The translations under genes and the position numbers were made by a program. Shown here one piece after another: positions 1 through 41,988 of a DNA stretch of 41,988 nucleotides (positions are counted from its first letter, which is position 1; each line of letters opens with the position of its first letter). Below the pieces are notes generated by a model. It was not told where the DNA came from and searched no databases. It worked only from the letters and a program-made list of their open reading frames with translations. This stretch comes from Acetobacter sp. AN02 (GTDB lineage: Bacteria > Pseudomonadota > Alphaproteobacteria > Acetobacterales > Acetobacteraceae): the NCBI RefSeq assembly GCF_029759835.1, contig NZ_JAJJND010000011.1, forward strand, positions 1 to 41,988, given 5' to 3'.

Positions 1-61
1 CCTCCCCAAATCAAGAGAATCAGAACTGACGCCAATCGTCACTTCACACACAAGTCAGCGG

Positions 62-406
62 CTACCGCCTTTGGTATAACGGCCAGTCCGAGAGGGTGAA
101 GGGGAGCATTGTCACGTTCCCTGTGGCAACGTTGATGACGCCGCCCGTGACGCATCCGGCACCGCATCCCCATGTTGTCAGAACAAAATGTCCGGCAAAA
201 TTAACGGGCTGGCTTCTGGCCTTACGCAGCATTGTTGCGAACCGGCGTTCTCTATCTGAGCGAAGTCTGAGCTGTGGCCGGCGGGCGGGTTCTGTCACCT
301 GAACTTTATGGTCGGAAAATGATTCCGTGGCGGCGGATGTGATGCCCGGGCACAGCGAGGCTGAGAGGCACAGAATGAGAGGGATTTTGTGATGTCTCAG
401 TGCCAT
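62..406 (-). CDS. Small secreted protein of unknown function, possibly C-terminally truncated
   Basis: This 114-residue product starts with a clear Sec signal peptide: basic residues, a hydrophobic core and an SAA cleavage site near residues 24-26. The mature part carries a conserved-looking core with NFAGHF, then WGCGAGC and a Gly/Val-rich stretch. That pattern recalls a family of small periplasmic hypothetical proteins found in many Proteobacteria, whose members (from memory) run some tens of residues further. Here the frame ends abruptly at TAG after WPLYQRR. The remaining 61 bases of the window show no convincing continuation in any frame, so truncation is possible but unproved. The ATG at 404-406 was chosen because the signal peptide begins there; the open frame upstream lies over the uup gene. 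No function is proposed. Confidence 0.6.
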   Translation of the reverse strand: MALRHHKIPLILCLSASLCPGITSAATESFSDHKVQVTEPARRPQLRLRSDRERRFATMLRKARSQPVNFAGHFVLTTWGCGAGCVTGGVINVATGNVTMLPFTLSDWPLYQRR

Positions 407-483
407 TGATGCTTTTTCGGGAAGCTTCGGTGCGTCTTTGCCGGTATTTTTCGATATCGGGCGGGTGTGCGGGGCGGATGGAA

Positions 484-2322
484 TCAGCCCTGATCGCCGG
501 AGGCGAGGGTTTCCTTTTTCATTTCCAGTTCCAGCCACTGTTCTTCCGCGCGGGTGAGATTTTCCTCTGTGGTGGTCAGCTGGTCCGTGAGGGATGTGAA
601 TTTTTTCGGGTCTTTTGTGTAGAGCCCGGGGTCTGCGAGGGTTTCGCGCAGGGTGCTGATCCGTGTCTCGAGCGCTGCTATTTCTTCGGGCAGTCTGTCG
701 AGCGCGTGCTGGTCCTTGTAGCTCAGTTTTTTCCGGGGGGCGCTGCGTTGTGCCGGTGTGGCTTGTGCCGGTGTGGCTGCGGCGGCCGGGGTCTGGGTCT
801 GGCGGGATACGGGCGGTTCGGAGGCCTGTGTGAAGCTGTTCCGCAGGGCGAGCATGTCGCTGTATCCGCCTGCGTATTCGACCCATGATCCGTTACCTTC
901 CGCGACGAGGACGGAGGTTGCGACGCGGTCGAGGAAGTCTCGGTCGTGGCTGACGAGTATGACGGTGCCGTCATAGGCGGCGAGCATGTCCTGAAGCAGG
1001 TCGAGGGTTTCGATATCGAGATCGTTTGTCGGTTCGTCGAGGATCAGGAGGTTGGAGGGTTTTGCGAGGGCGCAGGCGAGCATGAGCCGTCCGCGTTCTC
1101 CGCCTGAGAGATTTCCGACGGGGGTTCTGGCCTGTTCGGGCCGGAACAGGAAGTCTTTCATATAGCCGATGACGTGGCGTTTTTCCGATCCGACCTGGAC
1201 GATATCTCCGCTGCCGCCTGTGAGGGTGTCGCTTAATGTGGTGTCGGGGCTGAGGGTCTGGCGCTGCTGGTCCAGTGTGACCATGGAGAGGGATGCGCCT
1301 GTGGTGACGGTTCCGCTGTCGGGCTGATCCGCTCCGGTGAGCAGGCGAAGCAGGGTGGTTTTTCCCGCGCCGTTGGGGCCGACGATTCCGAGGCGGTCTC
1401 CGCGCAGGACCCGGAGGTCGAGGTTTCTGACGATCGGGCGTTCGCCCCATGATTTCGAGATATTTTCCGCGACGGTGATGAGTTTTCCTGATGTTCCGGC
1501 GGCGTGGGATGTCAGGGTGACGTTGCCCTGTGCGCGGACGGTTTCGCGGCGTGTGGTTCTGAGGGCGGCGAGTTCCGCGACGCGGCGGACGTTGCGTTTG
1601 CGGCGTGCGGTGACGCCGTAGCGCATCCAGTCTTCTTCCCGGGCGATCTGGCGGTCGAGTTTATGAAGGTCGCGCTCTTCCTGTTCGAGCACGTCTTCCC
1701 GCCAGGCTTCGAATTTCGCGAAGCTCTGATCCAGTCTGCGGCTTGTTCCGCGATCGAGCCACACCACGCTTTTCGAGACGGTTTCGAGCATGCGGCGGTC
1801 ATGGCTGATGATGACGATGGCGGTGCGCAGGGAGAGCAGTTCGCGTTCCAGCCATTCGATGGCCGGGACGTCGAGATGGTTTGTCGGCTCATCCAGCAGC
1901 AGGACGTCGGGTTCTGCGGCGAGAACGCGGGCGAGGGCGCAGCGGCGGGCTTCTCCGCCGGAGAGATGGGCCGGGTTTTCCTCTCCGGTCATTCCCAGTG
2001 CGCTGAGCATGGCGGTTGCGCGCCAGTCCTGCGTGGGGTCGGTCAGTCCGGCCTGCACGTAGTCCAGGGTTGTTGCGTGGCCTGAGAGGTCCGGTTCCTG
2101 GGGGAGGTATTGCAGGGCGCATCCGGGCTGGAGGAAGCGGGTTCCTGAATCGGCCTGCAGCATGCCTGCGGCGATTTTCAGCAATGTGGACTTGCCGGAG
2201 CCGTTCCGGCCGACGAGGCAGATTTTCTCTCCGGGTGCGACGGAGAGTTCCGCGCCTCCGAGGAGGGGTTTTCCGCCGAGGGTGAGAGTGATGTCCTGGA
2301 GTGCGAGAACCGGGGGTGCCAT
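484..2322 (-). CDS. uup: ABC-F family ATPase, Uup type
   Basis: A soluble ABC-F protein of 612 residues with two ABC cassettes and no membrane segments. The first cassette shows Walker A GRNGSGKST, signature LSGGEARR and Walker B LLLDEPTNHLD. The second shows GPNGAGKT, LSGGERGR and LILDEPTNDLD. After a Pro/Ala/Gln-rich linker, a charged coiled-coil C-terminal domain of about 80 residues (KKLSYKDQ onward, with DPKKF) is typical of Uup. ABC-F proteins act on the ribosome; Uup is also linked to tolerance of precise transposon excision and branched DNA intermediates. A TTG 36 bases upstream would add 12 residues, but the ATG at 2320-2322 sits just before the first conserved strand. Neither start has a strong Shine-Dalgarno sequence. 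Confidence 0.93.
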   Translation of the reverse strand: MAPPVLALQDITLTLGGKPLLGGAELSVAPGEKICLVGRNGSGKSTLLKIAAGMLQADSGTRFLQPGCALQYLPQEPDLSGHATTLDYVQAGLTDPTQDWRATAMLSALGMTGEENPAHLSGGEARRCALARVLAAEPDVLLLDEPTNHLDVPAIEWLERELLSLRTAIVIISHDRRMLETVSKSVVWLDRGTSRRLDQSFAKFEAWREDVLEQEERDLHKLDRQIAREEDWMRYGVTARRKRNVRRVAELAALRTTRRETVRAQGNVTLTSHAAGTSGKLITVAENISKSWGERPIVRNLDLRVLRGDRLGIVGPNGAGKTTLLRLLTGADQPDSGTVTTGASLSMVTLDQQRQTLSPDTTLSDTLTGGSGDIVQVGSEKRHVIGYMKDFLFRPEQARTPVGNLSGGERGRLMLACALAKPSNLLILDEPTNDLDIETLDLLQDMLAAYDGTVILVSHDRDFLDRVATSVLVAEGNGSWVEYAGGYSDMLALRNSFTQASEPPVSRQTQTPAAAATPAQATPAQRSAPRKKLSYKDQHALDRLPEEIAALETRISTLRETLADPGLYTKDPKKFTSLTDQLTTTEENLTRAEEQWLELEMKKETLASGDQG

Positions 2323-2425
2323 GCGCGGGAGACTGGTCCGGGGGGCGGGATCACGCAAGGGGCGGGGAGAAAAAAACTGCCTGCCGGGGGCGTGATCCGG
2401 GGAACGGGGTTTTATGGCGGCTGAT

Positions 2426-3151
2426 TCAGGGGACGCGGACGCCGCCGGATGTGGCCTGGTATGTTGCGATGGCGAGTGTTGTGGGTTCGAAGGGTTTTGT
2501 GATGACGAAGGCCGGTTCCACGGTGTTTCCGGTCAGGAGGGATTCGGGATAGGCGGTGACGAAGATGACCGGGACGTCGTTGTCCCGGAGGATTTCGGCC
2601 ACGGCCTCGATCCCGTTCCCGCCGGTTCCGAGGTTGATGTCTGCGAGGATGAGGCCGGGTTTCTGTTCCCGGGCAAGCGCCACGGCCTCTTTGTGTGTGT
2701 GGGCGACGCCGGCGATCGTGTGTCCGCAGGCCCGGACCTGGTCTTCGATGTCCATGGCGATGACGGGTTCGTCCTCGATGATGAGGATCGAGGTCCGGGC
2801 GGAGGCTTTCAGAGTTTCATATGTTTTCGCGAGCAGCGTGTCTGCCTGATCGGGGGACAGTCTGAGGACGTCTGCGGCTTCTTCCTCCGGGAGGTCTTCG
2901 AGTGAGATCAGGAGGAGGAGGCACCGGCTGGTGATGTCTTCCGCGTCTGAAAGAACTCTTGCGGCCCGTTCGCAAATGGCCTGATACAGGGTGAGGCGGG
3001 CGGCGAGCTGGCCGGAGGGGCTTCGTGAGAGATCCCGCAGACTTTCTGCAACGAGAAGATCGCCGTCGGACTGGCTTCCGGTAAGGGCCCGGGCGAAGCG
3101 GCGCGCATAGGGAAGGGTACGGATGAGTTCGCTTCGCTGCGACTCAGACAT
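2426..3151 (-). CDS. phyR: General stress response regulator PhyR (anti-anti-sigma factor)
   Basis: The 241-residue protein has the two-part PhyR build. An N-terminal sigma-like domain (about 1-115) has sigma2-like and sigma4-like helices, and a receiver domain (about 121-235) follows. The receiver shows the acidic pocket EDE at 126-128, phosphoacceptor Asp171 in LILADINLG, the VTAYPE stretch and the conserved Lys in ITKPFE. In alphaproteobacteria, phosphorylated PhyR exposes the sigma-like domain, binds NepR and so releases EcfG. Its divergent neighbours, two ECF sigma genes, nepR and a HisKA_2 kinase, confirm the role. The start is supported by an AAAGGAG Shine-Dalgarno sequence eight bases upstream of the ATG. 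Confidence 0.95.
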   Translation of the reverse strand: MSESQRSELIRTLPYARRFARALTGSQSDGDLLVAESLRDLSRSPSGQLAARLTLYQAICERAARVLSDAEDITSRCLLLLISLEDLPEEEAADVLRLSPDQADTLLAKTYETLKASARTSILIIEDEPVIAMDIEDQVRACGHTIAGVAHTHKEAVALAREQKPGLILADINLGTGGNGIEAVAEILRDNDVPVIFVTAYPESLLTGNTVEPAFVITKPFEPTTLAIATYQATSGGVRVP

Positions 3152-3235
3152 CAGGGTCGACTCCTTTGCGCGTCTGGTAACGGTTGCGGGTCATTACGAT
3201 TGCATGGTCTGCACGCATCCGAAAGGGTACTTGAT

Positions 3236-3775
3236 GTGAGAGACGCGGAGGGTGGCATAAAAACCACGGAAAATCAGAACTTTCGTGGTTCTCTGGTTTC
3301 GCTGCTGCCTGCTCTTCGTGGTTTCGCGCGGTTTCTGACCCATGATCCGGTCCGTGCGGATGATCTGGTTCAGGAGACGATCGTCCGTGCTCTGGCGGCT
3401 CAGGACCAGTTTACCGAGGGGACGAGTCAGAAGGCGTGGATGTTTACGATTCTGCGGAATCTGTTTTTCGAGCAGGTCCGCAGGCACCGGCGTGAGGCTG
3501 AGGTGATGGATGAGGCGGAGGCGGGGATCAGTCTGTCTCATGCGCCGCGTGCTGTCATTCAGGATGACATCCGGGATCTGGACCGGATGCTGCGGGATCT
3601 TCCGCCCCGGATGCGTGAGGCTCTGATTCTTGTTGCGGCTCAGGGGATGAGCTGTGAGGAGGTTGCCCTGATCACCGGGGTTGCGGTGGGCACGGTGAAG
3701 GCGCGGGTGTCGAGGGCGCGGCGGCTTCTGTCCGAGCAGCGTGCCGCGGGGGGTGTTCCGTCCGGCGTTGCGTGA
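3236..3775 (+). CDS. ECF sigma factor, EcfG type (copy 1)
   Basis: A 179-residue ECF sigma factor. Sigma2 holds ADDLVQETIVRAL and the tryptophan-containing KAWMFTILRNLF. Sigma4 holds LPPRMREALILVAAQGMSCEEVA and the helix-turn-helix GVAVGTVKARVSRARR. It diverges from phyR across 84 bases and precedes a second sigma gene and nepR, so it is probably an EcfG-class general stress sigma factor held by NepR. I chose the GTG at 3236 because GAAAGGG ends eight bases before it; a TTG at 3200 would add 12 unconserved residues. No gene symbol is assigned because two paralogues sit side by side and either could be the main EcfG. Confidence 0.88.
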   Translation: MRDAEGGIKTTENQNFRGSLVSLLPALRGFARFLTHDPVRADDLVQETIVRALAAQDQFTEGTSQKAWMFTILRNLFFEQVRRHRREAEVMDEAEAGISLSHAPRAVIQDDIRDLDRMLRDLPPRMREALILVAAQGMSCEEVALITGVAVGTVKARVSRARRLLSEQRAAGGVPSGVA

Positions 3776-3859
3776 CCTCACGTTCATGTGAAGATGAATT
3801 CGCAACCTTTCGTTTTTCCCGTTCATTGATGTTTCAAAAGTGCAGGGAGAACGAAAACG

Positions 3860-4450
3860 ATGTCAGATACATTTCATGACCAGATGGTGGTGATTCTCCC
3901 GAAGCTTCGCGTGCAGGCTCTGGCTCTGACCCGCAACCGTGCAGCGGCTGAGGATCTGGTTCAGGATGCGGTGTGCAATGCGCTGTCGGCGCAGGACAGT
4001 TTTACGCCGGGTACGAATTTTGCGGCCTGGATGCACAGGATTCTGAGAAACCGCTTCATTTCCGATCTGCGCCGCAAGCGGGCGACGACGGATATTGATG
4101 ATGTTCCGGGCAGCTTTCTTTCCACTGATCCGGACCAGGAAGATCGTCTGGCTGTGAAGGATCTGGCGCTTGCGCTGGGTCTTCTGCCGGCTGACCAGCG
4201 TGAGGCTCTGGTTCTTGTTGTGCTTCAGGGGATGAGTTATCAGGAGCTCGCGGAAATTGCCGGGTGTGCTGTAGGAACGGCCAAGAGCAGGGTGTTCCGG
4301 GCCCGGCGTCAGCTTGAGGCCTGGATGTCCGGCGATCTTCCGTCCGATGACAGGCTGCGTCAGAAGGCGGGCGAGCTGCGCGAGATGCTGCTTCGTCGCC
4401 GGAGAACCTCGACTTCCGTTTCCGGCCGTTCCGAGCCGGAGATGGTCTGA
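3860..4450 (+). CDS. ECF sigma factor, EcfG type (copy 2)
   Basis: A second ECF sigma factor of 196 residues, clearly a paralogue of the upstream one. Sigma2 has AEDLVQDAVCNALSAQDSF and FAAWMHRILRNRF, and sigma4 has LPADQREALVLVVLQGMSYQELA with the helix-turn-helix GCAVGTAKSRVFRARR. A C-terminal tail of roughly 40 residues is rich in Arg and Ser and is absent from copy 1. An AGGGAGAACG sequence just upstream of the ATG serves as ribosome binding site. The gene lies 84 bases after copy 1 and ends shortly before nepR, the usual EcfG-NepR arrangement, so this copy is the more likely canonical EcfG. Whether both copies bind NepR cannot be seen from the sequence. Confidence 0.9.
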   Translation: MSDTFHDQMVVILPKLRVQALALTRNRAAAEDLVQDAVCNALSAQDSFTPGTNFAAWMHRILRNRFISDLRRKRATTDIDDVPGSFLSTDPDQEDRLAVKDLALALGLLPADQREALVLVVLQGMSYQELAEIAGCAVGTAKSRVFRARRQLEAWMSGDLPSDDRLRQKAGELREMLLRRRRTSTSVSGRSEPEMV

Positions 4451-4534
4451 ATGGGGGCCGCGGTCGTGTTGATTTCTGGTGTGGGCGAATGGCTGCGGGC
4501 TGATGGCTATTACTACGGATCGGGGTGTTTTCTT

Positions 4535-4702
4535 ATGACGGAGAAGGACAGGAAGTCCGGAGCGTCAGGGAAGGCTGCGGATCCTGTATTTGATCTGTGG
4601 CTGCGCAAGGGGCTGCATCAGCTGTTTGATGATGTGGCCAGCGAGCCGGTTCCGCAGGAGCTTCTGGACCTGATTGAGCAGAGCAGGGGCAAGCCGGATT
4701 AG
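4535..4702 (+). CDS. nepR: NepR-type anti-sigma factor
   Basis: A 55-residue protein with the NepR core: WLRKGLHQLFDDVASEPVP followed by an amphipathic helix (ELLDLIEQ). These are the two helices that grip EcfG or, alternatively, the sigma-like domain of PhyR. The ATG at 4535 gives a length normal for NepR. An in-frame ATG at 4451, directly after the sigma stop codon, would add 28 residues with no family resemblance. The acidic, poorly ordered N-terminus also fits the family. It is co-directional with the two sigma genes and is followed by a hairpin that may end the transcript. Confidence 0.85.
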   Translation: MTEKDRKSGASGKAADPVFDLWLRKGLHQLFDDVASEPVPQELLDLIEQSRGKPD

Positions 4703-4723
4703 GGTTTCCCTGTCCGGCTTTAT
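4691..4723 (+). terminator. Hairpin after nepR, possible terminator
   Basis: The arms AAGCCGGA (4691-4698) and TCCGGCTT (4713-4720) pair perfectly over eight bases and enclose a smaller GGG/CCC pairing. Only TTTAT follows, so any intrinsic termination would be weak or partial. The left arm overlaps the last codons of nepR. It could attenuate transcription into the kinase gene. Confidence 0.4.
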
Positions 4724-4779
4724 GGTCAGGCTGCCCGCGGGAGGGCGCTCCGGGATGTGTGACGAGGGCCGGTCTGTGC

Positions 4780-6543
4780 ATGTTACGCGCGCTACGTAGA
4801 TTGCTTGGCAGGCGTATGGCTTCGGTCAACGCCCGGCTGTCAGTGATCGTGATCGGGTCTCTTGCTCCGGTTTCCGTTCTCGGCAGCATTCTGATCTGGA
4901 ACAGCTATCAGCAGTGGACGCGGCCTTCCGAGGTCGGGCTTCAGGATCTGGTCCGGAGGATGAAGTTCCGGCTCAACCATGATGTTGACCGGATCGGTTC
5001 CGTTCTTGAGACCACGGCGGTTCTTGATCCCTATTCCGAGCTTTTTGCCCGTGACGTTATGCTGGTTCAGAATCTCAGCGGGAGCAGGTTCTGTTTTATC
5101 GGCAGTGTGAAGCCGTCCGGCGAGATCGGGCGGTCGGGTGAGCTGACGTCTTCGGGCGGGAACTGTGAGCACGTTGTCGTCTCCCATGTTCAGCGGACCG
5201 GCAATCCGCCTTTTTCCGTCGTGACTGACCGGGGTGTTCCCTATCTGCTGATTATGGTCGGGGCGTTTTCTCCGTCTGCGACGTACAGTGATTCCAGCCG
5301 GGAGGTTCCGCAGGGTCAGGTTGTGGCGGCGATGCCGCTTGAGCAGAGCATTCTGCCACTGATATCGGACACGCATGGTTCGGTTCATCCTGAGGAGGGG
5401 CTGGAGGGGAGTCAGGTCTGGCTTCTGAACAAGGACGCCGGTGCTGTTGCCATCTGTCCGGAGTGTGGCTGGACGCTGCCGCCGGACATTCTTTCTGATT
5501 CCCGTGTAAAGGCTGTTTTTTCGGCATCGGGAGACCAGCGGCGGACTCTGGCGGATGCCTGGGTTTCAAAGGGGTATCTCTGGCAGACGGCGTATCTGGG
5601 GGGGGCGGTGCCTGTTCTGGCGGGCAAGCCTCTGTCTCCGGCCGAGCGCAGTGCGGGCAGTCTGTTTGTTGTCTGGCTGGCTGTTCTGGCCGGGATGCTG
5701 ACGGCGGCTCTGATCGGGGTTGCGATCGGTGCGAGGGAGCTTGTCCTGCGTCCCGTGCAGAAGCTCAAGGCGGCTGCGGTGAGCTGGGAGAAGACGGGTC
5801 AGTTTCAGGTCAGCCGCCGGGGGATGCCTCTGGAGTTCCGTCAGTTTGTCTGGGCGTTTCATCTGGTGACGGCGCGTCTCTCGCGCAGGGAGACCGAGCT
5901 TGAGCTGTCTCTTGAGGGGCAGCGTGAGCTTCTTAAGGAAGCGCATCACCGTGTGAAGAACAATCTTCAGATCATTGCGTCTCTTCTCAATCTTCAGGCG
6001 AGCCGGATTGCCGATCGGGAGGCGAAGGCTCAGGTTCTGCGGGCGCGTGAGCGTGTGCGGTCTCTGGGGACGCTGCACCGGTATCTTTATGACAGCGGGG
6101 ATACCAAGAGCTTTCATGTCCGGCCTTTTCTGCGTGAGCTGAGCGCGCAGATCGTTCTGAGCGGGAGTTCCGCGCGGGAGGGGGCAGCGGAGGTGCGTCT
6201 GCATTTTGATGCGGATGACATTACCCTGACGCCGGATCAGGCGGTGCCTCTGACTCTTCTTCTGACGGAGATCATGACCAACGCGGTGCAGTATGCGTTT
6301 CCGGATGGTCGTCAGGGGAAGGTTTCTCTTCTTGTGCGGAAGGAGGGGAACATGGCGACGGTTCGTGCCGGGGATAACGGGATTGGCATGACGAAGGAGA
6401 GTTCCGGGCTTGGCCTGCGTCTGATCAACGGGTTTTCCCGGCAGCTTGGTGCGAGGATGTCTGTCAAAAGCCGTCCGGATGAGGGGACGTGGTTTACGTT
6501 CCGGGGGATTGTTCTGGCGGATCCGCCGGAGCCTTTCTCCTGA
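4780..6543 (+). CDS. Membrane HisKA_2 sensor histidine kinase, probable general stress response kinase
   Basis: A 587-residue sensor kinase. A first membrane segment lies near residues 23-43 (SVIVIGSLAPVSVLGSILIW). A large periplasmic part of about 240 residues holds paired cysteines, including CPEC. A second membrane segment lies near 295-318, followed by a short linker. The kinase core has the HisKA_2 H-box AHHRVKNNLQII (phospho-His about residue 390), N-box EIMTNAVQYAF, GDNGIGM and GLGLRLI. HisKA_2 kinases such as PhyK typically phosphorylate PhyR, and the position beside nepR supports that partnership. The start is uncertain: GTG 4759, ATG 4780 and ATG 4816 are all possible, and I used 4780. 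The CPEC motif hints at redox or metal sensing, which is only inference. Confidence 0.88.
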   Translation: MLRALRRLLGRRMASVNARLSVIVIGSLAPVSVLGSILIWNSYQQWTRPSEVGLQDLVRRMKFRLNHDVDRIGSVLETTAVLDPYSELFARDVMLVQNLSGSRFCFIGSVKPSGEIGRSGELTSSGGNCEHVVVSHVQRTGNPPFSVVTDRGVPYLLIMVGAFSPSATYSDSSREVPQGQVVAAMPLEQSILPLISDTHGSVHPEEGLEGSQVWLLNKDAGAVAICPECGWTLPPDILSDSRVKAVFSASGDQRRTLADAWVSKGYLWQTAYLGGAVPVLAGKPLSPAERSAGSLFVVWLAVLAGMLTAALIGVAIGARELVLRPVQKLKAAAVSWEKTGQFQVSRRGMPLEFRQFVWAFHLVTARLSRRETELELSLEGQRELLKEAHHRVKNNLQIIASLLNLQASRIADREAKAQVLRARERVRSLGTLHRYLYDSGDTKSFHVRPFLRELSAQIVLSGSSAREGAAEVRLHFDADDITLTPDQAVPLTLLLTEIMTNAVQYAFPDGRQGKVSLLVRKEGNMATVRAGDNGIGMTKESSGLGLRLINGFSRQLGARMSVKSRPDEGTWFTFRGIVLADPPEPFS

Positions 6544-6588
6544 GGGAGGCGTGGCTTCGGCGGTGTTCTGATCCGGGCTGTCTCGTGT

Positions 6589-7633
6589 TCAGGGTGTGAG
6601 TTCGGGATGTGTGCGGGGGGTGCTGTCGGCACCGGCTGTCTGTCTGAGGCAGGCGCGGGCCAGTTCGGGCAGCATGTTCCGGGATGTGTCGTGGTTGTAT
6701 TCCCGGGCCAGCAGGGCGTGGATGAACAGGGCGGTCTGCGGCTGTGCGAGGATGTCCTGTATGGCGCTCCGCACGGGTCCGTCCTGGCAGACATCGAAGC
6801 AGAAATCGCAGGTGCTCAGGGGCCAGTAGGTTTCAAAGCGGCTGTCATGTGCGACGAGCTGTTCGCGCAGCCAGTCGAAGCCGAGTGACTTGATGGCGGC
6901 CCAGAGCGTGTTTTCCTGTTCCCGTCGTGTTGTCTGTTCCGGGCTGTCCAGCAGGATATTTCCGAAATCGAGCGGGTGTGCGCGGGTTCTGAGCGAGACG
7001 ATGGTGTTGCAGCAGGGGATGACGCGTCCGTCCTCGAACACGTGTGGTCCGGTTGAGGGGCACAGCCCGTAGCGTGTTGCGCTTCTTCCGGTCTGAGAAA
7101 TCCGCTGAGTTCGTCGCGGAGTTTTTTTCCTCATCCGTCATGATTTCAGCATGGGTGAGGCGGACGGTTATTTTTGCCTTGCGGGCGCGCATGGCTTTCA
7201 TGGCGTTGTGGACGTGGCCCAGGGGGATGAAGGACTGGTGATGCACGTCTGTCGAGACGGTCATGAATTTTATGTCCGGGACGGCGGCGAGCGCTTTCTC
7301 GCAGCTTTCCGGTGATTTTGCCCAGAAGGCGCTGGTGATCGCGCCGTAGCGTGCGCCGTGTCCGGAGACGATGGCGGCGAACTGTCTGAGTTCTCTGGTG
7401 TGATGGAAGGGTTCTCCGCCTGTGAAGGTGACGAAGCTGACGTTGGGGCGCAGGCGGAGATAGTCTCCGAAGGCTTCTGCGAGGCCCGGGGCGCCGCGGT
7501 TCGTGTCCGGGGAGGAGCCTGAGACGCAGTGGGCGCATTTCAGCGGACAGGAGTTGGTGACAGATATGGCGATATGCTCGCCATATCTGCTCAGCTCGAA
7601 GTCCGGGGCGGGTTCTGAGCTGAATGTGGTCAT
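6589..7633 (-). pseudogene. Radical SAM protein with SPASM-like tail, frameshifted at a poly-A run
   Basis: The first frame begins at the ATG ending at 7633 and shows the radical SAM cluster motif CPLKCAHC (Cys 29, 33, 36) and GGEP at 72-75. Near residue 169 it meets seven A on the coding strand (7122-7128), after which the family-like sequence continues in another frame. That second frame shows GRSATRYGLCPSTGP, DGRVIPCC (a C-x10-G-x4-C pattern) and CDFCFDVC, resembling the auxiliary cluster cysteines of SPASM or twitch domains. Removing one A would join both parts into 347 residues. Without repair, translation runs 262 codons to 6845 and lacks the auxiliary site. The gene follows a small peptide gene by 12 bases, which suggests peptide modification. 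It may be a true pseudogene, a phase-variable gene or a sequencing error. Confidence 0.8.
7122..7128 (-). repeat. Seven-base A homopolymer at the radical SAM frameshift
   Basis: Seven T on the plus strand read as seven A in the coding strand of the radical SAM gene. Loss of one A restores a single 347-codon frame that joins the catalytic half to the C-terminal cysteine half. Homopolymers of this length are prone to slippage by DNA and RNA polymerase and to sequencing error. Confidence 0.85.
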
Positions 7634-7645
7634 GATATCAGGGCT

Positions 7646-7897
7646 TCAGATATCGATGACGGTGATGATCGTCTTGATCATCGCGGCGTTGTCGATGCCG
7701 TTTTTAATACCGTAATCCGTCAGGCGCCTGCGGAGCACATCTCCGGAGACACCGAAGAATTTGGCCCGGTTTGCGGGACTTTCGAAGAATGTATCCGGAT
7801 CATTTGCGAGGGTGCTGAGATCGGCGTTTGTCAGTTCGGGGACGGAGAGCTTTGAAGAGGAGGACTGGGAGTAGGGATTTTTGACGACGCGGGCCAT
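7646..7897 (-). CDS. Small protein upstream of the radical SAM gene, candidate modified-peptide precursor
   Basis: I do not recognise a family. The 83-residue product has no cysteine, no signal peptide and no membrane segment. It begins with a Ser-rich stretch (SQSSSSKLS), has an acidic middle (TNADLSTLANDPDTF) and ends in a hydrophobic tail, MIKTIITVIDI. The gene ends 12 bases before the radical SAM start, on the same strand, which is the usual setting for a ribosomally made peptide and its modifying enzyme. That role is inference: no known leader motif or repeated core is visible. It could instead be a small regulatory or structural protein. It is preceded by an AT-rich leader unlike its surroundings. 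Confidence 0.6.
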   Translation of the reverse strand: MARVVKNPYSQSSSSKLSVPELTNADLSTLANDPDTFFESPANRAKFFGVSGDVLRRRLTDYGIKNGIDNAAMIKTIITVIDI

Positions 7898-7958
7898 ATT
7901 TTTATTTCCGTGTCCAGGAATTTAGAAAAAATTGCAAATATTTTTACTTGCAAGTGCC

Positions 7959-7971
7959 TGAGTCGCACTCA
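7959..7971. promoter_or_regulatory. Perfect palindrome TGAGT-CGC-ACTCA, candidate operator
   Basis: Two five-base arms flank a three-base centre. It lies just downstream of the minus-strand TATAAT, where a repressor would cover the predicted transcription start of the peptide/radical SAM pair. I cannot name a regulator for it. Confidence 0.4.
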
Positions 7972-7977
7972 TTCAGT

Positions 7978-7983
7978 ATTATA
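7978..7983 (-). promoter_or_regulatory. Possible -10 box for the peptide gene
   Basis: The minus strand reads TATAAT here, a perfect match to the sigma-70 -10 box. It lies about 80 bases upstream of the ATG of the 83-codon gene. No good -35 box sits 16 to 18 bases further upstream, so an activator or an alternative sigma factor would be needed. Confidence 0.35.
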
Positions 7984-8175
7984 AATATTTACCGATTCGC
8001 CATATTTAATTGGTTATTATTTGTATCTTATCTTTTCCGGTTCAGAAAATGACATCGTTTCATGCGGAACTGTTGCAGAGCGGGAACAGCGTGCCGGGCG
8101 GGTTCTGACGGTGGCACACGGCACCTTTTCGTCTGGTGACTGTCTCGTTGTCCGGGAGTCCGGTATAGAGCCGGT

Positions 8176-9930
8176 ATGAGCGACACTAAGGCAGCGATAC
8201 GGCTCTGGACGAAGGCGCAGATGCGGCTGGGGTTCAGGGCGGGCAGTCCCGTTATTCTGATATCCATGGTTTCCGCGCTTCTGGGGGCGGGGCAGATGTG
8301 GTGCCTTGCATCGGTGCTCGGGCCGGTTCTGGCGCGTACGATGGCCGGGGGCGGTGCGGAGCCGGAGGCCGGCATGGCTGACGGTGTTCCTTTATGGGGT
8401 GTGGCCGGGTTTGCGGTCTGTGCGCTTTTGCGGGTCGTGGCGGGGATCGTGTCCGAGGGGCTGGCCGCGCGGGCCGGAGAGGTGGCGCGGCGGCGTCTGC
8501 GGCGGGACGTTATGGGGCGTGTCGTGGCGCATGGTCCTGCGCTGCTGCGGCGCAGTCACAGCGGGGCGTTTGCGGCTCTGATCGTTGACCGGATCGAGGC
8601 GGCTGACGGGTATTTCTCGCGCTGGGTTCCGGCTTCGGTTCTGTGGATGGCGATCCCGGCTCTTCTGCTTGTGTGTGCTTTTGCGGTTCAGCCGTTTGCA
8701 GCTCTGATCCTTCTGGTTTGCGGTGCGGCGGTTCCGGTGTGTCAGGCGGTGTTCGGGATCGGTGCGGCGGTTGCGTCGCGCAATCAGTTTCTGGCGATGA
8801 CGCGGCTTCAGGCGCGGTTTCTTGACCGTATCCGCGGGATTGCGACGATTGTTCTGGCGGGCCGGGCTGAGGATGAGGCGCGGCGTCTGGCGGAGGCGGC
8901 GTCTGATCTGCGTGTCCGGACGATGAAAATCCTGCGTGTTGCGTTTCTGTCCTCTGCCTCCATCGATGTTGCGATGGTTGTGGCCCTGATCGGGATCGCG
9001 CTTGCGGATGCGCATGGTGTGAGCGGGATTCAGGCGATGATTTCGGCGCATCCGGATCATGTTGCGGCTCCGGCTGCTGCGGTGACGCGGGGGATGTTCG
9101 TTCTTCTGCTTGTTCCTGAGTATTTCGCGCCGTTCCGTGGTCTTGCCCTGGCCTATCAGGATCGTGCCCATGCCCAGGGGCTGGCGTCTTCGGTTCTGGA
9201 GCTTCCGGAGCTTGCGGAGCGCGAGGCGGGGGCGCCTTTGCAGTCTGTCGGGCCGGAGGGGGTTTCTGTTGCGTTCGAGGATGTGAGTTTTACGTGGGAC
9301 CCGGCGCGGGGGCAGGCTCTTTCGGATGTGAGTTTTGCCGTCCCCGCGGGGCAGGCGCTGATTCTTTCGGGGGTTTCGGGGTCTGGCAAATCGACTGTCA
9401 TGGAGCTTCTGCTTGGCTTTGTGCGTCCTGGCAGCGGTCGTGTTCTGTTCAGTGGCACGGATCTGCGGGATATCGCACCGGACAGTCTGGCGCGGATGAC
9501 GTCCTGGATCGGGCAGCGTCCGGTTCTTTTTGCCGGGACGCTGCGTGAGAACGTTCTGTTCGCGCGTCCGGAGGCGACGGAGGCGGAGTTGTTTACGGCG
9601 CTGCGTGCGGCGGCTGTGGACCGGTTTCTTCCGTCTCTTCCCGATGGTCTGGATACGCCGGTGGGTGAGGGCGGGTTTGGTCTTTCCGGCGGGCAGGCGC
9701 AGCGTGTTGCGATTGCCCGGGCCTGGCTGAAGGATGCGCCGCTTCTGCTTCTGGATGAGCCGACGGCGCATCTCGATCCTGCGACGGAGGCGGATGTGTT
9801 TGAGAGTCTGCGGCGTCTTGCGGCGCGGCGGACGGTGATCATGGCGACGCATTCGGGGGCGGCTGAGGCGATTTCCGGGCATCGTGTCGTTCTGTCGGGT
9901 GGCTGTGTCGTCCGGGGTTCGGAGGTCTGA
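8176..9930 (+). CDS. cydD: Thiol reductant ABC exporter subunit CydD
   Basis: A 584-residue half-transporter with an N-terminal membrane domain of about six helices (residues 20-320) fused to an ABC cassette. The cassette has Walker A GVSGSGKST near 402, signature LSGGQAQRVAIARAW near 503 and Walker B LLLLDEPTAHLD near 523. CydD pairs with CydC to export glutathione and cysteine to the periplasm, which is needed for cytochrome bd assembly and periplasmic thiol balance. It overlaps cydC by one base (TGATG), so translation is probably coupled. The ATG at 8176 directly precedes family-like sequence, although the Shine-Dalgarno sequence is weak. No cydAB genes lie in the window. Confidence 0.92.
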   Translation: MSDTKAAIRLWTKAQMRLGFRAGSPVILISMVSALLGAGQMWCLASVLGPVLARTMAGGGAEPEAGMADGVPLWGVAGFAVCALLRVVAGIVSEGLAARAGEVARRRLRRDVMGRVVAHGPALLRRSHSGAFAALIVDRIEAADGYFSRWVPASVLWMAIPALLLVCAFAVQPFAALILLVCGAAVPVCQAVFGIGAAVASRNQFLAMTRLQARFLDRIRGIATIVLAGRAEDEARRLAEAASDLRVRTMKILRVAFLSSASIDVAMVVALIGIALADAHGVSGIQAMISAHPDHVAAPAAAVTRGMFVLLLVPEYFAPFRGLALAYQDRAHAQGLASSVLELPELAEREAGAPLQSVGPEGVSVAFEDVSFTWDPARGQALSDVSFAVPAGQALILSGVSGSGKSTVMELLLGFVRPGSGRVLFSGTDLRDIAPDSLARMTSWIGQRPVLFAGTLRENVLFARPEATEAELFTALRAAAVDRFLPSLPDGLDTPVGEGGFGLSGGQAQRVAIARAWLKDAPLLLLDEPTAHLDPATEADVFESLRRLAARRTVIMATHSGAAEAISGHRVVLSGGCVVRGSEV

Positions 9931-11651
9931 TGATGCGCGGGCGTAGAAAATCCAGCGAGGCTCTGGCGGATCTTGCCGGGCAGGAGGAGGCTCTGACGGA
10001 TGTTGCGGCGATCCGTGAGGTTGTCGGTCTGTGGAAGCCGCAGCGTGTGCGGCTGGTGACGGGTGTCGTGCTTTCGGTTGTGGCTCTGGGCTGTGGTCTG
10101 GCGCTGATGCGCGGGGCCGGTCTGCGGTATTCGGGGGCTGTGACCGGGGCTCTGGTCGTGGGGTCTTCGGCTCTGGCCGTTCTGGGTGTGTGTCGGGTTG
10201 TTTTCCGTTATGCCGAGCGGCTTTATGCGCACGGGGCGATGTTCCGGGCTCTGGCGGATCTGCGCGTGTGGTTTTTCCGCAGGCTGGCGGGCGGGGCTGC
10301 GGCGGGGCTTGGTTTCCGCCGTGCGGGGGAGCTTTTGTCGCGGCTTGTGAGCGATATCGAGGCTCTGGACGGGCTTTATCTTCGTGTGCTTCTGCCTGCC
10401 GTTGCGGCCTGCGTGATCCTGCCGGTTCTGTGGTTTGCTCTGGCGCGTTATGACGTGCCTCTGGCGTCTGCCGTGGTGCTTCTGTTTCTGGTGTCCTGTT
10501 TTGTCGTTCCGGTGACGGCGATGCGGATCAGCCGCCAGGAGGGGGGTGTTCAGCTTCAGGCTCTGGGGCGTCTGCGCGTGGGGGTTCTGGATCTTGTGAG
10601 CGGGATTCGTGAGATCCGTGCGTTCGGGTCCGAGGAGCGGATGCTCGGTCGGGTGCGTGAGGCGGATGAGGAGCTGATGCGGTGTCAGGCGGCTCTGGCG
10701 TGGCGGATGGCTCTGGCGGATGGTGTGTCGCGGCTGTGCGGTTATGGTGCGGTTGTGCTTCTGCTTCTGGCCGTGACGGGGACGGGGTTTTCGGTGCTTC
10801 CCGTTGTTCCGGCTGTCGGTCTGATCTTTCTGGTTCTGGCGGGATTTGAGAGCGTGTCGTCCCTGACGCGGGCGGGGATGCTGTCCGGCATGATGGGGGC
10901 TGCGGCGCGGCGTGTGGTCGCGGCTGCGGGGCCTGAGGAGCGGCGAGTGCGTGCGGGGGGCGGTGCGCTGCTTCCGGCGCCGGAGGAGACGGATATCCGG
11001 TTTGATTCCGTGACGTTCCGCTGGCGCGAGGACGGTCCGAAGGTTCTGGATCGTCTCAGCCTTGATATTCCTGCCGGGTCGCGCGTTGTGATCCTTGGTC
11101 CGTCGGGAGCGGGGAAGTCCAGCCTGGCGGCTCTGCTTCTCAAGGTTGTCTCCCCTGAGGGCGGGCGGATTCTTCTGGGCGGGGCTGATCTTGCGTCGGT
11201 TTCGGATGTGTCCGTGCGGCAGCGTGTGGCGTGGCTGTCTCAGGCGACGCATCTGTTTGATGATACGATCCGTGCCAATCTTCTGCTCGGGCGTCCGGAC
11301 GCGTCTGAGGATGATCTGTGGCGGGCTCTGGATGATGCGGCTGTCGGCGATGTGGTTCGTGAGCTGCCGCAGGGTCTTGATACCTGGCTGGGTGAGGGTG
11401 GTGTTCGCGTGTCCGGTGGTCAGGGGCGGCGGATTGCGCTGGCGCGGACGCTTCTGTCCGGTGCGCCGGTTCTGCTTCTGGATGAGCCTGCGACGGGTCT
11501 CGATTCACAGACGGAGATGGAGTTTCTGGCCACTCTGAACCGTGTGGCTGAGGGGCGGACGGTGATTCTGATCGCGCATCGTCTGACCGGTGTGGAAAAA
11601 CCTGATTACGTCTGGAAAATTTCCGAAGGTCAGGCCATCCTGGTTTCGTGA
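9930..11651 (+). CDS. cydC: Thiol reductant ABC exporter subunit CydC
   Basis: A 573-residue half-transporter. The CydC hallmark RYAERLYAHGAMFRALADLR lies after the second membrane helix (about residues 92-111), followed by WFFRRLA. The C-terminal cassette has GPSGAGKSS near 392, signature VSGGQGRRIALART near 495 and Walker B VLLLDEPATGLD near 515, ending with a normal H-loop (LIAHR). It forms a heterodimer with the upstream CydD in the inner membrane. The stop codon overlaps the GTG start of recQ (GTGA), so the cyd genes and recQ appear to share a transcript. The first two codons are both ATG and either could be used. Confidence 0.92.
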   Translation: MMRGRRKSSEALADLAGQEEALTDVAAIREVVGLWKPQRVRLVTGVVLSVVALGCGLALMRGAGLRYSGAVTGALVVGSSALAVLGVCRVVFRYAERLYAHGAMFRALADLRVWFFRRLAGGAAAGLGFRRAGELLSRLVSDIEALDGLYLRVLLPAVAACVILPVLWFALARYDVPLASAVVLLFLVSCFVVPVTAMRISRQEGGVQLQALGRLRVGVLDLVSGIREIRAFGSEERMLGRVREADEELMRCQAALAWRMALADGVSRLCGYGAVVLLLLAVTGTGFSVLPVVPAVGLIFLVLAGFESVSSLTRAGMLSGMMGAAARRVVAAAGPEERRVRAGGGALLPAPEETDIRFDSVTFRWREDGPKVLDRLSLDIPAGSRVVILGPSGAGKSSLAALLLKVVSPEGGRILLGGADLASVSDVSVRQRVAWLSQATHLFDDTIRANLLLGRPDASEDDLWRALDDAAVGDVVRELPQGLDTWLGEGGVRVSGGQGRRIALARTLLSGAPVLLLDEPATGLDSQTEMEFLATLNRVAEGRTVILIAHRLTGVEKPDYVWKISEGQAILVS

Positions 11652-13552
11652 CTGATTTTTTTGCAGATATTGCGGATGATCCGGGCTGGGTTCCCGGTGA
11701 GGATCAGGTGAGTGTCCGCGACCGGTTTGTCGGGCGCGATCCTGCTCTGGTTCTGCGGGAGGTTTTCGGGTTTCCGGATTTCCGGGGGCTTCAGGCTCAG
11801 GCGGTCGGGCGTGTCATGGACGGGCGGGATGTGCTTGTCCTGATGCCCACGGGTGGCGGGAAGAGTGTCTGCTACCAGGTTCCGGGGCTGTGCCGTCCGG
11901 GGACGGGGCTTGTGATTTCTCCGCTGATTGCGCTGATGGATGATCAGGTGGCGGCCCTGAGGCAGCTCGGGATCAATGCCGGGGCGCTGCATTCGGAGCT
12001 TCCTGCGGAGGAGGCGGCGCGGGTCCGTTCCGATCTTGCGGCCGGTGAGCTGGATTTTCTCTATATTTCTCCCGAGCGTCTTCTGGCTCCGGGGATGGTT
12101 GCGCGGCTGTCGCGGCAGCGTGTGTCCGTGATTGCGATTGATGAGGCGCATTGTATTTCGGCCTGGGGGCATGAGTTCCGGCCGGAGTATCGTGCTCTGG
12201 CCTGTCTTCCGGAGTCCTTTCCCGGGGTTCCGCGGATTGCCCTGACGGCGACGGCGGATGCGCGGACGCGGCAGGACATTCTTTCGGCTCTGGCGATGCC
12301 AGAGGCGGAGACGCTTGTTGCGAGTTTCCACCGGTCCAATCTGTTTATCTCTGCCCTGCCCAAGGGTGGGGAGATGCGACAGCTCGTTTCGGCTCTGGCA
12401 CCGCATGAGGGGGCGGCGTGTATTGTCTACTGCGGCAGCCGTGCGCGGACCGAGCGTGTTGCCGCGTCGCTCGTGACGCAGGGCTGGCCGGCTCTGGCCT
12501 ATCATGCGGCGCTGTCTCCGCAGGAGAAGCGTGCGGCTCTGATCCGGTTCCGTTCGGGGGAGCCGGTTGTGATTGTCGCGACGGTTGCGTTCGGGATGGG
12601 GATTGACCGTCCGGACGTGCGGGCGGTGATTCATCTGGACATGCCGTCGTCTCCGGAGGGGTATTATCAGCAGATCGGGCGTGCGGGGCGTGATGGTCTG
12701 CCGTCGGATACGCTTCTGCTTTATGGCGGGGAGGACATGGTCCGGGCGCGGTACTGGCTGGATCAGTCCCAGGCTCCGGACAGTGAGAAGCGGATCATGC
12801 GCGGGCGTCTGGAGGCGATGAATGCGCTGACGGAGACGACGGGCTGCCGGACGACGGCGCTTCTGGCGTGTTTCGGTGAGGTTCTGTCCGGGCCCTGCGG
12901 GCATTGTGACAACTGCCGGACGCCGGTTGCGACGTTTGACGGGACGGAGGCGGCGCGCAAGCTGCTGTCTGCGGTTTACCGGACGGGACAGCGGTTCGGT
13001 CTGATCCATGTCATCAATGTTCTGCGCGGGAAGGTGACGGAGTCCGTGGAGAAGCACGGGCATGAGCGGCTTTCGGTGTGGGGGATCGGGAAGGATCAGG
13101 GGGAGGCGTTCTGGCGCAGTGTCAGCCGTCAGCTGATTGCCAGGGGCATTCTGATGGCGCCGGATGATCACGGGGGGCTGGCTCTGGATCAGGAGCGGGC
13201 GCGGCCTGTTCTGCGCGGGGAGGAGGAGATCCGGATGCGGGTTGATCCTCTTGTTCCCAAGGAAGAGCGGCGTCCGGGTGTCTCGCGCAATGCGGTTCCG
13301 GAGGATCTTCCGGAGGAGGCGCGGCGGCGGTTTGTTGCGCTGCGGTCCTGGCGGCGGAGTGAGGCGCAGGAGCAGGACATTCCGCCTTATGTCATTTTCC
13401 ATGACTCGGTTCTGCACGATATTGCTCTGGACTGTCCGGATTCGATTGCGACCCTGGGAGAGGTTCGCGGGGTCGGGCGGTCCAAGCTGGAGCGGTATGG
13501 CGCGGCGGTTCTGGCGGTTCTGGCGCGTGACCGGGCGGAGCAGGCGGGATGA
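11648..13552 (+). CDS. recQ: ATP-dependent DNA helicase RecQ
   Basis: A 634-residue superfamily 2 helicase. The helicase core shows motif I MPTGGGKSVCYQVP near 73-86, motif II AIDEAHCISAWGHEFRP near 163-179, motif V VATVAFGMGIDRPDVR and motif VI QQIGRAGRDG. A zinc-binding cluster (ACFGEVLSGPCGHCDNC) and winged-helix region follow, and the C-terminal HRDC domain ends with LGEVRGVGRSKLERYG. RecQ unwinds recombination intermediates and stalled forks. The start is GTG, overlapping the cydC stop by four bases, and its own stop overlaps the glpR ATG. About 30 extra N-terminal residues precede the core. The company of cyd and glp genes has no evident functional logic. Confidence 0.95.
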   Translation: MTDFFADIADDPGWVPGEDQVSVRDRFVGRDPALVLREVFGFPDFRGLQAQAVGRVMDGRDVLVLMPTGGGKSVCYQVPGLCRPGTGLVISPLIALMDDQVAALRQLGINAGALHSELPAEEAARVRSDLAAGELDFLYISPERLLAPGMVARLSRQRVSVIAIDEAHCISAWGHEFRPEYRALACLPESFPGVPRIALTATADARTRQDILSALAMPEAETLVASFHRSNLFISALPKGGEMRQLVSALAPHEGAACIVYCGSRARTERVAASLVTQGWPALAYHAALSPQEKRAALIRFRSGEPVVIVATVAFGMGIDRPDVRAVIHLDMPSSPEGYYQQIGRAGRDGLPSDTLLLYGGEDMVRARYWLDQSQAPDSEKRIMRGRLEAMNALTETTGCRTTALLACFGEVLSGPCGHCDNCRTPVATFDGTEAARKLLSAVYRTGQRFGLIHVINVLRGKVTESVEKHGHERLSVWGIGKDQGEAFWRSVSRQLIARGILMAPDDHGGLALDQERARPVLRGEEEIRMRVDPLVPKEERRPGVSRNAVPEDLPEEARRRFVALRSWRRSEAQEQDIPPYVIFHDSVLHDIALDCPDSIATLGEVRGVGRSKLERYGAAVLAVLARDRAEQAG

Positions 13553-14322
13553 ATCCGAGGCATCAGGCGATTATTTCCGAGGTCTGCCGCAGGGGATATG
13601 CCTCTCATGAGGATCTGGCGCGGCTGTCGGGGGTTGCGGTTCAGACGATCCGGCGTGACGTGCGGACCCTGGCGGATGCGGGGCTGCTGATCCGGCATCA
13701 CGGGGGAGCGGCGGCTCCGTCTTCTGTTGAGAATATTGATTATTACGACAGGAAAATTCTTGATCGCAGCAAGAAGGAGGCGATCGGGGCCTGTGCGGCT
13801 GCGGCCATTCCGGACGGGGCGTCCCTGTTTGTGAATATCGGCACGACGACGGAGGCTTTTGCGCGGGCTCTGTCGGGGCATGCGCGGCTGCGTGTGATTA
13901 CGAACAACCTGCATGTCGCGAGTGTTCTGGCGCGGGATCCGGAGTGCCGTGTCGTGGTGGCGGGCGGGACGGTGCGGGTGCGGGACGGGGGGATTCTCGG
14001 GCCTGCGGCTCTGGAGGTTCTGGAGGGGTATCGTGCCGATTACGGCGTGGTCGGGATCAGCGGAATCGATGAGGACGGGACGCTTCTGGATTTCGATGCG
14101 GATGAGGTGCGCTGCGCGCGGACGATCATGCGGAACTCGCGGCATGTTTTTCTGTTAGCGGATCATACGAAGTTCAGTCGCCGGCCGCTGGTGAGGGCAG
14201 GGCATATTTCGCAGGTGAGTGCGTTTTTCACGGATCGTCCGCCGCCGCTGCCGGTGCGGGAGATTCTGGAGAAGAGCGGGGTTGCGCTTCACATTGCGCC
14301 AGATGTTCGGAAGCGAACATAA
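13549..14322 (+). CDS. glpR: Glycerol-3-phosphate regulon repressor GlpR (DeoR family)
   Basis: A 257-residue DeoR-family repressor. The N-terminal helix-turn-helix (residues 18-45, SHEDLARLSGVAVQTIRRDV) is followed by RHHGGA, and the sugar-phosphate sensing domain shows NIGTTTEAFARAL, ITNNLHVA, AGGTVR and GISGIDEDG. GlpR represses glycerol genes until glycerol-3-phosphate binds. It lies directly upstream of glpD-glpF-glpK, and operator-like palindromes begin within its own last codons. It overlaps recQ by four bases (ATGA), so it is probably co-transcribed with cydDC-recQ rather than with the genes it controls. Confidence 0.93.
   Translation: MNPRHQAIISEVCRRGYASHEDLARLSGVAVQTIRRDVRTLADAGLLIRHHGGAAAPSSVENIDYYDRKILDRSKKEAIGACAAAAIPDGASLFVNIGTTTEAFARALSGHARLRVITNNLHVASVLARDPECRVVVAGGTVRVRDGGILGPAALEVLEGYRADYGVVGISGIDEDGTLLDFDADEVRCARTIMRNSRHVFLLADHTKFSRRPLVRAGHISQVSAFFTDRPPPLPVREILEKSGVALHIAPDVRKRT
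14303..14320. promoter_or_regulatory. GlpR-type operator 1 (perfect inverted repeat)
   Basis: ATGTTCG and CGAACAT arms flank a GAAG centre. The core TGTTCG...CGAACA matches the known enterobacterial GlpR operator pattern. The site covers the last sense codons and first stop base of glpR. Confidence 0.75.
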
Positions 14323-14324
14323 AT

Positions 14325-14331
14325 ATGTTCG
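14325..14331. promoter_or_regulatory. GlpR-type half-site
   Basis: A single ATGTTCG arm without its inverted partner lies between the two fuller sites, five bases after operator 1. It may help repressor tetramers bind cooperatively. Confidence 0.45.
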
Positions 14332-14353
14332 GTTTTACTTGCTTCCTGAGTGA

Positions 14354-14371
14354 ATGTTCGTTTACGAATAA
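14354..14371. promoter_or_regulatory. GlpR-type operator 2 (imperfect)
   Basis: ATGTTCG-TTTA-CGAATAA keeps one perfect arm and a degenerate second arm. It lies 39 bases upstream of the glpD ATG and 51 bases start-to-start from operator 1, close to five helical turns, so both sites would face the same side of the DNA. Confidence 0.65.
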
Positions 14372-14409
14372 AGGCGAGCACTTGCCAGAAACAGCGAACG
14401 GGACCCGTC

Positions 14410-15930
14410 ATGTCTGCACAGGAAAAACCGGTTTATGACCTGCTGATCATCGGCGGAGGGGTGAACGGGACCGGAATTGCGCGTGATGCGGCCGGGCGCG
14501 GGGCGTCTGTTCTGCTGGTCGAGCAGGATGATCTTGCCAGCTATACCTCCTCTTCCAGCACGAAGCTGATTCATGGCGGTCTGCGGTATCTGGAATATTA
14601 CGAGTTCCGGCTGGTGCGCGAGGCGCTGATCGAGCGCGACCGTCTGCTGGCGATTGCGCCGCACATCATGTGGCCGCTGCGTTTCGTGCTGCCGCATTCG
14701 AAGGATCTGCGCCCGCGCTGGATGCTGCGTGCGGGTCTGTTCCTTTATGATCATCTTGCGCCGAAGATGAAGCTTCCGAAGTCCCGCGGGGTGAAGCTGC
14801 GGCAGCATTCTGCCGGGCGTCCTTTGAAGCCTGAATATGAGTATGGTTTCATCTATTCTGACGGCTGGGTTCAGGACAGCCGTCTGGTGGTGCTCAATGC
14901 GATGGATGCGCGGGATCGCGGGGCGGAGATCCGCACGCGGACGATGCTGACGGGGGCGCGTCGTGAGGGTGAGTTCTGGGAGGCTGATCTTCAGGACATG
15001 TCCGGCAGCAGCGGGGTGACGTCCTCGGTGCGGGCGCGTGCGATTGTCAATGCGGGTGGTCCGTGGGTTGCGCATCTTCTGAACCGTCAGCTTTCGGTGT
15101 CTCATTCCAAGACCGTGCGTCTTGTGAAGGGGAGCCACATTGTCGTTCCGCAGATTTTTGACGGGCCGCAGTGTTATATTTTCCAGAATCCGGATAGGCG
15201 GATCGTGTTTGCCATTCCCTATGAGCAGAAGTTTACGCTGATCGGCACGACGGATGAGGCGTGGAATGCGGAGCCGGGCCGTGTGGAGATTTCTCCGGCT
15301 GAGGTGAGCTATCTGTGTGAGAGTGTGAACAGGTATTTCACGACGAATGTGAAGCCGTCCGATGCGGTGTGGAGCTATGCCGGTCTGCGTCCGCTTTATG
15401 ATGATGCGGCCAAGAATGCGTCTGCCGTGACGCGCGATTACGTTCTGGATCTGGACACGCAGGGCGGTGCGCCGCTTCTGTCGATTTTCGGTGGCAAGAT
15501 CACGACGTTCCGCAAGCTTGCCGAACATGCTCTGGAGAAGCTGGAGCCGGTTCTGCCTGCAGTTCGTGGCGGGTCCTGGACGGCGGATGCGGCTCTGCCG
15601 GGCGGTGATCTGGGTGTCGGCGGGTTTGAGGGGGCTCTGGCCCGTCTGAGGGCTGCGGCGCCGTTCCTGCCGGAGCAGCTGGCCTGGCGTCTGATGCGCA
15701 GCTACGGCACGCGGGCTTATGAGATTCTCGGTTCGGCTCAGTCCATGGCTGATCTGGGGACGGATCTCGGGGGTGGTCTGACCACGCGCGAGGTTGACTA
15801 TCTGGTTTCACAGGAGTGGGTCCGCCGTCCGGAGGATGTTCTGTGGCGCCGGAGCAAGCTTGGTCTGCATCTGTCGGCGAAGGAGCGTGAGGCTGTTGCG
15901 GACTATGTGAATTCAGTCGTTTCCGGCTGA
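14410..15930 (+). CDS. glpD: Glycerol-3-phosphate dehydrogenase GlpD
   Basis: A 506-residue FAD-dependent, membrane-associated dehydrogenase that oxidises glycerol-3-phosphate to dihydroxyacetone phosphate and passes electrons to quinone. The N-terminal FAD-binding loop LIIGGGVNGTGIARDAAGRG lies at about residues 12-31, followed by SSSSTKLIHGGLRYLE. The C-terminal region includes GGKITTFRKLAEHALE. Length is normal for GlpD. I chose the ATG at 14410 because an open frame from 14350 would add 20 residues spanning the operator region. It is the first gene of glpDFK and lies under GlpR-type operators. Confidence 0.96.
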   Translation: MSAQEKPVYDLLIIGGGVNGTGIARDAAGRGASVLLVEQDDLASYTSSSSTKLIHGGLRYLEYYEFRLVREALIERDRLLAIAPHIMWPLRFVLPHSKDLRPRWMLRAGLFLYDHLAPKMKLPKSRGVKLRQHSAGRPLKPEYEYGFIYSDGWVQDSRLVVLNAMDARDRGAEIRTRTMLTGARREGEFWEADLQDMSGSSGVTSSVRARAIVNAGGPWVAHLLNRQLSVSHSKTVRLVKGSHIVVPQIFDGPQCYIFQNPDRRIVFAIPYEQKFTLIGTTDEAWNAEPGRVEISPAEVSYLCESVNRYFTTNVKPSDAVWSYAGLRPLYDDAAKNASAVTRDYVLDLDTQGGAPLLSIFGGKITTFRKLAEHALEKLEPVLPAVRGGSWTADAALPGGDLGVGGFEGALARLRAAAPFLPEQLAWRLMRSYGTRAYEILGSAQSMADLGTDLGGGLTTREVDYLVSQEWVRRPEDVLWRRSKLGLHLSAKEREAVADYVNSVVSG

Positions 15931-15948
15931 GACCGGATGGTCCGGTCT
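15930..15948 (+). other. Intergenic hairpin between glpD and glpF
   Basis: AGACCGGA and TCCGGTCT pair perfectly over eight bases around a TGG loop, starting at the last base of the glpD stop codon. No T run follows, so this is more likely an mRNA-stability or partial-attenuation element than a full terminator. Confidence 0.5.
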
Positions 15949-15979
15949 GGCCTGTTTCGCTGTGAGAAGAAGAACAGAA

Positions 15980-16795
15980 ATGAGCGAAGGCAGGAAGTTT
16001 ATCGGCGAGCTGATCGCTGAGTGTATTGCGGTATTTATCATCATCGTTTTCGGGGATTCCGTGGCGGCGATGTATACGCTTTATGATCCCAGCCCGTACA
16101 AGCTGGCGTACTGGGGGGTTTGTATTGTCTGGGGTCTGAGCGTGACCATTGCGATCTACACCACGGGGATGGTTTCGGGGACGCATGCCAATCCGGCGGT
16201 GACGCTGGCTCTGGCTCTGTTCCGCGGGTTTCCGTGGCGCAAGACGGTTCCTTATGTTGCGGCTCAGGTTGTCGGGGGCTTTCTGGGTGCGATTGTGGTC
16301 TATGCGCTGTTTTCTCCCGTGATTGATCATTTTGCCCTCACGCACGGGATTGACCGTCTGCATGACGGGGCTGCGGCGGGTGTGTTCTTCACGCATCCGG
16401 GTGATTTCATCACGCCGATGCATGCGTTTTCTGATGAGATCATTCTGACGGCGATGCTGGTGTTCGGGATTTTCGCGATCACCTATGAGTTCAACACGAT
16501 GGCTCCGACGGCCAATATGGGCGCGCTGATGATTGGTCTTCTGGTCGCGATCATCGGGGCCAGTGCCGGTTATCTGGAGGCCTGGGCGATCAATCCGGCG
16601 CGTGATTTCGGGCCGCGTCTGTTCTGCTGGTTTGCCGGCTGGGGCGGGCAGGCGCTTCCGGGTCCGATGAATTACTGGTGGGTTCCGGTTGTTGCGCCGC
16701 TGATCGGCGGTGTGATCGGCGGCGGTGCTTTCCAGTGTCTTCTCAAGCCCTTTATGGCGGACAGGCGGGTTCCGGATGAGCTGTCCGGCAACTGA
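15980..16795 (+). CDS. glpF: Glycerol facilitator GlpF (MIP/aquaporin family)
   Basis: A 271-residue inner-membrane channel with six helices and two pore-lining half-helices. The first box reads HANPAVTLAL and the second INPARDFGPRL, where the Asp after NPAR is typical of glycerol-conducting members. It lets glycerol diffuse into the cell for trapping by GlpK. The ATG at 15980 gives a start immediately before the conserved first helix; an in-frame start 18 bases upstream adds only MRRRTE. It lies between glpD and glpK in one transcription unit. Confidence 0.94.
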   Translation: MSEGRKFIGELIAECIAVFIIIVFGDSVAAMYTLYDPSPYKLAYWGVCIVWGLSVTIAIYTTGMVSGTHANPAVTLALALFRGFPWRKTVPYVAAQVVGGFLGAIVVYALFSPVIDHFALTHGIDRLHDGAAAGVFFTHPGDFITPMHAFSDEIILTAMLVFGIFAITYEFNTMAPTANMGALMIGLLVAIIGASAGYLEAWAINPARDFGPRLFCWFAGWGGQALPGPMNYWWVPVVAPLIGGVIGGGAFQCLLKPFMADRRVPDELSGN

Positions 16796-16817
16796 ATCAT
16801 CAGGCAACTGCATCATC
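16787..16817 (+). repeat. Short tandem duplication at the glpF stop codon
   Basis: GGCAACTGAATCATC (16787-16801) is repeated with one difference as GGCAACTGCATCATC (16803-16817). The first copy contains the glpF stop codon. It looks like a recent slippage duplication in the glpF-glpK gap. Confidence 0.7.
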
Positions 16818-16843
16818 CTGACGAGGCAAGAAGGAATATAAGA

Positions 16844-18331
16844 ATGACCAGACAGGATCGTATTCTGGCGATTGACCAGGGCACCACGTCCACCCGCAGC
16901 ATCGTTTTTGACCGTGAAGGTCGTGAGCTGTCGGTCGCGCGGCGGGAGTTTACGCAGCATTATCCCAATGCCGGCTGGGTTGAGCATGATCCGGAGGATA
17001 TCTGGCGCGACACGGTGGATACGGCGCGCGAGGCCGTGGAGGCGTCGGGCGGTGCGGAGACGATTGCGGCGATCGGCATTACGAACCAGCGTGAGACGAT
17101 TGTCGTGTGGGATCGTGCGACGGGTCAGCCGGTTTACAATGCGATTGTCTGGCAGGATCGCCGCACGGCGCGTCTGTGTGCGCGTCTGAAGGAGAAGGGT
17201 CGGGAGGCTCTGGTGACGGAGCGGACCGGTCTTGTTCTGGATCCGTATTTCTCTGCGACCAAGCTGGCCTGGATTCTTGAGAATGTTGAGGGCGTCCGGG
17301 CGCGTGCCGAGAAGGGTGAGCTTGCGGCCGGGACGATTGACTGTTTCCTGCTGTGGCGTCTGACGGGCGGTCGTGTTCATGCGACGGATATTACGAATGC
17401 GTCGAGGACGATGCTGTTCGATATTCATCGTCAGCAGTGGGATGACGATCTTCTTGCGATGGTCGGGGTTCCGAAATCCCTGCTTCCGGAGGTGAGGGAT
17501 AACAGCTGTATTTTCGGCGAGACCGATCCCGAGATTCTGGGCCGTTCCGTTCCTGTTGCGGGGATGGGGGGTGATCAGCAGTGTGCGGTTGTCGGTCAGG
17601 CGTGTTTCGAGCCGGGTTCCGTGAAGTCCACCTATGGCACGGGCTGTTTCGTTCTGATGAACACGGGTGACAAGCCTGTGAAATCGACGCAGCGGATGCT
17701 GACGACGGTTGCCTACCGGATTGATGGCCGGACGGCCTATGCTCTGGAGGGGTCTGCGTTTGTGGCCGGTGCGGCGATCAAGTGGCTGCGTGACGGGCTG
17801 CATCTGATCACGCATGCGTCCCAGACCGATGACATGGCGACGCGGATTCCGCATTCGCATGGTGTTTACATGGTTCCGGGCTTTGTCGGTCTTGGTGCAC
17901 CGCACTGGGAGCCTGAGGCGCGGGGTCTGATCAGCGGTCTGACGCTGGATGCGACGGCGGCGCATATCGCGCGTGCGGCGCTCGAGTCCGTGGCTTATCA
18001 GACCTATGATCTCGTGAAGGCGATGGTCAGTGACGGGGGTGCCCGTCCGACGCAGCTTCGCGTGGATGGCGGCATGTCTGCCAATGACTGGCTCTGTCAG
18101 TTTCTTGCGGACATGGTTCAGACGGATGTGGAGCGTCCGGCCCAGATCGAGACGACGGCCATGGGGGCGGCGTTCCTGGCCGGTATCGGTGCGGGTCTGT
18201 GGTCTGATCTGGATGAGGTTGCCTCGGTCTGGTCGCGTGGCAGGCTGTTCAGTCCGAAGATGGAGGACGGGCAGCGTCAGAGCATGCTGGATGGCTGGCA
18301 CAGGGCGGTTCGTCGCGCTCTGGTGAAATAA
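16844..18331 (+). CDS. glpK: Glycerol kinase GlpK
   Basis: A 495-residue FGGY-family kinase that phosphorylates glycerol to glycerol-3-phosphate with ATP. The N-terminal phosphate-binding loop reads AIDQGTTSTRSIVFD (residues 7-21). The substrate region has GITNQRETIVVWD and IVWQDRRTA, and the FGGY signatures include YGTGCFVLMNTG and a C-terminal DGGMSANDWLCQFLADM. Length matches the family exactly. An AAGGA Shine-Dalgarno sequence precedes the ATG. It is the last gene of glpDFK. No intrinsic terminator is visible before dnaE, which starts 31 bases later. Confidence 0.97.
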   Translation: MTRQDRILAIDQGTTSTRSIVFDREGRELSVARREFTQHYPNAGWVEHDPEDIWRDTVDTAREAVEASGGAETIAAIGITNQRETIVVWDRATGQPVYNAIVWQDRRTARLCARLKEKGREALVTERTGLVLDPYFSATKLAWILENVEGVRARAEKGELAAGTIDCFLLWRLTGGRVHATDITNASRTMLFDIHRQQWDDDLLAMVGVPKSLLPEVRDNSCIFGETDPEILGRSVPVAGMGGDQQCAVVGQACFEPGSVKSTYGTGCFVLMNTGDKPVKSTQRMLTTVAYRIDGRTAYALEGSAFVAGAAIKWLRDGLHLITHASQTDDMATRIPHSHGVYMVPGFVGLGAPHWEPEARGLISGLTLDATAAHIARAALESVAYQTYDLVKAMVSDGGARPTQLRVDGGMSANDWLCQFLADMVQTDVERPAQIETTAMGAAFLAGIGAGLWSDLDEVASVWSRGRLFSPKMEDGQRQSMLDGWHRAVRRALVK

Positions 18332-18362
18332 GGGCGCGGGTGCGGGGTTTTCCTGTGCTAGA

Positions 18363-21300
18363 ATGACCGGCATGTCACATGCCGGTTTTGTCCATCTTCG
18401 CGTTCATTCCGCCTATTCCCTGAGCCAGGGGGCGATCCGGGTTCCCGAGATTGCCGCTCTGGCCAGGGAGATGGCGATGCCTGCGGTCGGGATTGCGGAT
18501 ACGGGCAATCTGTTCGGTGCGCTGGAGTTTTCGCAGTATTGTTCCGGCAAGGGCATCCAGCCGCTGATCGGGTGTCAGATTGCCCTGCCGCCCCGGTCTG
18601 GTAAGCATGGCGCGCCGGCTGAGCCGGTTGTTCTGATTGCCCGTAATGAGACGGGTCTTCTCAATCTTCAGTATCTGTCTTCCGCGGGGTTTCTTGAGGC
18701 CAGCGGGGATGAGGCGACGGTTGCGGCGGAAATGATCGCGGCGCGGGCCGAGGGTCTGTTTCTGCTGACGGGCGGGACGCGCGGTCCGGTTTTCCGGATG
18801 ATGGCGGACGGGCAGGAGGAGGAGGCCGGGCTGTTCCTGCGCATGATGCGCGATGCGTTTGGCGATTATATGGGGATGGAGCTCAACCGGCATGGTCTGC
18901 CGCAGGAGGCGGGGGTTGAGCCTGGTCTGATTGCTCTGGCGGATCGGTTTTCCCTTCCGCTTGTTGCGACGAATGAATGTTTTTTTCCGAAGCGTTCGAT
19001 GCATGAGGCGCATGATGCGCTGATCTGTATCGCGCAGGGCTGCACGATGGCGGAGAAGGAGCGCTGGCGCGTATCTCCGGAGCAGTGGTTCAAGCCGCCG
19101 GAGATGATGCGCGAGCTGTTTTCCGATCTTCTGGATGCGTGTGACAATACGCTTGAGATTGCGCGTCTGTGTTCGGTGAAGGTTGAGACGCGCAGTCCTC
19201 TGCTTCCGGTCTGTCCCAAGGTGCGGGAGGGATCGACGGAGGATGAGACACTGCGGGCGATGGCGCGCGAGGGTCTGGCGCGGCGTCTGTCCGGCACGGG
19301 TATGGATGAGCAGACCCGCCGGACCTATGAGGAGCGTCTGGAGTTCGAGCTGGGTGTGATCTCCGATATGGGATTTCCCGGCTATTTCATGATCGTTGCC
19401 GACTTCATCCAGTGGGCGAAGGCACACGATATTCCGGTGGGTCCGGGGCGTGGATCGGGTGCGGGGTCTCTGGCTGCCTGGGCGCTGACGATTACGGATA
19501 TTGATCCTCTGCCGTTCAATCTTCTGTTCGAGCGGTTTCTGAATCCTGAGCGTGTGTCGATGCCGGACTTCGATATCGATTTCTGTCAGGACCGCCGGGA
19601 CGAGGTGATTTCCTATGTCCGCAATGAGTATGGCGCCGATCGTGTGGCGCAGATCATCACCTTCGGAAAGCTGCAGGCGCGGGCTGCGGTGCGTGATACC
19701 GGGCGTGTTCTGGGTCTGCCGTACGGGATGGTCAATCGTGTTGCAGAGCTGATCCCGAACAATCCGGCGAATCCGGTGACCCTGCGGCAGGCGATCGAGG
19801 GGGAGGAGAAGCTTCAGGAGATGCGTGACGGGGACGAGGCCCTGCGTCGTCTTCTGGAGATTGCGCAGGAGCTTGAGGGTCTGTTCCGTCATGCCTCGAC
19901 CCATGCGGCGGGTGTCGTGATCGGGGACCGGGATCTGCGGGAGCTTGTTCCACTTTATCGCGATCCGAAGAGCGACATGCTTGTCACTCAGTACAACATG
20001 AAGTTTGTCGAGCAGGCGGGGCTGGTGAAGTTTGACTTCCTCGGTCTGACGACGCTGACGATTCTCAAGAGAGGTGTGAATTTCCTGCGGCAGCTCGGGA
20101 CGGAGGTGGATCTTTCTGCGATACCGCTCGATGATTCCCGGACCTATGAGATGCTCTCGCGCGGGGATACGGCGGGTGTGTTCCAGTTCGAAGGCGCGGG
20201 CATGAAGGATGTCCTGCGTCAGATGCGTCCGACGCGTCTTGAGGACCTGATTGCGGCGGTTGCACTTTACCGGCCGGGTCCGATGGCGAATATTCCTGAT
20301 TACTGCAGGAGAAAGCACGGGGAGGCGTGGGCGCCTCCGCATGAGGAGATCCGCGATATCCTGGAAGAGACCTATGGTATCATGGTCTATCAGGAACAGG
20401 TGATGCAGATCGCCCAGAAGATGGCGGGGTACAGTCTGGGCGGGGCTGATCTTCTCCGGCGTGCGATGGGCAAGAAGATCCGTGCGGAGATGGACAAGCA
20501 GCGCGAGATTTTCACGAAAGGAGCCACGGGTCGGGGTATTCCGCAGGAGAAGGCTGTTGAGGTTTTTGACCTCATGGCGAAATTTGCTGATTACGGCTTT
20601 AATAAATCTCATGCTGCGGCTTATGCGCTGGTTTCGTATCAGACGGCCTGGATGAAGGCCAATCATCCGGTTCCGTTTCTTGCGGCCTGTATGTCTCTGG
20701 CGCGGGAGAGGACGGACAAGCTGGCGTCCCTGCGGCAGGAGGCGGAGCGCATGGGGATTGCGGTTCTGCCGCCCGACATCAACCGTTCGGGGCCTGACTT
20801 TACGGTGGAGACGGATGCGGAAGGGGTTCTGTGCATCCGTTATGCGCTTGCGGCGGTCAAGAAGGTTGGTCTTTCCGCGATGGAGGCTCTGGTTGCCTGT
20901 CGCGGGGATGAGCCGTTTAAGGATCTGGCGGATTTTGCGAGCCGGGCTGATCCGAAGATGCTCAACAAGATGCAGATTGAGAATCTGGCGAAGGCCGGGG
21001 CATTTGATTCCATGGAGCCGAACCGGGCCAGGGTTTTTCTTTCGGTTGAGGCTCTGCTGCGCCGGGCGCAGTTGCGGGCGCAGGAGGAGGCGAGTGGTCA
21101 GATCGGTCTGTTCGGCGGACCTGCGCGTCCGGAGCCTTTAAAGCTGTCTGATGATCCTGACTGGCCGGATTTCGAGAAGCTTGGGTATGAGGCGGAGGCG
21201 ATCGGGTTTCATATGACGGCGCATCCTCTGGATGCGTATCGTGTGACGCTGCGTCGTTTTGGTGTGACGCCGATGTCCCGTCTGGCTCAGGTGGCTGAGG

Positions 21301-21791
21301 CGGGTGTGACCCGTGTGAAGATTGCGGGTTGTGTGATCGATCGCAAGGAGCGTCCGACGCGCAGTGGCAGCAAGATGGCGTGGCTGAGGATGTCCGATGC
21401 GTCGGGTTCATGCGAGGTGACGCTGTTTTCCGAGGTTCTCGGGCGGGTGCGTGAGATGCTGGTTGCGGGGCGTCCGGTTCTTGTGACGGCGGATCTGAAG
21501 CTTGAGGGCGAGGCTTTGCGGATCACGGCGACGGATCTTGCCGATCTGGAGCAGATGGCGGGGCAGAGCGGCGGGGAGATGCGGATCTGGCTCGATAATG
21601 CGTCTGCTGTCGAGCGGATTGCGGCCATGCTGGAGGAACAGCGGGGCGGGGCGGGTCAGGTTGTTCTTCTGCCGTCGGTGGATGAGGTGTGTAATGTTGA
21701 GGTCCGGCTGCGTGGCCGGTATCGCATCAGTCCGGTTCTGACCCAGGCGATAAAAACCGTGCGAGGTGTTGTCCGGGCCGAGCAGGTATAG
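18363..21791 (+). CDS. dnaE: DNA polymerase III alpha subunit DnaE
   Basis: The 1142-residue replicative polymerase catalytic subunit. An N-terminal PHP domain (FVHLRVHSAYSLSQGAI) is followed by a palm domain with the catalytic aspartates in MPDFDIDFCQDRRDEV near residue 400. Fingers-region motifs include THAAGVVIGDRDL, RPGPMANIPDY and NKSHAAAYALVSYQTAWMKAN. The C-terminal part has the OB fold (VKIAGCVIDRKERPTRSGSKMAWL). Length is normal for the DnaE1 type. The ATG at 18363 has no clear Shine-Dalgarno sequence, and a second ATG lies three codons later. It is possibly read through from the glp operon. Confidence 0.97.
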   Translation: MTGMSHAGFVHLRVHSAYSLSQGAIRVPEIAALAREMAMPAVGIADTGNLFGALEFSQYCSGKGIQPLIGCQIALPPRSGKHGAPAEPVVLIARNETGLLNLQYLSSAGFLEASGDEATVAAEMIAARAEGLFLLTGGTRGPVFRMMADGQEEEAGLFLRMMRDAFGDYMGMELNRHGLPQEAGVEPGLIALADRFSLPLVATNECFFPKRSMHEAHDALICIAQGCTMAEKERWRVSPEQWFKPPEMMRELFSDLLDACDNTLEIARLCSVKVETRSPLLPVCPKVREGSTEDETLRAMAREGLARRLSGTGMDEQTRRTYEERLEFELGVISDMGFPGYFMIVADFIQWAKAHDIPVGPGRGSGAGSLAAWALTITDIDPLPFNLLFERFLNPERVSMPDFDIDFCQDRRDEVISYVRNEYGADRVAQIITFGKLQARAAVRDTGRVLGLPYGMVNRVAELIPNNPANPVTLRQAIEGEEKLQEMRDGDEALRRLLEIAQELEGLFRHASTHAAGVVIGDRDLRELVPLYRDPKSDMLVTQYNMKFVEQAGLVKFDFLGLTTLTILKRGVNFLRQLGTEVDLSAIPLDDSRTYEMLSRGDTAGVFQFEGAGMKDVLRQMRPTRLEDLIAAVALYRPGPMANIPDYCRRKHGEAWAPPHEEIRDILEETYGIMVYQEQVMQIAQKMAGYSLGGADLLRRAMGKKIRAEMDKQREIFTKGATGRGIPQEKAVEVFDLMAKFADYGFNKSHAAAYALVSYQTAWMKANHPVPFLAACMSLARERTDKLASLRQEAERMGIAVLPPDINRSGPDFTVETDAEGVLCIRYALAAVKKVGLSAMEALVACRGDEPFKDLADFASRADPKMLNKMQIENLAKAGAFDSMEPNRARVFLSVEALLRRAQLRAQEEASGQIGLFGGPARPEPLKLSDDPDWPDFEKLGYEAEAIGFHMTAHPLDAYRVTLRRFGVTPMSRLAQVAEAGVTRVKIAGCVIDRKERPTRSGSKMAWLRMSDASGSCEVTLFSEVLGRVREMLVAGRPVLVTADLKLEGEALRITATDLADLEQMAGQSGGEMRIWLDNASAVERIAAMLEEQRGGAGQVVLLPSVDEVCNVEVRLRGRYRISPVLTQAIKTVRGVVRAEQV

Positions 21792-21798
21792 GTGAAAT

Positions 21799-21820
21799 AA
21801 TAGTTGGAAAAACAACTATT
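21799..21820. promoter_or_regulatory. Perfect inverted repeat overlapping a -35 box
   Basis: AATAGTTG and CAACTATT arms flank a GAAAAA centre just after the dnaE stop codon. It has no following T run, so it is unlikely to be a terminator. It overlaps the -35 element of the promoter below, where an operator could lie. Confidence 0.5.
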
Positions 21821-21831
21821 GGTTGTATAAT
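21804..21831 (+). promoter_or_regulatory. Sigma-70-like promoter for the 108-codon gene
   Basis: TTGGAA (21804-21809) and a perfect TATAAT (21826-21831) are separated by 16 bases. Transcription would start near 21838, which rules out a TTG start at 21823 for the downstream gene. Confidence 0.65.
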
Positions 21832-21864
21832 GGGGATGAAACACACTTCGCGGAAAAACGTGCC

Positions 21865-22191
21865 ATGCAGGTCAACACTGTAAAGAATGCTGCTTCGGGC
21901 AGCGATCCTACTGAAGCGGTCGGGAAAAAAACGGCTTCGGATATCGCTCCGGTTTCTGACGGGGATGCTTCTGAGCAGGAATCCCGTGATACTCAGGCGC
22001 AGGGGCTTCAGGTGAAGACGTGGTCTTCCGAGGCGCCGGTTGTGAATCCGGTTCAGCGGATTGATCCTGCGCTGGGCATTCTCGTGACGGAAGTTTACGG
22101 GATGGACGGCACGGTTCAGTCTCAGGTGCCGACGGCTGAGGCGCTTCGTGAGTATCAGCTTTTCGGTACGGCGAACGGGCAGAAGATCTGA
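21865..22191 (+). CDS. Hypothetical 108-residue protein
   Basis: The N-terminal 60 residues are polar and probably disordered (Ser, Asp, Glu, Gln rich). The C-terminal 45 residues look folded, with ALGILVTEVYG, GTVQSQVPTAEALREYQLFG and a short tail. This C-terminal pattern vaguely recalls small flagellum-associated hypothetical proteins of Rhodospirillales, but I cannot assign a family with confidence. The ATG at 21865 was chosen because a well-formed promoter places the transcript start near 21838. The gene converges with the next minus-strand gene across 38 bases that hold no clear terminator. Confidence 0.6.
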   Translation: MQVNTVKNAASGSDPTEAVGKKTASDIAPVSDGDASEQESRDTQAQGLQVKTWSSEAPVVNPVQRIDPALGILVTEVYGMDGTVQSQVPTAEALREYQLFGTANGQKI

Positions 22192-22229
22192 GGGTTCAGA
22201 TCCTTCTGTTGCGTACCGGCTGACACGTT

Positions 22230-22640
22230 TTACATCGAGCGTGCGGCGAGAGCGGAGACGGTTGCGCCGGCAGCGGCGACGGCCATGAGCAGGATTCCGT
22301 CAAAGATCAGTCCGGACGGCGTGAGTGTATGTCCGCTGAGGATGATCTGCTGCGGGATGACGCCGGCGATATGGGAGACGGCATCGCTGGCCTGCGGATC
22401 GATTGTTGCGGCACTTCCTGAGGCTGCGGAGATCAGATGCGGCAGCAGTGACCAGCCGATCCCTGCGATCAGCAGGAGCGGGGCGAGCAGTTCAGCGAGC
22501 TGCTGTGCGATATAGAACAGGAAATAGACAACGGCCCAGATGATGGTTCCGATCCGGAACTGGCCGGAGAGGCTGTTCCCTGATGAAGTCCGGCGCGGGA
22601 GGCGCCAGTCCGTTGTTCCCGGGGATGACCTGTTATCCAT
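22230..22640 (-). CDS. Small membrane protein of unknown function
   Basis: A 136-residue protein. A polar N-terminus of about 35 residues, rich in Ser and Arg, precedes a hydrophobic segment (IIWAVVYFLFYIAQQLAELLAPLLLIAGIGWSLL written here as two adjoining helices, roughly residues 36-70). A second hydrophobic stretch lies at the C-terminus (IFDGILLMAVAAAGATVSAL). The middle holds a Ser/Ala-rich loop and HIAGVIPQQIILSG. I do not recognise a family. The ATG at 22638-22640 was chosen because the longer open frame upstream is Arg-rich antisense sequence. It follows the porin gene on the same strand by 95 bases. Confidence 0.55.
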   Translation of the reverse strand: MDNRSSPGTTDWRLPRRTSSGNSLSGQFRIGTIIWAVVYFLFYIAQQLAELLAPLLLIAGIGWSLLPHLISAASGSAATIDPQASDAVSHIAGVIPQQIILSGHTLTPSGLIFDGILLMAVAAAGATVSALAARSM

Positions 22641-22688
22641 AGAGCCCTGTGACCATGTTTTCTGCGGCAAGGTTGGACTGGCGTAACG

Positions 22689-22734
22689 CTCCGGCGCGCG
22701 AAAAGCAATCTTCCTTTCGAGGCCGTGGCCGGAG
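22689..22734 (-). other. Extended imperfect hairpin after the porin gene
   Basis: CTCCGGC and GCCGGAG arms bracket a second partial pairing, with CGAAAG facing CTTTTCG, immediately downstream of the porin stop codon on the minus strand. No T run follows, so it may protect or process the porin mRNA rather than end it. Confidence 0.35.
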
Positions 22735-22735
22735 A

Positions 22736-24595
22736 TTACTGGAATGGCAGGTAGCGGAAGTCGAGGAAGAGCTGGCTGACATCGGCGGAGGGGTGTCCGC
22801 CGACGGCTTCCCAGGTGTCGCGGCGGGACCATGCGAGCTGCACGCCGACTTCTGCGGTGCCATATTTGCCTTTGAGGAAGCGCCACCATGCGCCTGCTGT
22901 GGCTTCCGTGACGGCGCGTGTATTGGCGGCGCAGGGCAGGGAGGACAGCTCGATATTACAGCCCGTGTTGTTGTACATCGGGTTGCCGTAGCCGTAGTCT
23001 GATCCGTTCTGTGAGAAGTAGCGGCGTCCTGCGCGCTGGGTTCCGAAATATCCGTAGACATCGAAGGCTGAGGTCGGGTGTGCGATCAGCCCTGCGGTGG
23101 CCTGTACGGAGAGGACGGGCACGGGTTGTCCGTTCCGGCCGATGGCGGCGTCGGGCAGCATGACCGATCCGTAGCGTCCGATCCCGGTTCCGACCAGGCC
23201 GGCGAGGCGCATTTCCAGCAGATGCGGGACGAGGGGCAGGACGGCGGATCCGCCGCCGCCGCCGGCCACGACGGTGTGGCTGTTGCCGCCTCCGGTCCAG
23301 GAGACGCGGTCATGCGGGAAGTGGAGGATGCCTTCGAGTTCGTAATGGCCCCATTTCGGGTCCCAGGCGATTTTTCCGATGACGTCGGGGGCGGCTTCGC
23401 TGGAGAAGAGGGCGTTGTTGGTCAGGCCCGTTCCGTCTTTTCCGATGGTTGCGACTCGCCCGCCGGGGAGGACGAACTGCCCATCATTGCCGTTATATGT
23501 TGAGAAGCCCGTGGTGTCGTAAAGCGTCTGCGGGTTTTCGATCGACAGTCCGAGCCACAGCCGGTGTTTGAAGAAGTCCTTGACCATGCGGATCTGCCAC
23601 TGGCGGGCCCAGGTCTGTCCGGCGAGCATGGAGGATTCGATGGTTTCCGGCAGGCTTTCCTGACGGGGCGTGATGCCGATGCGGTTTGGCGTCAGCATGC
23701 TCCAAGCCTGTCCGGCGAGGAAGTGGAAGTTCAGCTCGCTGTTGTCGTAGGCCATATAGGCCTGGCGGAGACGGAAGGCGTAGCTGTTGCTTTCATAGGC
23801 GTCGGTGGTGGCGGCACCGGCTCCGAAGTCCATTTCGAAGAAGCCGGAGACGGTGGAAACCTTGTCGATGTTTCCGCGCGCCATAAGCGAGATGCGGCTG
23901 TAGCGCGCGCCGCCTTCGAAGCTGTGGGTGTGGTAGTGCGGGCTGTTTTTGAGCGGCAGGGCGCTCCAGTAGTTGAATGTGCCGGTTGCGGTCTGCCGGT
24001 TCTGATAGACTGCCGAGGCATCGATGAAGCCGCCCAGGGCGATGGTGACGGGTCCGAGGTGGAACACGCCGTGATCGCCGACCGCGCCGCTGAGCTGTGC
24101 GCCCACGGTTTCGCGCGCGTGGGGGCCGACCTGGTTTTCGGCCATATGCGCGATGATGTCTTCGGCTCTGTGGCCGATGACGAGGTCTTTTTCCGGCACG
24201 TCGCGGAAGGAGGGTTCGGGTTCGGGCTCTGATGAGACGCGGTGGCCCGGTGTTCCGGGTTCGGCGTCCGCGGTCATGAGCTCCGGCTCCTCACCATGGC
24301 TGCGGGTGCGGGCCTCGATCTGTCTGCGATGTGACGGGGTGAGGGCGTCTCCGTGGTGTCCGCTTGCTGCTTTTGCTCTGCGGACGGCCAGCTGCTTCTG
24401 CATGCCGACGAGGGCTTTCGTAAGCTTTGCCTGTTCTTCCTGAATGTGAGCGATCTGGCGTTCCATCACTTCCAGCGAATCCGTCTCGTCATCCGCGCGG
24501 GCGGGATGCGCCATGAGGACTGTGCCGGACAGCAGGCAGGAGCCCAGGGCTGTGAGGCTTCTGGCGCCCTGGCGTGCGGAGATGGAAAAAGGCAT
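22736..24595 (-). CDS. Outer-membrane porin with N-terminal coiled coil
   Basis: A 619-residue outer-membrane protein. A Sec signal peptide ends near residue 34 (HPARA before DDE). A heptad-like coiled coil follows at about 38-75 (LEVMERQIAHIQEEQAKLTKALVGMQKQL), split here by a charged, Pro/Glu-rich linker before the barrel. From about residue 165 the chain alternates short amphipathic strands with Gly/Asn/Tyr-rich turns, including GGFIDASAVYQNR, ARYSRISLMARGNIDKVSTV and FEMDFGAGAAT. It ends in a strand of alternating aromatic residues, FLDFRYLPFQ. This build resembles trimeric DcaP-like or carbohydrate porins anchored by a periplasmic coiled coil. The substrate is unknown. Confidence 0.75.
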   Translation of the reverse strand: MPFSISARQGARSLTALGSCLLSGTVLMAHPARADDETDSLEVMERQIAHIQEEQAKLTKALVGMQKQLAVRRAKAASGHHGDALTPSHRRQIEARTRSHGEEPELMTADAEPGTPGHRVSSEPEPEPSFRDVPEKDLVIGHRAEDIIAHMAENQVGPHARETVGAQLSGAVGDHGVFHLGPVTIALGGFIDASAVYQNRQTATGTFNYWSALPLKNSPHYHTHSFEGGARYSRISLMARGNIDKVSTVSGFFEMDFGAGAATTDAYESNSYAFRLRQAYMAYDNSELNFHFLAGQAWSMLTPNRIGITPRQESLPETIESSMLAGQTWARQWQIRMVKDFFKHRLWLGLSIENPQTLYDTTGFSTYNGNDGQFVLPGGRVATIGKDGTGLTNNALFSSEAAPDVIGKIAWDPKWGHYELEGILHFPHDRVSWTGGGNSHTVVAGGGGGSAVLPLVPHLLEMRLAGLVGTGIGRYGSVMLPDAAIGRNGQPVPVLSVQATAGLIAHPTSAFDVYGYFGTQRAGRRYFSQNGSDYGYGNPMYNNTGCNIELSSLPCAANTRAVTEATAGAWWRFLKGKYGTAEVGVQLAWSRRDTWEAVGGHPSADVSQLFLDFRYLPFQ

Positions 24596-24805
24596 AGGCG
24601 GACGGACTTTCGGAGCAGGGAAAGGTTTTTGTCTGATTAGTGACGAAGTATTTCAATGTGAGCATGGAATGCAATGCTGCCAGACCCGGAATGATTTTAA
24701 TGCCTGCGAGTTTGCTGGCAATATGCTTTTCCGGTCACAGTCCGCCAGGGGCTGATCAACCTTTTCTCGCTTCCGGCTGCAACATCTCCTATATACGCAG
24801 CTCTT

Positions 24806-25630
24806 ATGCGTATTGCTTTTCACAAGATGAACGGTCTGGGGAATGACTTTGTCATCGTGGACGAGCGTGTCTCGTCTGCGGGGCTGTCCGTGTCTAGGAT
24901 CACGGCTCTGGCGGACCGGCGGCGCGGGATCGGCTGTGATCAGCTTGTCGTGCTTGGTGCGCCGTCCGGTCCGGATCATCATGTTCATGTCCGGTTTTTC
25001 AATCCTGATGGCAGTGAGGCCGGGGCGTGCGGCAATGCGTCGCGCTGCGTTGCCTGGCTGATTGCGTGCGAGACGGGTCTGCGCGAGGTGGTTCTGCGGA
25101 CGCGGGCGGGTCTGCTGGCGGCGGTTGTCGAGAGCCGGGATTCGGTGACGGTGGATATGGGGGTGCCTGATCTGTCGTGGCACGGGGTGCCTCTGTCGCG
25201 GGAGGCGGACACGCTGTGTCTGCCGCTTCCGGGCGGCCCGGCGGCTTTGTCGATGGGTAATCCGCATGCGACGTTTTTTGTCGATGATCTGTCTGAGGAT
25301 CTGCCCGATGCGGCGTCCGGTGCGGCTCTGGAGAGTGATCCTCTGTTTCCGGAGCGGGCGAATATCGGATTTGCGCGGATTCTTGCGCCTGATCTGATGC
25401 GTCTGCGGGTCTGGGAGCGCGGGGCCGGGTTTACGCTGGCCTGCGGGTCCGGGGCCTGTGCGGCTGTGGTTAATGCGGCGCGGCGTGGTCTGGGGACGCG
25501 GCGGATGCGTGTTGTGGCGGATGGCGGAGAGATGGTGATTGACTGGGGGGAGGACGGGCGTGTCCGGATGACCGGTCCCGTGGCGCTTTCGTTTACCGGT
25601 GAGGCTGAATCCGCGGATTATCCGCAATGA
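24806..25630 (+). CDS. dapF: Diaminopimelate epimerase DapF
   Basis: A 274-residue, cofactor-independent racemase that converts LL- to meso-diaminopimelate for lysine and peptidoglycan synthesis. The two catalytic cysteines are visible: Cys75 in GSEAGACGNASR and Cys213 in TLACGSGACAAVV. The N-terminus (MNGLGNDFVIVD) and FFNPDGSEA also match the family. It begins a compact group: it overlaps mtaB by four bases, and ftsY follows. The 210-base divergent gap with the porin gene must carry its promoter, but I see no strong sigma-70 match there. Confidence 0.96.
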   Translation: MRIAFHKMNGLGNDFVIVDERVSSAGLSVSRITALADRRRGIGCDQLVVLGAPSGPDHHVHVRFFNPDGSEAGACGNASRCVAWLIACETGLREVVLRTRAGLLAAVVESRDSVTVDMGVPDLSWHGVPLSREADTLCLPLPGGPAALSMGNPHATFFVDDLSEDLPDAASGAALESDPLFPERANIGFARILAPDLMRLRVWERGAGFTLACGSGACAAVVNAARRGLGTRRMRVVADGGEMVIDWGEDGRVRMTGPVALSFTGEAESADYPQ

Positions 25631-26874
25631 CGAAGCCTGACATCATGACATTCGGCTGCAGGCTCAATACCTATGAGAGTGAGGTGATGCGCGGGCATGC
25701 GGCGGGTCTGGAGAATGTGATCATCGTCAACACCTGTGCGGTGACGGGGGAGGCGGAGCGTCAGGCGCGTCAGGCCATCCGCCGGGCGCATCGGGAGCGT
25801 CCGGAGGCGCGGATTGTCGTGACCGGCTGCGCGGCCCAGATCGATCCGGACCGCTGGGGGGCGCTGCCGGGTGTGGTGCGGGTTGTGGGCAATGAGGACA
25901 AGCTGAGGGCGGAGAGCTGGACGGCTTCGGCTCTGGGTTCGGGCGATGCCGTGTCGGACATCATGGCGGCGCGGGAGACGGTTCCGCAGCTTGTGACGGA
26001 GTTTGCCGGGCGCACGCGGGCGTTTGTTCAGGTGCAGCAGGGCTGTGATCACCGCTGCACGTTCTGCATCATTCCGTTTGGCCGCGGTCCGTCGCGTTCG
26101 GTGCCGGTCGGGGCGGTTGTCGAGCAGGTCCGGACGCTGCTTGCGGGGGGGTATCGCGAGATTGTCCTGACCGGAGTGGATATCACGTCCTGGGGGAGTG
26201 ATCTGCCGGGAGAGCCGCGTCTGGGTCAGCTGTGCCGCAGGCTTCTGGCTCTGGTTCCTGATCTGGAGCGTCTGCGTCTGTCGTCGGTCGATCCTGTGGA
26301 GATCGATGAGGATATCTGGCGGCTTCTGGAGAGCGAGCCGCGTTTCATGCCGTATCTGCATCTTTCCCTGCAGGCGGGATCGGATATGATTCTCAAGCGG
26401 ATGAAGCGGCGTCATCTGACATCCGATGCGCGTGACGTGATCCTGCGGGCGCGGGGTCTGCGTTCTGACATCGGGATCGGTGCGGATGTGATTGCGGGAT
26501 TTCCGACCGAGGATGACGGCCTGTTTTCCGAGACGCTGGATTTCGTGACGGAGATGCGGCTGCCCTATCTTCATGTGTTTCCGTACAGCGTGCGTCCGGG
26601 GACACCTGCGGCGCGGATGCCGGCCGTTCCCGTTGCAGAGCGAAAGCGGCGTGCGGCGTGTCTGCGTCAGGCGGGAGATGTGGCGGCGCGGGGGTATTAT
26701 GAGACGCTTGTCGGGCGGGAGATGGATGTTCTGATGGAGACGTCCGTGTCCGGTCATTCGGAGACATTTGCGCCCGTGCGTCTGCCGGAGGGCGGCGTTG
26801 CGGAGGCGGGCCGGATCGTGCGGATGCGTGCGGTTTCGGCTGATGCGGGCGGTCTGACAGCGGAGAGGGTATAG
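25627..26874 (+). CDS. mtaB: tRNA threonylcarbamoyladenosine methylthiotransferase MtaB
   Basis: A 415-residue radical SAM methylthiotransferase of the MiaB/MtaB family that adds a methylthio group to t6A at position 37 of certain tRNAs. The N-terminal domain carries cluster cysteines in TFGCRLN, NTCAVT and TGCAAQ. The radical SAM domain has CDHRCTFCIIPFGRG near residues 139-153, then LTGVDITSWG and LHLSLQAGSD. A short TRAM-like tail ends the protein (MDVLMETSVSGHSETFAPV). CRLN rather than CQMN at the first cysteine points to MtaB over MiaB. It overlaps dapF by four bases and precedes ftsY by five. Confidence 0.92.
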   Translation: MTKPDIMTFGCRLNTYESEVMRGHAAGLENVIIVNTCAVTGEAERQARQAIRRAHRERPEARIVVTGCAAQIDPDRWGALPGVVRVVGNEDKLRAESWTASALGSGDAVSDIMAARETVPQLVTEFAGRTRAFVQVQQGCDHRCTFCIIPFGRGPSRSVPVGAVVEQVRTLLAGGYREIVLTGVDITSWGSDLPGEPRLGQLCRRLLALVPDLERLRLSSVDPVEIDEDIWRLLESEPRFMPYLHLSLQAGSDMILKRMKRRHLTSDARDVILRARGLRSDIGIGADVIAGFPTEDDGLFSETLDFVTEMRLPYLHVFPYSVRPGTPAARMPAVPVAERKRRAACLRQAGDVAARGYYETLVGREMDVLMETSVSGHSETFAPVRLPEGGVAEAGRIVRMRAVSADAGGLTAERV

Positions 26875-26879
26875 CGGCG

Positions 26880-27842
26880 ATGGCACTCGGATTTTTTTCC
26901 CGTCTGAAACAGGGTCTGGCGCGGTCTTCCCAGAAGCTGGGGGCGGTGTTTACCGGCGGGCGGAAGCTGGATGATGCGGCTCTGGAGGAGCTGGAGGATC
27001 ATCTGATCTCGGCTGATCTCGGTCCGGCTCTGGCGGAGCGCGTGATCACGCGGTTCCGCAGCACGCGGTTCGGGACGGAAGTGACGGATGAGGAGATCCG
27101 CGAGGCTCTGGCGACGGAGATCGCGCGGGTTCTGGAGCCGGTTGCGGTTCCGTTTGAGCCTGATCCGGCGTTAAAGCCGCATGTTGTCCTGATGGTTGGC
27201 GTGAACGGGACGGGCAAGACGACCTCTATTGGCAAGCTTGCGCGGTTTTTCGGCGAGCAGGGACGCAAGGTCATTATGGTGGCCGGGGATACGTTCCGTG
27301 CCGCGGCTGTCGAGCAGCTTCAGATATGGGGTGAGCGGACCGGTGCTCCGGTCGTGACCGGCAAGCCCGGCGGGGATGCGGCGGGTCTGGCCTTTGAGGG
27401 CCTCAGGCGCGGCAAGGCCGAGGGAGCTGATCTGCTTTTAGTGGATACGGCGGGGCGTCTGCACAACAAGGGCGCGCTGATGGAGGAGCTTGCGAAGATC
27501 ATCCGTGTGATGCGCAAGTTTGACGAGACCGCGCCTCATTCGGTCATTCTGGTTCTGGATGCGACGACCGGGCAGAACGCGATCGAGCAGGTCCGTGTTT
27601 TCAGTGAGATGGTCAATGTTTCGGGTCTGATTGTGACGAAGCTGGACGGGTCTGCGCGGGGCGGGATTGTCGTGGCTCTGGCCGATCAGTTCGGTCTGCC
27701 GGTTTATGCTGTCGGTGTGGGTGAGAAGGCGGAGGATCTGCGTCCGTTTTCCGCGACGGAGTTTGCGCGGGATCTGGTCGGCGGGGCTGTTGTCGGCGGG
27801 ACGGTTGAGGTTGCGGAGGAGCCTGCTCCGGGTCCGGCGTGA
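26880..27842 (+). CDS. ftsY: Signal recognition particle receptor FtsY
   Basis: A 320-residue SRP GTPase that receives ribosome-SRP complexes at the inner membrane. An N-domain helix bundle (residues 1-90) is followed by the G domain with P-loop GVNGTGKTTSIGKLA near 105-119, then DTFRAAAVEQL, DTAGRLHNKGALMEEL, TKLDGSARGG and the closing VGVGEKAEDLRPF. The long acidic A domain of the E. coli protein is missing and only a short amphipathic N-terminus remains, as is common in alphaproteobacteria. It lies in the dapF-mtaB-ftsY order seen in many of that class. Its stop overlaps the next start. Confidence 0.96.
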   Translation: MALGFFSRLKQGLARSSQKLGAVFTGGRKLDDAALEELEDHLISADLGPALAERVITRFRSTRFGTEVTDEEIREALATEIARVLEPVAVPFEPDPALKPHVVLMVGVNGTGKTTSIGKLARFFGEQGRKVIMVAGDTFRAAAVEQLQIWGERTGAPVVTGKPGGDAAGLAFEGLRRGKAEGADLLLVDTAGRLHNKGALMEELAKIIRVMRKFDETAPHSVILVLDATTGQNAIEQVRVFSEMVNVSGLIVTKLDGSARGGIVVALADQFGLPVYAVGVGEKAEDLRPFSATEFARDLVGGAVVGGTVEVAEEPAPGPA

Positions 27843-28927
27843 TGCTGCGTTCCGTTGCGGCTCTGCTGCGTCGCGTCCGGGGTGATGCGCCGCTTTTGCG
27901 GGATGTGGCGGTTCAGTCCGAGCTGATCGAGCAGTGCGTGTCCGAGGTGATGGTTCCGCCGCCGGGGCTGAGTGCACCGGAGCGCAATCCCTATATTGCG
28001 TGGCGCAGCCTGCCTGCGGAGCTGCGGCGGTGGCGTCTGCGGCGGGTTGTTCTGGACCGGGAGCTGATGGTGCAGATGCATCGGGGGCGGGCGCTGCGTG
28101 AGACGTCCTATCTTCAGCCCGAGGAGGCTGTTACGGCGCTGCGGCCTGATCCCTCCCGTCTGCGGGCGGGGCCTCCGGGGCTGTCGGTTCTCGGGTTCGA
28201 TCACTGGGATGCGAATTACTACCACTGGCTGATGCACGGGGCGGTGCCTCTGGCTCTGAACAGCTGCCGTCCGGCGGGGGAGCGGGGGCGTCCGGTTGTG
28301 CCGCGTCGGGTTCCGATGGTTGAGGATACGCTGGCTCTGCTGGGTGTTTCCCCGGATGAGGCTTTTGTTGCCGGGCGGGAGTTTCAGTATGATTTCCCGC
28401 TCCTTGATTACTATGACTACACCCGCGGCAAGGCGAATTTTGCGATATCGCGCACGGTGCAGGGGGCACTGGAGACGCTTGCGGCGGGGGTTGTGCCGGG
28501 AGATGTGCGGCGGGTTTATATTGACCGGCGGGGCGGCGGAAACCGTGCCCTGTGCAATGAGGGGGATCTGATTGCGCGGCTTGAGGGGCGCGGATTTGCG
28601 GCCGTGCGGACGGAGGCGCTGACGCTTCCGCAGCAGATCGCGCTGTTTCGGGGGGCGGAGTTTGTCGTGGCGCTGCACGGGGCGGGGCTGACGAATATCG
28701 GGTTCTGTCGTCCGGGCAGTTTTGTGTATGAGCTGCTGCCTTCGCATTATACCAATCCGTGTTTCGTGCGGATGGCGATGCAGGCGGGTCTGTCTTACTG
28801 GTCGGATGTGTTTGACAGCGGGCAGGAGTCACGGACGCATTATGCGCCCTGGGTCAGTCCGGTGGATGTTGAGGCCGTGATCCGGCGGGTTGATGAGATT
28901 GACCGGCTGCGGGCCGGGGGCGGCTGA
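27842..28927 (+). CDS. Glycosyltransferase family 61 protein
   Basis: A 361-residue protein with features of the GT61 (DUF563) family: FDHWDANYYHWLMHGAVPL near residues 119-137, a basic VYIDRRGGGNRAL near 222-234, and the C-terminal FVVALHGAGLTNIGFCRPGS. Such enzymes add sugars to polysaccharides or other carriers, usually at the cytoplasmic face of the membrane. No membrane segment or signal peptide is seen. The start overlaps the ftsY stop by one base, and a GTG one codon upstream is also possible. A housekeeping operon is an odd home for it, so the pairing with ftsY may reflect packing rather than shared function. Donor and acceptor cannot be predicted. Confidence 0.78.
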   Translation: MLRSVAALLRRVRGDAPLLRDVAVQSELIEQCVSEVMVPPPGLSAPERNPYIAWRSLPAELRRWRLRRVVLDRELMVQMHRGRALRETSYLQPEEAVTALRPDPSRLRAGPPGLSVLGFDHWDANYYHWLMHGAVPLALNSCRPAGERGRPVVPRRVPMVEDTLALLGVSPDEAFVAGREFQYDFPLLDYYDYTRGKANFAISRTVQGALETLAAGVVPGDVRRVYIDRRGGGNRALCNEGDLIARLEGRGFAAVRTEALTLPQQIALFRGAEFVVALHGAGLTNIGFCRPGSFVYELLPSHYTNPCFVRMAMQAGLSYWSDVFDSGQESRTHYAPWVSPVDVEAVIRRVDEIDRLRAGGG

Positions 28928-28959
28928 CCTGTCGGGTGCTGCCTGATCCGTGATGCGTT

Positions 28960-29604
28960 TTATCTGAGGAATGGCAGGCGTTTTGCGAGGGCCGAGAGGT
29001 GGTGGCGGCGCATTTCGTGGCGCGCGCGCGCGTCAGTGGCCATGTAGTTGAGCTGGATCGTATAGCGCGGGCCGACATAGCGGCGGTGTCCGTGCCAGGT
29101 GTCCGGGCTGTTGGGAAAGACCAGGAGCGTTCCGTTTACGGGGGGGATTTCGGCGGCGTAGTCCTCGATATCGTCCGGGCCTCGGAGCAGGCGGAGGCAG
29201 CCTTCCTTTCTGCTGAAGGCATCTGATTCCGGGTTGAGATAGAGCAGGATGGTGACGCGTTTGGAGATGGAATCCCGGTGGATGCGTCCGTCCTTTTCCC
29301 GGGTGCGTCCGCGGATCGTTAGCATGGTGGGGGCGTCTGTCAGGTCGAGGCTGAATTTTGCGGCGATGATGTCCCGCAGTGTCTCGCCTCTGAGCTGCGC
29401 CACGAGGTCTGCGACCAGCGGGTTGAGCGTGAGGGATTCGGGGGGCCAGGAGCCTCCGGCGGAGATATCCGGCATGGAGACGAACAGGGCTCTGAGATCG
29501 TCAGGGCGGATGAAATGTTCCACGACGACATGCGGGAACGGGTCTGTGGCGACCGGGGTGTTCCGCAGTGCGGTGTAATCCGGCTGAACTGTCTGGGCGC
29601 ACAT
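28960..29604 (-). CDS. 2-oxoglutarate/Fe(II)-dependent oxygenase-like protein
   Basis: A 214-residue protein with the double-stranded beta-helix metal triad. The first His and Asp are in RIHRDSISKRVTILLYLNPE, and the distal His lies in DTWHGHRRYVGPRYTIQLNY, with the following Arg placed to bind 2-oxoglutarate. It resembles the 2OG-Fe(II) oxygenase superfamily group that includes prolyl hydroxylases and many enzymes in sugar- or peptide-tailoring loci. The substrate is unknown. It converges with the GT61 gene across 32 bases, and a role in modifying a glycan or peptide from nearby genes is possible but unsupported. The start is the ATG at 29602-29604. Confidence 0.75.
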   Translation of the reverse strand: MCAQTVQPDYTALRNTPVATDPFPHVVVEHFIRPDDLRALFVSMPDISAGGSWPPESLTLNPLVADLVAQLRGETLRDIIAAKFSLDLTDAPTMLTIRGRTREKDGRIHRDSISKRVTILLYLNPESDAFSRKEGCLRLLRGPDDIEDYAAEIPPVNGTLLVFPNSPDTWHGHRRYVGPRYTIQLNYMATDARARHEMRRHHLSALAKRLPFLR

Positions 29605-29697
29605 GTCCGGTGGTCCTGATTTCTGCGTTATGTCCGGGTTTTTGCGGTGCAGTATAGGGCAGGAAGGCCGGGCGGATAAGGGGCTGTGTCTGTTGTG

Positions 29698-30588
29698 TCA
29701 GACCTGCCGGTTTTCGATCAGGCTGCGGCGGATGGCCCGGCTGCGTTCGATGCGGTTCACGATATAGTCTGAGTCGCTCCAGCGGATGGCGCGGGCCATG
29801 GCCTGGGCGTCTTCCATGAAGCGGGCGAGCATTTCCAGCACGGCCTCGCGGTTCGAGAGGAAGATGTCGCGCCACATGGTCGGGTCCGATGCGGCGATAC
29901 GTGTGAAATCCCGGAAGCCGGAGGCGGCGAAATCCAGCACCTCGGAGCGGGTTTCGTCCGCGAGATCGTCGGCCGTGCCGCAGATGGTGAAGGCCAGCAG
30001 ATGCGGCAGGTGGCTGACGATGGCGCAGACCTTGTCGTGGTGCTGCGGGGTCATCAGGCGTGTGCGGGCGCCGCAGCGTTCCCACAGGCTGATGATTTTC
30101 CCGATATCCGTCTCCGGGGTTCCGGGCAGGGGGGTGAGCAGGGACCAGCGGTTTTCGAACAGGGTGGCGAAACCGGCATCCGGTCCGGAATATTCCGTTC
30201 CGGCCATCGGGTGTGCGGGGATGAAGCTGATATCGGGGCGCAGTGCCGGGGTGACGGCGTCGATGACCGAGACTTTTGTCGAGCCCGTGTCGGTCAGGAT
30301 CGCGCCGGGTTTCATGACGGGCAGGATCTCTGCCGCGACGGGGCCGATCGCGCCGACGGGGACGCTGAGCATGACGCAGTCGGAGCGGCTGGCGGCGTCG
30401 CGGGCGTCTGCCGTGACTTCATCGGCGATGCCGAGCTGCTCCACGCGCTCGCGGAAAGCGGGGTTGATGTCCACGGCGATCAGTCTGCGGGCGAGTGTTC
30501 CGGTTCTGCGGGCGCTGTGCAGGACGGAGGCGCCGATCAGTCCGGGGCCGATGACGGTGAGGGTGTCGAACAGGGGTTCCGTGCTCAT
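29698..30588 (-). CDS. tyrA: Prephenate/arogenate (cyclohexadienyl) dehydrogenase
   Basis: A 296-residue NAD(P)-dependent dehydrogenase of tyrosine synthesis. The Rossmann loop is TVIGPGLIGASVLHSAR at about residues 10-26, followed by LTDTGSTKVSV, the substrate motif PAHPMAGTEYSGPD and HDKVCAIVSHLPHLLAF. Length suits the monofunctional alphaproteobacterial enzyme, also named TyrC, with no chorismate mutase domain. The ATG at 30588 was chosen because the open frame further upstream is Arg-rich antisense of the next gene. It overlaps the HpnL-like gene by four bases (ATGA), so the two are co-transcribed despite unrelated roles. Confidence 0.92.
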   Translation of the reverse strand: MSTEPLFDTLTVIGPGLIGASVLHSARRTGTLARRLIAVDINPAFRERVEQLGIADEVTADARDAASRSDCVMLSVPVGAIGPVAAEILPVMKPGAILTDTGSTKVSVIDAVTPALRPDISFIPAHPMAGTEYSGPDAGFATLFENRWSLLTPLPGTPETDIGKIISLWERCGARTRLMTPQHHDKVCAIVSHLPHLLAFTICGTADDLADETRSEVLDFAASGFRDFTRIAASDPTMWRDIFLSNREAVLEMLARFMEDAQAMARAIRWSDSDYIVNRIERSRAIRRSLIENRQV

Positions 30589-31682
30589 GACACCTGTTCC
30601 GGGGATCTGTCGGGTTCTGCGGGGCTGTAATCCGGCTCTCCGGCGGGGGAGATGCGGGCCGGTCCGGGGCGTGCGGTCTGTGTCCGTGTGTTCTGCCTGC
30701 GGAGGGCGCGCATTTCGAGAATCTGCCAGCCGATGAGGACGGGAATGCCGATGCTCAGCTCCCTGGCCCGGCGGAGGAGGGAGAGCGCGACGCAGGTTGC
30801 GGTTTCGATGCCGAACAGGCTTCCGAGCAGTGTGTAGGCGCCTTCCTGGACGCCGAGGCTGGCGGGAACGAAGAAGGAGGCGGACATGATTCCGCAGGTG
30901 ACGCCTTCGATGGCGACGGCCTGCGGGAAGCTGATATGGACGTGCAGCAGGATGCAGGTGATCTGGAGCACGGCGGCGCTGGCGATCCAGCCGAGGAGAT
31001 GCACGGCGGCGGCGGCGGCGATGCGGGGTGTTCTTGCCCAGGCGGCTTCGAGGCGGTTCTGTATTTCTCCGGCGCTGTCTGCGATATCGCTGCTCCACTG
31101 ACCGGCGATGTGCCGTCCGAAGAAGCGTGCGAGGCGGCTGACGGCCGAGCCGCCGTGATGCTGTGTCCAGATGAATCCGGCGACGCCGAGGGCGAGCACT
31201 GCGGCTCCGGCGGCGACCGGCCCTGCGAGCCGGTGGTCCGTTGTGTGTGACATCAGGAGCAGGACGGCGAGGATGATGAAGGCGATCTGCCCCATCACCT
31301 CGGTCGTGATATCCACGATGTTCAGGGTTGTGGCTTCTGTCAGATCGATGGCAGGTTTTGTCTCGTCAGCAGAAGGGCGGCGGCAGGTTGCGCGGGTTCC
31401 GATGACCATGCCGCCGAGCTGTGAGAAGGGCAGGCAGGCTCCGGCGGCGTCGCGCACCATACGGGCGCCGGTGAGATGCAGCCAGGAGATTTCGGGGAAG
31501 GCGACGTGCCAGGCGAGGCCGAGAATGGTGTCGACGACGAGCTGACAGAGGATGGTGATCAGAAAGCCGCCGGGTCCGATTCCGCTGACGGCCGCGAGGA
31601 CGGAGCCAAATCCGCTCCACGCGACGACGGCGGTCAGTCCTGCGATACCGAGCAGGGCGAGAAGGATTGTCAGGGATCTCAT
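30585..31682 (-). CDS. HpnL-like membrane protein (lysylphosphatidylglycerol synthase TM-region family)
   Basis: A 365-residue inner-membrane protein with about eight hydrophobic segments: LTILLALLGIAGLTAVVAW, FLITILCQLVVDTILGLAW, IAFIILAVLLLMS, a Val/Ala/Leu-rich helix after it, and several near the C-terminus around SASFFVPASLGVQEGAYTLL. The motif PASLGVQEGAY with an earlier PFSQLGGMV is typical of the UPF0104/LPG-synthase transmembrane family. A member of this family, HpnL, recurs in hopanoid loci, and this gene is divergent from hpnA, so a role in hopanoid lipid handling is likely but not shown. The polar Pro/Arg-rich C-terminal tail is unusual. Confidence 0.75.
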   Translation of the reverse strand: MRSLTILLALLGIAGLTAVVAWSGFGSVLAAVSGIGPGGFLITILCQLVVDTILGLAWHVAFPEISWLHLTGARMVRDAAGACLPFSQLGGMVIGTRATCRRPSADETKPAIDLTEATTLNIVDITTEVMGQIAFIILAVLLLMSHTTDHRLAGPVAAGAAVLALGVAGFIWTQHHGGSAVSRLARFFGRHIAGQWSSDIADSAGEIQNRLEAAWARTPRIAAAAAVHLLGWIASAAVLQITCILLHVHISFPQAVAIEGVTCGIMSASFFVPASLGVQEGAYTLLGSLFGIETATCVALSLLRRARELSIGIPVLIGWQILEMRALRRQNTRTQTARPGPARISPAGEPDYSPAEPDRSPEQVS

Positions 31683-32052
31683 GAGATACGGCTGACTGGA
31701 AGGGCTGTGCCGCGCGGTTCAGGTAGCATCTGGCGTTCCGTGGCGGCGGGGGCGCGGGGACCTGCGGAAGAACCGGGGTCCGTCCGTCCGGCCGGAGGTG
31801 ACGGAGGCACCGGCGGGTCAGGCCGCCGGGCGGGAATGAGGCGATCCCATACACGACCGTGCCGGGTTTCACCAGTCCTGCCCGGTTCTGCCTGATCCGG
31901 GTGTCGGCTCCGGAGGTTTGTGCCGGGGGACTGCTTCGGGGAGTTGCTCCGGGGGATTGCCCGAGGCGGGAGGCTGTGGAAGATGGGGGCGTGATACGGT
32001 TTCGTGGCGACAGTTCTGCGGGCCGGGTTCTGCTGCGGGGAGACCGTCTGTC
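31683..32052. other. GC-rich divergent gap between the HpnL-like gene and hpnA
   Basis: These 370 bases contain no gene I can support. Open frames cross it on both strands, but their products are Pro/Arg or Gly/Cys rich and look like random GC-rich translation. Several GGGG-bearing tracts lie between 31920 and 32040. The promoters of the two flanking operons must be here, but no standard sigma-70 boxes stand out. Confidence 0.5.
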
Positions 32053-33063
32053 TTGAGTGCACCTGTTCTTGTTACCGGCGCGACCGGTTTTGTCGGCTCT
32101 GCCGTGGCCCGCAGGCTGGCGGCGCGGGGGTTTCCGCTGCGTCTTATGGTACGCGAGGGCAGCGACCGGCGGAATCTTGCCGGGCTGGATGCGGAGCTTG
32201 TGGAGGGCGATCTGTCGCGTCCGGGCAGTTTTGCGCGGGCTGTGAAGGGGTGCCGTTACGTCTTTCATGTGGCGGCGGATTATCGTCTGTGGGTGCCTGA
32301 TCCCGCGCCGATGATGGCGATCAATGTGGACGGCACGCGGCAGCTGATGATTGCGGCGCAGGAGGCGGGGGTCGAGCGGATCGTGTACTGCTCTTCCGTT
32401 GCGGCTCTGGGGCTGATCGGGGATGGGACGGTGTCTTCGGAGGAGACGCCGGTTCATGAGCATTCGGTGATTGGTATTTACAAGAAATCCAAATACCGGG
32501 CGGAGCAGGCCGTTCTTGCGCTGGTGCGTGATCGCGGGCTTCCGGCCGTGATTGTCAATCCGTCCACGCCGGTCGGGCCGCGGGACATCCGGCCGACGCC
32601 GACGGGGCAGATGATTCTCGACTGTGCGGGCGGGCGGATGCCGGCTTTTGTCGATACGGGCCTGAATGTCGTGCATGTGGATGATGTGGCTGAGGGGCAT
32701 CTTCTGGCGCTGGAGAAGGGCCGGATCGGGCGGAAATATATTCTTGGCGGTGAGAATATTCTTCTGGGCGATCTGTTTGAGATGGTTGCGGGGATTGCCG
32801 GGGTGAAGGCGCCGGGGATCCGTCTGTCTCAGTCCGTGCTGTGGCCTGTTGCGACAGCGTCCGAGTTTCTGTCCAGGAAGTTCGGCATTGAGCCGCGGGT
32901 GACCCGTGAGATGCTGGCGATGTCGAAGAAGAAGATGTTCTTTTCCTCTGACCGGGCGGTCAGCGAGTTTGGCTATGCGCCGCGTCCGGCGCGCGATGCG
33001 GTGCGTGATGCGGTGGACTGGTTCCGGGAGGCGGGAATGCTGCGTCCGGGCCGGGCGAGGTAG
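32053..33063 (+). CDS. hpnA: Hopanoid-associated sugar epimerase HpnA
   Basis: A 336-residue extended short-chain dehydrogenase. The NAD(P) loop is VTGATGFVGSAVARRLA at residues 6-22, then HVAADYRLW, the active-site region YCSSVAALG and the Tyr-x3-Lys pair in IYKKSKYRAEQ. HpnA is a conserved member of hopanoid operons; a role in forming the side chain is generally assumed, but the reaction is not established. I chose the TTG at 32053 because GGGAG lies about nine bases upstream and the family sequence begins at once; a longer frame from 31918 adds a Cys/Gly-rich stretch with no likeness. It is the first gene of the hpnACDE-shc-hpnG operon. Confidence 0.92.
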   Translation: MSAPVLVTGATGFVGSAVARRLAARGFPLRLMVREGSDRRNLAGLDAELVEGDLSRPGSFARAVKGCRYVFHVAADYRLWVPDPAPMMAINVDGTRQLMIAAQEAGVERIVYCSSVAALGLIGDGTVSSEETPVHEHSVIGIYKKSKYRAEQAVLALVRDRGLPAVIVNPSTPVGPRDIRPTPTGQMILDCAGGRMPAFVDTGLNVVHVDDVAEGHLLALEKGRIGRKYILGGENILLGDLFEMVAGIAGVKAPGIRLSQSVLWPVATASEFLSRKFGIEPRVTREMLAMSKKKMFFSSDRAVSEFGYAPRPARDAVRDAVDWFREAGMLRPGRAR

Positions 33064-33097
33064 GCAGAATGGTTTTCAGGGTGTAAACCACGCCGCC

Positions 33098-34039
33098 ATG
33101 TCTTTCTCTTCCTCTGTATCAGGGGTTTCGCCTCAGGCGGTGTCCTCTTCGGTTCCGGGCACGGATTCTGCCATGCGGGATGATCCGTGGGGGCGTGAGG
33201 ACGTGTCTACGGGCAAGGGCGAGGGGGATGAGAATTTCCCGGTCGGGTCCGTTCTCTTTACAAGGCGTCTGCGTGCGGATGTCAGTGCGTATTATGATTT
33301 CGCGCGGGCCAGCGACGATATTTCGGACAGTGAGCGTCTGACGCCGGATGCGAAGGTTGCGCGTCTGGATGCGATGGAGGCGGTGCTGCGCGGGGCGCTC
33401 GAGGCTCCGGCGGGTCGTGCGGATGCGCGGTCTGCGGTCCGGCTGCGGGAGTCCTTTCTGCGCAGCGGGATGCCGTTTGAAGTTGCGACGGATCTTCTGA
33501 TCGCGTTCCGGCAGGATGCGCGTAAGGTGCGTTATGACTCATGGGACGATCTGCTCGGGTATTGCCGGAATTCGGCGAATCCCGTGGGGCGTTTCCTGCT
33601 GATCCTGCACGGGGAGGATGCGCGGAGTTTCGGTCCGTCCGATGCGCTGTGCACGTCGCTGCAGATTCTCAATCATATTCAGGACTGCAGGGGCGATCTT
33701 GAGCGTCTTGACCGGTGTTATGTGCCTCTGGATATGCTGAAGGCGCATGGCGCATCGGTGGATGATCTGCGCGGGTCTGCGGAGACGGCCGGTCTGCGGC
33801 GGGTTTTTTCGGATATGCTGGACCGGGTTGATGATCTGAATCGGGAGGCGTCTGCTCTGGTTCCGCTGGTCCGCGACCGGCGGATGAGGATGTATTGCGG
33901 GGCCGTGGTACGTCTGGCGCATCTGCTGGCCGCGCGTCTGCGGCGTGGTGATCCGGTGGCCGGGCGGGTGTCGCTCAGCCGTGCGGATTTCGTGCGTGGG
34001 TTTGTGTCGGCTCTTCGTGCGGCTGTCCGTGGTGTCTGA
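33098..34039 (+). CDS. hpnC: Squalene synthesis protein HpnC (hydroxysqualene synthase)
   Basis: A 313-residue member of the squalene/phytoene synthase fold. The two aspartate-rich motifs are ARASDDISDSE near residues 68-78 and ILNHIQDCRGDLERLDRCYVP near 190-210, which hold magnesium and diphosphate. HpnC converts presqualene diphosphate, made by HpnD, to hydroxysqualene. The first 45 residues are Ser/Gly/Asp rich and probably disordered, so starts at 33098 or at an in-frame ATG 25 codons later are both plausible. It follows hpnA by 34 bases and precedes hpnD. Confidence 0.92.
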   Translation: MSFSSSVSGVSPQAVSSSVPGTDSAMRDDPWGREDVSTGKGEGDENFPVGSVLFTRRLRADVSAYYDFARASDDISDSERLTPDAKVARLDAMEAVLRGALEAPAGRADARSAVRLRESFLRSGMPFEVATDLLIAFRQDARKVRYDSWDDLLGYCRNSANPVGRFLLILHGEDARSFGPSDALCTSLQILNHIQDCRGDLERLDRCYVPLDMLKAHGASVDDLRGSAETAGLRRVFSDMLDRVDDLNREASALVPLVRDRRMRMYCGAVVRLAHLLAARLRRGDPVAGRVSLSRADFVRGFVSALRAAVRGV

Positions 34040-34055
34040 CAGGGGAGAGGTATTT

Positions 34056-34970
34056 GTGAAGCTTCAGGCTGTTCTGGATCGCTGTCTTTCCCGCGGGGCG
34101 GGAGCGGATCGTGATGAACCGGCGCTTCCGGGCTGTGATTCTGCGGATATTGCGGCTGTCGGACGTATTGTCCGCGAGGCGGGGACCTCGTTTGCGGCCG
34201 GGATGAAGGTTCTGGAGCCGTCGCGCCGGTATGGCATGTATGCGGTTTATGCCTTCTGCCGGATGGTGGATGACATTGCGGACGGTGATGCCGGGGTGTC
34301 TGATCCTGTTGCGGCGCTGCAGGAGTGGAAGGCGCGGATTGCGCGTCTTTATGACGATCAGCCGCAGGATGCGCTCGACCGTGTGCTGCATGCGGCGATC
34401 CGTTCCTTCGGGCTGCGTCAGGCGGATTTCGATGCGGTGATCGAGGGGATGGAGACGGATGCGTCGGGTCCGGTCGTGGCACCGGATGAGGCGGCGTTCG
34501 ATCTGTACTGTGACCGTGTGGCGTCGGCTGTCGGGCGGCTTTCGGTGCGTGTGTTCGGAGACAGTTCGCCGGATGCGGACATCGTGGCGTATCATCTGGG
34601 GCGCGCGCTGCAGATCACGAATATTCTGCGTGATATTGCGGCGGATGCGAAGCTCGGGCGGCTTTATCTTCCGGGGCCGCTTCTGGCGCGGTTCAGCGTT
34701 GATCCCGATCCGTCGAAGATCTGCATTGCCGCAGGGCTGCCGGGTGTGAGCGCCATTCTGGCCACCCGTGCGAAGGATCATTTCCGCCGGGCGTTTGAGG
34801 CCATGGGGCGGTGTTCTCGCCGGACGATGCTGCCTGCGCGTCTGATGGGCGGGCGGTATCTGGCGGTTCTTCTGGCGCTGGAGAAGCGGGGCTGGGACAT
34901 GCCGCTCATTCCCGTGAAAGTTTCGCGCGAGCAGACGATGCTTGGCGTGGTCCGCACGTTTCTGGGCTGA
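34056..34970 (+). CDS. hpnD: Presqualene diphosphate synthase HpnD
   Basis: A 304-residue squalene/phytoene synthase-fold enzyme that joins two farnesyl diphosphates into presqualene diphosphate. Aspartate-rich motifs are YAFCRMVDDIADGDAG near residues 64-79 and ALQITNILRDIAADAKLGR near 186-204, followed by the family motif LYLP. The GTG at 34056 is chosen because AGGGGAGAGG at 34041-34050 lies five bases upstream; a longer open frame from 33945 is read over the end of hpnC. The stop overlaps the hpnE start by one base. Confidence 0.94.
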   Translation: MKLQAVLDRCLSRGAGADRDEPALPGCDSADIAAVGRIVREAGTSFAAGMKVLEPSRRYGMYAVYAFCRMVDDIADGDAGVSDPVAALQEWKARIARLYDDQPQDALDRVLHAAIRSFGLRQADFDAVIEGMETDASGPVVAPDEAAFDLYCDRVASAVGRLSVRVFGDSSPDADIVAYHLGRALQITNILRDIAADAKLGRLYLPGPLLARFSVDPDPSKICIAAGLPGVSAILATRAKDHFRRAFEAMGRCSRRTMLPARLMGGRYLAVLLALEKRGWDMPLIPVKVSREQTMLGVVRTFLG

Positions 34971-36259
34971 TGGGTCACGTTCATATCATCGGCGGGGGTA
35001 TGGCCGGGCTGGCCGCCGCCGTTGAGGTTGCGGGCAGCGGGCAGCGCGTGACGCTGTATGAGGCCGGTCCGGCCTGTGGCGGCCGGGCGCGGTCTTATGA
35101 GGACCGGCGTCTGGGGTGCCGGATCGATAACGGCAATCATCTCCTTCTGAGCGCGAATGATGCGGTTTTCCGCTATCTCGGGCTGACCGGTGCGCTGGGA
35201 ACCATGACGGGTCCGGAGCGGCCGGTGTTTCCGTTTGCCGATCTTGCCGATGATCTGTCCTGGACGCTGCGGCTTTCGGGCGGGGTTCTGCCGCTGTGGG
35301 TGCTGTCCCGCGGGCGTCGTGTGCCGGGGATGCGGATCGGGGAGCTTCTCAGTCTGCGGAATCTGCTGCGTGCGGGTCCGGAGGCGACGGTTGAGGAGTG
35401 CCTGATCCCAGGGGCGCTGAGCCGGCGTCTGCTCGATCCTTTTTCCGTATCGGCTCTGAATACGCCGTCGTGCACGGCGAGTGCGCAGCTTCTGGGCAAT
35501 GTGATCCGGGAGTCTCTGGCGCGGGGCGGGGCAGCCTGTCTGCCGCGTTATCCTGCGGAAGGAATGTCCGAAAGTCTTGTTGATCCGGCTGTGGCGCATC
35601 TGTCGGTCATGAAGGCGGAGGTCCGGACGGGCGCGCGCCTGAGCTGGCTTGAGGTGACTGACGGATCTGTGACGGCTCTGCTGTTCGGGGGAGAGAGGAT
35701 CGTGACGGGGCCGGAGGATTCGGTGATCCTTGCGGTGACGGCGCCGGTCGCGACGGATATTCTGACGCCGCATCTGCCGCGGTTTCAGGCGCCTGATGAG
35801 TTTGAGAGTATTTTTAACGCGCATTACCGGCTGGAGCGGGCTCCGGAGCCTGTGGGAGCGCTGCGTGAGGCCGGGTTCATGGGCGTGATCGGCGGGATTA
35901 CGGAGTGGATCTGGGTCCGCAGGGATATTGTTTCCGTGACGGTCAGTGCCGCGAATCGCTATGCGCATCGCGACCCGGAGGAGCTGGGTGATCGCATCTG
36001 GGATGAGGTGCGGCGGGCGCTGGACCCGCATCTGCGGGTGCCTCTGCCTCCGGGCATGCCGCCCAGGCGTCTGGTGCGGGAGAAGCGTGCGACTTTTGCG
36101 GCGACGTCGGAGCAGGAGCGGCGGCGGCCGGGTGCGAGGACCGGGCTGCGGAATCTGGCGCTGGCCGGAGACTGGACGGCCACGGGTTTGCCCTGCACGA
36201 TCGAAGGTGCGATGAGGTCCGGCGCGGAGGCTGTTCGCGTGCTCGGGCTGCGCGCGTGA
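34970..36259 (+). CDS. hpnE: Hydroxysqualene dehydroxylase HpnE
   Basis: A 429-residue FAD-dependent amine-oxidase-fold enzyme that reduces hydroxysqualene to squalene, completing the bacterial HpnCDE route. The FAD loop HIIGGGMAGLAAAVEVA is at residues 4-20, followed by GGRARSYEDRRLGCRIDNGNH. The C-terminus carries the second FAD contact, LALAGDWTATGLPCTIEGAMRSG (given here in part as AGDWTATGLPCTIEGAM). The ATG at 34970 overlaps the hpnD stop (TGATG). The next gene, shc, follows after 42 bases with its own AGAAGG ribosome-binding region. Confidence 0.93.
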   Translation: MGHVHIIGGGMAGLAAAVEVAGSGQRVTLYEAGPACGGRARSYEDRRLGCRIDNGNHLLLSANDAVFRYLGLTGALGTMTGPERPVFPFADLADDLSWTLRLSGGVLPLWVLSRGRRVPGMRIGELLSLRNLLRAGPEATVEECLIPGALSRRLLDPFSVSALNTPSCTASAQLLGNVIRESLARGGAACLPRYPAEGMSESLVDPAVAHLSVMKAEVRTGARLSWLEVTDGSVTALLFGGERIVTGPEDSVILAVTAPVATDILTPHLPRFQAPDEFESIFNAHYRLERAPEPVGALREAGFMGVIGGITEWIWVRRDIVSVTVSAANRYAHRDPEELGDRIWDEVRRALDPHLRVPLPPGMPPRRLVREKRATFAATSEQERRRPGARTGLRNLALAGDWTATGLPCTIEGAMRSGAEAVRVLGLRA

Positions 36260-36301
36260 CCGCAATCATGAGAGATCAGAGAAGGACCAGGGACGTACAC
36301 G

Positions 36302-38263
36302 ATGTCTGAGGCACAGGCTGCGACAGAAGCTCCGGCAAGGGAGGATCTCGACCGTGTGGTCCGCAATGCGCATGCGGCGCTGGCCGGGAAGCAGAATGAG
36401 GACGGGCACTGGGTGTTCGAGCTTGAGGCGGATGTCTCGATCCCGGCTGAGTATGTTCTTCTGGAGCATTATCTGGACCGGATCGACGATGCGCTTCAGG
36501 CCCGGATCGGGGTCTATCTGCGCCGGACGCAGGCTGATCACGGGGGCTGGCCGCTTTATACTGACGGCGGGTTCAGCCTGTCTTCCACGGTCAAGGCCTA
36601 TTACGCTCTGAAATGTATTGGTGATGATCCGGATGCGCCGCATATGCGGCGTGCGCGTGAGGCGGTTCTGGCGCATGGCGGGGCCGAGCGGTCCAACGTG
36701 TTCACGCGGTTTCAGCTTGCGCTGTTCGGGGAGGTTCCCTGGCGTGCGATGCCTGTCATGCCGGTGGAACTGATGCTTCTGCCGCGCTCGGCGTTTTTTT
36801 CCATCTGGAACATGTCCTACTGGTCCCGTGCGGTGATTGCGCCCCTGCTTGTGCTGGCGGCGAAGAAGCCTGTGGCGATCAATCCGCGCGGGATTCATGT
36901 GCAGGAGCTGTTTGTCACGCCGCCGGACCGGGTCCGGGACTGGATCAGGGGGCCTTATCGTTCGGTCTGGGGGCGGATGTTCACGTGGCTGGACAAGGGC
37001 CTGCGTCCGGCGCTGAAGCTGGTTCCGGGACGTGTGCATGAAAAGGCGCTTCGTGCGGCGGTGGATTATATCGAGCCGCGGCTGAACGGTGTTGACGGTC
37101 TTGGCGCGATTTATCCGGCGATGGCGAATGTCGTGATGATGTATCGCGTGCTTGGCGTGCCGGACAGCGATCCGCGGGCCTTGACGGCGTGGAAGGCCGT
37201 CAAGGGTCTGCTGGTTGTGAAGGATGACGAGGTTTACTGCCAGCCCTGCTTCTCTCCGATCTGGGATACGGGGCTGGCGGCTCATGCCATGCTGGAGGCG
37301 GCATCCGGTCCGGACGGGATCGAGCCGCAGAAGACGAAGGCGGATCTGGAGCGTGCGGCGGCCTGGCTGAAGGAGCGTCAGGTTCTTGACGTGAAGGGGG
37401 ACTGGGCCGTCAACGCGCCGGATGTCGAGCCGGGCGGCTGGGCCTTCCAGTACCGCAACGATCATTATCCGGATGTGGATGACACGGCTGTCGTGGCGAT
37501 GATGCTGCATCGCGAGGGGAATCCGGAGCATGCGGAGGCGATTGAGCGTGCGCGGCGGTGGATTATCGGGATGCAGAGTTCCTGCGGCGGTTGGGGTGCG
37601 TTTGACATCGACAATAACAAGGAACTCCTGAACCATATTCCGTTTGCGGATCACGGGGCCCTGCTCGATCCGCCGACTGCGGATGTGACGGCGCGGTGTG
37701 TGTCTTTCCTTGCCCAGCTGAAGAATCCCGGGGATGAGGATGTGATTGCCCGGGCGATCGACTATCTGCGTAAGGATCAGGAGAAGGACGGTTCCTGGTT
37801 CGGGCGCTGGGGAACGAACTATATTTATGGCACCTGGTCCGTGCTGTGTGCGTTCAATGCGGCGGGTGTTTCCCGGGATGATCCTGCGGTTGTCCGTGCG
37901 GTTGAGTGGCTGCGGTCGGTTCAGCGTGAGGATGGCGGCTGGGGTGAGGACTGCGCCAGCTATGAGGGTGAGCCGGGGGGGCAGTATAAGGAGAGCCTGC
38001 CGTCCCAGACGGCTTGGGCGACGCTGGGCCTGATGGCGGCCGGGCGTCGGGATGATCCAGCTGTCGCGCGTGGGATGTCCTGGCTTATGGCCCGGCAGAA
38101 GGAAGACGGTGAGTGGGATGAGCGCTCGTTCAATGCCGTGGGATTCCCGAAGGTTTTCTATCTCCGCTATCACGGATACCGGCAGTTTTTCCCGCTTCTG
38201 GCGCTGGCGCGGTATCGGAATCTTGAGAGCAGCAACACACGGCAGGTGGCTTTTGGTTTCTGA
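36302..38263 (+). CDS. shc: Squalene-hopene cyclase
   Basis: A 653-residue monotopic membrane cyclase that folds squalene into hopene and diplopterol. The catalytic acid motif DVDDTA lies near residue 392. Repeated QW-type segments are visible, such as QNEDGHWVFELEAD, QADHGGWPLYTDGGF, MQSSCGGWGAFDIDNN, QEKDGSWFGRWGTNYIYGTW and QREDGGWGEDCASY. The motif GRWGTNYIYGTW is strongly conserved in the family, and length is typical. It sits after hpnCDE, which supply squalene, and its stop codon lies inside the start of hpnG, implying coupled translation. Confidence 0.97.
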   Translation: MSEAQAATEAPAREDLDRVVRNAHAALAGKQNEDGHWVFELEADVSIPAEYVLLEHYLDRIDDALQARIGVYLRRTQADHGGWPLYTDGGFSLSSTVKAYYALKCIGDDPDAPHMRRAREAVLAHGGAERSNVFTRFQLALFGEVPWRAMPVMPVELMLLPRSAFFSIWNMSYWSRAVIAPLLVLAAKKPVAINPRGIHVQELFVTPPDRVRDWIRGPYRSVWGRMFTWLDKGLRPALKLVPGRVHEKALRAAVDYIEPRLNGVDGLGAIYPAMANVVMMYRVLGVPDSDPRALTAWKAVKGLLVVKDDEVYCQPCFSPIWDTGLAAHAMLEAASGPDGIEPQKTKADLERAAAWLKERQVLDVKGDWAVNAPDVEPGGWAFQYRNDHYPDVDDTAVVAMMLHREGNPEHAEAIERARRWIIGMQSSCGGWGAFDIDNNKELLNHIPFADHGALLDPPTADVTARCVSFLAQLKNPGDEDVIARAIDYLRKDQEKDGSWFGRWGTNYIYGTWSVLCAFNAAGVSRDDPAVVRAVEWLRSVQREDGGWGEDCASYEGEPGGQYKESLPSQTAWATLGLMAAGRRDDPAVARGMSWLMARQKEDGEWDERSFNAVGFPKVFYLRYHGYRQFFPLLALARYRNLESSNTRQVAFGF

Positions 38264-38954
38264 TCTGCCTGCGTGTACTCCGGCGGGCTCCGCTCTTTCC
38301 GGGGCTGGATTTCTTGTCGGGCTGAAGGATGAGGCACGTCTTCTGCGGCGTGTTTTTCCTGATGTTCCTGTTGCGATCAGCGGGGCGACCACTGAGGGGG
38401 CGGTTCGCGGGGCGGAGCGGCTGATCCTTTCGGGGGTGCGTTCTCTCGTGTCGTTCGGTCTCGCCGGAGGGCTGGATGCATCCTGTCCGGTCGGGACGAT
38501 TGTCATTCCGCACCGGGTTCATGCACGCGGGAGCGTGTATGTCTGTGCTGAGTCGCTGCGTGCGTCCCTGGGGGCGGATGTTCCGGGCGTGTGGTCCGGT
38601 GATCTGCTGCACAGTGATACCGTTGTGATGACGGCTGTGGAGAAGGCGGATCTGGCGGCGCGCAGCGGCTGTGGGGCTGTTGATATGGAAAGCGGCATTC
38701 TGGCGCAGGCGGCTGAGAAGGCCGGTCTGCCTTTTGCCGTGTTGCGGGTTGTGTGTGATCCGGCGGAGCGGGATCTGCCGGATGCGGCGCGGTATGCGCT
38801 GTCTCCCGAGGGGGGGGTTCAGTGGGGCGGGATGTTGCGGAGTCTGCTGCGGCACCCGCTGCAGATTTCCGCTTTGACCGGTCTCGGGGCTGAGTCCGCG
38901 CGAGCACGCAGTAAGATGCGGGTATTTCTGGAGCAGATCTGCGGTCGTGACTGA
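38253..38954 (+). CDS. hpnG: Hopanoid-associated phosphorylase HpnG (adenosylhopane nucleosidase)
   Basis: A 233-residue protein of the purine nucleoside phosphorylase-like fold. Motifs include AISGATTEGAVRGAERLI, SFGLAGGLDASCPVGTIVIP and GAVDMESGILAQAAEKAGLPF, the last providing the conserved Met-Glu that contacts ribose. HpnG removes adenine from adenosylhopane, an early step toward bacteriohopanetetrol. No ATG precedes the conserved part. The TTG at 38253, inside the end of shc and preceded by AGGTGG, is the best start, giving an 11-base overlap. The hpnH gene that makes adenosylhopane is not in this window. Confidence 0.88.
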   Translation: MVSDLPACTPAGSALSGAGFLVGLKDEARLLRRVFPDVPVAISGATTEGAVRGAERLILSGVRSLVSFGLAGGLDASCPVGTIVIPHRVHARGSVYVCAESLRASLGADVPGVWSGDLLHSDTVVMTAVEKADLAARSGCGAVDMESGILAQAAEKAGLPFAVLRVVCDPAERDLPDAARYALSPEGGVQWGGMLRSLLRHPLQISALTGLGAESARARSKMRVFLEQICGRD

Positions 38955-39039
38955 GGTCGGGTTCCGGCTTTTAAGTATTTCCGGCTAAAGTCTTTTCCGA
39001 AAAAAATATGACCGGTTGTTTTTCGGGAGAGAAGAAACG

Positions 39040-41577
39040 GTGCCAGCGTCTGAAGCTCTGAGTCCGGTACAGCGGAAAAGCCGTTATGCGGGGATTTTCC
39101 ACACGCTCGATGGCTGCGAGGCCAGAGGCTGGGTATGTGATCTGTCTGCTCCCGAGCGGCCGGTTCAGATTCATGTCCTGATTGATCACCAGCAGGTGGC
39201 GACGCTGACCTGTGATGTCGAGCGTGAGGATATCCGGCACAGGCTCGGGGTGTCGTCCGGGCGTCTGGGATTTCGTTTTCTGATACCTGAGGCCTTTATT
39301 GACGGGCAGGTGCATGTTCTGGGGTTCCGGCTGCCGGACCGCTCCGTTCTGCCGGTCATGTTTACGGAAAAACCGGGTGAGGCGGGGGAGGAGTGCAGGT
39401 TCCGCCTGAACTCGGGATATCAGTTCATCTCCTGTCTTGATGATGTGGCCGGGGGGCGTCTGCGGGGCTGGGTGCAGCGGCGTGATCCGTTTACGGGCGA
39501 GCTGTCCGGGGGATGCACGGTTCTGATCAGTATGGACGATGCGCCCCTGATGCAGGCGAAGGCCGATCGTTATCGCGGGGATGTTGCGGGGGTTGTCGGC
39601 GGGGATCCGGAATGCGGGTTCGAGGCGACGATTCCGCGTCATCTGCGGCGGAGCGGGGAGGTGGAGCTTCGTGTGACCGTTCTGCCGGAGGGGCGTGATC
39701 TGGAGGGCAGTCCGCTGACGGTGTCGATGCTCGATGACCGGACGGAAGAGGCTCTGGTTCAGCTTTCGGAGACGGTGGACGCGCTTTACAGGGAAATTGC
39801 CACGCTCAGGACGCAGATGAACTCGCTGCTGCGTCCCAGGGGTTATGATCTCGGCGGGTATGACCGCTGGGCGCGGGCGTATTATGCGCAGCTCAGGGTG
39901 CGTGTGGCAGAGCGCAGGGAGCTTCGGGCATCTGCGGCGGGACGGCGCCGGAAAGCGCCGCTTGTGAGCATTATATGTCCGGTTTACAGGCCGCTGATGT
40001 CGGATTTCGTTGCGGCGGTGGAGTCGGTTCTTGCACAGACATGGCAGAACTGGGAGCTGATCATTGTTGATGACGGTGCGAAATCACCTGAGGTTTCCGA
40101 AAAAATTTCTGAGTATTGCAGGGCGGACAGGCGGATACGGGCTGTTACGCTGCGTCGGAATAAAGGAATTTCCGGTGCCACGAATGCGGGTCTGAAAGAG
40201 GTCCGGGGCGACTGGGTTGCTTTTTTCGATCATGACGATCTCCTGGTGGATGTGGCGATCGAGACGATGCTTCAGCATGCTGAGGGGACGTCTGCCCGGG
40301 TTCTTTATTCGGATGAGGACAAGATTGATGCGGACGGGATTTTTTCCGAGCCCAATCTGAAGCCTGATTTTGACTATCGCTATCTTCTCGGGTGCAATTA
40401 CGTCTGTCATCTGACCATGGTGCGGACGGATACGCTTGCGCAGGCCGGTGAGCTGCGGACGAAGTATGACGGGGCTCAGGATCATGATCTTCTGCTGCGT
40501 CTGACGGAGATCGTTCCGGCTTCCGGGATTCTGCACGTTCCGGAAATTCTCTATCACTGGCGTAAGACTCCGAACTCGACGGCCGTGACGATTGAGAACA
40601 AGGAGTATGCGGTCGAGGCGGGTGTCAGTTGTGTCAGGGACCATCTGAAACGGCGGAAGAAGCCTGCGGAGATCGGATCTGTTCTGGGAATGACGCTGTA
40701 TTCCGTGCGCTGGCTCCGGACGCGTCAGCCGAAGGTGTCTGTCATCATTCCGTTCAGGGATCAGCCGGAGGTGACGCAGGAGTGCCTGCGGCGTCTGCTG
40801 ACCCTGACGGACTATCCGGATTTTGAGGTTATCCTTGTCGATAACTGGTCTGTTGAGCCGTCGACGCAGAGCATGCTCCGGTCTGCGTGCAGGGATTCTC
40901 GCGTGCGCGTTCTGCGTGCGGAGGAGGAGTTCAATTTCTCAAGGCTGAACAACCGGGCTGCGGAGCAGAGTGACGCTGATTATTTCTTCTTTATGAATAA
41001 TGATCTGTTCGTGGAGGATGAGAGCTGGCTCAGCCGGATCGTGTCGGAGGCGGAGGCCGGTGACAGGGTGGCGGCTGTGGGCGGGAAATATCTCTATCCC
41101 AACGGCAGGGTTCAGCATGTGGGGGTTGCGGTCGGTCCGGAGGCGATTGCGGTTCATGTTCATAAGGGTCTGCCGGGGGACCAGAGCGGCTATGTCGGTC
41201 ATGCGATTCTGACGCATGAGGTGACGGCTGTGACGGGTGCAGGCATGCTGGTCCGTGCGGAGGCGTTCCGGGCTGTTGGCGGGTTTGATGAGGAGAATCT
41301 GCGGGTTGCCTATAATGATGTCGATCTGTGCCTGAAGCTGAGGAGTGCGGACTGGAAGATCATTCAGTGCAACGAGTTTGTTGCGACGCATCATGAGAGC
41401 CTGTCGCGGGGCAGCGACGATCAGCAGATGCATGAGGCGCGGTTTTTCGGAGAATCGCAGTATATGCGGGAAAAATGGGCGGAGAGCCGGTTTTTCGCGC
41501 GTGATCCGGCGTATTCCCGTTTTTTCAGCATCGGGAAACTGCCTTATCACGACCTGAGAGATCCGCTTTCTCTGTGA
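39040..41577 (+). CDS. Two-domain GT2 glycosyltransferase with duplicated N-terminal module
   Basis: An 845-residue protein. The N-terminal part holds two copies of an about 90-residue module (roughly 20-112 and 135-230), each with a GWV start, alternating beta-strand pattern and a late GF(R/E) motif. A short coiled coil follows near 240-265 (LVQLSETVDALYREIATLRTQ). The first GT2 domain begins at VSIICPVYRP near 308, with IIVDDGA and FFDHDDLL; the second begins at VSVIIPFRDQ near 566, with ILVDNWS and FFMNNDLFVED and a GGFDEEN acceptor motif. It probably builds a surface polysaccharide or glycosylates a protein. The GTG at 39040 has GGGAGA nine bases upstream; a TTG at 39016 adds eight residues. 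Confidence 0.85.
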   Translation: MPASEALSPVQRKSRYAGIFHTLDGCEARGWVCDLSAPERPVQIHVLIDHQQVATLTCDVEREDIRHRLGVSSGRLGFRFLIPEAFIDGQVHVLGFRLPDRSVLPVMFTEKPGEAGEECRFRLNSGYQFISCLDDVAGGRLRGWVQRRDPFTGELSGGCTVLISMDDAPLMQAKADRYRGDVAGVVGGDPECGFEATIPRHLRRSGEVELRVTVLPEGRDLEGSPLTVSMLDDRTEEALVQLSETVDALYREIATLRTQMNSLLRPRGYDLGGYDRWARAYYAQLRVRVAERRELRASAAGRRRKAPLVSIICPVYRPLMSDFVAAVESVLAQTWQNWELIIVDDGAKSPEVSEKISEYCRADRRIRAVTLRRNKGISGATNAGLKEVRGDWVAFFDHDDLLVDVAIETMLQHAEGTSARVLYSDEDKIDADGIFSEPNLKPDFDYRYLLGCNYVCHLTMVRTDTLAQAGELRTKYDGAQDHDLLLRLTEIVPASGILHVPEILYHWRKTPNSTAVTIENKEYAVEAGVSCVRDHLKRRKKPAEIGSVLGMTLYSVRWLRTRQPKVSVIIPFRDQPEVTQECLRRLLTLTDYPDFEVILVDNWSVEPSTQSMLRSACRDSRVRVLRAEEEFNFSRLNNRAAEQSDADYFFFMNNDLFVEDESWLSRIVSEAEAGDRVAAVGGKYLYPNGRVQHVGVAVGPEAIAVHVHKGLPGDQSGYVGHAILTHEVTAVTGAGMLVRAEAFRAVGGFDEENLRVAYNDVDLCLKLRSADWKIIQCNEFVATHHESLSRGSDDQQMHEARFFGESQYMREKWAESRFFARDPAYSRFFSIGKLPYHDLRDPLSL

Positions 41578-41590
41578 AGCGTATCTTCCT

Positions 41591-41610
41591 TGCGGGACAC
41601 CCGCATTTTT
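41591..41610 (+). terminator. Intrinsic terminator after the glycosyltransferase gene
   Basis: TGCGGG and CCCGCA arms pair perfectly around an ACA loop and are followed directly by five T. It lies 14 bases after the glycosyltransferase stop codon and separates it from fliF. Confidence 0.8.
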
Positions 41611-41737
41611 AACTGCCTGGTAATGTCATCGGATTAGTCTGAGGCGGGCTGCAGAAGTGCCTCCTCTGGTGATTTTACAGGAAGAACTTTAGAAAAATGC
41701 GTGATTATCCGGTTCCCGGCCGGGAGGCTCAGATCGT

Positions 41738-41917
41738 ATGAGAAATATGGCTGAGAGCCTCCGGTCCCTCGGACTGCCGCGTCTTGCTGCCCTGGTTGCT
41801 GTTGCTGTCAGTGTGCTGGCCGGTCTGGTGGTTTTTTCCTTTCATGATTTCCAGGGGCCTATGGCGCTGCTTTACCGGGATCTCGATGCCCGGGAGGCCG
41901 GTCAGATCGTAGGGTAA
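41738..41917 (+). pseudogene. fliF: 5' end of fliF (flagellar MS-ring protein), interrupted
   Basis: The 59-codon frame begins with a GGGAGG ribosome binding site and matches the N-terminus of FliF: a short leader with SLRSLGLPRLAAL, a membrane helix (VAVAVSVLAGLVVFSF) and the MS-ring signature MALLYRDLDAREAGQIV. Family members continue for about 500 more residues, but here the frame stops at TAA right after QIVG, and none of the three frames of the remaining 71 bases resembles FliF. A clean break, rather than a point mutation, points to an insertion beginning near 41910. Downstream sequence is needed to find the rest. If confirmed, the strain would lack a functional flagellar base from this copy. 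Confidence 0.75.
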
Positions 41918-41988
41918 TCTCCCCATTTTTAATGGGGCGTTGAATGAGAATTCAGGCAGCTGTTTTTAGTTTCTGGGCGGGTGTGAAC
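41910..41988. mobile_element. Possible left end of an insertion in fliF
   Basis: FliF similarity ends near 41910. The new sequence begins GGGTAATCT, holds a perfect hairpin (CCCCATT and AATGGGG around TTT, 41921-41937), and then shows GGGG at spacing suitable for a ribosome binding site before an ATG at 41944 whose frame stays open for 15 codons to the window edge. That is the layout of an insertion-sequence end with its transposase start. No family can be named from 79 bases and the other end is not visible. Confidence 0.45.

Follow-up and report, generated by a model that had tools for sequence, protein, structure and literature searches.

Locus and gene content

The window, that is, the whole 41,988-nucleotide stretch of Acetobacter sp. 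AN02 DNA that was analysed, carries two short minus-strand genes between a sensor kinase gene and cydD. The first is an 83-codon open reading frame, and the second is a radical SAM gene that is present as two pieces in different reading frames.

4759..6543, plus strand: HisKA_2 sensor kinase gene, one boundary of the insertion
6544..8175, unstranded: kinase–cydD interval of 1632 bp, a lineage-specific insertion
6589..7062, minus strand: C-terminal half of the radical SAM gene, lying in ORF 7134-6589, out of frame with the N-terminal half
7063..7126, minus strand: junction of 64 nt, delimited by comparison with homologues, with an A7 run at the change of reading frame
7127..7633, minus strand: N-terminal half of the radical SAM gene, with the SAM/[4Fe-4S] core
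7646..7897, minus strand: 83-residue, cysteine-free putative precursor peptide with the Ile/Val-rich C-terminus MIKTIITVIDI, defined from the ORF list and codon usage
8176..9930, plus strand: cydD, the other boundary of the insertion, followed by cydC (9930-11651)

The 83-codon gene

An earlier note on this DNA had described a small gene that encodes no cysteine and ends 12 bases before the start of the radical SAM gene, and this arrangement was confirmed, with the ORF at 7897-7646 stopping 12 nt ahead of the ATG at 7633. The ORF is a coding sequence and not a chance frame, because its codon adaptation, with the resident minus-strand genes as reference, is 0.56 compared with 0.28 ± 0.04 for shuffles and 0.24 and 0.28 for the other two same-strand frames. 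Its product has, as had also been noted, no recognisable family: there were no Pfam, NCBIfam or PHROG family matches and no significant sequence match in the PDB. A single-sequence AlphaFold model is mostly helical at moderate confidence (pLDDT 71), and Foldseek returned no fold match for it.

The genome holds no second copy of the gene, which was found in none of the 48 congeners searched, and no other genome among the 398 of the family gave a match of meaningful score; the wide occurrence of the small protein away from the enzyme that the earlier note had considered was thus not seen. Two weak family matches (L075 and L076) are at chance level across the roughly 400 genomes searched, and one of them sits in an HTH antitoxin-like ORF.

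The position of the 83-mer beside the enzyme gene, its lack of any other family and its Ile/Val-rich tail suggest that it would be the precursor and substrate of the enzyme, and homology plays no part in this assignment, as none was found to known precursors in Pfam, NCBIfam, the PDB or a profile of the relatives' precursors. It could instead be a small helical protein with no link to the enzyme, perhaps a regulator that binds DNA, and owe its place beside the enzyme gene to chance. Such a role would suit the mostly helical model, the lack of homology to the relatives' precursors, the weak match to the antitoxin-like ORF (E=0.004 per genome) and the resemblance of the stretch RAKFFGVSGDVLRRRLTDYGI to a helix-turn-helix, a possible motif that no library supports. 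However, no Pfam HTH family matches the 83-mer up to E=10, its model has no fold match, the 12-nt spacing suggests a single transcript and in the enzyme's relatives small genes stand at the same place; we regard a fortuitous neighbour as unlikely, though by no means far-fetched.

A radical SAM gene in two frames

The earlier note had read one radical SAM gene across 7633-6589, a reading that joined two frames: the N-terminal half lies in ORF 7633-6845 and the cysteine-rich tail in ORF 7134-6589. The SPASM-like cysteine set that it listed (C-x10-G-x4-CC and CxxCxxxC) is nonetheless present, together with the radical SAM CxxxCxxC motif, which reads NSCPLKCAHC (codons 7549-7526), and the C, CC and CxxC of the C-terminal half stand at positions conserved among homologues. 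Against a profile built from eight homologues of the enzyme, the N-terminal piece aligns from position 11 (116.5 bits) and the C-terminal piece over positions 213-332 (36.5 bits). The cysteine codons are placed as follows, all on the minus strand.

7549, 7537 and 7528 (codon starts): CxxxCxxC of the N-terminal half
7062, 7014, 6810 and 6801: auxiliary-cluster cysteines
7011-7009: candidate hydrogen-donor cysteine, the second Cys of PCC within IPCC
6789: an extra cysteine in the C-terminal half

Glu169, whose codon ends at 7127, is the last clearly homologous codon of the N-terminal piece and the first cysteine of the tail is at 7062, leaving 64 nt where the eight homologues have 44-90 codons. 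This length is not a multiple of three, and it implies a loss of at least ~68 nt relative to the homologues (64 vs at least 132 nt). The window gene lacks the predicted TIM-barrel segment that carries the GR[A/G] motif, and it encodes no complete TIM barrel in a single frame; the Gly-Arg motif of this segment is present in seven of the eight homologues, with the eighth aligned as Gly-Glu. As the codon usage of the junction weakly favours the third frame (0.50 vs 0.32 ± 0.09 for shuffles), there may be two lesions, one of them at the A7 run. As assembled, the gene should be unable to yield a whole enzyme, and its product would be non-functional.

Two further readings of the sequence at the break were considered and rejected. 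A programmed −1 frameshift at A_AAA_AAC (approximately 7127-7120) would lead into the third frame, not to the cysteine tail, and has no way to supply the missing barrel segment. A GR-like motif in the frame of the N-terminal half past the break was discarded, since the other frame of this DNA gives CPSTGPHVFEDGRVIPCC, a sequence that fits the homologues better.

The lesion is either recent or an assembly error, because there are no stop codons within either piece, the codon usage of both is native-like (0.71 vs 0.68-0.72 for resident genes) and the catalytic cysteines are all kept. These same properties, along with the draft state of the genome (186 contigs), would also fit a segment lost and a homopolymer slipped at the A7 run during sequencing or assembly, in which case the locus would be a live Gram-negative system of the epipeptide type. 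Assemblers do not usually drop ~68 nt or more from the middle of unique sequence, however, and the 83-mer gene is single-copy in the genome; we find this explanation rather doubtful, and the gene is more plausibly dead than mis-assembled.

Genes on both strands of the window have a codon index of ~0.7 on their own strand and 0.2-0.4 on the opposite one. This reflects a strong compositional bias between the strands, to which the enzyme gene is fully adapted and the 83-codon gene largely. Because of this bias codon log-odds derived from plus-strand genes were uninformative, and the calculation was repeated with minus-strand training.

Relationship of the enzyme to YydG/EpeE

Searched against the PDB, the profile of eight homologues aligned along positions 7-316 with 8ai1-8ai6, which are structures of YydG, at E=2e-45, the next-best protein being PqqE (3.5e-10), and SkfB scored 3.3e-9; YydG was also the first structural match for each of two homologues used singly (L003 and L012). 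The best NCBIfam family for the N-terminal half is TIGR04078, the YydG peptide epimerase (E=1e-12), and the two halves score 48.2 and 13.7 bits, far below the curated cut-off of 300 bits. At E<=1e-12 this family has no match in the genome's own set and is found in two of 200 genomes of the host family, while among 14 control genomes only B. subtilis contains it. A tblastn search of plasmids with the N-terminal half gave three matches, two of them annotated as YydG epimerase.

EpeE epimerises Val36 and Ile44, with Cys223 as the proposed hydrogen donor (PMC8326336). Mutation of the donor cysteine in EpeE is reported to lead to breakage of the peptide. The second cysteine of PCC in the window (7011-7009) is probably the counterpart of Cys223, judging from the mutated 8ai3 chain, which has Ala at this position (PCA) where the window keeps Cys. 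Most homologues also keep it, and because L003 and L011 are without it the chemistry may vary within the wider YydG-like group. This variation and the low identity to EpeE would allow the enzyme to carry out another peptide reaction, for example C-C or C-N crosslinking, in place of epimerisation, but with the donor cysteine kept in the window and most homologues and EpeE by far the best structural match, this is improbable.

Genomic setting

The gap between kinase and cydD measures 51-133 bp in the 29 congeners examined, compared with 1632 bp in the window, and the pair of genes is a lineage-specific insertion; its codon usage has ameliorated, so the insertion is not very recent. No close relative of the enzyme was found in the 48 congeners, where other radical SAM genes match weakly, and the relatives of the enzyme half within the family are all distant ones (in G163, G189 and G320), the first of these genomes having a two-gene locus of similar layout. 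Co-occurrence of the pair across Acetobacteraceae, which the earlier note had suggested checking, was not seen, as neither the 83-mer nor a close enzyme relative was found in the 48 congeners.

In another Acetobacteraceae genome (L079:6341-7793), a 111-codon ORF ending in GGQLVMVGHAAVE is followed by a YydG-like gene, and this two-gene locus lies upstream of a recA-like ORF and has no transporter. A phage origin of the pair was rejected for want of any phage match, as was a plasmid origin, there being no DNA match in plasmids and distant YydG relatives at the protein level only. The locus showed neither a tRNA nor an Rfam element, and no convincing repeat flanks it.

On the kinase side of the pair lies a general stress response cluster (2426-6543), which includes the following genes in addition to the kinase.

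2426-3151, minus strand: PhyR
3200-3775 and 3860-4450: two ECF sigma genes
4451-4702: NepR-like anti-sigma

Neither a protease nor a dedicated exporter adjoins the pair, whose neighbours are the kinase and the divergent cydDC genes, in agreement with the earlier note; the EpeP membrane protease and EpeAB ABC transporter of an epipeptide locus are not beside it. The RiPP C-methyltransferase family TIGR03975 reaches at best 95 bits in the genome, under its cut-off of 281.85, with no match above it.

A probable disrupted locus of the epipeptide type

We read the locus as a two-gene RiPP system of the epipeptide (YydG/EpeE-epimerase) type with a disrupted enzyme gene, at a probability of roughly 60%. 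The earlier suggestion of a ribosomal peptide with its maturase is supported insofar as the enzyme has YydG/EpeE-like relatives, several of which lie beside small precursor-like genes and RiPP C-methyltransferases, and fails insofar as the enzyme was taken to be intact; it also named no reaction for the enzyme. The radical SAM enzyme of an intact ancestor would have used SAM cleavage to take the alpha-hydrogen from particular residues, most plausibly Ile or Val, within the 83-mer's C-terminal tail MIKTIITVIDI, and a hydrogen given back by the cysteine encoded at 7011-7009 would have left D-residues. The earlier view that thioether chemistry from cysteine is unlikely agrees with such an epimerase.

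The likeness to YydG/EpeE and YydF/EpeX of Bacillus subtilis extends to the radical SAM core with a C-terminal C...CC...CxxC and candidate hydrogen-donor cysteine, and to the small adjacent gene with a Val/Ile-rich tail, the putative precursor gene preceding that of the enzyme. In contrast, the window enzyme is broken and scores below the TIGR04078 cut-off, the 83-mer resembles none of the known precursor families, neither a protease of the epeP type nor a transporter of the epeAB type is adjacent and the host is Gram-negative. Epipeptides are described from Firmicutes in the literature consulted (PMC8326336). Epimerases are moreover one branch of a large superfamily, and identity of 25-35% is not enough to assign a reaction; the 83-mer has no significant similarity to the precursors of the relatives, and protease, dedicated exporter and C-methyltransferase are all absent beside the pair. 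The locus is most likely a degraded, divergent relative of TIGR04078/epipeptide systems that likely worked like one, and it was not filed under either TIGR04078 or the epipeptide operon because defining features of each were looked for and not found.

Other peptide-modifying radical SAM systems are less close. The proteusin epimerases PoyD and OspD likewise introduce D-residues into ribosomal peptides and have a proposed hydrogen-donor cysteine, but they show no significant homology to EpeE and contain a single cluster (PMC8326336). SPASM sactipeptide maturases such as SkfB share the radical SAM core and C-terminal cluster domain, but require cysteine in the peptide, of which the 83-mer has none, and the profile match to SkfB is much weaker than that to YydG. 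For annotators the locus carries a caution, in that a radical SAM maturase would be called here from a gene that, as assembled, should not give a whole enzyme.

Gram-negative relatives and C-methyltransferases

The window probably holds a dead copy, and the more valuable lead is the Gram-negative YydG-like branch that is paired with C-methyltransferases. In three loci of this same enzyme branch (L008, L010 and L013) the YydG-like gene is followed by one for a RiPP C-methyltransferase of the B12 type, which scores 547-613 bits against TIGR03975, well above the cut-off; the window has none. A small gene of 72-79 residues lies directly upstream of the enzyme in L010 (Sphingomonas pokkalii), L012 (a Caulobacterales MAG) and L013 (an Alcanivoracaceae MAG), with products ending in SVHVDF, IIHLDG and VVHIDI, respectively. 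The ITVIDI of the window resembles these ends loosely, a likeness that is suggestive only, and homology of the 83-mer to the three precursors was rejected, as an HMM of the three sequences ranks it 154th among ~4700 scored self-shuffles.

We tentatively propose, as a possibility that falls somewhat short of even odds, a rare Gram-negative branch of YydG-like epimerases, distributed over Alphaproteobacteria, Gammaproteobacteria, Acidobacteria and Planctomycetota and acting on precursor families of its own, some members of which would pair with a B12-type RiPP C-methyltransferase to give epimerised and C-methylated peptides; the window would then be a minimal, transporter-free, two-gene member. 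Epimerisation and methylation are both listed for polytheonamide (PMC8326336), where the combination arises through unrelated enzymes. If the proposal is true, the Gram-negative YydG-type epimerases beside C-methyltransferases would provide D-residue peptides and allow two unrelated routes to one modification, the EpeE type and the PoyD type, to be compared.

The loci of these relatives seem to be larger clusters that bring epimerisation and C-methylation together. In the Acidobacteria MAG (L008:3653-8097) two tandem YydG-like radical SAM genes precede the TIGR03975 gene, and a possible precursor of 104 residues is encoded upstream of them (3288-3602). The Alcanivoracaceae cluster (L013:1949-7956) unites the small gene, the YydG-like gene and TIGR03975 and includes, upstream of the small gene, a further radical SAM gene that is sulfatase-maturase/cyclophane-like. 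In a Planctomycetota MAG (L011:2504-5975) the YydG-like gene, which is without the second PCC cysteine, lies near an NHLP-type exporter-like ABC protein (below cut-off) and a precursor-like protein of 167 residues with Ala/Asn repeats.
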